Position numbers and translations under genes: made by a program. A stretch of DNA of 64,000 bases, taken from contig CP084620.1 in the NCBI GenBank assembly GCA_025917655.1, forward strand, positions 186,001-250,000. The letters run 5' to 3'. Shown here in pieces: positions 1-64,000 of this stretch. Origin of the DNA: Chlorella sorokiniana (taxonomy: Eukaryota; Chlorophyta; Trebouxiophyceae; Chlorellales; Chlorellaceae). Below the pieces are notes generated by a model. The model made no database searches. It was not told where the DNA came from and saw only the letters and a program-made list of their open reading frames with translations. Positions within the stretch are counted from its first letter, which is position 1, and the number at the start of each line of letters is the position of its first letter.

Positions 1-733
1 GGCAGACAGCTCGCACCGGCGCCCAATGCACCAGCACACCGGGTGCATGCACATGGGGGCCGCCTTCAGCACCTGGTGCCACTGAGACAGCGCCATGGCG
101 TGGCCCGCGATGGCCAGCTCAGCGGGGGCAGCAGCGGCATTAGGGGCCGGAGGTCCTGCGGGGGAGGGGCCGTGGCATGGTTGCCAGCTGTGCTCTGAGG
201 AAGAGAGGCCCGGGAGCAGCTTGCAAAAGAGGCTTGTGTGACTGGCTGCATGCACGGCAGGAGTCCTCTGCTGAGCTGCTGAGCGACAGCAGCTAGAAAG
301 CGCGCAGCCAGCAGGCAAGGGAGGAGCGTGCAACAAACGGCGCACCCGCAGGCTCACGCCGCGCTCCTCGGCCCATGCTGGGGCGCTGCGGCGCGTCCAC
401 CGCGAGGCGAGGCGCGTCCCGCTCCTTGTCCTGCCCCAGGAAGTACACTGGAGCCTGTACCGCATCGCCCAGTACCAGGTGCTCGCCGCCTGCATAGCTG
501 AGGTCCAGAGCAACCAGCCCTTCCATGCTCAGCCATCTAAGGGCAGCGCCGCTGGGGCCGTCGACGTCGCCGCCGCCGCCGCCTGCAACCGCTACCCGCT
601 GGTTGGCGACGAGGGTGAACAGGGCGCCCGATGGGTCGCTGAGTATCTGCTGCAGCTTTCTGCCCGCTATCCCTCTGACCAGGATGTTGCCCGCGAAAGT
701 CTGGCTTGCCAGCACAGGAAGCGCACGCTGCAT
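1..733 (-). CDS. Nudix hydrolase, NADH pyrophosphatase-like (N-terminal part)
   Basis: Only the N-terminal part is in the window; the gene runs off the left edge. Start ATG at 733. Exon 1 is 733..358, with a GTGAGC donor; exon 2 starts at 155 after a GCAG acceptor, and the frame is continuous. Exon 1 carries PVYFLGQD followed by a stretch like the N-terminal domain of NADH pyrophosphatases. Exon 2 carries ELAIAGHAMALSQWHQVL, which matches the conserved Ala-rich/Trp-His segment just before the zinc ribbon in NUDT12/NUDX19-type enzymes. The zinc ribbon and the Nudix box are not visible. Known role of the family: hydrolysis of NAD(H) to NMN(H) and AMP, often in peroxisomes. The assignment rests on these short motifs. 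Confidence 0.5.
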
Positions 734-1210
734 TGCGCCGAATCTGTGCAATTGCGATAATGAAGAGTGTCTGATTGGGATGATTGGAATCGGGAGACTG
801 CAGGAGGAGGGCAATGTGCTGAGAATGCTGGGAGGGCGCCAGAACCTGGGCTGGCCTGCAACGTGGTTGGTCGTTGCTCTTGGTTTGGCTTTTCTGCTGC
901 ATATGTCAGAGGGTAAAGACCTCCAGCAGTGCAGGAGCCCTGGCCTGCTACAAAAGGCTGTGCAGGCTGTCGAGGGCGCCTGGCTGCGCTCGGCCGAGAA
1001 CAGTGAGCTCTCGAGGGTCGCACAAAGCAATTTGAGGGTTCCGATCGCGTCTCCGACAAGGGGTTGGCCGTGCTTGAAGCCAGCCTGGCTCACGTCACTG
1101 CCGCTGCCGGCCGACCCTTGCCGCTGTAGCCTTGAGGCTGCCCTGGTCGCCCAACTGCTGCAGCCGGCTGCTGGTCGTTTGACGTGAAGGAGGGGGAGGA
1201 GAGCGTGCAG
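734..1210. promoter_or_regulatory. divergent intergenic region (Nudix / aldo-keto reductase)
   Basis: Roughly 480 bases between the divergent starts at 733 (-) and 1211 (+). It should hold both promoters. I see no TATA-like element or gene that I can support. Confidence 0.4.
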
Positions 1211-3574
1211 ATGAGCATCCCCAGCGTGCGGCTCAACTCGGGTGCATCCCCAGCGGACTGTCGTGCCTGCACCTTTGCCCCATGCTTTTACTGTGCTTTC
1301 ATGTGTGCGTATGGGTTGGCAGACCTGAAAGCTGGCGACTCTTGCAAGCCCTCCGCCACACTGGAGTCACTCCGCAGCCAGGCCTGTGCTTGCTGCTGGC
1401 GCAGGCCACCTGCTGCCGTCCATCGGGCTGGGCGTGTACCAAGCGGCCTCCGGCGGCGAGTGCTACGCCGCCGTCGCGTCGGCGCTGCGCCTCGGCTACC
1501 GCCACGTGGACACCGCGCAGGTATACAACAACGAGGCCGACGTGGGCAGGGCTCTGGCCGATTCCGGGCTGCCACGGGAGCAGGTGGGTAGCAGCTGCCA
1601 GCCGGGCTCCCGGAACGCCTCTGCCTCACCTGACGACTCCTGTCAGACTCGGCCGCCGTGCGTGTGGAGGCGGGCGCTTTCCTTTCCAGACCCCTGCGCT
1701 TCGTCGTTGCCCAGACAAGCGCTGCCGGTGGCGCAGGTTTTGTGACCACCAAGGTTTGGACCTCCAACTGGGGCTATGACAAGGCACGCGCCAGCATCAG
1801 GCAAGCATCTGTCAGCTGGGCGGTTCTGCTTCCTGTGTGTGTGTGTGTGGTGTGTGTGTGGGGGTGTGGGGGTGGGGTGGGGGTGGGATGGGCGGGATTC
1901 TTTCTGTGCAAGGCTTGTTTGGTTGCAAGCTTGTGTTCCGGTGACTGCTCCCTGCTGTTTTTCTTTTGCGATAACCTTGCAGGCAGAGCCTGTCTGAGCT
2001 TGCCACGCCCTACATTGATCTGCTGCTGCTGCATGCCCCCGGCGACCCTGCCACGCGGGCAGACACCTGGCGGGCGCTTGAGGACGCCGCCAAGGAGGTG
2101 GGTGCTGCGCACGGAGCGACGTTTTGCATGAGGCCGCGCCCGTGGCTTGTGGGTCAGCGTGCGGCAGAGCGGCGGCGGGGCGGAACGCCAGCTTGGCGGC
2201 GGGCTGCAGTGCGGGTCGCTGCCTCTGTCTGGAGCTTCAATTGCCGGCGGGAAGGGAAGGCAAGACGGGGACCCCGTTCCTCCCAGCTGCCCCGCCTGGT
2301 TCTCCCCGCCTCCCCTTATTCCCCACCACCACCACCACCGCCCTCCCGGCAGGGCCTGGTGCGGTCCATCGGCGTCAGCAACTTTGGGGTGCCGCACCTG
2401 AACAAGCTGGCGCAGACGGCCACGGTGCCCCCGCCGTCAACCAAATCGAGCTGTCGCCCTTCCTGCAACGGCGGGAGCTGGCCGAGCACTGCCGCGGCCA
2501 GGGCATCGTGCTCGAGGTGCTGCGCACGCTGTGCCCACGCCGTGGTCACGCTGGGGGCATGCACTGCCGATGCTGGGGGCATGCTGTGCACGGCATGAAT
2601 GTTTGGCACGATGCCCCGCGTGCCCGGCGGCGTCGCCAGCACTTGCTAGCTTAGGGCAAGCTGCGGGCGCCATCTCGGCGCTCATCGCAGCTGGGCTCGC
2701 CGCTGTTCGCCATCACGCTTTGGGCCCCCAACCTGTATTTCCACCATTCTTGCCAACCATTTGTTCACTCTGCTTCATCGACTGATCTGCCCGTCCTCTG
2801 CTCAACCCCTCAGGCGTACTCCCCTCTGGCTAAGGCGCAGAAGCTGGCCGACCCGGGGTGGGGGCCGTGGCGCAGCGGCTGGGCGTGGCGCCTGCCCAGG
2901 TTGGGCGCCGGCGCCGGCTTACCGGCTTACTTCGTCCTGTGTCGAGCATGCACCGGCGGGAATAGAGCAGTTCCCGGTCGATTGAGTCCCGTCATGGAAC
3001 ACCCCTGCCTTCCCCTCCCTTAACCATTTCACCCTCAAGCAACTTCTCCCCTCTGCTTGCCCCTAAGGTGCTGCTGCGGTGGAGCCTGCAAAAGGGCTTC
3101 GTGCCGCTGCCCAAGTCGGTCAATCCAGAACGCCAGCGCACCAATCTGGATGTATTCAGGTGACTGGGTTGGTTGCTTTGCAGGGCAGGTTGCAGCATGG
3201 TCTGTCAGGCAGCTGGGCATGCTGCTGCCGCCTGCGCCTTGACGTGTCCGCTGCCGCCTTGAACCAGGTGCCCCCAGGTGCGCGTTTCCCAGCATTCTGT
3301 CCGTGTTTGTGCAGATTTGAACTGTCCGCAGAAGACATGGCGGCCCTCGACGGCTTGGAGGAGGGCCTGGTCACGGGTGAGGCCGGCGTGCGGTACACGC
3401 GGCGCTGCCGGGAGCTACACTGCATGTACGGCCTGGAAAGGGAGGGGGACATGGCGTGCCTGGAGCGAAAACGCTGGGCGGCCGTGCCTGCCGTGGAAGC
3501 TGACTGGTACCTGCGTACTGCTGTGTGACCTCTCGGCTGCAGGATGGGACCCCATTGCCACCGCCCCCGTGTGA
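1211..3574 (+). CDS. aldo/keto reductase (AKR) with three apparent single-base frame breaks
   Basis: NADPH-dependent carbonyl reductase of the AKR superfamily, probably cytosolic. Nine exons: 1211..1241, 1405..about 1587, 1737..1800, 1983..2097, 2353..2516, 2814..2899, 3068..3159, 3315..3376, 3543..3574. Landmarks in order: LNSGHLLPSIGLGVYQ, HVDTAQVYNNEADVGRAL (catalytic Asp and Tyr), FVTTKVW (Lys), YIDLLLLHAP (His), GLVRSIGVSNFG, AVNQIELSPF, AYSPLAK and the cofactor loop FVPLPKSVNPER. All key AKR residues are present. The frame breaks at the exon 2/3 junction, at the C run near 2428 (VPP to AVNQIE) and at the G run near 2855 (DPG to GAVAQRLG); each is repaired by one base in a homopolymer. 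Intron 3 starts with GCAAGC. A TGTAA at 3723 could be the poly(A) signal. The substrate cannot be inferred. Confidence 0.88.
1834..1889 (+). repeat. GT/GGGTG simple repeat in an AKR intron
   Basis: Alternating GT passing into G-rich GGGTG units, inside intron 3 of the aldo/keto reductase gene, shortly after its GC donor at 1801. Confidence 0.85.
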
Positions 3575-3749
3575 CGCTGGCCGCTGCTGGCAACTGCAGC
3601 CAGCTCATAGTTGATTCTACGGCTGCACACCGGGAATTTCGCCTTCCCTTTCCGCTATGTTTCTTCAAAGTCTTGTTCTTCTTGCATTCGACAGCCATTT
3701 GCGTCGCCCAATGTGCACTGCTTGTAAGCACGAGGTGCAGTTCCGCTCG

Positions 3750-6521
3750 TCACGTTTCGCCGCCGCCGCCCAGCGCGTTCTTCACAACCCGCCCGCCGAG
3801 AACAATGAGTTTCAGCCGCTGCTCTGGCTGCGTCAGCACCGAGATGTCTTCCAGCGGGTTTCCGTCCAGCAGCAGCAGGTCGGCCAAGCAGCCCTCCGCC
3901 ACCCGCCCTAGCTCGTGGTCCCGGCCAAACAGGCGGGCACAGTTGATGGTAGCGGCCTGTACCAAATCCTGCGTCCGTCAGAGGAGATCGATGAGTGGGT
4001 GTGGGTGTGGGTGTGGGTGGGGAGCGGGTGGGTGCATCCGCAACACGACAGGCATGCGGATGAGAGCGGAAATACAGAGCGCGGGACGAGCGCCAGCTTT
4101 GCTCAGCTGGCGGCGGCACCCGACATAGCTGCACACGTGTGTGGCTGATGGCTGACGGCTGACGGCAAGCTCCAAGCAGCCCATCAGGCAGGTAAGGCGC
4201 GCAGCAGCACACGCCTTGGGCGGCAGCACTCGAGCCCTGATGCTGAACTCTCCCAGCTGGTGCTTGTGCAGCTCCCCCAGCAGGTCGGAGCCGTAGCACA
4301 TGCTGACCCCTGCCGCCTTGGCCAGCGACAGAGCAGCCAAGCCCTGCGTGGGGGCCCGATGGGCGGGTGCCTTGTGTGTGATTTGCGTGTGGGTGGGTGT
4401 GGGTGTGTGCGCGTGTGTGTGTGTGTGTGTGTGGGGGGGGACCAACAGGAGCGCGTGAACGGGGTGAAGGCCCACCCAGCAGGAGGCGCGGGCTGAGGCC
4501 GCTCAGCTGCCCTACGTGCCGATAGCGGGGCGCGAGGCATGCATGCCCACCCCTCGCAACAGCGCCAGCCACCGCCGCCCACCTGCTCTACAAGGCTGCC
4601 CACTTTGGCCACCAGCTCCGATGCCATGCCCGCCGCCTCCCCCGCCGGCAAGCAGCTGCTGGTAGGTCACCAGGGTGGGCACTAGGAAGGCTCCCCGCTC
4701 CGCCATCAGCGCTACAGGGCGGCATGGCGGGTGGGGGAAGTGGGGCGGGTGAAACCATACATTGACACTTTGGTCTTAGCAGAGAGACAACGTACACTGC
4801 CGCCACCCACATCTAACACCCCCACCCACATCCACAGCCCCTGCCGCCTCACCCGCCGTCGCCTCGTCCATGCAGTTGCCGTGCTCGATGCTGCGCACGC
4901 CGCAGCGCACGGCGCGGGCAATGGCGGCGGCCGTGTACGCGTGGGCGCATACGTAGGTGCCGCAGGCGGCCGCCTCCTCCACCGCCGCCTCCAGCTCATC
5001 CAGCGAAAACTGGGTGTTGGTCAGCCTGCGGCGGCGCTGAGCGATGCATGGTCGGTGCGCATGCTGGGTGGGGCGGGGTAGGTCAGCGGGGCAGGCCAGC
5101 CTCAGAAGGCGACCCATCCGCTGAGCGGGCAGGGCGCGGCAAGCTCGGCGTGGCAACGGCGAGACAAAGAGCCTTGAGCATCTGCTTGCAGGCTGTGCAA
5201 TCCGCTCCGCAAGCAGCGGCGCACAGCACGGCGGCGGCGCGCCTGTCGGTGGGGGAGGCCACGCCGCCTGAGGCCATCACCTTGATGCAGTGGGCGCCCT
5301 TGCGCAGCTCGTCCCGCGCCGCCCGCCGCACCTGCGGCAGCCGCAACGGCTCTGTTGATCCCAGCCAGCGGGGCCTGCTGGCCGGCGGGTTCCTCCCCCT
5401 AGCCAGCTTGTGAGCTTGCAGGTTTGGCAGGCAAGCAAACAAACCCCGCCATTACTGCAATGAGCTTAAGGATGAGAAAAGAACAGGGGAAGTGGCTGAT
5501 GGTGCCGCGCGAGGGCCTCACCTCTGGCACGCCGTCGCACACGCGGCCAATCCCCCGCAGCGCTGCCCCGCACGCGCAAAAGTCTTCCCCCTGCACGGGG
5601 CAGCCGGCGGCTGTCGTCCCTGCCACCCACGAGCAGCGGCCTGAATTGGTGTTCTTGACTGCCGACGACTGCAGCGCTTCAAGCTGAAAGCATGCCCCAT
5701 GCCTTGGCAAGCGCGCCCACCCCCTTCCCCTACCGCCGCCCTTTCTTTATGCCGCACCTTGCCACGCATGTCTCCGTGGCCGCCTGTCTGGCTGAGCGCA
5801 TGGCCCGTGAAGAGCAGGCGGGGTCCCAGGATGGCCCCTTCCTCCACCGCCGCCGCTAGCCCCCAGTCGGCCCCGCCAGCATCCCTGACAGTGGTGAAGC
5901 CGCGCTGAAGCATCCCCTCCAGCACCCGCGCCGCCCGAGCCGTCACCAGGCTCTCCGGCAGGGCCAGCAGGCCCGGCAGGTTGGCGGTGCAGGCGGTGAC
6001 GTGCACGTGAGCGTCGCACAGGCCTGCAAGAGGGGGGCGGGGGGGGAAGTGGCAACTCGTGGCGCCAGTTCTCCGCAGATTTGACACGCTCACAGGCACC
6101 GGTGCGTGCATGCTGAGGAAGGCAGGCAGACCAATACACGGTGCACAGCAGGCAACAGGGCTGGGGCGGCGTAGCTTGCCTGGCATGAGCACCATCCCCT
6201 CACATTCCATCACGGTGCTTGCGGATGCCGCGGCGCCGCCGCCGCCGCGGTGCGGCGCGATGGCTCGGATGCGCCCATCGGCTATCAGAACGTCAAACCG
6301 TTGGTTGAAGTCGCACACGCCTGCGGCCACGCGATGTTAGCAGCCAATGAGGCATGGAGACAAAGGACCAGGGTGGAAGGTTGGCAGCGGGGCGGCAGCG
6401 GCAAGGCGGCATGCCCCAGGGCCGGCAGTAAGGGTGAAATCAGCTTGCACTGCGCCTTGCCTTCCACTGTGTCCAACACCCGACAGTTGCGCAAAAGGAG
6501 GGCGTCGCTTCGGGGTGGCAT
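3750..6521 (-). CDS. metal-dependent amidohydrolase (imidazolonepropionase/prolidase-like)
   Basis: Complete member of the amidohydrolase superfamily (TIM barrel with a two-metal site). Nine exons: 6521..6461, 6320..6180, 6023..5758, 5683..5522, 5331..5243, 5025..4853, 4711..4583, 4343..4215, 3968..3750. Landmarks in order: LLLRNCRVLDTVEG, LIADGRIRAIAP, CDAHVHV (first metal His pair), FTTVRDAGG, LSQTGGHGDMRG, AHCIKVMASGG (Lys likely carbamylated), YVCAHAYTAAA (His), RSIEHGN (His), MCYGSDLLGELHKHQ (Asp), ATINCARLFG and the C-terminal ADLLLLDGNPLEDISVL. All expected metal ligands are present. Four introns appear to start with GC (6460, 6179, 5242, 4214). One frame change lies in exon 7 near 4645-4650 (VTYQQLL to AGEAAGMASEL). 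This subgroup includes Xaa-Pro/Xaa-Arg dipeptidases and lactone or carbamate hydrolases; the substrate cannot be told. Confidence 0.87.
3995..4440. repeat. two GTGGGT/GT simple-repeat tracts in amidohydrolase introns
   Basis: Tracts at 3995-4033 (GTGGGTGTGG units) and 4374-4440 (GTGGGTG passing into pure GT and a G run). Both lie within introns of the minus-strand amidohydrolase gene, so they are CA/CCCAC-rich in its transcript. Confidence 0.8.
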
Positions 6522-6892
6522 CTCCAGCAAGGTTGTAGGCAGCCCCCACGGGCAGGTCAGAGTTTTACTCAATGGCTGTTTGGTGTCGATTTGGAGCGCG
6601 ATGGTAACCAGACACGTGCGAGCGAGATTCAAGCCCAACACCAGCTGGCGGCTTGTCCTGCCAGCCCAGGCCCGGGCAACCAAGCCACATTCAAGAAGGT
6701 TGATCATGAGTATATTGCATGGCATGATGCATGAAAGGCTGTAAAAAAAACACGAAAGAGACGGATAAGAGCAAATAGAGACAGTGCAGGTGAGGGGACG
6801 GACGAGCGGCGAGCGGTAAGCGGTCAGAGGTTTGCAGCAGCAGATGAGCGGCAAATGAGTAGAGGCTGTCGCAAAGTACGTGCATTACTGCG

Positions 6893-8010
6893 TCATTGAG
6901 GGCCGGGAACGTCCTGGCTGTGCAGCCAGATGTGGTCCCGCAGCTGCTGCTCGTTTGCGCCATAAAACTGATCCACCTGCAACGAGGTGGACACACAAAT
7001 CTCGGGAGACTGCACAGACAGGCATGCCGACTCAAGAGAGCGGTTCCCGCTTCCTGTAAGCGCTACACGCCCTTGCGCCGTGCACCTTGCAGCTGCCCCT
7101 GGTGCGCGCATGGCCGCCCGCTGCTTGCATGCCCTTCCTCAAGGCAAACTTGCTGGGCGCACCTTACGGCCCTTCTTGTACACAGCAAAGGTGGGGGTGT
7201 AGGTGATCCCGTTTGTAGACTCCTGCATGTAGTCCACCTGCAGGGGGGAGGGCGGGAGGCACGGCTGACAGTCGGGGCCATGTGTATGGATTGCCAGCAG
7301 CGGTGGCGGCAAAGCGGGCAGGGTCCACGCCGCAACTGGCGCAGAGGTGGAACAGCGGCTGGCGCCGGCTGACCGGCAGGCATCACACATGCCCAGGCAG
7401 CCACGCGTATCTGGAGGCATGCTGAGACCAATCCGTTTTATGCACAGCTTGCATTTGATCGATGAATGCTTCGACGCTCCCACCTGGGCAACGGCGTACT
7501 TGAGCTGCGGGAACTGCTTGGAGAGGGAGACAAAGGCGGGGAACATCTGGTGGCAGTGGCTGCACCAGGAAGACCCAAAGTTGACCATTACCTGCAACAC
7601 ACCACACATCCCAGTCTTTTGGGTAAGGAAACAGGCAAAGAAGCAGGCAGGCGCTCTGGGAGGTCAGCAGCCGCTGCGAGCAGTTGGGAGCAGGCAGCAG
7701 GGAGCTACAGCGGGGCGGGCAGCACCGTTTCGTTTCGATGCCGCTGCAGCAGCTCCTCCAGCTGATCGTCGGTGCGCACTCCTGCCATGTTTGGGAGTAT
7801 CTTGCTGACGTGCGTCTTGCGCACGGGCTGCAAGGAAAGGGCCAGACACCAAGAGAGGCTGAGTCGGCGGAACGGGCAGCGGCGGGTGGCGGGTTGGTGA
7901 ACCCACGCTCACCGGTAGCCTGTCCCAAGACACGGAGATGAATCGCTCGGCAGGCGGTTCATAATGAGGCTCGCCAACAGCCCCCACCCCTGCTGCTCCG
8001 CAGGATCCAT
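6893..8010 (-). CDS. thioredoxin-like protein, plant TRX-like 3-3 type
   Basis: Small thioredoxin-fold protein. Five exons: 8010..7913, 7827..7726, 7591..7494, 7237..7163, 6976..6893. The core reads VMVNFGSSWCSHCHQMFPAF, then ITYTPTFAVYKKGRKV (cis-Pro region), then VDQFYGANEQQLRDHIWLHS and a short tail. This agrees along its length with plant TRX-like 3-3, including the C-terminal GA.EQ.L.D..WLHS. The active site is WCSHC, so both cysteines are kept. The start is the ATG at 8010 (MDPAEQQGWGLL); the frame then needs one extra G near 7975 to reach EPPAERFISVSWDRLP. N-terminal targeting is not evident. Role inferred: thiol-disulfide exchange in the cytosol or nucleus. Confidence 0.85.
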
Positions 8011-8219
8011 CTGCGCTTGTTGGCTGGGTAGCACAAGAGACCTGTTTGACTCTCTTATGGAGACCGTCAACCACTAGATGAATTGCTGGAATGCAGCATT
8101 AGCGGTTTGCGGCACAATTCTTCGGTCCAGCCAGGGTGGCGTGGATGCCTGTTGGCTGGGGATGTCCTATAGCCCATCATCTTCGTGGTACATTGTAACA
8201 TCGTCCTTATTCTATTACA

Positions 8220-10103
8220 ATGGCGGCATCCATGGCAGCTTGCGCCCACCCGGCGATGGTGCAGTGCAGCACCTCCGCCAGCCGCACCAGCCAGCGCGCC
8301 CCTGCGGCGTTCCTGGCTGCTGCACCCGCCAAGCGGATGGCATCCGTGAGCAGCATCAGCTCGGCAGGCAGCCTGGCGCCCACGGCCTCTGCCCGCGCCG
8401 CTGTCCGCTGCCGCGCCGCCGGTGCAGTGTTAGTGCGCAGCGAGATCAGCTGTGAGTAGCGTCAGATGCCACAAAATGCGGCTTTACAAGGATCAGTGGT
8501 TGCAAACACTGCATGCATGCAGCATGCCTGCTGTCAAATGCAGTGCTGGAGTGGTGGGGAGCCTCACATCGCTACCGCCAACTCCTTGCCAGTCTCTATC
8601 GAGGTTTTGCTTAGCCTTACTCTGCAACACCCCCTCCTCCCCCAATCACATCCAGACGTGATGATCAAGCCTGACGGTGTGCAGCGCGGCCTGGTGGGCG
8701 AGATCATCGGCCGCTTCGAGCGCAAGGGCTTCAAGCTGGTGGCCCTCAAGCTCTTCCAGTGCACCAAGTGAGTCGGCTGACAGTCACGCTTGTGTGCAGT
8801 CTTGGGAAAGGGAGGAGGGCGGGTCGCGTCTCATACACAACGCATCGGCAGCGCTGTTCGAAGCGGCGGGCACGCTCCCTGGTCGCGTCCGCCGTCAAAG
8901 TCAGCGCAACAGCGATGCTCCGGCTCGTGTGGCTCACCCGTCGTCCCGGCGCTGGCAGGCCCCTGCGCCTCTGCGCCGTGCGGCGCCGCACTACACAGCG
9001 TTGCATGCTGCACTTCTTTCCATGCAGCCGATAATCCAGCAAGCGTCATATAATCCAGCCGCCACGCGCAGCGCCTCATCCCCCCCCCCCCACCCACCCA
9101 CCCACCCACCCTTTTCCCCTCGCTCTTTCTTCCCGCCAGGGAGATTGCGGAGGAGCACTACAAGGATCTGGCCTCCAAGCCTTTCTTCCCCGCCCTGGTG
9201 GAGTACATCCTGTCGGGCCCGGTGGTGTGCATGGTGAGCGGGCGGCGGCGCGGGCTGACCTCGCAGCCGAGGGCCGGTTCAAAACCCGAACGCCGGTCTC
9301 TGCTTGCGACCCCAGTTCCTCCTCCAGAGGGGCCCTCATCCTCCGCCTCCCCACACACAGAAACAATCCAATAAACAACACGCGCAAGCTGTCGCTCTGG
9401 TGCCCCCGTGCGCAGGTGTGGGAGGGCGAGGGGGTGGTCAAGTCGGCGCGCAAGCTGATTGGCGCCACCAACCCGCTGGAGGCGGAGCCCGGCACCATCC
9501 GCGGCGACCTGGCGGTGCAGGCAAGCGCATGCTGGTGCCGTTCCAGCTGCTTGTTTTCTGTTTGTTTGACCGAGGGGATTGGGAAGAAAGGCGTTGACGA
9601 AAGGCATCAAGGGTAACAATGGCTGGGCACCCACTCATGTCGGTGTGTGTGTGGGAGGGGCAGCAAGACGGCCTGGGGGCCTGGCCCATCGGGTGCAGCC
9701 GCAGGTGATTTGCGGCGACGCACTGCCCTGTCCCTACTCTCACACACTCGCCTGGCCCTGTAGGTGGGACGCAACGTCGTGCACGGCAGCGACAGCGATG
9801 CCAACGGCATCCGCGAGACGGGTGAGGCGCTGCCGGTGCTGCAGGCTGCGGGATGGTTGCACAGAGGACAACTTACGCTGCCGCCGCTGCAGCTGTTTTT
9901 GTTTGCCGCTGCCGCACGAGCCCCTTCTTGTTCCAGACGTGGGTGAAAGTTGCTTGGTGTGCAAGTGTTGGGGGTACCCGCTCTTTGGCTTTCATCACCG
10001 CCCCCGCCCTCCACCGCCCCTCCTCCTTGCTGCAGAGCTGTGGTTTGGCAAGGATGCCCTGGTTGCCTGGGAGCCTGCGCTGAAGCCCTGGCTCCTTGAG
10101 TGA
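8220..10103 (+). CDS. NDK: plastid-targeted nucleoside diphosphate kinase
   Basis: Transfers gamma-phosphate between nucleoside triphosphates and diphosphates through a phospho-histidine. Six exons: 8220..8451, 8656..8767, 9140..9233, 9416..9520, 9764..9821, 10036..10103, all in frame. Exon 1 encodes a Ser/Ala/Arg-rich, acid-poor leader of about 70 residues, typical of a chloroplast transit peptide. The kinase domain starts at [19 protein letters not shown] and includes [37 protein letters not shown] and the catalytic loop RNVVHGSDS (active His), ending in [20 protein letters not shown]. Intron 4 begins with GCAAGC at 9521. One of the few multi-exon genes here that needs no frame repair. Its promoter lies in the 209-base divergent gap shared with the thioredoxin-like gene. 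Confidence 0.95.
9080..9112 (+). repeat. poly-C / ACCC tract at the end of an NDPK intron
   Basis: A run of C followed by CCCA repeats, forming the pyrimidine-rich end of the intron before the 9140 exon. Confidence 0.85.
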
Positions 10104-10416
10104 ACCTGCTCCTGTTCGGGCTGAAGCGGCGGTTGCCCCTGCAGGCGCTCCGCTCTTTGCCCTGCCGCAGAGCACCACCGTGCAGTTTTACGCCCCAATT
10201 CCTGCATTTTTGATTGAAGCACATTGCTTTCTCGCCCTCCAACTGCAACCAGCTGCCTGTGGAGCTGTCACGACGGGCACCTGCTGTGCTCATTTACAGG
10301 GCTGCGGGAGGGGCTGGCTCGGCGCTGTCGGCCGCCAGGGGGTGAGGAAGAGGGGGCAGCGTGCAAGGGGATGAAGAGGGGCAAGGGCAGCGCGGTGGGC
10401 GCTGCGGCAGCGCACG

Positions 10417-11826
<1,410 letters not shown>

Positions 11827-12439
11827 CTGCAATCCTACTGCTGTATCGAAGTCAGAGGCGGCAACTGCCGGAACACGGGAGCGCTGTGTCTAGTCCTGAA
11901 AGGAACCCAACCTTGAGCTGAGACGGCAAGCCTGCTGGAAAACACAACAAAACTGCACGAGGTCTACGCATTAAGGGACCCATGAATGGCACATGCCAGC
12001 ATGCTGCCGCCCGCAGCGGCGTTCGCATGACGCGCGTAGCGTGCGCACCATCCGGGGCAGCTGCTGCAGCCTATCCCCCAGTCAAAGCTAGGAAGTGCCT
12101 AATTTCAGGGCCACTGTTGGCCAACTTAACATAGACATTGGGCGATGAGCTGCAGCGTGATGGTCACGAGCCAGCGCTGCGGGCCAGCGGTCAGCAACAG
12201 ATGGCAGACGGAAGCATGGGGCATTGAGGTACCCAACCGAGCTCAGTGACACATTGTGGCAAAAGGAATGAATCAATCTTTATTAGTTTATCAATCACTG
12301 AAGTTTAGAATTTGGTTGGGCTAATTGCAGGGAGAGGTCCCCACCACAGACGCCCGCACATGCATGGCTATGAGGGGATGGTAGGATCTCAGCGGCCCCC
12401 AAAGTTCTTTGGGTTATTGTAGTGTGCCGCACAACATCG
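11827..12439. other. intergenic, no gene seen
   Basis: Between the start of the E2 gene and the 3' end of the subtilase gene, both on the minus strand. It should hold the E2 promoter and the subtilase 3' region. It has no credible exon and lower GC near 12270-12310. Confidence 0.5.
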
Positions 12440-15400
12440 TCAAGCAATGACATCAACTGTGACTTCGGTCATCGTCAGGCGGTCGTTGGTCACGCCGCTA
12501 CGGCTCCTGCGGGGCAGAGGCGCGACAAGGAGGCTGAGTTAAGGGGAGGCCTGGCGGGGAAGGTGGGGGCGGGGCCACAGCAGAGGGCACACTCCAAAGC
12601 ACGCCCCGCCCCCCCCGCCTCACCGTATCTGAAGCGTCACGTAGCGCCCCAGCAGCGGCCGGCCGCAGGCCAGCCGCACCCGCTGCCCGCGCTTGGTGCC
12701 CAGTTGGCCCACGTGCAGCGTGCAGCGCGCGTTGATGGAGCGCGGGTTGGGGGTGGCAGATGGCGGCCGCCCGGCTGCTGGGGGCCGCCGCCAGGCGGCG
12801 TGCTGCCCACCCGCACCTCCACGTCGTGCATGGCGGGCAGGCGGTACGCCGCCTCCCGCCGAATGCGTACTGCCACTGCGCATGGGCAGCGAGCCCAGGG
12901 GTGGGGGAGGGACAGCTGAGCAGCGGGCAGGAGGTGTGGGTCGCCTGAGCCCAGGCATGCGGATGGCTGCCAGAGCTGAGCGCACAACGCACGCGCAGAG
13001 CGCCTTGCCTCCCAGCCGCACCTGCCGCGACGGTGCGCTGCTGCCCCAGGTCCACAGCCCACCACGGCCAGCCCTGCCGCTGGGTGGCGCTGTAGCTGCT
13101 GAGGTTGCCGTCGCACGCACGCCCCGCCGCTGCGTAAGCAGCCGCGGTGCTGCTCTGCCAGGCGCGGGCGGGCGCCAGGCTGAGCTGCCGCACTTGCGGC
13201 GCCGGCGGCGGGCGGCGGGTGGGCGGCGGCGGCCGCGGCCGGGAGGGGCCGGGCGGGCGCGGCGGCGGTGGCTTGGGGCGTGGCGGGGTGGCCTGGGCCG
13301 AGGCGAGGGGGCTTGGGGCGGGGGCGGGGGGGGCTTGGGGCGCGGCGGGGGGCTTGGGGCGTGGCGGGCGGGCGAGGGCGGCGACTGCACCCGAAGCACG
13401 CGCCCGCTCTCCACCAACGAATTCAACTCCACCGAGGAGCGCACCGCTTCAGCTGCAGGACAGGAAACAGAGGCGGCCCTGTGGGGCCCTGTGCACGGCA
13501 CCCTGCTTCCAAGCAGCGCCCGGTGAAGCAGCGGCCCGCCCGCCGAGCAGGCCGCAGAGCTGGTGCAGGCCGCACAGCTGGTGCCAGCTGGGCGCCCACA
13601 GCAGGAAACGGCGTGTGGCACCGAAAAGGGCAGCTTCTCGCCCACACAGCAAGCAGCGCATGGCGGAGGGCGGGCGAGCTTGTGGCCCCACAGCATGCAG
13701 CGTGCAGGGGTGGCAGCGCGCACTCACGTCCCCACAGCATGCAGTGCACGGTCTGGAAGTTGAAGAAGGTGCTGGCCGGGGGCCGGTAGTAGACATAGAT
13801 GGCGCAGCGCACGTCGTCGAGGCAAGCTGCAGCGGCAAAGAAGAGGAAGGGCGGTACACATGAGCGTGCGTGCATGTGCATGCATGCGTGCATGCGTCAA
13901 CATGACTGCAAGCGCTGCGGGGCTGAGCAGGTCGCTGGGCAGCGAGGAGACGGCGGCATGTGCCCCTGGCAGCTGGGGCACGCGGTACAATCCCTTCCCC
14001 CTTGCTGGGACTCAAAGCTGGTCGCTGCAAGGAGCGCATTGTTGGCTGCCACTCACTCTGCGTGCACTCCTCGTAGCTGTCGCTGGTCAGGCTGACTAGG
14101 TAGGTGGTGGAGTCGGTCCAGTGCAGCCAGCGCTGGCCGGGGTTGCGCTGCAGCACACCGTACGTGGGCAGCGGCGGGGGCGGCGGCGCGGCGGCCGTGC
14201 CCACCAGCAGGCGCCGCAGCGCGCGCGCCGCATTCAGCTGGCCTCCCCTGCAAGAGAAGCAGGGAAGGCGGCGAGCAGGGAAGGCGGTGAGCAAGCGGCC
14301 CTGCCAGGAAGGGGCAGCAGCAGCGGCGGCGGCAAGCCCAGCTGGCAAACGATGCGCAGCAGGCGGCGCTCACGAGGAGACGAGGAGCCCCGAGTTTGTG
14401 AAAGGGTCCACGCTGCTGAGGAGCAGCGTCTTGACGTCGAGGTAGGTTAGGCTCTGCCCCGCGTTGAACAGCATCGCGGCGGCGGCGGCCACCAGCGGAG
14501 TCGCCATCGAGGTGCCACTGCGGGGGGTGGCCAAGAAACAAGAAAATCAAGAAACAAGAAGATCAAGAAACGAGAAAATCAGCTGTGATGTACGGGATGA
14601 AGACTGAATGTGCACAGAAGGCCTTGGAGGGAGGCCTTGGCGTCAGCCGGCATGTCAGGCAGTTGATGGGCGGCGCGGCAAGCCTCACTCCAGCTGGCTG
14701 TATGTGCTGTTTGGGTAGGTGGACAGTATGTGGGCGCCAGGAGCTGCGATCTGAACAACTGCAGCGGCAGGAGGAGCGATGGTTGTTGTTCATGGGGGCT
14801 GTAACGCAGCGGGCGCCTCTGCGCACACCCAGCACCTCAGGCTCACGCCGCCGCGGAGGCGCCCTGCGTGAAACCGCACATCCAGCCGTCGGCGGGCACG
14901 TGGCCCACCGTTTGCGCCATAGTTGGAGAAGCTGGCCAGTGTGCGGGTGGAGGTGGTGGCAGCCACGGGGATGACGTTGTCGAAGGAGTAAGGCGCGCCG
15001 GCGAGACCAGCCGGGAAGGCCCACTCGAATTCAGGGAAGCTGGGCACCTGGCCGGTGAAGTCGCCCCCGCCTGCGTGGTTGGTGGCCAGAGGGGCGTATG
15101 TTACTGCAGCCCCGGGCTGAGCGGGCGGCAGGGGGCGGCTGGGGGACCGTGCGGTTTGCCGCAAGGGCACACGGGCCACACAGACCGCGAGAATGCTGGA
15201 CGCTGCTTCCCGCCTCCCGGTGGGTTGTCTCCCCCGGCCCCCAAGCAAAGGGGAAAACCAAAGCGCTCACTGTTGCCCGCGGCGGCCACCAGCAGCGCGC
15301 CCGCGGACTGGGCCGCTTCGGCCATCCACTCCCAGATGGGCGAGTAGGGGCCCTCAAGGGACATGCTGATCACGCGGGCACCAGCCTGTGTGACGGGCAA

Positions 15401-17336
15401 CCACCGCAGGCAGGCAGAACCAGGTGAGGCAGCTGGCACAGGGGGCGTGCGGCAGGCAGGCAGGCGCAACAAGGCAGCGGGTCCAGGTGGCTGCTCCGAC
15501 GCCGCAAGGGGGGCATGCCAGGCGGGCAGGGAGGCGCACGGGTGGCACAAGCATGCCTGGGCCCCGCCGCCAGCGCGGCCCCAGCGAAGCTGCACGCTCC
15601 GCGCGCTGTGCGGCAGCGCAGGCAGCAGTAGCCCACCCCGATGCAGAGGTCGACGCAGCGCGCGATGGAAGAGTAGGTGGCGCCGGCGGTGGCGCTCGGA
15701 AACGCGCGGCAGACCAGCAGCGGCACCTGCAGCCAGAGGGGGCGCGGTGTGTGTGTGTGTGGGTGTGGGTGGGGGGGCGGGGAGGCAGCTTGGCAAGCTC
15801 AGCACGCTTGCCTGGCAGTGGGCAGGCCCGTGTGTGTGTGTGGAGGCGGGGGCCGCGGGCAGTCGACACGGCGGGGCAGCGCAGCCGCGGCTCAGGCAGC
15901 TGCAGGAGCGAGGGCGGCGGCCAGCACCGACCTGGTATGCGAGCCCCGCCACCCCCACGCCGTTGTTGCCGAGCGCCGCCGCGATGCCGGCCACGTGCGA
16001 GCCGTGGAACGACCTGCAGCGGGCAGGGGAAGGCAGCAGGCAGCAGCATGCACCCGCGTCGGCAGCAGGGAGGTGCAGAGGGTCGGCAGGCGGGACGACG
16101 AGCAAGCTGGACACTGCCGGGAAGGGGCCTTTGCAAGAAAGGTGGGGCGCTGCAAAGTTGCTCCACTCCCCGCCGCGGCACGCGGAGGGCATCCAGGGCG
16201 GGGGCTGGCACAGACGCCAGCCAATGAGGGGAGCAGGGGCGCCACTCACACATCGTCCCAGGCATGGAAGTCGGGGTCCCCTTCCTCTGGCATGGCCGTG
16301 GGGCCATCGGCGTTGAGGCGCCTCGCGGCACTCCACCCATCAACCGCTGCGTTTTTTGGGGGGGAAGGGGCACGGCGGGCGGTGGCGCGGGGGCCGGCAG
16401 AGAAAGGACGGGCCGTTAGGGCCACCCGCCAACGGCACGGCATGCCTGCTAACGCATGACGGCCGGCCAACGCATGACCGCATGGTTCACGGGCTGGCCA
16501 GGGCCTGCAGCGCTCACGCAGGGGCAGGTCTGGGTGGCCGCGCTGCATGCCGGTGTCCACGATACACACCCTGGCGGGGCCGCCCCCCGCGCCAGCGCCC
16601 ACGCGTGCGGAGAGTCGACCACGCCGTGGTGCCATTGATCCCCCAGGCGGGGGTCGTTCAGCTGCAGAGCGCCTGCCGCCTGCGCCAGACGACGACGCGC
16701 TGCCCCTGATACGCGGTCGTGATGGCCGGCGGCCTCGGCGGCGGCGGCCGAGCCAGGGGGCAGTACGGCAGGGTACGCCCTGAGATCCAGGCTGGCCCAC
16801 TCCACGAATGGTAGCGCCTGGACCTGGCGCAGCTTCTGTGGCTCCGGGGTGCCATCAGTGATGGCGTAGACGGCAGGGGCGGAGCCGCCGCCGACGCCCT
16901 GCAGCAAGCGGCGGCGTGCCGCGCCGCCGCCGCCTTGCACAGGCTGCACCAGGTTGAGGCCGGGCAGCCGGGGGCCGCTGCTGCTGTCGAGGCGCTGCCT
17001 GCTGCGCCGGAGGGCGGCTGCAGGTTCTTGAGCTTGATGATGAGGCGGCCCTTGGCGTACCCGCCGCGCTGCTGCACCCAGCGCAGTGGGCGACGGCACA
17101 TATTCAGCGTTCGGGTCATAGAGGCCTCGGGGAGCAGTGTTTTGGGAAGTATGCGCTGCACAATTTCGATCAACATGGTCGACACGCTCTCCAGGCAGCG
17201 CCCACCTTGCCACTGAACGAGGCGGCCCCGCTCGTAGGGTCGGGCGCAAGGGGGCGGCGGCTGCCGCCAAGCAGGCCAGCGCCAGGCATGCCAGCAATAC
17301 CACCGGAGTGGCGGCGACACAATTTCGGTGCAGCAT
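12440..17336 (-). CDS. secreted subtilisin-like serine protease (S8) with Pro-rich linker and F5/8C domain
   Basis: Multi-exon secreted protease. The signal peptide starts at MLHRNCVAATPVVLLACLAL (17336). A propeptide-like region (AKGRLIIKLKN, APAVYAITDG) precedes the S8 domain. Catalytic Asp lies in RVCIVDTGMQRGHPDL, His in SFHGSHVAGIAAALGNNGVG, oxyanion Asn in LLVAAAGNS and Ser in GTSMATPLVAAAAAML. Other landmarks: ARVISMSLEGPYSP, NVIPVAATTSTRTLASFSNY, IAAPGAHILSTYP, GGQLNAARALRRLLVG. Then come a Cys-containing segment (DDVRCAIYVYYRPPAS), a PPSP-type linker and a discoidin module (LAPARAWQSS, DGNLSSYSA, WPWWAVDLGQ, LLGRYVTLQIR) ending in TMTEVTVDVIA. The splice chain is in frame except for breaks in the propeptide, at the G run near 16590, in the linker and in the discoidin domain. 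Function inferred: processing or turnover of wall or extracellular proteins. Confidence 0.88.
15747..15845. repeat. GT/GGGTG simple repeats in a subtilase intron
   Basis: Two GT-rich tracts (15747-15780 and about 15829-15845) inside one intron of the minus-strand subtilase gene. They read as CA-rich in the transcript. Confidence 0.8.
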
Positions 17337-17770
17337 GAACGCCGACTGTGCCGGGTGAGCTTGCAAAGCAAGTGGCTCCGGGGCGCGGCCCCCAGTGTTG
17401 ACCTTTGGGGTTTACCACCCCGTTAATGGGGCTGCTCAAAGTCCCGTGGCATCGACTGCCGGAGGAGCAGGTTGGTGGCCGATGAGAGATTGTCCCACGT
17501 TCACCACCAAGGGCAGATGGAACTTTGGGCTGCTAGTTCAAAAAGCGCGCGCCGGAAAACTTCTGGGCACTGCAGTCTGGAAGCCGGGTCACAAGCTGAA
17601 GGGTGCTGGCGGCGGCAGCGCAGCAGCTTCTGTGTCCTCCGCACAGCTCCACCAGACACTTGAGTCTCCCAACAGCTATAGATTCTCACGCTTCCCAAGG
17701 CAGCTCTGATTTTTAGAGTGTGGCTCCAGCAAGTGGGAACGGCAGGAAGCTGGGCATGGCATTCGCGCGC
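17337..17770. other. region upstream of the subtilase gene, no clear gene
   Basis: Holds the promoter of the minus-strand subtilase and lies upstream of the aldolase fragment. A plus-strand open frame (about 17395-17709) has no recognisable features. The N-terminal aldolase exons expected here (active-site region upstream of the NTED motif) were not found. Confidence 0.4.
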
Positions 17771-18115
17771 CCGGCACAGCGCCCACACTCAGTGGAGAAC
17801 ACAGAGGCGCTGATGGCGGCAGCCGTTGGGCGCCAGCACAGACCGCCGCTCACCCCCTCCCCCTCCTGCCTGCACGCAGGACAACCGCCGAGCCTACCGT
17901 GAGCTGTTTTACACCGCCCCCATTGGGCAGGCAGGCATCAGCGGTGCCATCATGTTCAAAGAGGCGCTGGGGCAGAGCGCCTCCGACGGCCGCTCGTTTG
18001 TGGAGCACCTGACGGGGCAGGGCGTGCTGCCGGGGTCAAGGTGGACGAGGGCCTGGTGCCACTGGAGGGCTGCCCAGGGGAGACCAGCACGCGCGGGCTG
18101 GACCATCAGACCCTA
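17771..18115 (+). pseudogene. FBA: class I fructose-bisphosphate aldolase, 5' fragment
   Basis: Unmistakable piece of class I aldolase: SVENTE, then (after an intron of about 85 bases that would begin GCGCTG and end at the acceptor before 17881) DNRRAYRELFYTAPIGQAGI, SGAIMFKEALGQSASDG, VEHLTGQGVLPG, and after a one-base repair at the G run near 18033, KVDEGLVPLEGCPGETSTRG followed by LDHQ. It stops matching at GLDHQ, where no donor site is seen and a minus-strand gene ends on top of it (18106). The C-terminal half of a class I aldolase lies on the same strand at 29353-30226. Either the gene is split by an insertion or giant intron, or this is a truncated copy. Confidence 0.75.
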
Positions 18116-20250
18116 GCGCTGCCGCTTGGCCGGGGGCGCTCGGCGCGCCTGGCCGGCTTGTCGGCCGGCGCCTTGCGCTTGCGGCCGTCCGGGCGCCAGT
18201 CCAGCATGCCATGGTTGCTCACGTCCTTGTGCGCAATGCGCGTGTCGCCCTGGTAGCTCAGGACGGCGTGCTCCACGTTGTTGAGGCCGGTGAGCGTGGC
18301 CCTGTTGCATTGTATGGCGGAGCCCAGGTGCACGCCGATGACACCGGCAGGGCGGGGGCCAGCGGGAAAGTGCCGTGGACCTGCAGCGCGGGCGTTGGCA
18401 GTACCAGGCGTGAGCCAGCGGGCAGGGCGCGGCCGATTGCGTGCAAACTGCCTGCTGTCGGCGCCGGCGCGGCAGGAAGGCCTGCATGCAGTCACCCGCC
18501 TGCACATGCGTGCCTGGCTGGCGGCCTTGATCAGCATGATGGAGCCATCGCGGATCGGGGCCTGCACTCCCGCCGTGGCGTTGAAGAAGCCGCCCCGCTC
18601 AGGCCAGAGCAGTCACCTGCAGGCGGGGGTTGCGGCGGGGGTTCGGGCCCTAATTGAGCCCGCCATGTGGCTGGGTCTGCGGCTGGGCACGCTAGCCTTG
18701 CGCAGGGGTCTAGGGCACCTACTGTCATCCACTGGATGTGGGCGAAGCCAAGGTCCCTAGCATCGAGGTGCGGGTTAATGTGCCATCCGGGCCCATCGTC
18801 CCTGCACGGCGGCGCGAGGTGTCGGAAGGAGCGCGTGTGCAAAGATGGAGCGGCGCGGCCCGTGGCGCGGCGCCCCTTGCCACTCTTCTGCTGCTGTCGC
18901 ACCCGTGTACATCACAAAAGCGATGACAGGCCTGGGATTGCCCACGGCCCAAAAAGAAGACGCCACGCACACAGAGAAGGAGAAAGAGGGGGGAAGGGGG
19001 CTCGTCGACATGTCACACTCACACTGTGATGGACTGGCTGAGGTACGGCGTGCCCCCATGGACTTGGCCCCGCCGCCGTGCTCCTCGTGGAAGGAGTCCA
19101 CCTGGGATGCCATCAGGCCCGGCAGAATCGCCCGCGCGACGTAGAACTTGGCTTTGGCGCACTCATCTCCGATGCGGTGCACCTCCCGCAAGGGCGTCTT
19201 GCCCTTGGCGGGGCGCAGCCGCAAGGAGGGGCCCGGCCACGCCAGCAGCAGGCCCTGCGAGGGCGCGTACACCGGCTTTGCCCTCTTCCTGCACGTGGGC
19301 GGGGGGGGGGCTATCGCTGGGGGAGGGCGGGAGCGGGCTGGCTTGGTCCGCCCTGCCTGCTGCGCGCAGTGGCAAGGACGGATGCGGGTTTGCTGCCCAC
19401 CTGCCATACGCTGGGCCCGTCTTGCCAGACTGTGCGCTGCGGACGAAGCCGGTGTTGTGGGTGGGGGCCTTGCCCTCGCCACGCGGATCCGGCCTGACGT
19501 TGGCGGCCAGCAGCGCGTGCATGTGCACCAGCCAGGCGTAGTCCGCCTCCGTCCAGTAGAGCCGCGCCAGCGGGCCGGGGATGAAGACCGAGGTGACGGC
19601 GGTGCAAATGGCGCGGGCGGCATTGTTGGCTGTGCGCGCAGCACGCACTCGCGGCTCATCCACAAAAATGGACAGGAATGCAGACTCTGCTGTTGTCCAC
19701 GTCGCGTCAATCGGCACCAGTCTGTCCCTGTCTGGCATGACGCCCTCGCCATCGTGCAGCAGAGGGGCGCCCGGCTGTCTACCAGGTGACTGGTGTCGCA
19801 GCCTCGCTGCACAAACACGAGGGCATGCCGCCGCAAACGGGGGGGCAGCCCAACCTGTGGCGAGGGTGGGCAGCGAGGGGGCGCGTCAGCGGGCGAGAGG
19901 GCGAGCCCACAAGGCCGCGGCAGTGGTGTCCGAGTCACCAACACGGGGTGATGGAACATGGGCACACTGCGCTGCCTTTCAAGCGCGCTGCCGCCGCCGT
20001 CGCCCTGCGCCCGGCATGCCCCGCGGCTCACCGCGTCCAGCACCTCCTCCCGCTCCTCCGGCGACGCCAGGGCGAGTTCTTCGGGCAGCCTCCCAGTTGA
20101 CATTTGGCCGAAAAGGCGCTGGGCCGCCGTGATAGTGCCGGGCGCAAGTCCAGCTGTCAGGAGCAAGGCTCGGGAAGGGAAGTTCGCCTGCGTCCGGCCT
20201 TTGTTCCGCCTGTGGACCTTCGCCAAGTGAATCTGCAGCTTAGTGGGCAT
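18106..20250 (-). CDS. uncharacterised multi-exon protein
   Basis: I do not recognise this protein. Exon 1 (20250..20032) starts MPTKLQIHLAKVHRRNKGRT and contains SPEEREEVLDA before a GTGAGC donor. Later exons carry HALVFVQRGCDTSHLVDSRA, then (after a one-base repair near 19765) RLVPIDATWTTAESAFLSIF, YWTEADYAWLVHMHALLAAN, PVYAPSQGLLLAWPGPSLRL, then HRIGDECAKAKFYVARAILP, a segment with RPVIAFVMYTG, and a C-terminal part with TGLNNVEHAVLSYQGDTRIA, SNHGMLDWRPDGRKRK and a basic tail that could be a nuclear localisation signal. Internal exon limits are uncertain. A piece of the gene (about 18890-19012) recurs at 58556-58662. It sits inside the antisense block between the two aldolase halves. Confidence 0.5.
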
Positions 20251-20684
20251 GTTGTGACGGAGTTCAGGAGCTGACAAAGGGCCGGGAACGCCAGAGACAG
20301 CGCCCGGCGCTGAGAACGAAAGTGATTAAACGGTGCACGATTCAGATCTAGGACAGGCTTGTGCGTTTCGCCACCTGTGCGACAAAGCGCCAGCTTGGCA
20401 ACCCCGCTCTTGGCCTGTATGGAGGCAGCACCATAGAGGCCCCTAGTTTCCAAATGAATCGGCCTCGGGGGTTCATAAGCTGAGGGATGACCTTGTGCAG
20501 GTGTGCGTTACACGCGGTTTCAGATTGTAAAGCTGAAGGAGGCGGGGGAAGTGAGCTTATCATTCGGTTAGCAGGCTGCTGAGAGGTGCCCTGCAAGCGG
20601 AAAGGGCGGGTGGGGGAGGTGAGCGACATGCGCAGCCTGTGGCACAGCCTGCCAGCGGAGCATCGCCCTGAAGGGTGCACTCAC

Positions 20685-21206
20685 CCGCGGTGCAGCGCGG
20701 ACTGGTGGTTGATGCACTGGAGCAGCTCGTGCAGTGTGAGGCCAACCGAGTCCTCCACCCACAAAGCGTTGCGCGGGCCCTGGCCGGCCTTGGTGGTGTT
20801 CCTGCCCGCAAACTGCTCCAGAGTGGCGGCAGCGCTGCCGTCGGTGGGCTGCAGCGGCCCATGCTTCTTGCCGGTCAAGTTCGCCGCAGCCCCGGTAGTA
20901 TTCACCAGCTTGATACCTGCAAGGGGACAGTGGGTCGATAGGGGCGGCAAATCAGGCGGGCAGAGGCGACGTCAGTCGCACCCAGCACTTTGTGCAACCC
21001 AACAGGTGGAGGCAGCCGGGCATCCGCCCAGCGGCAGCGCTCGCCTGCCAGGCTGGGAAAGCCCAAAACAAACTGCCTGGCGCCCATGACGCCATCAGTG
21101 GCCATGGGATAGCGGTGCGGGCGCTGCGGTCCTGGCGGATGCGGCTGCGCAGGTAGTTGGTGAGGCGGGCGCGGTCCTCTAGGGTGGCAGGGGCAGGCGG
21201 CGACAT
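20685..21206 (-). pseudogene. truncated paralog of the 23.4-28.7 kb gene (first two exons only)
   Basis: Starts MSPPAPATLEDRARLTNYLR, directly comparable with MPPPPAAIREDRARLTGYAR at 28712, and continues through TDGVMGARQFVLGFPSLAG and GIKLVNTTGAAANLTGKKHG, LEQFAGRNTTKAGQ, LTLHELLQCINHQSA. The large gene has the same modules as GIQLVSKSGAKATMTGKLHG, LEQFAGRNTTKAGQ and LTLHELLQLMNHEAV. After a GTGAGT donor near 20685 no further homologous exon follows, so the copy looks truncated. In both copies the frame of the first exon changes at the same place (see findings). Function unknown. Confidence 0.55.
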
Positions 21207-21404
21207 CGTCGAAGCAGCAGTGTTGCCAATATCTGCGCAATCAAGAGGCGAAAGGGGCCCAAGTGGCAGCAGCGGAGAGTGAAGGAACCTGCGCTGCGGG
21301 CGGCCTACAGCAACCTTGCCGCCTCTGCTTTGAGGGCCATTGCCTGACGGCTGCGTACTTGCCTGGATCTGCGGTTGGGCTGTCTAAAGCGCGGCGCAGC
21401 GGAC
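20685..21404. repeat. segmental duplication, copy 1 (partner 28195-28921)
   Basis: The similarity covers the first two exons and about 200 bases upstream of the start. The upstream part shares GCCTACAGCAACCTTGCCGC, CTTGCCTGGATCTGC and GCGCGGCGCAGCGG in order with the partner. Limits are by eye. Confidence 0.7.
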
Positions 21405-21934
21405 AGGTGCGGCTTTGGGCGGCTTTTCTTGAACTCGGGGCGGTCAATAGGGAAGTCGTTGCCCGATTGGGGAGAGCGGGGAGTCAGAGGAGGCACTTTG
21501 ACCTAATTGACAGACGAAAAAAACTTAAATGCTGCATGGACCCCGCTGTGTGCTACGCTCCGCTGCGCCGCCTGCGCCGCATTGGGGGCCTGCCTGAGGC
21601 ACCGCAGGCTTGCGGGATGGGCTGCAAGCACTGTATGTGTGTGATAAGGACAGGGCAGAGGCTCTCAATCTTGCACAGGTGCAGTCGAACCTGCATCTGT
21701 CACCGCCATCACCACGGGGCAGCGGGCAGCGTGGGGTGGACGGCTGCCCCCAAACCAACCGCAAGGCGCTCACATGCTACCGAGTGCACAGCCCCAGCCC
21801 ATTGTGCCCTGGATGCTCGCAAGCTGCTAGCTTGATCCGAATGGACGGCTACGGGTATGGTCTTACAGTCGACAGCAGATAAATCACTGGATGCGGTGTA
21901 TGCGATTGAGCAAGGGCGAGCAAAGAGGTGACTG
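21405..21934. other. no gene seen
   Basis: About 530 bases between the duplicated promoter and the LINE-type repeat. A long plus-strand open frame covers it but has no family features and runs through the duplicated non-coding part, so it is probably not a gene. Confidence 0.4.
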
Positions 21935-22245
21935 GTGACTGGTACAGAGGCCAGGCGCGGTAACGCGCTGGGGACACACAGCAGTGTATCCCACTTGCTC
22001 CAGTACAACATCTAAGCATCGCAGGCGGGCGGGCGGGCAGGGTTGTAGGCACCGGCGCAAGCCGGGGATCGGGCGCAGAGGGCGGTAGGGGAGCGGAGGG
22101 CGCCTGGGAGCACACCCAAAGCGCCGCGAGCGAAGCAAATGACACAGGAAGGCGGGGAGGCAGGGCGCCGGTTACGCATGTGGGCACCATCGCACGCCAC
22201 CGCAGGGCCGCCAGCACGGGTCAGAGAGGGGATGGAAGGGGGAAA
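21935..22245 (-). mobile_element. LINE-type 3'-end fragment, copy 1
   Basis: About 300 bases homologous to 55565-56114 and 57785-58290, sharing CTGGGGACACACAGCAGTG, ACAACATCTAAGCATCGCAG and GCGCCGGTTACGCATGTGGG in order. One end begins with a short tandem motif (GACTGGTGACTGG), as in the other copies. The 55.6 kb copy lies directly downstream of reverse-transcriptase-like sequence on the minus strand, so I read this as the 3' end of a 5'-truncated minus-strand retroelement. Confidence 0.6.
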
Positions 22246-22479
22246 GAGACAAACATTTGGTTGAATAATCAAGCGAGTAACACAGGCGGCAAGGTTCGTA
22301 TTAAGATAGATAGAAGATAGGGACAGAAGCCAGGATTGCGGCAGTGGATACGGTGTGAAGTGCCAGGCTGGCTCCTGCGTCCGCGACGCCACTTGGCCAG
22401 GCGGCGCGCGCCGCCGGCTTACTTGGCGGCAGCTCGCGCAGACGGGCAGGGATGAATTCAAAGGCGCACGACTACTGTG

Positions 22480-22980
22480 GGCCAGGGAAGAACATAGTAC
22501 GGACGGTGGGGACGGACAGGTATGAATATAGCGCACTAGGGTAAGGATTTAGAGGCTGGAGCCGGGGCTCTGCGCATGGGGGTGGGTCCAAGGGCGCATG
22601 GCAGGGATAAGAAGTGCGCTCAGGTACAAGGCAGTGATGAAAATAAGGGCGCCCGCGACAAAGGGCACGGCTGGATGCAACGCGCTCCGCCAAAGCGAAT
22701 CGGGGAGAGCATACCGCGCTCGGCGGCACAGGGCGGGGAAGGGCATGGTGCGCTCAGCGACGAGAGGCAATGCCGATTATATCGCGCTCAGGTAAGAAGG
22801 GGCAAGGGAGGCAGTAAGTGGGCTCCGCTACGAATGGCAGGGAAGAAGGCAGTGCGCTCAAGCAGGGATGAACAAACACGGGGCGCATTGCGGCAAGGGT
22901 ACGGATGGATGTATTTCGCTCTACTACTAATGGCAGTGGTGATTAAGATCAGCTACAAATGGCAGGGAAGAGCATAGAGA
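22480..22980. repeat. degenerate minisatellite, period about 31-37 bases
   Basis: A GCGCTC-like core recurs roughly every 31-37 bases (near 22616, 22650, 22681, 22718, 22751, 22786, 22821, 22855, 22886 and 22918), separated by purine-rich spacers such as AGGTAAGAAGGGGCAAGG and ATGGCAGGGAAGAAGGCAG. The units are diverged. No gene is evident. Confidence 0.65.
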
Positions 22981-23364
22981 AATAGCCTCAGGAGACTGTA
23001 AAGCCCGGGGTGATGGCAGGCAAAAGGCGATGATCCCTCGATAAGGCGGGGGGCCGAGCAAGGCTCGCGCCGGCAAGCGGGGGGGCAAGCCGCACGGAGG
23101 GTAGGGTAGCCGCCACGCTCACCGCTGCTGCTGCTACTGCAGCTGCTCCCCTGGAGGTGTGCATGGGGGCAGGCCCAAACGTTGACAACAGCGCACGCCG
23201 CCTCCGTGTGCTAGTGCGATCACCCAATCCCAGCAGGTTGCGCAGAGGAGGGAGGGGCTCACCTGCGGCAGCATCAGCGACAAGGGGATGGATGTGTGCA
23301 CGGGGCCGACTTGCGCAGCCACGCCAACCGGATGCAGCTCAAGCAACAAACCACACATGCGTGC

Positions 23365-25202
23365 TTACATTAGCTGTCGCCTTTGCTTTTGCCCCAGCTT
23401 CTGCAGCTTGGCGTCGTCCGCCACCTGCACATGCGACTGGGCCGCCTGATTCATGTCCTGCACCACGAGGGAGGCGAGGGCGGCAGTTGGGGAGGAGGTG
23501 GCATGCGAGATCGGAAACCACAGTCTTCACCGTAAGCGCAACAGAGGACGGCCGATCAGCGCAGCGTGCGGCTCACCAGTGGCCTAAGCACCCGCTGCTG
23601 GTGTGGCGCCTCCTCAGGGGACTCCTCCTCAGGGCTGCAATCTATGTATATCACCTGGGGGGCCGCTCGGCCTGCCGCTGCTGCTGCTGCTGCTGCTGCA
23701 GAGGCGGCGGGCCGCCGCCGCCGCCGGCTTGGCCTGCGGGGCGGCGCCAGCGTCCTGCTGCTGTTGTTGCTGAGGCGGCGTCGGCAGGGCTGCCGCCGCT
23801 GGCGGCTTGGGCGGCGGGGCGGGCGGGCGATGCCGGCGTTCTGCCACAGCAGCTGCAGCACACTCGGCTGGTCTGGCTTGGAGGCGGCGGCCTGCTGCTG
23901 CTGCCGCTTGCGGGCCGGGCAACCGCCGGCTGGGCCAGCTGGGCGGCGGGGGCCAGCCCCAGCCACGGACGGAGAGACGCAGCGGCTGCCGGCTTGGCGT
24001 GCTTGGCGGCGGCGGCCTGCTGCTGCTGCTGCTGCTGCCGAGGCGGAGGGGCCGCCGCCGCCGCCGGCTTGGCCTGCGGGCGACGCCAGCGTGCTGCCAC
24101 AGCGGCTGCAGCACACTCGGCTGGTCTGGCTGGGCGGCGGCGGCCTGTTGCTCCCGCTGGCGGAGAGGCTCAGTGGCCGCTGGCTCTGCCTGCTGGGCGC
24201 CCGCCGGTTGGCGGGACACCCCTGCCACGTCCCCTGTTGCTGCCGCCACTGGTGGCTTCCGGTGGGGAGTCCTCCTCGGAGTCCTCCTCGGAGCGGGAAT
24301 CCAATGGCAGATATGCCTTTTGGGGGCGTCGCGCTCGCGGCTGGCGGCGTCTGTCAGGAGGGTCCTCCTCGGAGCCGGAATCTATCAGAGAAGCAGTCCG
24401 CTTGCGGGGACCGGGCAACCGTTGGCTGGGCCCGCTGGCGGAGAGGCTCAGTGGCCGCTGGCTCGGCCTGCTGCGCCCCAGCCGGCTTCCGCAGCAACTG
24501 CTGCAGCACCATCGGCTGGGCGGCGGCGGCCAGCTTGGGCGGGCCGGGCGGCGGCTGCTGCTGCTGGCGGAGAGGCACAGCGGCCGCCGTCTTGGGCTCG
24601 GCGGCGGCAGATTGCTCCTGTTGCTGCTGCTGCGGCGGCGGCGGCGGTGCGGCAGCGGCAGACGGCCTGCGCGGCCCGGCGGCAGTTGCCTCCTCCTGCT
24701 TCCGCGGCTGAGGGGTGGGCGGGGGGTGGGCGGGGGGTGGGGACGGGCGCACGGCGGTCACCCTACACCCTTGGGCAAGGAACATGCTGGAACCAGCGCG
24801 CTTCTGGCGGCAGCTGCCACGCGCCGGCCGATGCCGCGTCAAGCTGCGATCCTGCCCAGCTGCCCTTGCACCCGCTACATCTCCCGCATGAGCAGCCTCA
24901 CCAGGCCCAGGCGGAGTGGGGCGGGCTCCCCGTCGTCCCGCGTTGCGCCGCGCTCAGGGTTGGTTGAGGTGTGGCTCGCCTGCGACTGCAAGGGGTGCGT
25001 GCCGGAGCGTGCGGATGAGTAAGCAGTAGAGTAGGCAGGCGGCAGCAGGAACAGAGGCGCCCCATGCAGGCCAGCAAGATGAGTGTGAGCGGTGCCTAAC
25101 AGCCTGCAAAGGCACCAGCCCCAGGCCTGCCCTGCCCGCAACCCACCAGTTGAGGCGGCGGGGCCGCCGCCGCCGCCGGCTTGAGCGCCGGGCGGGGCCA
25201 GC

Positions 25203-25244
<42 letters not shown>

Positions 25245-28200
25245 AGGTGGCGGGGCCGCCGCTGTCACCAGCTTGGGCGGCTTGGGCGGCAAGGCGGCGC
25301 CAGCGTGCCGCCGCAGCAGCTGCTGCAGCGTCGGCTGGGCCGCCTCCGCCGGCGGCTTGGGCGGCCCGGCCGCAGTTGCCTGCTCCTGCTGCTGCGGCTG
25401 AGGGATGGGCGGGGGGTGGGGACGGGCGCACGGCGGTCACTCTACATCCTTGGGCAAGGAACATGCTGGAACCAGCGCGCTTCTGACGGCAGCTGCCATG
25501 CGCTGGCCAAACCGCGCCCTTGCACCTGCTGCCTCCCCGCATGAGCAGCCTCACCAGGCCCAGGCGCTCTGGGGCGGGCTCCCCGTCGACCGAGGTGGCG
25601 CCGAGGTCGGGGTCAATCCCTTCGTGGCTCGCCCGTGACTGCAAGAAATGCGTGCCGGAGCGTGCGGATGAGTAAGCAGTAGAGTAGGCAGGTAGGCAGT
25701 AGGAAGGCAGGCGGCAGCAGGAACAGAGGCGACCCATGCAGGCCAGAACGCTGAGCGTTGCCCAGCAGCATGCAAAGGCACCAGGCCCTGGCCTGCCCTG
25801 CCTGCAACCCACCGGGATGCGCGTGAAGCTTGGTTGTCCGGAGAAGCCCTGCGGGAAGGTGACCTGGAAGTGCGGCATGCGGCTGCCAAACTCTGTGGCC
25901 GCCAGCTGCTCCATGCGCCAGCTCGGGTAGTTAAGGTACAACACCCCGGTCATGGTGGCGCTGGCCAGCAGGGTGCGGGCCAGAGCGGCGGCTGCTGCGG
26001 GCGAGAACGCATCGGTGCCCTCCTCTGGATGCGGGTTGTACCGCACACAGCAGTACTGTCTCAACGCCGTCACCGCGTGCGGCCGGTCACGCAGCTTGAC
26101 AACGGCGGCTTTGCCCATGCGCCATATGCGCTCGGTCTCCGCCTCAGCTGGGTACCCTTGGTGGTACCATTCGTCAATCTCCAAAACGACCACGTAGCGG
26201 CGATCCCCGGTGTCCTTCACCAGGATGGCGTCGCAGCGAGCGCGGAACGCACGGTTGCCGTTAGGCCCCGGGTGCACGCACTGCGCCTCGAAACGGCTGT
26301 AACCTCGCGCTCGGGCGTTCGGCGATGCCGGCCGCCTCGATGGCCTTGAAGAAGGCGGTCTCGTGCGTTTTATGCGAGTGGGTTTGGCCGCTGGCGGCAG
26401 GCCGCGGGGCATAGTCGTAGCAGGCCAGCTGCTCCGCCACCTGCGCAGCCAGCTCTGCCACGGAGGAGTCGCGGCGCTCCAACAGCTCCAGCTGCTCGGG
26501 GCTGCAATGGGCGAGGAGGGCGCAAAGCGCATGGCATGCTCAGCCCATGACAGCGGGCATGGGCCACCAGGCCCCCACAACCAACACAAACAACCCACCC
26601 AGCTGGAAACCGCCAGGCTGGCATGGTATGAGCAAGACCTGCCAGGGCCTGCACACATCACCCGCCCGGAGAGCAGCAGGCAGCGGCAAAGCATCCTGTG
26701 CACCCACCCATCTTGCGCAGCAGGCTCGAGTTGGCCACCGAGAGCAGCTCCGCCAGGGTGTACGCGCAGCCTTCGATGGCCACGCTGTGTGTGGCGCCCC
26801 AGAGGCTGTCATCACTCCGCGTTGCAAATTGCCTGAAAGTCGCGTCAAAGGTGACGCCGCCGGGGCCCTTCACGTTCAGCACGCCGCCGCTGCGTCGCCC
26901 GTTGAGCACAGCGGTCTGCTCGGTGATGAGGTTGACCACTGGCAGGCCTGCAAAGGCGGGGGTGGGAAAGGGGGCGGGGTATGTTGATGGAGGGATTGGC
27001 GCGCCAGTAGGCAGGCTGGCAGCACAAGCGGGCACCGGAGCGAGCAGAAAAACTGCCATGAGCCCGCATGCTTGTTTACCCTTCAGCTTATGGGTTCCCA
27101 GCACCAGATTGACGTCGATCTCGGCGTCGGGCTCCGGCAGGACCCCCGCTCTTTGCCGTCGGACCTGCGCAGGCGGGGCTGCGCCAGCGTCCTGCGTCGC
27201 AGGGCCGCCACCAGCGCCGGGCCGTCGCCGCTGGTGCTGCTGCTGAGGGCGGAGGCCGGCGCCTGCATGGCGAGCGCATGGCGCAGCTGCGCCGCCTCCG
27301 CTGCGCCCTCCGCCAGCTGGCGCAGCTGGTCGGGGTCTGCATGCGGTGGGTGAATGGATGTGAGGGATACGAGGCGCGGGACAGGCTGGGAGCAGAGCGG
27401 GCAGCGGCAGGGGCAGCGGGGCCGCCAAACGCCCGCTGACCGCCCCTCTCGCCCACCCGCGTTGAGCAGGAGTGGATGGTTGACAACGTCCAGGAGATCC
27501 TGAGCCGTTGCGCCATCCAGGCCCTCTATCCAGAGCAGGGAGGTGGCCGGGTGGCCCACCCTTTTGTTCGGCATAAACTTGGCCAGGTTGGTGAAGTTGC
27601 CGTCGGCAGTGATCAAAGTGCCGTGCTTGAGCGGCCGGTTAGCCGAGCGGTGGCGCCGGTGGACTGGCTGATGAGGCCGAGGCCTGCAGGGAGAGGCGGC
27701 GTGGGCGTGCATGACTGCTTGTAAACGCGATTGGCAAGTGTAGCAGAGCAAGAGCATTCAGGCTGCACAACGGCCCCACAGCCGCAAGCCCTAGCCCCCA
27801 TCCTGACAGCTCACCGACCAGTTCAGGCACACCCAGCCAGTGGATGGTCTGGAATTCCATGTCATTGGGGGCATCCCGGCCCTCGCCAGCTTGGTGGCCA
27901 GCAGCTGCAGGCGCATCGATGCCCCCACGCGCACCAGGTCGTTGCCCAGGCGGGCGCACAGGTCGTGACCCGTCACCGGCTCCTCGGGCTGCAGCGCCGC
28001 CGCCAGCTCAGCCGCCTCGCCGTTCTCCAGCTGCTCCAGCTGCGCCATGCCTGCAGCGCAGAGTAGGGCAGGGCAGGGGAGGAGGTAGGAGATTAAGATG
28101 ACTATGCGCAAAGGGCTGCCTGGCCAGCACTGGCACGGGGTTGCGTGGCTGCAGCGCACCAGCGGCCACCAGCACCCAGCTGGGTGCACTCACTCGCAGA

Positions 28201-28712
28201 GCGGACGGCCTCGTGGTTCATCAGCTGGAGCAGCTCGTGCAGCGTGACGTCTGAGCCCTCCACTGTCACGTTGTGAGCCGTGGATTGGCCGGCCTTGGTG
28301 GTGTTCCTGCCCGCAAACTGCTCAAGCGTGATGGCGGCGCCGCCGTCGTTGGGCAGCAGCGGCCCATGCAACTTCCCGGTCATGGTGGCCTTAGCACCAG
28401 ACTTGCTCACCAGCTGGATGCCTGCAAGGGGACAGGGGGTTGAGAGGGTGAGCAATGCAGGCGGGCAGCGGGCAACGTCAGCCGCACCCAGCATCCTGTA
28501 CAGCCAGACAGCTGGAGGCAGCCGGGCGCCCAGCAGGCGGCAGCGCTCACCTGCCAGGCTGGGAGAGCCCATGAATTGGCAGACGCCAATCACGCCATCA
28601 GTAATGGGCATAGCATGACGGCGCGGGCGCTGCGGTCCTGGCGGACGCGGCTGCGCGCGTAGCCGGTGAGGCGGGCGCGGTCTTCTCGGATGGCAGCAGG
28701 CGGCGGCGGCAT
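23365..28712 (-). CDS. large novel protein: repeated LTG/NH modules, nuclease-like domain, Gln-rich repeats, SIM-like acidic motifs
   Basis: No known full-length homologue comes to mind. The start MPPPPAAIREDRARLTGYAR at 28712 is followed by repeated modules of about 80 residues, one per exon: GIQLVSKSGAKATMTG ... LHELLQLMNHEAV; GLGLISQSTGATARLTG ... DLLDVVNHPLLLN; GLPVVNLITEQTAVLNG ... ELLSVANSSLLRKM. Helical spacer exons lie between (MAQLEQLENGEAAELAAALQ; PDQLRQLAEGAAEAAQLRHA). Next is a domain with FRARCDAILVKDTGDRRYVV, VLEIDEWYHQGYPAEAETER and CVRYNPHPEEG, like PD-(D/E)XK/Vsr-type endonucleases (Asp, then Glu-x-Asp-Glu). The C-terminal third is Gln/Ala/Pro-rich with repeated QPSVLQLLWQNAG-like units and acidic motifs (VIYIDCSPEEE). 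The last exon is DMNQAAQSHVQVADDAKLQK, ending before TAA at 23365. Several frame repairs are needed. One gene or two cannot be settled. Confidence 0.55.
24700..25810. repeat. tandem duplication of about 0.65 kb (copies near 24700-25150 and 25380-25810)
   Basis: Both copies share in order CTTGGGCAAGGAACATGCTG, GGAACCAGCGCGCTTCTG, CATGAGCAGCCTCACCAGGC and GAGTAAGCAGTAGAGTAGGC at offsets of about 655-680 bases. Each copy holds an intron plus a Gln-rich exon with the LQQLLRRHAG-type unit, so the duplication is part of the growth of the Gln-rich region. Confidence 0.8.
25204..25244 (-). repeat. CTG/CAG triplet tract coding poly-Gln
   Basis: An uninterrupted run of CTG on the plus strand, read as CAG (Gln) in the minus-strand gene. 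Shorter runs of the same triplet occur near 23670-23700 and 24010-24040. Confidence 0.9.
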
Positions 28713-28921
28713 CGTGCAACCCGCGGTGCTGGCGATTCCTGCGTTATCGTGACGCTAAAAGGACTCAAAAGGCAGCGAGGGGTGAGCGGTGGGGGAGAGC
28801 GAAGGACCTCCTCCGCGAGGAGGCCTACAGCAACCTTGCCGCCCCTGCTGTGCCCCGCATTGCCCGTCCGCTGCGTGACTTGCCTGGATCTGCTGCTTAG
28901 GTGTCAAGAGCGCGGCGCAGC
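28195..28921. repeat. segmental duplication, copy 2 (partner 20685-21404)
   Basis: Carries the promoter and first two exons of the large minus-strand gene. The similarity stops near 28921, just before the stretch that leads to the aldolase 3' half. Confidence 0.7.
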
Positions 28922-29352
28922 GGCCTGCAGCGCGGAGCAGCGGCTTGAGCGGCGTGTGTGGAGAGGGCAGGCCAGTAGCGGAGCTGGTGCACGATCGGGG
29001 CCAGGAGGGGGCCCTGGGAGCCATCACAAGCGATACGGGAAATGGACACTCAAATGTGCGGGCGGTCCATGCATGGCTGCAAACCCTGCTGTGCGCTGTG
29101 CGCCGCCGCGCTGGCTCCCAGCCCGACAGGCATGCAGGCGTACAGGCATGCAGGATGGGTCGCAGGCGGGCTGGACTGGACGACTATGCTGCCAGGAGGG
29201 GTCGCAGGGTCAGGTGCGCCAAGCGCCCAGAGCGCCCGGCAGGGGAAAGCAGCGGCGCGGCGCAGAGGGAGCAGCTTAGGCTGGCAGTCGCACTGCCGCG
29301 TGTGTCCATCTTACCCTGCGCACTCAGCATCTCGCACCCGTTCCCGGCCCAG
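28922..29352 (+). other. stretch before the aldolase 3' half; possible decayed aldolase exon
   Basis: No intact gene. At about 29022-29100 one plus frame reads [10 protein letters not shown], faintly like the GARFAKW segment expected in aldolase at this point, but the match is short and the rest of the exon is not recognisable. Confidence 0.25.
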
Positions 29353-30226
29353 GCGGCTGGGCTGGTGCCGATCGTGGAGCCGGAGCTGCTGATCGACGGC
29401 AGCCACGACGCGGCGGCGTTTGCCGACGCCTCGACGCGCGTCATCCAGCGCTGCGTGGCGCACCTGTGGCAGAAGGTAGGCGCGGCAGGCTGGCGGGCGG
29501 CTCACACCTGCTGTCGCTGCTTTCTGGCCTGCTTGCTGGCGCCACTGCGCATGCACACGTTTTTCTGCGTGGCAGGTTTGGAAAGGGGAGCCACCACCGC
29601 CGTCGTGGCCCTGGCCGCAGGGGTGCTGTTGGAGGGCACCCTGCTCAAGCCGCAAATCATCATCCCAGGCGCGGACTGCAGCGGGCCCCGGCCCAGCCCC
29701 GAGGCGGTGGCGCAGCACACGCTGCGCGTCATGCGCCGCAGCGTGCCCGCCGCCATCCCCGGCATCATGTTCCTCAGCGGCGGCCAGGTGAGGCCTGCGC
29801 TCGGGCCGGCGGCTGGCTTGGCTGCCGGGTCCCCTGCACGTGGGCGACCAGCAGGTTTGCTCCTTTCGCCCGGCCCGAGGCGCCGCCGTTTGTTGGTGCG
29901 GGGCCGCAGACGGAGGAGGAGGCGACGGTGAACCTCAACGCCATCAACCGGCTGGCGCAGGCGGAGGGCCGCGCGCCCTGGTCCCTCTCCTTCTCCTTTG
30001 GACGCTCCCTGCAGGTGCTGCTGCGGCGCCGCAGTGGGCCCTAGCCGGGGCAAGCCGCACGCCGAGCGCCTGCAACTTTCTGTCCGCTGAAGCTCGCGCC
30101 GCAATGCCCTGTTTCGTGCTGCGATCCGCGCAGGCCAGCGTGCTGCAGCTGTGGTCCCAGGACCGCCAGGGCAACGCTCAGCGCTGCCGCGACATGGCTG
30201 CGGCGCAGCCCTCGGCCGCCAGGTAA
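29353..30226 (+). pseudogene. FBA: class I fructose-bisphosphate aldolase, 3' half
   Basis: Four exons: 29353..29475, 29621..29787, 29910..30014, 30134..30226. They read [100 protein letters not shown] and ASVLQLWSQDRQGNAQRCRD, ending at TAA. This is the conserved C-terminal half of class I aldolase and includes the EPE and SGGQ phosphate-binding segments. Splice sites are good, but exon 2 needs one extra G at its acceptor. The usual C-terminal Tyr is not seen. The matching N-terminal half is about 11 kb upstream on the same strand. If the intervening block is a giant intron, the gene could be functional; otherwise these are two pseudogene halves. Confidence 0.75.
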
Positions 30227-31235
30227 CGGTCTTGCAGGGGGCAGGGCACGGGGTTGGCGCTCTGCAGCTGCTCCACCACGCCGGAGTCAACCAGGTGGGC
30301 TGGCAGGCCGTCGAAGCCGGGCACCGCCGCCCAGCCCTCGCCGCAAAACTGCGCGGGCAGCGGCGCGCGGGCGCCCAGGCCCCGCATCACCAGCCGCCAG
30401 CGTGCTGGCGCCCTCGCCGCCGCTGCCGCCGCTGCCGTGGGGCACAGGGGCTGCGCTTGGCGGGCCTGCCGCCGCCTCCTGCGCTGCTGCTGCCTCCTCC
30501 TCTGCCGCTGCCGCCAGCTCAGCCTCCGTCGGGCCGGCCTCCACTAGGTCCAGATCCAGCACAGTCACCTGCGGGCACAGGAAGGCGCAGGCATGGCCAT
30601 ACGGCCACATGGCCGGCCAGCCGCCTGGGTCTGAGCCCATGGCGAGGCGCAGTGCGCGGCAGGGCGCAGGTGAGATGCTTGGAGAGGCCGCTGGCGCAAC
30701 CCCTGGCGCCAAGGCACTGTCCCGGCACCTAGAAACGAATACAGTGCTGCAGTTCTTAGGCGGTTTGCACAGCTCCTGCCGGGCACGGCCAAGCTACCCC
30801 CAAGCAGCAAGTGGTTCACCAGCGGGGTGCGATCAAGGCCGCTGCGGCTGCGCCCGGCAGCGCCAGCATCAGCTCTGCCGCGCCCTGCCCGCCGTAGTGC
30901 GGGCATGTGATGTTGAGGCGCAGCCAGAAGAACCAGCCGCACACGGTGCGGCGGCACCCCTCGACCGTCGCCGACAGCTGGGGCAGCGGGCGGGGTGCCC
31001 AGCCGGTGACGTTCGCCAGCGCCTGCTGCACGCCTGTGTCATTATGAGAGGCTCCAGCAGCAGCCCAGGCACCGCCCCCGGCTGGCAGGCTGGGCAGCGC
31101 CTCCCAGCCGCCAGCGGGGTCGCAGAAGGTTGCCGGCAGGTCGGGAGGGACCCGCGGCAGCGGCGGGCAGCGTGCAGCCAAGGCACCGTATGCTGCCATC
31201 AAGAGGCCGCACAGGAGCCCAGGTGATCGCCTCAT
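30178..31235 (-). CDS. secreted Cys-containing protein of unknown function
   Basis: Starts MRRSPGLLCGLLMAAYGALA, a clear signal peptide. The mature part has paired cysteines (FCDPAGGW, GCRRTVCGWFFWLRLNITC) and several N-glycosylation sequons (NDT, NVT, NIT). A second exon after the CGCAG acceptor near 30570 begins VTVLDLDLVEAGPTEAEL, runs through a Glu/Ala-rich linker and, after a one-base frame change, ends FCGEGWAAVPGFDGLPAHL, then VEQLQSANPVPCPLQDRYLA, stopping at 30178. No family recognised. Its 3' end overlaps the convergent aldolase 3' end by about 50 bases. Confidence 0.55.
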
Positions 31236-32766
31236 TCTGCTGGATAGATGCTAGTGACCGTGACGATGCTCTGTAGGGAAGGGAAGGGCCCAACGATAGA
31301 GCCTCTCAGGAGGTTTGGGCAACGGATTCGGGCGGCAGCCACAGCCTGGTGCGGCATGAGGCGAAGGCAGGCTGCGGGAGGGGCGACGCCGCCGTACCAG
31401 CCACTATATGGCCCAAAAGTCACGTTTACGTGCTTCAACCGGCTTGCAGGCCGCTGCGCGGCAGGCTCGTCGAGGCCGCGCGCTGTGGACCGTGCAGGGA
31501 ATCAGGCTAGCGCACCAAAGTGCATGAGAATACTACAAAGACACCAGAATGCAGAGAAATGCACAAGAATGGGACGCTCGTAACCCCGGGACTTGTGAAG
31601 CTGACGTTTCACAGCGCCACAGCGGGCTTCTTCCCCCTGTCATGCCACTTGCAAACCTCCGCCGCATAGCCGCCAACCCACGGTCAAATTCATTCCAATG
31701 ACATAAAATGCTGCAGTTACGCTCGTCGACCTCGTGGCAAGCTGCATCACCCACTCGCCAGGATGCACGGCTTGTTGTGGTGTCAGTGACCTCCCGCTCA
31801 GAACCAGCGCGATCGGGTAACAGTCCTGATTTCGGCTTATGAATGCAAATTCATACTTGCTATAAGACAGTGGACTATAAGGTAAAGCACGGAAAGCAAA
31901 CTGGGCTGAGAAAGCGCGCAAGTTTGACAGCTTGCGCAGGGTGGTGAAGGTGGCTGACACGGTAGGAAAATTGGAGAGAGGCAAACAGGCTGCCGAGGAG
32001 GGTTCACATTTAGTGGCACTAAACGCAGCACATTACTATGCGGCGCTGCCCGGGCGAAGGCTGCCGCACCAACCTTGTTCGCCAAGGGCAGCCTTTCAGG
32101 CCAGCCGGCCATTGTTCGCTGCCCTGATGGGCAGGTTGTCGGCCATCGGCTGGGAAGGTGTGCACCCCCACGCTTGGGGCCCCTGGGCCGTGGCTGGCTG
32201 CATGCTGATGTTGTCGTACGCAGCGCGCTGACGGATGTAAGCGCTTCTGCCGGCAAAAGCTGCTATGACCGTGCCGGCTGCCCTGCTGCAGCTGCGGCTG
32301 AGTTGCGGCAGCGGCCAGGCAGGGCCGCAGCATAGCTGTGCTGCCAGCATCGATGTGTGGCAGGTTGCTGAGGTGACATTGCTGCTGGCTGGCGATGCAG
32401 GCCTCATAGTGCCGACGGGTCTGCAGCAATCGCCAAGCCAGCGACAGCTCCCCACGCCGCTCTGGCAGGCACCATGTCGCACAGCTGTCCGTTGACGCAG
32501 AGCTGCTGACCGCCGCCTCTGACCTGCACACTGCCCAGGCAATGCTGCCGCTGCCGCTTTCAACCGGCATCACTGCCGCGGGCTGCCTGCCGCAGCTCAG
32601 GCAGGCTGTCAAGCAGCGTGAGTGGAGCACCCAGCGCCCATTGCTCGCTGAACTGCTGTGCAGAACCAAGCAAGCTGTGGATGATTCCGTTTTGGCTGCT
32701 GCAGGCTGCAACCGCGGGTGGGGTGTGAGGCACCCGGGCCCAGAGGTGGCTGCAGCCAGCCCCTGC
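31236..32766. other. 1.5 kb without a supported gene
   Basis: Open frames occur on both strands, the longest about 230 codons at 32019-32711 (-). None shows a family signature, typical splice sites or a good ATG context. GC is lower around 31500-32000. It should hold the promoter of the secreted-protein gene and the DPH3 3' end. Confidence 0.4.
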
Positions 32767-33116
32767 CTATGCCAAGCCAGCCTCTACAGGCTGCTGAAAG
32801 TCTTGGGGGTCATAAATCACCCGCACATACAGCGAACAGGAGGGGCACTTGGCGATCTCCTCGCCTGCAGCAAGCAAGGCAGCAGCTGGTGAGCGCCACG
32901 GCTGCTGGCAGCAGGGCCGCTGCTGCTGGCAGCGCGGTGGAGGCGGCAGCCGCCGCCCCGTCGCCGCTCCTGCATATGTTGCAGGCGGCCCTTACCCGCC
33001 GCCAGCTCCTCTATGGTGATCTGAAACAGGTCGCCGCAGGGACACTGGTAGGTGAAAGCCTGCAGCTCGTCGCTCCAGTCCATGTCCTCAATTTCTATTT
33101 CGTCGTGCAGGGTCAT
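32767..33116 (-). CDS. DPH3: diphthamide biosynthesis protein 3 (CSL zinc finger)
   Basis: Two exons: 33116..32996 and 32864..32767. The protein reads MTLHDEIEIEDMDWSDELQA, FTYQCPCGDLFQITIEELAA, then GEEIAKCPSCSLYVRVIYDP and a short tail. The four zinc ligands (CPCG and CPSC) and the CSL signature are intact and the length is normal for the family. Known role: DPH3 donates electrons to the radical-SAM DPH1/DPH2 step of diphthamide synthesis on eEF2 and serves Elongator-dependent tRNA modification. Divergent to GPAA1 with a 538-base gap. Needs no frame repair. Confidence 0.96.
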
Positions 33117-33654
33117 ACTGGCGGGCGCTAATTTCCAGCTACCGTGCGTAAAGAGAAAGGCAAACTACAGACACGCGCAGCGCCCGGAGGCAGGCAGGCT
33201 TCCGGCGGCGGCTGGCCAGAAGAGGTGGACAGATATTACATGTGTTGAATGAACGCAGGGCAGTTGTGTGCAGCGCCTAGAATGTACAGAAAGCTGCACA
33301 AGGGGCGGTGCCAGCACGGCGCCCGCCCCTGCCCGCTGCCGCCAATGCAACCCTCCTTTGCGGCTTTTGATCCGGCACTACATGCAGTTGGTGCATACAT
33401 GGCATCATATAGCAGACTTTTCAATCCTTGAGCATGATCCACGTCCTGCTGTCGGCAACTGCAGTAACCATCCTCGCCGGGCAGCCCGCTCCTCGCTGGC
33501 ATGTCATGGCCGAGGAGCCCTGAGATGCCTGATTTGCTGTTGAATGATGTTCATTGATCTCAGTTCATCTAATAATCAAGCAGCCACGCAGTCGAAACAG
33601 GCACAGTAGCGCTTGATCAGATTGCCCCCGCCCCATAGTGGGGCCGTGGCCTTC
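33117..33654. promoter_or_regulatory. divergent promoter region DPH3 / GPAA1
   Basis: No coding sequence seen. Part of it is lower in GC (about 33530-33600). No specific element identified. Confidence 0.4.
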
Positions 33655-36130
33655 ATGCCCGATGCTACCAAGTCCCAGAGAATTGATTCTGCGGTACTTC
33701 GATGCCTGCAGCCCGCGGTGTGGACTCTGCTGCTGCTCAGCGCAGCATCCTTCCTGCTGCTGCCTCTAGCGGCACAGAAATGCTTTTTGGATGAGAAGGC
33801 GTTGCTCGTTGGAGGGGCTGTGCCCAGCGTCAGGTGAGCTACGCCCCAGGCTACTTTGGCGGCACGGCCATCGGGGTGTCGGCCATCGGGCAGTCCGCAG
33901 CGCGTTGCTACCAACTCGTCATGCTCCTGCTGCATGGCTCGTTTGCGCTGAAGTGTTTGAATCTTCCGCTCGTAGGCACAGCGGTGCGTTGGAAGCCTGC
34001 TTGGCCGCGAACCAGCAGCTGCTGGCCGGTGCCACGCCCGCCGAGTTTGAGGGCCTCGTCTTGGCGGCGGCCGCAGCCGCAGCGCCCTTTGCGGCGGGCC
34101 TGCAGTTCCACCGCCACGCCTTCAACAGCAGCGGCGGCAGGCCGTGCAGCACCCTGCACGCTGTGGTGCGCACGCCGCGCGGCGACGGCTCAGAGGGCTT
34201 TGTGCTGATGCTGCCGCTGGATGGGCGGCAGAGCGCCGCCGCCGCTCTCGCCGCCGCCGCGGGCGTGGCGGCGGCTGCGCACCTGGGTCGCAGCGGCTGG
34301 CTGGCTAAGGATGCGGTGCTGCTGTTTGCCGACGCGGCGGCCTGCAGCGCGGAAGAGAGTGCGGAGGTGAGGGGCTGGGTGCTCGAGGCCTTGCCTCTCG
34401 GCTCTCTGGCTGTGAGCCCATCGCTGCTACGCCCCCAGCACGGCGCTTCCCTTGCCACAAGCCACACGGACATGCGCACCGCACTCTCAAGCCTCCGCTC
34501 GCTGCTGAGCAATGTGTTCGACGTCCAAGTGCGGCGCCTCTGCCCTGCCCCGTTCCCACTGCACCCTCACTGCTGCCCCCACCTGCGCCCTTGCTGCCGC
34601 CCAGGCCTGGCTGGCGGCATACGACGGCGAGGACGGGCTGTTTGAGTTTCCGCGGGCCGGCTTGCTGCAGCAGGCGCTCGTGCTGGAGGTGGCGGCGCCT
34701 GCGGGCGGCGGCGGCGACGGCGCCAGCTCAGCAGAGCTCAGAATGCACGGCGCGGGGGGCCTGCTCCCCAACCTCGACCTCTACTACCTCATCAAACGCA
34801 ACCTGGACCTGCACACCAGCCTGCCGGTGGGCCTCAAGGACAGCGGCGTGCTTCCGGCGGCGGTGCGACGAGGGCTGGACGCGGCCGCACGTGCCGCGGC
34901 GGCGGCGGCGGCGGCGGCCACCCCGCTGCCGCCGCCGCTACGCTTCCGAGCTGCAGACCCTGGCGGGATTTGCTGCGCAGCAAGCCAGCGGGCGGGCGAC
35001 GGCGGCCACGCGCCGTTCTTGGCCCGCCAGGTCGACGGCGCCACCCTGGCGCTGCGCCTGCCCGCCGCCGCCGCCCGCGGCCCGCTCCCGGCAGCCCCAA
35101 GGCGCAGCAGCGCGCTGCGGCGGCCGCCACGGCCGCGCTTACGGCGACGGAAATGGTGCTGCGCACCTTTAACAACCTGGAGGAGCGGCTGCACCACTCC
35201 ACCGCCCTGTACGCTTTGGTCGCCCCGTCGCGCTTTGTCAGCGTGGGCGCCTACCTGGCGCCACCCGGTGCCGCGCTGCTCGCCGCTCTAGCCCAGGCAA
35301 GCCCAGGCGTTGGCTTGCAGCGTGGTGTCAGGGGGCTGGCTTTGCCGCTGCGGCCCGCTGCCGCTGCTGCCGCTGCCGGGTGAAGCTCCTGTCGGTGCTG
35401 GCCGCCGCTGCTGCCGAGCGTCGATCGGACGGCGGCGGTGGCACCCCGGTGCCAGCACATGGGCGGCGGTTGCGTCTGCCCCTTCAGCACGCCACCTTCA
35501 CGCACCTCACCGCGCATACACCCTGCACCCCAACCCGTTGCAGCTGGTGGTCGCCAGCCGGGCAGCAGCCGCTGCCACCCCGCCGTCGTTGCGCGTTCCC
35601 GCCTGGCGAGCGGCATGGCGCCGCGTGGCGGCAGCCCACGCAGCGGCGGCGGCTGTGGCAGCGCTGTGCAGCTGGTTTTCCAGCGGCGGCGCCTGGCCAG
35701 ACCTGCTGGGACGGCTGCTCCAGATCGGGGCGGCGGCTGGGTGGCCGCAGCGGGCCCGCCGGCCGCGCTGGCGGCGGTGCTTGCGCCTGGCGCCGCTCCG
35801 CCCAGCAGCCCTGCATCGGCTGATGCATCGGCGGGGGCAGGGGGCGGCGGCGGCGGTGCGGCGGTGCGCCCGGGCGGCGGGTCTTGCGGCAGCGCTGCTG
35901 CGTGGCACCCACCTGCTGCTGGGCCAGTGGTCCCGCTGCCTCGCTTTCCTGCTGCTGGTGGTACCGCTGTACGCCGCCAGCACCGCAGACGCCCGCGGCT
36001 GCCGCTGCGCATGGCGTTGCTGGGCTTTTCCGCCGCTGCAGGGCAGCTGTACCGCTCTGGCGGTACGGCGTGGCTGGCTGAGCTGCTGACCCCCACGTGC
36101 TCCTGCTGGCAATCACCAGCTGAGGTGTAA
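33655..36130 (+). CDS. GPAA1: GPI transamidase subunit GAA1
   Basis: Membrane subunit of the ER complex that attaches GPI anchors. The start ATG at 33655 gives a short N-terminus and a first membrane helix (WTLLLLSAASFLLLPLAA), then CFLDEKALLVGGA, the Gaa1 start signature. Exons 33982..34365 and 34605 onward carry GALEACLAANQQLL, AGLLQQALVLEV, LLPNLDLYYLIKRNLDLHTS and FNNLEERLHHSTALYALV with FVSVGAYLAPPG, all typical of the Gaa1 luminal domain. The C-terminal exons code for hydrophobic segments (CLAFLLLVVPLYAAS) and end at TAA 36128-36130. Three frame changes fall within the single exon 34605-35294, in GCG/CCG-rich stretches, and the donor after LAALAQ is GCAAGC. The C-terminal exon boundaries are unsure. 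Confidence 0.85.
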
Positions 36131-36457
36131 GCTGAGAACAGGAGATCAGAGTGGAACCGGTCTCTAGCGCTTCCTCGGCCCAGCTGGCTCCCCGCCTTCA
36201 AGGGCCCAGGCGGCGGCGCACTGGATTACGCAACGGATGCATACACGATTACATTGGCAAGCCAGCACGCATAAGGGGCATAAGGGACACAGTGGGGGTG
36301 GGGACATGGGTGTGGGGAGGGGCGCTAGATGCATTGGCTACTGGGCGCAGGTTGGAGTCGGCAGCGGGCGGTGCGATGTTGCGTTTCGTGTGCAGGAGTG
36401 CCATGCAGAGAATAAGGGGGCTGGGATGCTGGAATCAGGTTCAGGAGCGTTGGCACG
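36131..36457. other. convergent intergenic region, nothing seen
   Basis: Between the 3' ends of GPAA1 (+) and the membrane-protein gene (-). No gene recognised. Confidence 0.4.
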
Positions 36458-38404
36458 CTAGCAGTTGATGCTTGCTGCGCCACTCAAGCCATCCCAGCAG
36501 CCTGCCCACGGAGGGCGCGCCAGGCGGCCAGCGTCAGGCGGAGGGCGGGGCCCCATGCGCAAGGCTTCAGCGGCGTAGAGGCCGGCCTCCCACTCTGCGA
36601 ATCACAGTTAGGTGGGTGTGGTGGTGGGTGGATGGGGGCACAGAGCGGGGCAGGGAAGACAGGGTTGTGTGATCCATTCGTTCTGCGTGCTGGGGCGCTG
36701 CCATCGCACCCAACACCGCACGCATGCAGGCATGCAGCTCACCGACAGCCCAGGCGGGCAGGGGAATGCGGGACCGCAGCTCGCGCGCTGCACCCGCCAA
36801 TGAGCGTAAGGCATGGCCGCCGCCAGTCCATGCCAGCAACAAGCCACCTGTGCTGCCAGAGGGCACAGCGGCGTTTCCGCTGTCGCCAGGCTGGCCGCCA
36901 AAGCGCGATGTGGGCTTTGATGCCGGCAGGAGGGACACGCCGAAGGCAGGGCTGACGGGCACCGTGCGTGGGGAGGGGCTGGCGGGGTCGGCATAGGGGA
37001 ACAGGGGCCACACGAGCGCTCGTTTGTGGGGAGTGCCGCCCACCAGCGCCCTTTGGCCCGTGGGATTCGGGGGCGGCGCTGGGCAGGTGGCGTTGTGGCT
37101 GAAGGAGAATGCCTTGGGGGTGTTGAGCGCACTGGCAGCGAGGGGCGGGGGCTTGATGGTGGAGTCGGGAGCGATGGCCGTCGCAGGGAGAGGTGGGTTG
37201 AGGAGGGTGGGCTGGGTAGACTGGCGGGCGCTGCTGTTAAACGCCGCAATGGGCATCGCAGCGGCCGGAGCGCCTGCAGGTGGGGACTGGCTGGGGGCAG
37301 CAGCTCAGCAGGGAGGCACGAAGGTGCCTCCACGGCGGCCTGGCGGCTGGTTGGCGCTGCACAGCACGCGCAGCATGCGACTTGCTTGAGGGGCAGGGAG
37401 CGGAGGGGGTTGGAGGTGGGCTAGCTGGAAGCCGGCAGCCGCCGCCAGCAGCAGCGCCAGGAAGGGCAGCCCGACCCGCCCTGCCGCAGCGCATGCTCTC
37501 TTCAGCCGCATGGTTGCCGTCTTCAGGGCACGGGCGGCGGAAGCAGCGAACGCCATGACGCTTCCGACGCAGGGCACAAGGAGGCCCAGGGCGCCGTCGA
37601 CAGCGTCCACGGCGGCGATGCCGCAGGCACTCGCACGCACAAGTACTTGCGACGCTGCGCGCACCATGACGCAAATGATGGCGTGGCTGGCTCCCCAGCT
37701 GGCGCATGCAGCAATCCGAAGCGCCCGGAAGCCAGCCTGGGCGGCTGCAGCCGTGAGGGCGGCAGCCCGCAGCCCGGCGAAACGCGCGGAGAGGGCGGTC
37801 TTGGTGGCGCGGTCGGAGGCCAAGCGAGCCGCCGCGCCGCACACAGCGGATGCGTTCGAGGGCAGGGCCGCACAGGTAAGGGCAAGGCCGGGCAGGGCCA
37901 GGGCCAGCGGGCGCCGTGGGCCACACACAGCAGAGAGGCCACCAGGCCGAGCAGCAGAGTCAGCGCCGCCACCCAGCGCTCGGCGCGCTCGGCCCGCTCG
38001 ATCGCGGCGGCTGCCCAGGTTTCCGCGTTCTGCATCGTCGGTATGGATGTGTGGAGCGTTGGGCTGTGGGAGCCAGGGGGTCAATTAAAGAAAGCGAGTC
38101 CCGGGACTCGCAACGCGCAGACGCGGGGCGGCCACAGCAAAGTTGTCTGCAGCGCTGCCGCCCACCTGCTTGGCCTGATCGGCACGGGCGAGCTCCATGA
38201 GCAGTCTGTCCAGGTCGCTGCCTCGATGGGGCTGCTTTGAGGCGTCCATGGGTTGTGGCGGGCTCAGCATTGCTGGCGGCGGCGAGGTGCAAGGGGACGG
38301 GGCTGGGGCCCCGGACTTGCCTGCAACGGCGCAACCATCGGCGTAAGCGGCAGTCCCAGACTGTGCTGCAGCGTCTGCAGCGTCTCTTCATCGGCAGGGG
38401 TCAT
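36458..38404 (-). CDS. predicted multi-pass membrane protein, unknown family
   Basis: The N-terminal exon has MTPADEETLQTLQHSLGLPL; then MDASKQPHRGSDLDRLLMEL and ARADQAKQ splice cleanly (GTGGGC donor, ATGCAG acceptor) to NAETWAAAAIERAERAERWV, a charged helix leading into VAALTLLLGLVASLLCVAHG (first membrane segment). More hydrophobic Ala-rich stretches follow (LVPCVGSVMAFAASAARALK; VGLPFLALLLAAAAGFQLAH). The C-terminal half is Pro/Ser/Ala-rich and probably disordered, and the last exon is WEAGLYAAEALRMGP plus a tail, stopping at 36458. Frame changes are needed near 38265, 37910 and 37320. The true start may be upstream, because an AG acceptor sits right before the ATG at 38404. No function inferred. 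Confidence 0.5.
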
Positions 38405-39277
38405 CCTGCAGCGGAGGGGGTTGCGATCAGCGCGCATTTGCGTTTCGACATGGCACTGTTCGCGGTTCAGGAGATATTTCAAATACACCAACGCGAGTAA
38501 ACGATTGCCATGGCAGGCCGAAAGCTCTCCATCTGCAGACAGGCTGAAATTTTAGAATAAAACTCCTCCGATTGCCCACCTGCAGCAACCCGACCTCCTA
38601 TGAAACAGAAAAACTTAAATAAATTGCGATGAAGAGAAGCAATGTGCTATGTTAAGGCATCAAGACACAGCCCGACCGCGTGGAAAGTTTCCTGGAATAG
38701 TAAGGCGACCTCTCACCGGCTGTTTCCCCATCTTTCATCCCATAATAATTGATACATAATGTGGGCGTTCTTTGCAAGCGTCATTACGCACACCGGGCTT
38801 TTGCTCGCTGAGACGCTGTTGGGGAAAGGGCAGGACCCCTCTTTTGGGTCTGCGGCAGACCCTCACGCGTCTCATGAAGACACTCAGAAGCATGGCGAAG
38901 GTGCGATGCGGGTTGCGTCGTGCACGAGGTTAGGCGCAGCCGGCGCACCCGCGCCGCGGCGGCACCCAGTGTTGCAATACGGCCGGAAACCACCTACGGC
39001 CGATCCCAACCCTTGCGCACCCCTCAGACTTGGCCAAACATGCACTTATGGATGAAACAACTATCCAGAGGACCGCCAACGCCGAGTCTGCATGCCTCAG
39101 ACGCTCCCCCGGCAACCTGCTGGCGGACACCGGCATGCCTGAGGCGAGTCCCGCGCACGTTGTGCTCTTGGACGGGTGCAGCAGGAGCATGGCCCTCCTC
39201 CTCTCCCACAATCTCATGAAGTAACACGCAGTGAATGCCTTTTATTTGGATCGCAGGCAGCGGCCGTCACAGCGACC
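38405..39277. other. intergenic, AT-richer than the rest
   Basis: About 870 bases between divergent genes. 38540-38780 is clearly AT-rich for this window (AATAAATTGCGATG, ATAATAATTGATACATAATG) and may contain promoters. Short plus-strand frames near 39030-39230 have no support. Confidence 0.45.
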
Positions 39278-40697
39278 ATGCCGGCTGAGCCCTCGCCGCT
39301 CTCCAGCGCAACCTCCCCCTGCACCGCCATCCTTCCCTACCTCACCCCCTGCCCGCCCCCGACACCGAGCCGCCAATCCCCCAAGCAGTAGCCGCGGAGC
39401 CGCTCGCCTTGCCTGCCCTGCCGTCCGCCCAGGACAGCTTCGCCGCGGCCCAGGCTGGCGCCGCTCGCGAGGAACCCTCTGCGGGCGAGGACGTCGACCG
39501 CGCCGCTCCTGATGCCGCCGTCTCGCCGTGCCCGGCTCCTCTGGCCGATGTCGATGTTGTAGACTGTCCAGGCCAACCTCGCGGCTCGAGCCAGGATCAC
39601 GCCCAGCACGAGCGGCCTGGGGCGGGTGGCTGCGATGCCGCCGCCCCCTTCATGCCCCCCTCCACCCTCATCGGCGGCGACGGCTCCCCAGCCCCCACCA
39701 CCGCTGGCTCGCTGCGCGCCTGCGCCCTGGCTTTGACAGCGACTCCGAGCCGCTCAGCTTCTGCCGTAGCCAGCCATGCGGGCCGCCACGCGGGCGGCGC
39801 ATCATTGACAGCCCCACCACCAGCACGGAGCGCGAGGCCGGAGGCGAAGGCGCCAGTGCTGGTGGGGACCAGGACAGCCCGCCGCGGCCTGCAGCCCCTG
39901 ATGCGGACCAGGAGAGCCCTCTGCGCACTCCAGCCACCGCCACGGGGCATGGCAGCCCTCCGCGAGCCCCAGCCCGGCTTGCCGGCGACGTCTGGGGCAG
40001 CCGCCCGAGCGCATCCGGCAGCAGCCGCAGCCGCGCTGCCTCCCGGGCGGAGCGGGAGCTCGCCAACCTGATGCCCTTCAACTACGACAGGTCAGGCGCG
40101 GTGCGGATGCGCCGCTGCTCTCACCCTGGCCACAGCACCAGCGCTGGGAGGCGCCGCCCACCCCTGCTCTGTGTGGCACCACCGCAGGCAGCTGTCAAAG
40201 TACCCCCTCAAGCCCGGCACCGACATGGCCGACACCTTTGACACCGTGAAGAAACGGCTGCAGAGCGTGCAGTACGGGGTGGGCACGTCGGCCGCCCCTG
40301 ACGAGCGCAGCCTGGTGAGCCGCGGCTGCGGCTGCGCTGGGTTGATGCATGCCAGGCGCATTGCCGGCTCGAGCATGCGCTCGCAGCGCTGCAGCAATTG
40401 CCCCCCGCAGTGGGCCGGTAGGGAAACCCACACCGCTGCCTGCCCTTGCCTGGTCTGCATGTACCGCAGAGGCCCAGGAAGAAGCCGCGGTACAACGTTT
40501 TTGACGAGGAGCAGGACGGCGACCACGAGCTGGATGGATGTGCAGAGACTGCGGATGGCATGGAGGAGGAGGGGCAGGAGGAGGAGGGGAGGGAGGGGGA
40601 GGAGGAGAGGCACTCGGTCGAGCGGCGCCAGGAGGAGGCAGGGGGTTACGACTCCGACTGCGAGATCATCGAAACCATCGAGCCTGGTGTCGTCTGA
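39278..40697 (+). CDS. acidic, probably nuclear protein of unknown function
   Basis: Start ATG 39278 (MPAEPSPLSSATSPC). The frame changes at a C run near 39355 into DTEPPIPQAVAAEPLALPAL, and again near 39720 into FDSDSEPLSFCRSQPCGPPR, GRRIIDSPTTSTE. A third part is AERELANLMPFNYDR, spliced to QLSKYPLKPGTDMADTFDTV, KKRLQSVQYGVGTSAAPDE. The last exon has PRKKPRYNVFDEEQDGDHEL (basic cluster, possible nuclear signal), a Glu-rich run and YDSDCEIIETIEPGVV before TGA. CEIIETIE resembles a SUMO-interaction motif. Otherwise unrecognised. It ends about 320 bases from the convergent coiled-coil gene. Confidence 0.5.
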
Positions 40698-41015
40698 TGG
40701 CGGCGGTCGAGATACACCGCACCCCTCTGATTAGCCAAGGCCCCCGAGCTGTTCAGCACTGTTGGGACCCGCCACAGACTGGCGCTCGCCGGCTGCTCCG
40801 GCTGCTTCCGCTGCATGGGCGGCCCAGGACCACATGCAGTTTGCGTTCACAGCACACACCAATTGCAAGCCTCGGAATTGTTGCAGTTATTTATGTTTGA
40901 AACCACAACTCTTTATAACCGCAAAGAAAGGTGCACACCGAGTGTGCTGGCTGGCACACCCCGCATTGCCTGGCGGAGCGCCATCCATGCTCGCAGGGAC
41001 CAGGCGGCGCTGCGG

Positions 41016-44000
41016 TCAGGCGGCCAGGCCTTCCCGCTCCAGCCGCGTCATCAGCTCGTTGCACATGTCCAGAAGCTGCTTCTTCTCCCGCTCTTTGGCC
41101 TGGGTGAATGGGTGGGTGGGTGGGGTGGGGGGCAGGGGGTTGGAGGATGGTGTGCATGTGTGTGAGTGCCTGTCTTGTGGGTGGGCGGGGGACACTTGCA
41201 ACAGCAACACATTGAACAGCATCTGAGTGCTGCATGCTGCTGCGGTGAGCGGATGCCGGCCCAGCTGCTGCAGGCTGCACTGCAGCCCAGCAGCAGGGCC
41301 GCTGAAGCTGCGCTGCCCGACACAGTGCTAACCAAGACCTCGCCGCACTCAACGAGGCAAAAGTGCAGGGCCGCCCCCCCGCCCGCCCGCCAGACCACAG
41401 ATCACAGCTGAGCCCACCTGCACCTCCCTCTCCAGTCCCGCGATGGTTGCCTTGTACCGCTCCTTGGCCTCGAAGAAGCGCCCGTTCTCCTTCTTGTACT
41501 CGCGCAGCGCCCCTCGTACTCCTTCAGCCTCACCTGGTTGGGCGGCAAGGGAGGAGGGGTGAACAGGGGGAGGGGTGGAAAGAGGGGTGGGTGGGTGAAA
41601 ATGCTTGAGAGTGTCTGGCTGGCTTGTGGGAGTGAAGGGGTGGTGGGCGGGGTTTGGGCATCAAGCTAATCAGCGTTCAAGGAGCAGGAGGGGGCTCGGA
41701 GCTTGGGGCTTAGAGCAGGAGGGGGCTCGGAGCCTGCCGCTCTGGCAGAAACACATCCAGCGGCGCCAGCAAGCAAAGGCAAAGGTCGGCAGGGCGACAG
41801 GCGGCCACGCCGAGGAGAGGCACATGCAGCCTCTGCACCACACTCCACCACTGGAAACTCCAGCTGCTCTGCAGGCTGCGCCGCCAGCTGCGCTGCCTCT
41901 CACCTCCAGCGAAACGACCTCCTCCTCCTTCCGCTGCGCCTCCAGGTGCGCGCGTTCACGGGCCTGCGGGGGCGGCGCGGCAAGCACGAAGCGCAGCGTG
42001 GGCTATAGGCATGCATTCAACGCAACCTTGAGCCGTTTCACGAACACTCAGCTGCGTGCACTGCGCAGGGCCAGATTCCCCCAGCACTAGTTCCTGGCTG
42101 ATTGTCGATGTCAAGTGGAATAACCCGCGTCCCACCTGCTTGGCCAGGTTGATGCGGTGTACCGCCTCATCGTACTGCTTGGTCAGCGCAGCGTGCTTGG
42201 CGCGCAGCTCACCCAGCTCAGCCTCCTTTGCTGCCACCGCCTGCGGAGGGAGGGCCAGCGCAAATGAGGGCGACTGACTTTGGAAGCTTGAGGCCGTAGT
42301 GAATGAGAAAATGGCATGCATTCCATTGTTGTGGACAGACGAGCGTGCGTGCGACCGCGGCATTGCTGCCGCAAAAAGGCAGCCCTCTCGCCTTTTCCGT
42401 GCGCCGCTGCTCCCCTGCCAGCTGCTGCGCCGCACGGGCCTCTGCCTCCCGCGCTGCGGCCGCAGCGGCCACCGCCTCCGCGGCCGCCGCTTCGTGCGCG
42501 CGCGCGCTCTCCTCAGCGGCAGCCAGCTCCTGCCGTGCTGTTGCAGCCTCGCCCGCCGCCTTGTGCGCCTGCAGTGGGTGAGGGGTGGCTCCCTTACGTT
42601 GAACAGAGAACAATCCGTAGCGGTTGGCAGAGCTGTTATGGTGACACTCCTCGCTGTGCATCTCGAGAGTGTCATGCAGCCAAACTCCTCTCACGGCACG
42701 TGATGACGGCGTGCATCCTGCTTAGCGCCTTGGCTGTTGCGATGCCTTGGGCACTTGCATCTGCGATTCACGCTCGTCATCGACTTTCCCCAGCTCACCC
42801 GGACCTCCTCAGTCGCCACCCGCTTCTGCAGCGTCGCCGCCTCCTGCCGCAGCGCCGCCTCCTCGGCCTTGAGGGGCTGGTACCTGCACATTAGCGGGCA
42901 TGGAGGTGTGTGTGTAACGGTGGGGTGAGGCGGGAGCCCCTTAGGGGTGGCGGGTGGGCGGATTGCAAATTTGTATGCATGTGCATGTGTGAGTGGATGG
43001 GCGGGCGGGAGGGGCACGCAGGGGTGAGGGACTGGAAGCCGCACCCGCTGCCTGCCACGGCAGCAGCAGCAAGCAAAACAGAACCTGGTAGACCAACTCA
43101 CTTGTCTGTGTAGAGTGTGCGGAACTGGGCGTCCACCTGGGCGTGCTCCCGCTGCACCGCCTCCCTCTGCGGCGGCGCACGGGGTGGCGGCATCAGCTGC
43201 GGGGCCCCTGCCAGCATCCTCCCAGCCAGCGTGCCGTGCTTTGTGCCGCAGGCAGAGGTGGTGGGCCGGGGGCTCATGCAAGGCTGCGCCAGCCACCCGC
43301 AATGCATCAGCACACCCACCCCCGGTGTAGCCACCGCCCTCGTCCCCTCCCCAGCCCCCAGAACAGACCGAAACACAAACCTGAAGACCAAACGCGCACC
43401 CTTTCCGCCCCCAGACAGGTGCCACCCAGGACAGACAGAAACACACTCCCCATCCGGCACCTCGGCCGCTCACCTCCGCCTGTGCCGCCGCCAGCTCCCC
43501 CGCAGCTTCACCACCAGCGCAGACTGCTGGTCCTGCAGCTCCCTGATGGACCCCTGGTAGCCGCCCAGCAGCGCCACCGCCTCCTCCCGCGCCGCATGCG
43601 CCTCTGACAGCTGCGGGGAAGGTGGCGGGACGAGAGCGGTGGAGGCATAGGCAAGGGCGGCGAGTTAGGGCTGGCATGAGAACGCCCAGAGAGAGCTGAA
43701 GTGGGCTGCGGGGAAGTGCAAGGAGGTGGCCGGCCACGCAGGGGCGCATAAACCGCCAACGACCATCCTGCAGTCAACCTCCCAGCGCATCATCAATCCC
43801 TCTGCCAGCTCAGCGAGCAGCGCAACACGGCGCATCGCAGATCAGCGCAGCGCAGCGCAGCGTGCCTGGGTGCGCAGCGAAGCAATCTCCGCCCGCATCG
43901 CCCGCACTTCCTCCGGGGTGGCGGCCAGCGGCACGCCCGAGCTGAGGCGGCGGCCGCCGCCGCTGGCCAGCGCGGCGGCAGCGGGCGTGGTGCCCAGCAG

Positions 44001-47000
44001 CTTCTGGCGGAGCAGCGGGGTGGGGCCGCCGCCCTGGGAGTCGCCGTTGTCGTCGAAGCTGCGAGGATGGAGCAGGCAAAAGTGAATCCTAGAGTATGGT
44101 TCAGATGCGAGAAGAACAGAGGACAGGGTTTGGATGAGGTGTGCCCTGCCCGCATGTGACGTTCACTCCGAGTGCCAGGCTTGCAGCCCCTATTGCAGCC
44201 CCACCTGTCCAAGTCCAACAGGGTGTTGGGCCCAGAGGCAAAGGAGTAGCGAGGGACGCGCGGCCGCTGCACGGTGGTGGCGACGGCTGCCGACCGGGCG
44301 AGGGTGTTGTGCAGGCCGAGCGCTACTGCGGGCGTGCGTGATTCCAGGGCCTGCTCGGGAAGAAAGTCAGAGAAAAACAATCACCGCCACGACATATCAC
44401 GCTGACAAGAGCGAGTCAAGCATGGAGCACAAGAAGAACCAAGCTGCTTCCAGCCAAAATACAGCGGAGGAAACGAGGAGGAAGCAAGCACGGCACCTGG
44501 AAGATGGCCTCCACATCCGCAGCAAACTGGAAGCGGGCGGTGCCCGGCGTGCCCGCCACCGCCAGCCTGGCGGCGCCGGGCGTGGCCAGCGCGGCCAGGC
44601 CCTGCGGCGCTGCGGGGGCCTGCAGCTGCTCCGCAACTGCACAACGAAGCAAACAGCACACAACAATAACGGTGATTTTGGATGCAAGTACAGCATGGTT
44701 GCAGGTTGCAGAGCCAGGAATCTTCAATCATCATTGCCCCCAAGCCCAGTCCCCAAACCCGCCCCACCCACCTTGATGCATCTTTTCAGCCAGCTGCATG
44801 CCCACTGAGGCCGGCGTGCTGCCGCCGCTCCCTGCAGATTGCGGGGTGCCTACACAGGGAGGGGGAAGCAGCAGCGGCACGATATTTGCTCACTAGCATG
44901 CATCTAAGAAACAGATGCACAAACCCGCATCATGGCATTGCAGCACCAAGAATGCATTCAGGGAATCCGGCGCTGGCGGTCAGGCCCGCAGCCTCACCGG
45001 CCAGGCTGGCGCGTCCCGCAAAGCTTTTGAAGCTGACGGAGGGAGGGGGGGGTGGGAGGGCGTGCCTGCATACATCGGGTTGTTGCTCACCCCTCCTGCC
45101 GACAGGCCGCTGCGAGAAGTGAAGTGGGGTTGGTGTTTGTGTGTGTGGGGGTTGGGGGAGGGCGGGGGGAGGCGCTTTCAGGAAAACCAGCAGCAGAAGT
45201 TGGGCCAGAGGTCTCGATCCAGAACAAAACCAGCAGGCGATGCACCAACTTGGCTGCGGCGCAGCAGCACCCATCCCACCTGGGGGCGGGCGAGTGGCTG
45301 AGGCGCCTGCCGCCGCCGGCGGCGGGGTGGCGCCCGCCGCTGCCAGCGGGTTGTCGCTCCAGGCACCCGGCCAGGGGCCGCTTGCTGGCCTGCATGCGGG
45401 GCTGCCGCTGGCTGCCGATCCTGCCCCGCCTGCGCCTGCTCCTGCTCCGCATGCTCTGGTCCGCCAGGCTGCGGCTCAGGGGCGGGCTGCTCGGTGCGCG
45501 GCGCTCCGACCGGTTCCACAGAAGCAGGCGTCACAGCTGGGGCGCTCAAGCCCACGCTCAGCCGGTGCGCAGATGGCTGCGAATCTGCAGTGTCCGCAGA
45601 CGTCTCTGCTGTTGCTGCCGCCTCTGCAGGCGAAATCAAAAGGGAGGCCATGGAGTGTTGCCGGGCGCTGGCGCCGCTGACAGCTGGCGACGCAGCCAGC
45701 TTGGGTCGCGGCGCAAACGCCGCGGAGTCGTCCAGCTGAGAGCCGGCGGCGGCAGCGTGCCCGCTGCGCCCGCTGTGCGCCGCACCAGGCAACACCACGG
45801 GGCGGCCCCTTCCATGGGCGCGGCAGAAAACGCCTCAGCTGCCTGAGAATCCTGAGCAACGGGAGGCGTGGTCGACCCAGCACCCTCTGCTGCCTGCCCC
45901 GGGCTGCCAGCCCGCCGCTGCTCCTCTGCTGCTGCTGCTGCTGCCCGCCGGTGAGCGGCGGGCTGCTGGTGGGCACCGGCCTGGGGCTCCACCTCAGCCT
46001 CAGCGGCGTCCACCGAAGCCGCCGCGGTCCGCGCTTCGGCTGTCGGTGCAGGCAGCTCCTCGTGCTGTGCATGGAGCCGGCTGCGCACCACAAACGGAGC
46101 CTCCTCCTCCGCCTGCTCCTCCTCGTCTGCCTCCTCCTCCTGCTGGGCCGCCTCCTGCTGAGCCGCCTCCTCGGCCGGCCCCTCAAGCGTGGCTCGCGCC
46201 TGCAGCTGCTGCTCCAGCTGCTCCTCCTGGTGCTGCTGGCCTGGCTCCACCTCAGGAACCTCCTGCCGGCCTGGGTGCTCCTCTACGGTACCGTGCGGCT
46301 GGTCGACCGCCTGCTGCGCCGCGGCAAGTGGGGGCGATGCCGCCAGCTTTGGGCGGGGAGCAAAGGCCGGCTCCTCGCCCCCAGCCCGGCAAATAGGCCA
46401 GTCGGAAGGCTGAGGCGGCTGCCCCTCGTCCGCTCCGCCCCCCGCCTGCCGGCTGCCAGCCAGAAGGCATGCTGAGGCGCCCGCTGCGGCCCTGCAGCAG
46501 CACCCCGGCTTCCAGCTGAGAGAGCGACGCCGGCTCCACGCCGCCGACAGGTTTGCCAGGCAGCGGCTGAGCCGCGTGCTGCACAACAGCCGGGGACGCT
46601 GCCTCTGCTGCAGCCAGCGGGTACCCTCCAGCGCCAGCAGGCTGACCATTACTGCAGAGGCTTGCAGCCGCACCAAGCGGCGGCTCTGCCACCGCCTCGG
46701 GGGCTGCAGGCTGCTGCTGCGCAGGCATCGGCGGCTCCACTGCAGGCGCCTCAACAGCTTCCATGGTAGCGCCCTCCAATGCAACCGCAACGGCCGACGC
46801 GGCGGCAGGCGTGCGCTGCTGCCAGGCCAGGGCCTCAGCTTGGAAGCGGCTGCCGCCAGGCGGCGGCCGCCGCCCGGTGGTGGGCGCAGGCGTACAGCCC
46901 GAATCTGCAAGCAGCCAAGGGAGCAGCCAAGGGGGCACACATGTCAGCAGTGCCCTGACCGGAGATGACTGCAGAGCAGTGCAACACAAGCTTGTTTGGC

Positions 47001-49845
47001 TCTGGCAAGCGTAGCAAGGCGGATGGTGGGCGGCCCCACGCGCCTATGTCAGCCATCACGACGTCGTCGCCGTCGTATTCCGTGGCGGCATAGGGGTGGC
47101 GGGCGCCGGGAGGGCGCCGCTGCCTGGGGCGGAGAAGACCCGGCCACCGCTGCATCCGCCGCAGCGCTGGCTGGGGCGCTGCCTGCGAAAATCCCAGGCT
47201 GGGCTGCCAGCCCTTCAGAGGCCAGCAAGCGATGCTGGAGCGCAGCTGCAGGCGCCTCACCGCCGCCGCCAGCAGCAGCCGCCTGCTGGGCAGCTACCGC
47301 CACGGCTGCGGCTGGCGCAGGCAGGCTGTGCCTGCCCTGCGTCGCCGCCGCCAGCGCCAGGGATGCCAGCGCGGGGGAGGCTTGCGTGGTGGGGGAGGCG
47401 GGCGGGCTCCCGGCAGCAGTTGAGGTAGCACCCCCGGGCGGCTGCGGTGCGGCGGCTGCCGCGCCCGGCAACTCTCCCTCCACGGCCGAAGGCGTGCGCG
47501 AGTGGTGGGAGCGAGGGGAGTGAGGGGCAAGCTCCACTGCAGGGGCAGAGGGAGGGGGGCCCGCAACAGGCGTTTGTGGAGGTGCAGGCAGAGGATGGCT
47601 GGAGGAGCAGCACGCGCAAGGGCAGATGCAGCTCGCAGCCATCCGGTTCCCCAGGTGGAGGGCCGCCACCAAACTGACTCGACACAGCAGGCGGGCTGCC
47701 ACAGAAGGCGCAGCAAGCGCTGGGCCGGCTCACTCGAGTAGCGCAGGCTGGCCTCAGCAAACTCGATGCGCAGGGAAGGGGCGGCGGTGAGGGTGGAGGA
47801 GGCCTGGCTGAGACGGCTGGCCTCCGCCGCCAGGCCCCGGCTGCCGGCGCTGCCCAGGGATGCCTCGGACACCAGGGGCGGGCCAGCTGGCAGCACTGCT
47901 GACGCAGCAGGAAGGCCCGGCTCAGCAGACGGCCAGAGCGCCGGATGCGCTGGGGCAGCGGCTGCACCCTTTGCCAAGCCAGCGGCGTGCTCGGGAGCGG
48001 CGGCTGCGGCGGTGCTTCCCGGGCTGAGGCGCAAGCTTTCAGGCGGCGGCGCGGGGGTGGCCAGGCTGCTCCGTCGGGGCCGCTGGATGCCGCCGGAGAC
48101 AGGCTGGAGCGGCGCGGGGCGGGCCGCCAAACAGGGGCCCCTCGCTGCTGCCGTCCAGCAAACCCACAACACTCCCGCACGCGTCCAGCGCGGGCAGCTG
48201 GCTGGAAGCTGACTGGAAGAGGTCGCTGGCGGCGCTGGCGCCCAGGGAGCGGCCCTGCCGCGCCTGCTGCGGCCAGCCCCCGCCCCCTCTGCCAGCAGCG
48301 GCGAGTCGCACTGCTCGGGCTCGGGGGCGGCGCAGGTGTGGGCAGAGGGGGCAGCTGGAAGCTGCAGGGAAGCTGGACGCCCGTGGCAGCTGCCGCCTGC
48401 TGTCCCGCTGCCGCACGCTGGTCGGGCTCTGGCACGACGGTGCTGGCGTCGGACGCCACCGACGCCGCATCGTCGTCGTCGCCCCCTTCCAGCACCAGCG
48501 CGCCGCCGCCGGGCAGCTCGCCATTCCTGGAATCGGCCCAGGCTGCAACGGGGGAGGAGGAGCAGCGGTGCAGCAAGGCTTGGCGTGGGTGCCGCCGCCC
48601 GCGGGAGCAGGCGGCAGAAGGAACAGTCCAATGCAGTCAGCGCTGCCAGGGCACAAAAGCACTGGCTTAATGTAAAGTATGAGTTTCAGGAACGCCGCGG
48701 CTCACCCGCACTGTTTTCGTTGGGGGGCGCCGCTGCCCGAGCCGCTGTCCGCATCCACAAAGTGCTCGTCGTCCGATTCCCCCGCCGCGATGGCGGCGGC
48801 TGCCTCCGCCGCTAGCAGGGCAGCTAGGGCCTGGCGTTGCTGCGGCGCCGCGAGCAGCGAATCGGACGCTGCCGGTGGCGACAGCGAGGCGCGAAGGACG
48901 GGCGCCAGCACGCCGGGCAAGGGGTGGGGGGTGGCGCGGCGGCGCCGCTGGCAGCGGCGGGCGCCGCCGCGGCAGCGCCTGGCAGCGGCTCGCGCGGCGG
49001 CGGCTCTGCCCTCTGCGGCTGGAAAACGATGCTGGGGAAGCAGGCCTCGTGCTGCTTCTCCGCAACTTGCTGCTTGGTGGCGGGCGACGGGAGGGCGGCT
49101 GGCGGCGGCGCCGCCACCGCCGCCAGCTCGGCGCGCCGCCGTGCAGGGGCGCCCGCGGTGCTGACCACGGCGGCGTGGCGGCGTGGCGGCGCCAGTGCAG
49201 CCGCCGCGCTGGCAGCCTCCTCGGCAATAGCACCCAGCGGGGGCGTGGCCCGCTCGGCGGCCCGGCCCGACAGAGGGCTTGAGGCCGCCGCCGCCTGGGC
49301 CGCCGAGGCGGCCAGGCTGCGAGGCTGTGGGGCGGTTGGGCACTGCCGCGCCGCTGCCGCGCCCGCCGCCGCCCTTGTCGAACGCGCTGATCTTGTGCTT
49401 GACTTGGGAGTTGCGGGCAACCACGAGCAGGGACTCGCGGGGAGGGCGCCGCGCCGCCACATCAGCGGCGGGCTTGCCTCCGAGCGACTGCGGCTCGCCC
49501 TGCCGCTGGAAGAACTCAGCTGCAGAGGGAGGGGCGCGTGGGGGCTGGCATCAGTGTTGCTGCCGTCACGCAGCAAGCCTGGGCTAAACCCCCTCCCCAC
49601 CACTGCCGCCTGGGAATGGTGCCGTGATGGCCGCCTGCGCGGCAGGCAGCCAGACGCCCTGCTCGCTGCCGCCGAACTTTCGGCAAGCGAGAAGGAGGGC
49701 ATGCACGTAGCCAACAGCATCAATAGAGGCTCCCAGCAGAGCTGTCGCCAGGCTGCACCCCAAACCCAAGCGTTCAACAACAGGCCGATGCGGCCCCACA
49801 ACCTGCGCTAACGAACTCATCACTCTCATTCTCTATGTTCTCCAT
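41016..49845 (-). CDS. large acidic protein with C-terminal coiled coil, TACC-like
   Basis: Start ATG at 49845: MENIENESDEFVSA joins AEFFQRQGEPQSLGGKPAAD in phase. The long middle is Ala/Pro/Ser/Gln-rich and acidic (GESDDEHFVDADSGSGSG, EGGDDDDAASVASDAS, then EEEADEEEQAEEEAPFV) and contains FAPRPKLAASP twice (near 45690 and 46350). From about 45030 the protein reads FKSFAGRASLAGTPQSAG, then exons of heptad-rich coiled coil (YQPLKAEEAALRQEAATLQK; KEAELGELRAKHAALTKQYD; then ARERAHLEAQRKEEEVVSLE; and EYKKENGRFFEAKERYKATI). It ends KEREKKQLLDMCNELMTRLE, like the C-terminus of TACC proteins. Known role of TACC proteins: microtubule and centrosome organisation. At least two frame repairs (near 41510 and 43510). 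It could be two genes; the TACC link rests on the last 60 residues. Confidence 0.55.
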
Positions 49846-50208
49846 CGTCCGAGGCGCTGCCGCTGCAGCTTCAAGCGCACGGGCAACTTTGTCAGTGGAA
49901 GCGCTGCCGCTGCCAGGCTTGGCGCCTCTTGATCGCCATTCGGACGCGTTGGCGGCCTCTTGCGCCACCCCTCAGCCCGCAAGAAGCAAGCCTTCTTGAT
50001 TGTACGCGGTGCCGGTACATCGACCCAATTCCTTTGTCTTGGGGTTGTGGCACACTTGTGCCATTTCGATCGCATCTCAGTATGTAGTTTGTCAACATAA
50101 AAGACCTCACTTTTCCTGTTTCGGGCTTGCTGCCTCGGGCAAGGCCACGGGCCTCCCGACGGCCTTCCGCGCCTCTCCTCAATCTCATATCACGGCATAC
50201 GCCCCAAA
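49846..50208. promoter_or_regulatory. divergent promoter region (TACC-like / GATA-TFIIS protein)
   Basis: About 360 bases between the starts at 49845 (-) and 50209 (+). Lower GC around 50030-50110. No element identified. Confidence 0.4.
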
Positions 50209-53200
50209 ATGACCGTCAAGGATTCCCAGGTGTATAAATCCGGTGCCAGCACCACCAGCGAGTGTCTATGCTGCGGCACCTGTAGCACCAGCGGTTCCTG
50301 GCGCAAGGGGTGGACGCTGCCGGACGGCCAGAGCTTCGTGTGCTTATGCAACAAGTGAGCAATGCCGCACAGGGGTGTCCAGCGCCCGCCTCGAGGCAGA
50401 GCCGCCGCCCTCCGCTCACTTCACAGCCCCGTCTCTCTCCTGCTGCAGATGCGGGCAGCGGTGGCAGAAAGCCGGCAGGCCAGGAAGCCTGGTAGAGCTG
50501 CAAGAGGTCGAGCGCCAGAAGGCTGCGGGTGGTGCCGCCCCCGCCCTCCCAAGCGCCGCCTCGAGGCTTCCTCATCGCGGCCGGCGGCGCAGGACGCCCA
50601 CGCCAGCCTCATCAACGGCATCAAGCGCCTGCGCCTGCCCTCCTTCACCGCACCGGCAGTTCAACACAGCCTGCTGGGCGTGCAGCCGCGGCGACGCCTG
50701 TTTTCTGGTGACTCCTCCGACAGCTCAGATGGCGCCAGCTCCTCGGAAGAGTAAGCTGCCGCCGCCGCCCAGTCCAAGTGTGTGCGTTTCGCTGACCTCG
50801 GCTGTGCTGCACTGCTTGATGCACATACTGCTGGTCTGCCGCTGTTTCTGCTTGTTTGCCGCGCCTGAGAGGCCTCCTTCCGTACTTTTGTGTTGCCCGG
50901 CCGCGAGTGCCCATTCGCCTCCCAAGCGCCGCCCTTTGCAGGGCGTACGAGGAACATCACACAGCGACGGCGTTTGGCTCAGCCTCCAACGTGCCACGGC
51001 CCCCGGCGCCTCACTCAAGCCTCCAGCAGCTTCATGCGCAGGCGCAGGCGCAGGCACAGGCGCAGGCTCTAACGCGAGCGCCGCCGCCGTTGAAGATGGG
51101 AGGCCCGCCCGCTTCGTCTCGTACTGCGTGCAGAGCCTCAGCAGCGGCAAGGCCCGCCACGCCGCCTTCTGGCTGCAGGACGCGCACGGCGAGAGCACAC
51201 TGGCGGTAGTGGTGAGCCGCTGGGCTCTGTTCCTGCCGCAGCTGCTGGGCGTGCCTGGCTGAGTGCTGGCATTGCTGGACAGGCTGTGGCGGTCGGCTCG
51301 CCGCAGCTTCTCACTCCTTTCGTGCCCCTTGATTGTCGTGACATGCAGCTGACTTACCTCCTTCCTGTTCCCCACCCATCGTACCCAGGGCACCGACGCC
51401 CGCCTGTCCGGCCACTTTGTCTACTCCACCACCCCTTCCTTCCTCGCCCTGGGCCTGGCGCCGCCGCTGCGCTGCACCAACCGCGCGGGGGTGGAGGCCT
51501 GGCTGGCTGCCTTTGGCTGCACCGAGTGCGTGGCGGAGGGCTGCGTCAGGCAAGCAGCTGAGGTTTTGTGGTTATCAGACAGCGGTCGCTGTGCCCGCCT
51601 GCCGGCCAGGCAGTTGGGGGCTGCTGCCGCTTGCTGCGGCTTTGTTGTTTTTTGCCTTTTCAGAGCCCAGCCCCCATGCATACTGGCAAGCAGGATCGTG
51701 CAGGATGCGAGCATCCTTCCCTCCACACACACACACTCCTCATCCAGAAACGTGCGCTCAGCTCAATTGAGCTAAAGTCCCCCAGCCACACACACACCCC
51801 CACTGCAGGCTGCCCGAGCTGTCTGCTGAGGACCGGCGGCGGGTGCTGAGCCCTGAGGAGCCGATCTGGGCGCGCCCTGCAGCCCTGACAGGCACCTGGG
51901 CAGGCGTCAGGTGGGCAGGGGCATGCTGGCCCTCTTGATCGGGCAGCGTGGCGGCTGCATCGCTGTGCCCAGCCCATGGCGCCAGCGCCAGCGCATCGCT
52001 GTGCCCAGCCCATGGCACCAGCGCAAGCCAACTCCTGAGCACCCGCCTCATCGTGTCCGCTTCTGGTGCTGCAAACCAACCGGTGCAGGGAGGAGAGCGG
52101 GCGGCTGACCGACGGCCGCCACTTCAAGCGCTTCTGGCTTCTGGGGCCTGGAGGTGCAGAGAAGCTGGTGGTGAGCGGAAGGGGCAGGCAGCGGCAGCCA
52201 CCCAGCCGGCTCAGCCGTGGGCAGAGCCGCCGCTCGCAGTCTTTCTCCCTCCAGTGGTTGCTTACGCCTCCTTGCTCTTCCTCTCACTCTTCGGTCCACA
52301 TTTTTGCTGGCCCCAAGGGCCCCTTGTGACCTTCCTTCCCAACCCGCCGTGCTCGCCTTCCAGGTCAGCGGTGTGGACTCTGCCAGGCAGGACAGGCGGT
52401 ACAAGTACCTGGCCTCAGAGGAGATGGGAGGCTTTGCGTTTGAGAATGCGCGGGAGGTGCTGGGCTGGGTGAACCACGCGCTGGGGCGACCCGCCCACGG
52501 TGAGGGCCCGCCCTGTTGATGAGTGGGAGGGTTCAGCATTGAAGCATCTTGGTTGATGGGTAGGAGGGATCAGCATCGAGCATCTTGGTTGATGAGTGGG
52601 AGGGATCACCATTGAAGCGTCTCGGGCGCCTGAGGTGCTTCGATGATGGTGATCCCTCCTCCTTGTCTACGTGCCTGGCACGGCCGCCTGGCTGAGCCGG
52701 GCGCTGCCGTGCCCCTCTGCCATGCTGTGCTGCTGTGCGATGCTGGGGGCGCCGAGCGGGGAGACAGCGGAGGGGTGGCTGGTGCAGGCGGAGGCAGTGC
52801 TTTTCGTGAGGGCTTTCCCCTCCCACCTGGCACACCGTGTCACTTGTATCACTCTGGCCGCTGCCCCTCTCCCGCCCCCGCCCCCGCCCCCGCCCCGCCG
52901 CCCTGCAGCGCCGCCGCTGGAGGCTCAGCAGGTGCGGGCTGCGGCTCCGCTGCGCGAGGAAGACCTCGGGTCACTGGTACCTCGGCTGCGGGCGGCGGCA
53001 CAGCTGCTGGAGCGCACGCCGCCTCCGCCCTTCCAGCAGCAGCCGGCAGCCACCACGGCAGCCGGGCGCGCTGCGGCGGCGGCCAGCGCACGGCCAGGCG
53101 GGGCTGGGCACGAGCGTCCCAGCCCCAGCCGGCTTGGCGGCGGCTGGTCGCCGGCGGCTTCCGTCTCTCCCGGGGGCAAGGTGCGGCCTCCGCCACCGCC

Positions 53201-54975
53201 CCCACTCCACCGCCCGACGGCGGCGAGGGCGAAGGGGAGGCGATGGATGTAGACGCTGCAGCCCAGCTGTGCTCCCCTCCCGCCGCCGCCGCCACCGCCA
53301 CCACGCTCCCGCCGCCCGCGCCGGCGGCCGTCGCCTCGCTGCCTCCGCCGCCGCCCGCGGTGTCGGTGGCCGTGGCGCGGGGCTGCGCTGCGGGCTGTGC
53401 GGCGTGACGGGCCACGGCGGCGACGACTGCCTGCTGGCCAGCCTCTCCCCCTCCTGCCTCATCCGCACCAACGCCGTCGGCTCCGCCGCCGCCCGCTGCG
53501 CCCACAGCCGCACCCTCTCCCTCCTCCTCTTCTCCGGCGCCGCCACGCGCGCGCTCCGGCGGCGGCCGCTGGGCCGGCGGCGCCGCCGCGCGCCGCACCG
53601 CACCCTGTCCGCGCTGCTGCCCTCGCCGCCGGCCAGCGGCGGCAGCGGCCAGGCGGAGGAGGAGGCCTGGCAGCCGATAGCTTCCCGCAGCTTCTCACGG
53701 CGTCGGAGCTGTGCGAGCAGCTGCGGGCAGCCCTGGTGCAGGAGGCGGCGGCGCTGGAGACGGCGGCCAGCCGCCGCACCGTGTCGGCGGACGTCAAGGT
53801 GGGGTGGTGGGGTGTGTTGTGTACGCGACCGCCGTCAGGCTTTGCTTTTTGACCCCCTTCATGGTCTCTTGGGGCTGCGCTTGCACAGGGCTCTGGCCGT
53901 GCCTGGCCGGCTAGTCCGCGGTACTGCTGCCCCGCACATGATGATTGTCTAGACAAAGGATGTGTGGAGATATTCACACATCACTGGGCCTCAAGCCTCC
54001 TTGGCCTGCTGTGCGCCACCTACCTGCCGTCTCACAGCCTGACGCCCTCTCCCCTACATCCCCCTCCCACCCCCTCAACAACAACAACAAGCAGAGGGCG
54101 CTTGCCGCCGACCCCCACCTCCTGGAGTTTGCCGCCGCCGCGCCCAGCGATGCCGCGCGGCAGACCGTGGAGCACTGGGCGCGCAAGCTGGGCGGCCACG
54201 TGTCGGACCTGCCGCCGCCGCTGCCCACCTGCGGTGAGGGGGCGGGGGCTGCGCCGGTCCAGGGCTGCCGCCTGAATGCGCCACAGCGACGGGACGAGGC
54301 CGGCTGTTTGCAAGAGCACCACAGCCAGACAACCCCGCGGCTGCCCTCCCGCTTCAGCTAGGCTTTGCATGTTTCCGGAACAGCCGTCTGTTACTGAGCG
54401 ACCTCTTTCCGCTCCTCGCCCGCTGCAGCCGAGGACACCCCGCTGGGCGGGTGGAGCTGGACGCCCACCGAGGAGGCGCTGGCCATACTGCAGGCCCTGT
54501 CGATGCTGCAGGTGTGGTTTGGGGCGTGGTGGGTGGGCGGATGGCGGGATGGGGGGAGGGGTTGGAGTGTTTCGGGGTGGGGCGAGGACCGGCCCCCTGA
54601 AGGCAGTGTTGCAGGCCTCGTCGGCATTGCATGGCCTATGTGCATGTGTATGGGGTGGCGGAGTTGTGGATGGGAACGGTGGGTGGGGGGCTCGTTGGAG
54701 ATGGCTTGTTTGCTGCCCATCGCGGAGCTGGGCTTCCCATTCAGCCTCGGTTCGAGATGAACACGCACCAACCGTGCTTTTTGCCCTCTACGCACTCCCC
54801 AATGGCTGTGTTGCAGGTCAACCTCTCCCTGCTTCAAAGCACAGGCATTTCGGCGGCGGTGGCGCAGCTGCGCAGCCACCGCTGCCGCGAGTTGGCGGTC
54901 GCCGCCGAGCGCATCGTGGCCAAATGGCGTGGCTGCGCGGTCGCCGTGCTGGAGGCGGCTGAGCGGCGCGGCTAG
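50209..54975 (+). CDS. transcription-type protein: GATA-like zinc finger, duplicated FWL module, CCHC knuckle, TFIIS N-terminal-like domain
   Basis: Exons include 50209..50354, 50450..50750, 50942..51211, 51389..51549, 51809..51910, 52089..52170, 52364..52499, 52909..53798 (with frame breaks), 54095..54233, 54429..54511, 54817..54975. The N-terminus has a GATA-like finger (CGTCSTSGSWRKGW ... CNKCGQRWQK), then a Ser/Asp-rich tail and an AlaGln repeat. Two copies of one module follow: AFWLQDAHGESTLAVVGTDA ... NRAGVEAWLAAF and RFWLLGPGGAEKLVVSGVDS ... NAREVLGWVNHAL. A Pro/Ala-rich part has CGLCGVTGHGGDDC (CX2CX4HX4C). The C-terminus (LSLLQSTGISAAVAQLRSHR, AAERIVAKWRG) matches the TFIIS N-terminal domain of elongation-factor partners. 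The intron after 51549 starts GCAAGC. Likely nuclear; DNA target unknown. A TGTAA at 55284 may be the poly(A) signal. Confidence 0.75.
52508..52665 (+). repeat. intronic minisatellite and hairpin
   Basis: Three copies of a roughly 40-base unit (TTGATGAGTGGGAGGG then ATCAGCATTGAAGCATCTTG) lie in the intron after 52499. The last copy, GGAGGGATCACCATTGAAGC, is followed by an inverted partner GCTTCGATGATGGTGATCCC, giving a stem of about 20 bases with a GC-rich loop. Confidence 0.75.
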
Positions 54976-55564
54976 TTCTGGCTTGCGGGGAATGTTGCAC
55001 ATGGCTGCGCAGCTTGGCATGCCAGCAGCTGCTCAGAAGAGCACTGCAGGTGGGCTGTGCAGCGCAGGGCGGGACCTTGTTATTCAGCCTCCCGTGCCTG
55101 CGCAGCACGCTAACATGTTCAGAATGGGCACAAGCTACGAGCTGGTGCACTCCCTGGCTTGCACAGTCTGCGTGTGCCTGAGCGTCGCTGCCCTGGGCCG
55201 GGAGCCGCGGCGCTCCCTGTTGCTATTTGAACACTGGGCAATGTGCCACTTGCTATAACAGAATGTCTGTCAGTCATAATTCATGTAAGCCTCACATGGG
55301 CAGCCAGCCATGCAAAGCAAGGTTTTCCCCCGGCATGGATCATGACAAACAGAGTCGCCCGCAGCGGCAGTATTACCCTCCATGCTCCGCCTAATCGGCA
55401 GCCTCTTGTCCCAACACAGCCAGACAACTGTCTTTGGCTGCAATCGATGGGAGTTGTTGTTGACGAGCCGCTGCTCCTCTCTGAATGGCGCTGCCACATG
55501 GAAGGGCAGGTCACTCCGCTGCCGCAGTTGCGCCGCCAGGCAGTGGCCTGGCAGTGGGGATACT
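54976..55564. other. 3' region of the GATA/TFIIS gene, no gene seen
   Basis: Probable 3' UTR (TGTAA at 55284-55288), then unassigned sequence up to the retroelement. Confidence 0.4.
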
Positions 55565-57784
55565 GACTGATACACTTACAGTAACGCGCTGGGGACACAC
55601 AGCAGTGCATCCCACTAGCTCCGGTACAACATCTAAGCATCGCAGGCGGGCGGGTGGGCAGGGGTGTAAGCACCGGCGCAAGACGGGGATCGGGCGCAGA
55701 GGGTGGGGGAGCGGAGGGCGCCTGGGAGCACACCCAAAGCACCGCCAGGAGGCAGCAGACAACAGTCTGCGACGGTTCAGTGACTGACCATAGGCAGACT
55801 TTAACTGTAACACACTACTCACGGAAGGCGGGGAGGCAGGGCGCCGGTTACGCATGTGGGCACCATCGCACGCCACCGCAGGGCCGCCAGCACGGGTCAG
55901 AACGGGGATGGAAAGGGGGAAGGAAGGGCCCCGCATCAAGGCGGCAGCAGGCCGTTGACAACCATGCGACGCAGCCCGCCCCGGCACAGTAGCCGGGAGG
56001 CGGCCAGACGGGCGGGCGGAAACGACACAGGGCAGGCAGGGGACACTGAAGCGTCATGCAGCGGGTCAGGCAGGAGAGTAGCACAGGGGACCAACTGTAA
56101 AGGAACGAGATGGGGACGAGGGCGGGGCCGCCCCGGGGCAGGCCCAGCAGGGCGGGCGGGGCAAAGGCCCCAGGATCAGGCGCTAGGCATCAAGGAGTGG
56201 GGGAGGCCGCAACTGCAGGCGGCCATTTTCTGTGAAAAAGAAGGGGTGTGTGGCGGGGATGCGGCCAAGCCAAGCGGCAGGCGCCAGGTCCAGGGCATGA
56301 AAATCAGCAAGGAGGGACCAAAACGCACCGACCGCCGAGCGGCAGGCGGCGGGGGGGGTCCTGGGGGGCTGAGGCAGCGGGGCCGGGGGCGCTGCCGGCT
56401 CTCGCGGGGGCGGGGGGCTCCTGGCTGGCGGCGGCCGAAGCCGCCGCGCCAGGGGGCTCAGGAGGCTGGGGCTGCCGCAGGAAGCTGTCAGGCGAGCGCT
56501 GGACGAGGCGGGGCTGCTGCTGCTGCTGCTGCTGCTGCTCGCTCCGGCGCCGCAGCGCCGCCGCCGCCAGAGAACGCCGGCCACGGTCCATGGCTTCGAC
56601 AGCCGCCGGGCAGACCACCCCCACACCCCAGCGTCAAGGCCGGGCGGGCGCGGGCCAGCCAGACGTTGGCCGGCAAAAGGGGGCAGGCTGCTCTGCAGGG
56701 GGCGCCGCGGCCGCCAGCGCCGCCTGGACAGCGGCGACAACGGCCTGCGCCACCGGGCATGCCCAGAAGTGGTGGTGGCGGTCTGGGCGGGGGCCTGCGC
56801 CGCACTCGCACGGCTGGTCGCGGTGCAGGCGGGCTGCGGTGGGGAGGGCATCGTAGGCCAGCCGCCAGAACACCTCCTTCCGTCCATTCTCCCAGGGCAG
56901 GCGCCACAGCCGGCGCATGGCAGCCTGGAGCTCGGGGAGGTGGGAAGGGGAAGGGGGCTGCCGGCGGTGGCGAGCGACGCAAAGGGGGCAAGGCGAAGGC
57001 TGGCACGCTGCTGAGCAGCTGGCGCCGCCAGCAGCGCGGTGGCTGTGCGCACGGTGAGCCGCACGAAGCTGACGGTCCGGCCGGCGGGCAGCCGCCAGGC
57101 CAGGCGAGGGAGAAGGAGGGTGTGGAGGACGTGGGCGGGGGAGGGCGGCCGCGGTGGGGCCGCAGCAGCAGCGGCGCGCGCGCTGCCGCTACCCAAGCAG
57201 CGGGGACCGCCGCCAGCAGAGCTGCGAGGCGCTCCGCCGCCACGTGGCGCTGTGCAAACGCCGGGAGGAGGCTAAGAGCGGGTGGCGCACCAGGCTGACG
57301 TAAGCCGCCTGCGTGGGCGCTGCCGCCACAGCCCGCTCAACAGCGAGCGCGCGCCCGAGGGTGCCCACCCCTGCTGCCAGGAAGTCGGTGAAGGCGTGGT
57401 CCAGGCCGGCGGGGTGGGCTGCTGAGACCAGGAAGGGGTTGCCCCACAGGGGCAGGGAGAGGCACAGGGGCCGGGCCGGAGCTGCTGGGGCGCTAGGTCG
57501 GCTGGGGGTGGCAAGGAGGCGAGGGCTGCCCGCAGGCGGAGGAGGGGCGGTGGCAGGTGGGCGAGCAACGCCGGCAGGGGCCGCTGGATGGGCCAGAAGA
57601 GCAGGCCCGCTGGCGGCAGGCCGCCAAGCAGCTCGTAAGCCAGCGCCACCCAGGGCGGGAGCCGCTCCTCCGAGGGAGCCGGTGCGTCGGGAGGTGGGGG
57701 CGGGGCAGCGGCCGGGAGCGGCGGAGGGGGAGGCAAGGGAGGTGGCGGGTCGGGGGAAGGGGCCGCCGCCCCTGCAATGCTTGA
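55565..57784 (-). mobile_element. 5'-truncated LINE-type (non-LTR) retroelement
   Basis: On the minus strand the element enters within reverse-transcriptase C-terminal sequence: LPPWVALAYELLGGLP near 57650, then LPLWGNPFLVSAAHPAGLDH, AFTDFLAAGVGTLGRALAVE and a zinc-binding RT tail (EVFWRLAYDALPTAARLHRD, CECGAG ... HHHFWACPVAQAVV; Cys-x-Cys ... His-x3-Cys). This order is that of the end of non-LTR retrotransposon ORF2. A roughly 540-base non-coding part follows (56114-55570), shared with copies at 57785-58290 and 21935-22245. Frames are broken in several places. No endonuclease or RT catalytic motif is in the window, so this is a dead 5'-truncated copy. Confidence 0.65.
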
Positions 57785-58290
57785 CTTGACTTGACTGTTA
57801 CAGAGACCAGGCGCGGTAACGCTGGGGACACACAGCAGTGCATCCCACTAGCTCCGGTACAACATCTAAGCATCGCAGGCGGGCGGGCGGGCAGGGTTGT
57901 AAGCACCGGCGCAAGCCTGGGGATCGGGCGCAGAGGGCGGAAGGGGAGCGGAGGGCGCCTGGGAGCACACCCAAAGCGCCGCCAGCGAAGCAGCAGACAC
58001 AGGAAGGCGGGGAGGCAGGGCGCCGGTTACGCATGTGGGCACCATCGCACGCCATTGCAGGGCCGCCAGCACGGGTCAGAATGGGGATGGAAAGGGGGAA
58101 GGCAGGGCCCCGCAGCAAGGCAGCAGCAGGCCGCTGACAGCCATGCGACGCAGCCCGCCCGGCACAGTAGCCGGGAGGCGGCCAGACGGGCGGGCGGAAA
58201 CGACACAGGGCAGGCAGGGGACACTGAAGCGTCATGCAGCAGGTCAGGCAGGAGAGGAGCAGAGGGGACCAACTGTAAAGGAACGAGATG
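57785..58290 (-). mobile_element. LINE-type 3'-end fragment, adjacent second copy
   Basis: Same sequence as the 3' region of the preceding element (CTGGGGACACACAGCAGTGC to CCAACTGTAAAGGAACGAG), in the same direction and directly upstream of it. Its 3' edge is a TTGAC tandem (TTGACTTGACTTGACT, 57782-57798). It lacks the 75-base insertion present in the 55.6-56.1 kb copy, so the two inserted separately. Confidence 0.65.
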
Positions 58291-58929
58291 ACCCAATGCG
58301 CCGGCACTAGGTGAAAAAGCATGTTTGTCCTATAATTTGGCTCAAAAACCTTCACCGTGCCTGTTGTCAGAATTATGGGCTGCTCATGTGTACCATGCGA
58401 ACAAGAATGGTGTGCCGAGAGCACATGTTCGACTCTGGGATACAGTATTTTACGACCACTGTAATTTGGTGAAGTTGGTTTGGTGGTTTCCTTCCCCAGA
58501 TGCAACCGTTAGACTTAGTTACTTAGTTGTTGATGGGTGCTGCTGCTGCTGTTACACCTGTGAACATTACAATAGCGATGACAGGCCTGTCCGGGCTGGC
58601 ACACGACCCAGAAAGTAGACGCCACACAAACAGAGGGGGAGGAGAGGGGTTCGTCGACATGGGCTGCAAAAGAGAAGCATGAATGTCAACAAACAAGAGG
58701 GGAAGTCTTGCAAAAGGGCTCGGGCCGGTGGGGGATTCATGCATACGAGACGCATATGAGAAGGAGGGCAGGCTCTGGGGTGGGAGTCACAAAGGCTCGC
58801 AAGGGAATGCGGTGGCCGAGAAGCAGCTGCAGAACAACAGAGGATAGCAAGGCATTTGGCGGTGCAATCAATGTATGAAATGTGTTGTCAATAAACAGGT
58901 GGTTGCTCCTTTCTTGGTGGCGCCGCAAG
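58291..58929. other. intergenic, holds a dispersed-repeat fragment
   Basis: AT-richer than average. 58556-58662 matches 18890-19012 (see the repeat entry). Otherwise nothing seen; it should contain the 3' UTR of the minus-strand protease gene. Confidence 0.4.
58556..58662 (+). repeat. dispersed copy of a segment of the 18.1-20.3 kb gene
   Basis: Shares GCGATGACAGGCCTG, GACGCCACACAAACAGAG (GACGCCACGCACACAGAG at the other site) and TCGTCGACATG in the same order and orientation with 18890-19012. The copy has no flanking exons. Confidence 0.7.
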
Positions 58930-61884
58930 TCAACCCGCGGCGGCAACACCGCCACCTGGCATCGTGGCCCCCAGCTTGCCGCCCAAGCGCCGCTTGCTGC
59001 CTGCTGCGGCAGTGATAGTCACGCTCAACTGGTTGAGCAAGAGCCCTCTGGGCTTGGACCATGGCTGGACGACACGGATCGAGAGGCCCGGAAGCTTGAC
59101 AGTGACGGAGCGGGTGGAACGGGCCTGCAGCAGCCCACGCAACTGTTTTGTACATCGCCCATCCCACGTCAAGCTGGCAGCCCTTCTGTTCAAGCCCAAC
59201 GGCAACAAAGCAACAGCAAGCCTTGCCTTGAGACTAGCGAAAGAAACGGAGCCCCCGTGATGCTTCGTTCTTGGCTTGGCAGCAACGGCTTGCTATTTGT
59301 GGCGACTGCAAGCGGCGCAAGGCGTGTTGGTTGGCTGGCTGAATGAGCAAACAAAAAGCAGAAGGAATGCATTGTAAGCAGTTGCACTTTGACAACACCC
59401 AGGAACACCACCAGTAGACAGCCTCACCAGACAACCTGCCCCTGTTGACCGCCACGTTTGCTGCGGTGCGTGGCCCCGCGCAGCAGCACGCTGCTCAGCG
59501 CCATGCTTTGCCTGTTGCGCCCGACCCTGGAAAGAGTTGCGGTGAGCCGCCAGCCAGGCCAACTGATTATTTGGAGGGTGGAACCGCTACCCTGTTGCAC
59601 CTTTGCCGCCCGGCCATCAAAACCCAAGAGGCTGGTGCCGTTCACTGCAGGGCAGAAGGGGGAAGGCGGGGGCAAGGGCGGGGGCTTGTCGTAGGTGGCC
59701 TTATGGTGCTGTGAGCTTTTGCACTGCACAAGAGGACCTGAGCAGCCACCGATCGCCGATGATTGAGCCGTGAAGGCGGCTCGTACGCTGCAGCAAGTTG
59801 GGGTGGCGCCCGCTGCCATCTCACCGCTACCAACAAGCTGCTTGTTTGCCGAGGCCTCCCCGCTCGCATCAGGCAGCAACCGACCAAGGGTTCGCTCCAC
59901 CCAACCTGCTATGAAGGCTGCGTCGGTGAAAGCGCCTGCAACAGTGCCACAACATACGAGTGAGTATCATGACAAGGGGCAAATGCGCTGCGTGGCCTCT
60001 GCCTGCCTGCGCATACAGCAGTCACGGGGGCCTCAGCTAGAGGCCGTTCAGCATTGTTCAATCTCCCGCTCTGCCTGATCCACTCACTTGGCTTCTCAGC
60101 ATACTGCCCACACTTGCTGGAGGCAAAGGAGGCCACTCCCACCAGCAGGTCCTCGCTGCCGCCGGCGGCCGTGCCCGCGCCGCACCAGCGGCGAGCCTGA
60201 GTCGCCGCCACAGATGCCGTTGAAGGTGTTGGGGTAGTCCCCTGTGTGTGTGTTTGGGTGGAGCATGCGGAACAGTGTTGGTTTGGTGAAGTCATTGCAA
60301 TCTCGCAGCGAGGCAAGGGTTGATTAGCGGTAGGGAAAGTCTGTCCCGGGGGCGTCCTTGCCCCTCTGGCACCCAGGCACGCACTTGCGGCGCAGATGAG
60401 CGAATTGTTGAGCCAGTTGTACGTGACACGGCGCGGAGCTCCGTCCACGGTGTATGTCACGCTGCCAAAGTCGGACTGGCATGTCTCCAGCGGCATGAGC
60501 TGCATGTGGAGCTGCATAGGCAGCGGGGGCAGGTTGCGAACCAATGGACTGCAGTGCAGCGCTGCTACTGTTGCAAGCCCACACATATTAGCTTTCAGGC
60601 TCTGCGGAAGTCGGAGCTCGGCAGCCCATGAGGCGCACCTGTTGCAGCGTCTCAGCCTCCGCCCTGTTGGCATCCGTGTAGCCCCAGCCCATGGCGGTGA
60701 CAGGCGTGAAGTCCGGCAGGGGTTGCCCGGCTTGCCTGTGCGCAGGTGGGCGGCGAACAGCACTTCGATGCCCGAGTGCTTGGCATGGAGGCAGAGCAAT
60801 GTAGCTTGTTTGTGCGGATGGTGCAGCACTGAAGGCTGCCACAAGCACCGAGAACCCCCTTCGCCGTGCCTGGCTGCACCGCCCAGTGGACCCAACCCTC
60901 GCACCTTTCTGCGGCGGCAGGCGCACGGTGGGCATGCTTGATGGCTTGTCCAGTATCAGCAGGGCTGCGTCGTACGTCATGAAGTCCTGGGTGGGCCCAG
61001 TGCCTGGCGCAAACCCAGTTTTGAAGGACGGGTGCACCACCATTTGACCACAGCCCGCAGATCAAAGTCGGCGGGTCCATCGGTGTCCCTCCGCCAGCCC
61101 CCAGGCGCACCTGACAACGTATCGGGAGGAAGCAGCATGTGGTTGTATGCGATGATGATGTGTTTGAGAGGGGGCCGCTGGCCGGCGGGGGTGGGGCATC
61201 GATAACGCGACAAAAAGGGCACTAGACGGCGGCAGCTGCGTTGCTCATGGCCCACCAGCGGGAAGTGCAGGTCAGCCGGGTAGTCCTCCCCTGTGATGTG
61301 GTTGCGCACGCAGTGCGCCGCTGTGAGCACAGCAGAGGGGTGCACCAAGGCTCCTGCATTGCAAACGACGGCGGCGCAACGGGGAAGGCAGCCTGTCAGC
61401 CTCCACGTCTCTGCACTGCTAGGACGGCAGGTGCCCCCTCCCCCAGCTCTGACCTCCACAGAAGTGCATCCAGCCGTCCCAAGCACTCCGAAGGGAGGCA
61501 ATGTAGCGGTACCTGCAGCCACACAGAACAATGGCAGCTGCTGTCAGCTACGGGCAGCTCCCCTTGCCTCCCAACGGGGGCTTGCAAAAGTGCAAGGCCT
61601 CGCTCACCTCCCCTTCGGAGCGTCTGTGCCATTGACAACTAGGGCGGGGACCCTTTCGCGTTGTTTCAACTGCCTGCAGCAGCAGTTGCAGCATGGACTG
61701 TCGATCAAGACAAGTTGCATCGAGGGCGGAAGGCGGCCGCTCGGGCGACGGCTGAAAGCGATGGAGCTTCTCGTTCATGCTGCCGCTTGCAAGTTTACCT
61801 TTGGCAGTGTGCCGGCAACGCCATAAACAACAGAAAGAGGGCTCCAAGGAGGACCCGACGGCTAGCAAACACATGTTGAGGCAT
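58930..61884 (-). CDS. secreted trypsin-like serine protease with a C-terminal GFDGR domain
   Basis: Signal peptide MPQHVFASRRVLLGALFLLF, then a propeptide and mature start VVNGTDAPKGRYRYIASLRS. Protease landmarks: MHFCGG, GALVHPSAVLTAAHCV (catalytic His), DAALLILD (Asp), PVTAMGWGYTD, ICGGDSGSPLV (Ser) and LLVGVASFASSKCGQ, closing with AFTDAAFIAGWVERTL. One frame change follows GDSGSPLV near 60185. The chain does not stop there but continues through CCSVRAAFTAQSSA, a PPPLPPPSP linker and a second domain: NGTSLLGFDGRAAKV, LQIISWPGWRLTATL, then KLPGLSIRVV, LLLNQLSVTITAA and GGKLGATMPGGG before TGA. That domain resembles LGFDGR-containing extracellular proteins of green algae and plant root-cap proteins. 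Likely cell-surface or extracellular. Confidence 0.82.
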
Positions 61885-62351
61885 CTCCCTCGGCGATCCA
61901 AAGACTGCCGATCGCAGATACATGAAGTTGAAAGCTGAAAAAATTTGCGACCAAACCAGTCCACAACGACAGAACAGCCTCGGCGATCTGGTGTTGGGCA
62001 ACTGCTACAGCGCCCCGGCAGAGAACGCCATCATTCTCTCGTAAAGAACATGCGACTGTGATCGTGGTATAATGGCCAGATGCGCGAGACGTCTCCATGA
62101 CCCTTGACTGGCACTGGGCGCGGTACGCCGACCCGAGGCAGCCCGCAAAAGCGCGCTTGCTGCTACTTTACAGGCCTTCTGAATCTGCTGCATCAAATTG
62201 TACACGCGTAGAGATACTGACTGTGCACATAACAGTACACGGGCTGTGCTGGCAGGAGCGGGCGGCTGGGGCACAAGTGCAAGGGTCGGGCGAGTGCACA
62301 GTCAGCCTCCTGATCGCCTGCCGCCTGGGCGTCGCCACCAGGCGAGAGCCT
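61885..62351. promoter_or_regulatory. upstream region of the trypsin-like gene
   Basis: Between two minus-strand genes. It includes the protease promoter and the 3' end of the RBR ligase. A tRNA-like look near 62060-62090 does not fold into a tRNA. Confidence 0.4.
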
Positions 62352-64000
62352 TCACCTGGGCTGCCGAGGAAGGCCGCACATGTCGCACTCTGCTGTGCTG
62401 GGGTCGGTCATGTGGTACGTGCAATGGCGGCATTCCCAGCCCTCAGCCTCATCCGCCTCGCCGCTCTCCTCAGCGCTCTGCCGCCGCTTGCTGGACCGAG
62501 TGACGCGGCGGCTGGGCGCCGGCGCCTTGCCCGCCGCCTTGGCCCGCGCCGCAGCCTCCGCCGCAGCCGCCTCCTCTGCCTGTGCGCTCGTTCCCGCTGC
62601 CTCCATGGGCACTGCAAACAGGGGGCAAAGCAAGCAGAGCTGCCCGTTCCAGCACAGCTAGAGAAGCGCAGGGCGGCAGTGCTGGCAAGCAGCAGTGCCA
62701 TCCGGCCCTCCACTGCAACGCCCCTCTCATGGCTGCTTATACAGAGCCTCGATGCATCCCTTCATACCCCCTTACCATCATATTCCTTGAGCGCCTGGTC
62801 CAGCCCCTTCTCGAACTCATCCACCAGCTTCTCAAAGTGGATGCGCGTTACGTCTGTCAGCCCGATCAGCTGCTCCCTGCAGCAGGATGGGAGGGGGGCT
62901 TGGAGGGCAAGGCCAAGATGCTTGCCCGGCAGCACAGCTTGTGCTTTCAGGCAGGGCAGGGGAGGACGGCTTCCACTCAATGAGGGCAGCAGCTGACACC
63001 GACGTCAAGAGGGCCCCCAAACTCGCAGGTGGAACGAGGAGCGGCGCTGCAGCGGCTGCGAGCAGGGCGGCACGCCAGGCTGAGCCGGCTGCGCTGCGCA
63101 GCGCGCCTGAACACGGGCCACTCCTGCTGGAGCTGGGGCAGGGGGTCGGCGGCGGCGGGGGCCACGCTGCTGGTGCTCGGGCCGGCGTCGTCGGCCGCCT
63201 GCTTGGGCATGTAGATGAACCTGCTGAGGTCTTTCTCCACCTGCAAGGCAGGCGCGATTGGATGAGTGGGTACCCCAAGAAGGAGACGACGGCGGAACGG
63301 CACCTCGAACCACGCATGCAGGGGTGCAAGCGTGGCTGAAGTAGCAGCCGGCCTGGTCAGGCAGGGCGGGGCCGGACACCAGGCACCACATACCCAGCGC
63401 CGCTTCGGCGGCACGCTATAAAACAGCGGCAGCAGTAACAGCCATGCACGGTGGTGCTGCAGGGTGTACCGCAAGGTGTACCGAAAGGTGTACCGCTCAC
63501 CTTGTGGTGCAGCTTCTCTAGGTAGTGCTCCGCCTGGCCCTGCAGCGGGGGCAGCAGCGGGGGAGGGAGGGGCGAAAAGGGGGCAGGCATGGGTGTGGGC
63601 GATGCCGCTTGGCTGCACAGCCTCAGCTGCGTGTCGGCGCTGGGCCTCTGCAGCCTTTACCAGTGGCCCAACGAGGCCCCAGCGGGCCGGCGGGAGCGTC
63701 AAGAGCGCTAGTAAAGTTGCCTGCAGGTACAGCCAGCCGCTGCCTGCGATGCAAGAGCGCAGTGAAGGCGCAGGCTACACGGGGGCGCACCTGGTTGAAC
63801 TCGAAGAACTCTTGCTGCTGCCCCAGCCGCTCCTTGTCCTCCGTGCTGGCGTCCAGGCTGTCGGCAAAGGCGTAGTACGCGGTGGCGTACGTCCACTTGA
63901 GCACGCGGCGGCATTGCACGACCTGGAAGTGCAGCAGCACGGGAAAGGTGGGGTGCAGGTCAAAATGGAGGTTGGGGATCCGCGGACTTGCCGAGGCTGG
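62352..64000 (-). CDS. ARIADNE-type RBR E3 ubiquitin ligase (C-terminal part)
   Basis: Partial; the RING-IBR-RING part lies beyond the right edge. Visible exons encode the Ariadne domain: VVQCRRVLKWTYATAYYAFA, STEDKERLGQQQEFFEFNQ, GQAEHYLEKLHHKVEKDLSR, then LIGLTDVTRIHFEKLVDEFE, KGLDQALKEYD. The tail is Ala/Glu-rich and basic, and the last exon contains a RanBP2-type zinc finger, GWECRHCTYHMTDPSTAECD and MCGLPR. This order (Ariadne helices then a RanBP-like finger) is that of plant ARI proteins. Known role: the ligase takes ubiquitin from an E2 through a RING2 cysteine, and the Ariadne domain is autoinhibitory. Confidence 0.85.

Follow-up and report, generated by a model that had tools for sequence, protein, structure and literature searches.

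Introduction

Nucleases of the Vsr type are known chiefly in bacteria and viruses. MTES_1575 has been described as a REase with a Vsr fold (PMC3710099). Phage and viral DUF559/MTES_1575-like proteins (L018-L024, L043, L050 and L054) carry an E-[IVC]-D-E-x2-H core and an R-[FYV]-N-P-[HE] ending, and the same core and ending are encoded by a gene in a 64,000-nucleotide stretch of the Chlorella sorokiniana genome, referred to here as the window (C4:186001-250000; the genome comprises 38.8 Mb in 15 contigs). In this gene, a nuclease-like domain follows a series of repeated modules, and this combination is a real and unusual domain pairing. None of the titles and abstract openings returned by our literature searches was on a gene of this kind. 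On balance, we lean towards the view that the gene belongs, as a relic or a barely intact copy, to a small nuclease gene family with an unnamed module, a family that was duplicated at the DNA level and whose copies are mostly decaying.

Gene layout, repeated modules and tail

The gene runs on the minus strand from an ATG at 28712 to 23365, and comprises exons for three modules, two linkers and a nuclease-like domain, followed by a tail (Table 1). The first-pass annotation had read exon-encoded repeated modules, and this stands: GT/AG exon borders can be traced by eye to 23365, and the three modules are similar to one another. The layout of the first exon recurs in the partial copy at 20.9-21.2 kb, with the frame change at the same place.

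Table 1. Positions in the window of the gene, its exons and the features of the interrupted aldolase
Feature	Positions	Strand	Basis
5' piece of damaged aldolase duplicate	17806..18103	+	88.7% DNA identity to C12 aldolase, 300 columns
11-bp direct repeat, left copy, flush with the junction	18093..18103	+	Junction comparison
11-kb stretch replacing ~123 bp of an aldolase exon; contains the gene, the partial duplicate and other fragments	18104..29165	.	DNA comparison
Partial duplicate of the gene's 5' end (upstream region, head, module 1)	20652..21402	-	75.8% to 28159-28923
Gln/Pro-rich tail	23365..25638	-	Translation, motif counts, DNA self-comparison
Nuclease-like exon: HETAFFKAIEAAGIAE, RCDAIL, VVVLEIDEWYHQGYPAEAETER, CVRYNPH; frame change near 26300	25812..26503	-	Translation, motif searches, alignment, model
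Module 3 (M3) exon, AVLNG ... VANS	26709..26948	-	Translation, module comparison
Second linker exon, frame change before module 3 lead-in PDAEIDVNLVLGTHKLKG	27083..27335	-	Translation
Module 2 (M2) exon, ARLTG ... VVNH, one internal frame change	27456..27682	-	Translation
Linker exon, MAQLEQLENGEAAELAAALQ..., ends in module 2 lead-in after a frame change	27813..28050	-	Translation
Module 1 (M1) exon, ATMTG ... LMNH	28192..28419	-	Translation, module comparison
First exon: Arg-rich head, then module 1 lead-in in another frame	28554..28712	-	Three-frame translation
11-bp direct repeat, right copy, where aldolase homology resumes	29166..29176	+	Junction comparison
3' piece of damaged aldolase duplicate	29176..30206	+	82.1% DNA identity to C12 aldolase, 1090 columns, from 29209; 29176-29208 by local alignment

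The modules are three related units of about 75 residues each. M1 resembles M3 (z = 10.0, a score reached by none of 500 shuffles), and the second part of M2 (27456-27622) resembles both M1 (z = 5.1, 0 of 500 shuffles) and M3 (z = 4.2, 1 of 500). Each contains a turn (hTG or LNG), an F and a strand with V-E or I-E, and ends in T-x2-[ED]-L-L-x3-N-[HS]. They had been described as LTG/NH modules; the N-H or N-S near the end was found, but the literal LTG occurs in M2 only, M1 having MTG and M3 LNG. The module has no name in any library that we searched. The best match of a module profile to PDB sequences has an E of 0.11, and structure prediction for the module reached a mean pLDDT of 52 and a pTM of 0.37. 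The linker exons are helix-like. At the amino acid level, M1 is 64% identical to its partial copy at 20699-20917, M2 is 51% identical to a relative on contig C7, and M3 is 57% and 52% identical to relatives on C3.

The Gln-rich tail, also noted previously, is present, with five Q runs of at least five residues and four QP(x)1-3LQxL motifs spread across three frames. It further contains three hydrophobic-acidic motifs, which we take to resemble SUMO-binding motifs, and is partly made of a unit of ~540 bp that is duplicated at 76%.

The nuclease-like domain

The nuclease-like motif, E-I-D-E-x2-H-x2-Y-x4-E-x2-R, lies at 26.2-26.0 kb. An extended pattern, E[IVLFC]DE..H.{4,14}E..R.{10,40}R[FYVI]NP, composed post hoc with the motif already known, has a single match in the six-frame translation of the window and none in 100 shuffled 64-kb sequences. 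When the shorter motif was translated into a DNA pattern, it matched seven stretches in IMG/VR, and all seven encode R-F-N-P-[HE] in the same frames, although this ending was not part of the search pattern; three of the seven proteins are identical and most of the others are close, so that the independent cases are few. Three of the seven were run against Pfam, and all three match DUF559 (PF04480) above its cut-off (E 1.7e-7, 6.5e-8 and 4.6e-6) and MTES_1575 below its cut-off. A search for loci related to the phage proteins gave eight, including a phage relative (L043) that reads R-Y-N-P-H, as does the window domain. A second pattern matched five stretches. The core was found in L050 and its 68% relative L054; the matches in L051 and L053 fall in long proteins lacking it, and that in L052 falls in a frame of 20 residues. 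L050 matches BRO-N, and also MTES_1575 at an E of 0.016, below the cut-off.

Aligned with four phage cores, the window domain retains the E-x-D core with its H and a later R-x-N-P-type strand, and 14 columns are invariant in the five sequences. Pairwise similarity to the phage proteins is weak, with an E of 0.002 by BLASTP, as a single comparison, and a probability of 3% with an E of 0.014 by hhalign. The spacing from the D to E-x-D is ~17 residues in the window domain versus ~10 in the phage proteins.

Profile searches with the nuclease exon gave no meaningful family match in Pfam, PHROGs, PDB sequences, PADLOC or NCBIfam. Neither PF04480 nor PF18741 matched the exon even at an E of 10, and PF04480 had no match in the whole genome, nuclease exon included. 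Searched against PDB sequences, the domain alignment matched the endonuclease-like 3hrl at an E of 0.0064, perhaps owing to the phage rows of the alignment, and the other 12 matches had an E of 0.2 or worse. PADLOC searched with the window domain gave no match; the candidate defence model PDLC04717 of that collection was matched by the N-terminal half of a phage protein, L018 (E 1.7e-8). A protein search of IMG/VR with the domain led to two stretches that matched a pattern, of which none was confirmed, and tblastn of the phage collection returned two records (E 0.6 and 2). A pattern with a GAAATH start and a longer gap matched no stretch. Two candidates were discarded: an H-x2-Y-x-C pattern matched one stretch (L037), whose listed open frames of at least 100 residues encode no such protein, and a domain match at C9:729134-729409 (E 0.037) contains a stop, lacks the motif and is taken as chance.

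An AlphaFold2 model of the nuclease exon, built from five sequences, has a mean pLDDT of 58 and a pTM of 0.64. It places strands at residues 73-77, 86-90, 93-98 and 101-109, a helix at 119-138, a strand at 149-155 and a helix at 168-183. The resulting order, a-b-b-b-b-a-b-a, fits the PD-(D/E)XK expectation roughly and at low confidence; the pLDDT is below 50 at residues 55-89 and 95-101, where the first strands lie. In Foldseek searches of the PDB, the best match was an unrelated protein at a non-significant E of 0.036, followed by EcoO109I (E 0.043, probability 0.25) and FokI (E 0.093, probability 0.21). Viral matches begin at an E of 0.0036, and several of them come from giant viruses.

The first-pass annotation had proposed a Vsr or PD-(D/E)XK core for this exon. 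This proposal is partly sustained: the motif-matched phage proteins hit DUF559 and the model order roughly fits, but no profile names the domain and the Foldseek matches are weak. The exon might instead encode an unrelated alpha/beta domain in which the motif arose by chance, as the non-significant profile and fold matches, the E of only 0.0064 obtained against PDB sequences and the low-confidence model would allow. We regard this as quite improbable given the length of the motif (E-I-D-E, H, E, R and R-Y-N-P), its absence from the 100 shuffled windows, the R-Y-N-P-H of the phage relative and the rough fit of the strand and helix order. The Vsr/PD-(D/E)XK reading is supported as the best available for the core, and the motif search, the DUF559 matches of the phage proteins, the model order and the viral fold matches, taken together, make it likely that the exon encodes a Vsr-type nuclease domain.

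State of the reading frame

About six frame changes fall in ~2 kb within 28712-25812, near 28630, 27865, 27620, 27150, 26500 and 26300, and the tail, too, spans more than one frame. The continuous protein that had been envisaged was therefore not recovered, as no single undamaged product is readable. It is possible that the gene is nevertheless a functional host gene, acting in DNA repair or in defence against algal viruses, and that its frame changes are assembly indels only. Indeed, most of them lie, by eye, in or beside single-base runs, and translation of the exon frames shows no stops except behind frame changes. The GC content over the three codon positions also has a coding pattern, both in the nuclease exon (0.62/0.50/0.81) and in M3 (0.62/0.50/0.85), and dN/dS between the window and its C3 relatives is 0.45 for the nuclease and 0.45 and 0.40 for module 3. 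Between two C3 module copies, dN/dS is 0.55; stop-containing codons were left out of all C3 comparisons. In addition, three of the five aldolase genes, the window's own included, change frame within an exon, the other two being those on C8 and C12.

Other genes of the same assembly speak against this reading. By eye, an in-exon frame change was seen in one pair among 63 exon matches of HSP70 and in none of 64 of Cpn60 (two of the latter contain stops), as against about six in ~2 kb here; these control counts come from overlaps of exon matches in different frames and understate frame changes. Moreover, M1 and its partial copy have diverged almost evenly over the codon positions (18/15/18 changes, dN/dS about 0.69), as would be expected if at least one of the two copies were free of constraint. 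An intact, functional gene thus seems doubtful to us, although it deserves to be taken seriously. We favour a window gene that has decayed or is decaying; assembly errors may contribute to its frame changes, since three of five aldolase genes share this feature.

The interrupted aldolase and the relatives of the gene

The split aldolase around the gene was confirmed, with two pieces found by BLAST, the right one of which extends to ~29176 by local alignment. Judged by DNA identity, the window copy of the aldolase duplicates that on C12 and is damaged. Between its pieces, 145 bp of the C12 gene are unmatched by BLAST; local alignment, in which homology is back at 29176, leaves ~123 bp of the C12 exon missing. 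The frame changes within the exons of two other aldolases (C8:645574-645850 and C12:1021065-1021444) represent either assembly errors or further damaged copies.

The 11-kb insert is a mosaic of a C1-like fragment, the partial copy, a high-copy repeat of ~318 bp and the gene. Its segment at 19821-20275 is 88.8% identical to C1 DNA. The minus strand of 18110-20325 holds pieces of another gene, with no Pfam match in its one long frame scanned and with an 83-residue stretch that has relatives on C1 (86%) and C5 (52%). Of the 70 matches listed, 64 fall in the ~318-bp interspersed repeat (21928-22246) and are mostly 90-95% identical; its copies are scattered and clustered on C1, C2, C6 and other contigs, and another lies in the window at 57787-58101. 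No Rfam family or tRNA was found in the window.

The relatives of the gene found by protein and DNA searches, in lists that are lower bounds, lie in the window at 20652-21402, on C3 near 4.159-4.162 Mb and on C7 near 2.406 Mb. They are 65-82% identical at the DNA level and are partial or rearranged, and no near-identical second copy of the gene is among the matches listed. The partial duplicate that had been reported within the window was verified, 20652-21402 matching 28159-28923 at 75.8% identity. On C3, the 5' flank, module 2, module 3, the nuclease exon and tail pieces follow one another on one strand in the order of the window, with gaps where the window has module 1 and its catalytic part (25996-26392). 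Pieces of module 3 and of the catalytic part are also present in inverted orientation next to this relative (C3:4159300-4162450, L015), and one catalytic piece lies further on. The best catalytic piece on C3 reads E-C-S instead of the E-I-D of the window, and E-x-D is thus lost. On C7, module 2 runs straight into a short piece of the nuclease that lacks the motif. The remaining DNA matches listed are short or lie within the low-complexity tail.

The gene had been put forward as a mobile or selfish element, and one could imagine an element, active or once active, whose nuclease cut its target and which was then copied into the aldolase gene. A nuclease-like core, a partial second copy within the same aldolase interruption and relatives on two other contigs agree with this idea, as does the 11-bp direct repeat, which abuts the insert on either side and resembles a target-site duplication. 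The 11-bp word at the left junction has one further occurrence in the insert, precisely at its right junction (29166-29176), and an equally good match was found in 11 of 200000 random pairs of places in the window. This repeat speaks for an insertion event. It may be a target-site duplication or the trace of microhomology repair, but the 123 bp missing from the target beside it are a better fit to microhomology repair, or to a separate deletion, than to a target-site duplication. Several further observations argue against an element: its relatives are few, diverged and partial or rearranged; the parts of the insert have different relatives, on C1, C3 and C7; no terminal inverted or long direct repeats were found in the 60-, 300- and 600-bp ends of 18104-29165, which have no more in common than an exact word of 12 bp that lies away from the ends; and no transposase, reverse transcriptase or recombinase Pfam domain was found in the insert pieces scanned, which cover part of the frames. 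The mobile-element case is therefore weak, and we hold a selfish element to be distinctly unlikely. A homing endonuclease gene was rejected, as the host gene is not left complete, part of the aldolase exon being missing relative to C12.

Discussion

We return to the decaying gene family as our preferred explanation. The family would be small, with copies found at three genomic locations. The ancestral protein would have begun with about three repeat units in a row, each consisting of a helix-like linker and a ~75-residue module, followed by a Vsr/DUF559-type PD-(D/E)XK nuclease domain and a tail rich in Gln and Pro that looks disordered. The modules and the tail may have brought the protein to its target, where the E-I-D-E/H/E-R core would have cut or nicked DNA. 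The family probably spread by DNA-level duplication, since intron and 5'-flank sequence is common to the copies, and most copies appear to be decaying. That in the window probably survives as a relic or as a gene that is only just intact. It lies among duplicated fragments, which form a mosaic within a spare copy of the aldolase, and its location would result from rearrangement and break repair, although the 11-bp flanking repeat would also suit an insertion. A bolder proposal, which we consider unlikely, is that of a new eukaryotic family in which a virus-type, Vsr-like nuclease was steered by the repeated linker and hTG/NH module and by a SUMO-binding-like tail against foreign or damaged nuclear DNA, and which is now decaying here.

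From a biological perspective, if the gene were intact in related species, it would represent a eukaryotic branch of this nuclease class, paired with a new domain, and would be a hint of genetic exchange between algae and algal viruses. As found here, it is mainly a small decaying family, of modest importance unless intact orthologues exist. It also calls for caution, as lying inside a disrupted host gene does not by itself make a nuclease-like gene a mobile element.

Compared with known systems, the window domain has roughly, as predicted, the secondary-structure order of the Vsr mismatch endonuclease and MTES_1575 and carries the acidic/His motif of their class; it has no profile match to either. 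The fold search points to viral proteins: D2TFP8, M1HGT3 and M1HSV2 (the latter two presumably chlorovirus proteins), and C2H2-type proteins of Hyperionvirus, Harvfovirus and Pithovirus LCPAC304, which align over 153-192 columns at 14-25% identity with a probability of 0.63-0.99. An unnamed Harvfovirus protein at Foldseek rank 2 has 9% identity. With an E of 0.0036-0.072, and none at or below 0.001, these viral proteins are leads only. Three of them are annotated with C2H2 fingers, whereas none was seen in the window protein.

The closest likeness in domain order is to the phage and viral DUF559/MTES_1575-like proteins introduced above, in which the nuclease domain is C-terminal, behind a putative binding part, as in the window gene. 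Their N-terminal part is ORF6N-like or BRO-N (ORF6N was matched below its cut-off in one of the three phage proteins tested, and BRO-N in L050), whereas the window gene has repeated modules instead. The window domain is 19-22% identical to the four aligned phage cores; the stretch that precedes its E-x-D is longer, and it has 16 extra residues from the H to R-Y-N-P-H. Finally, the window gene adds to the arrangement of these phage proteins a Gln-rich tail and introns.
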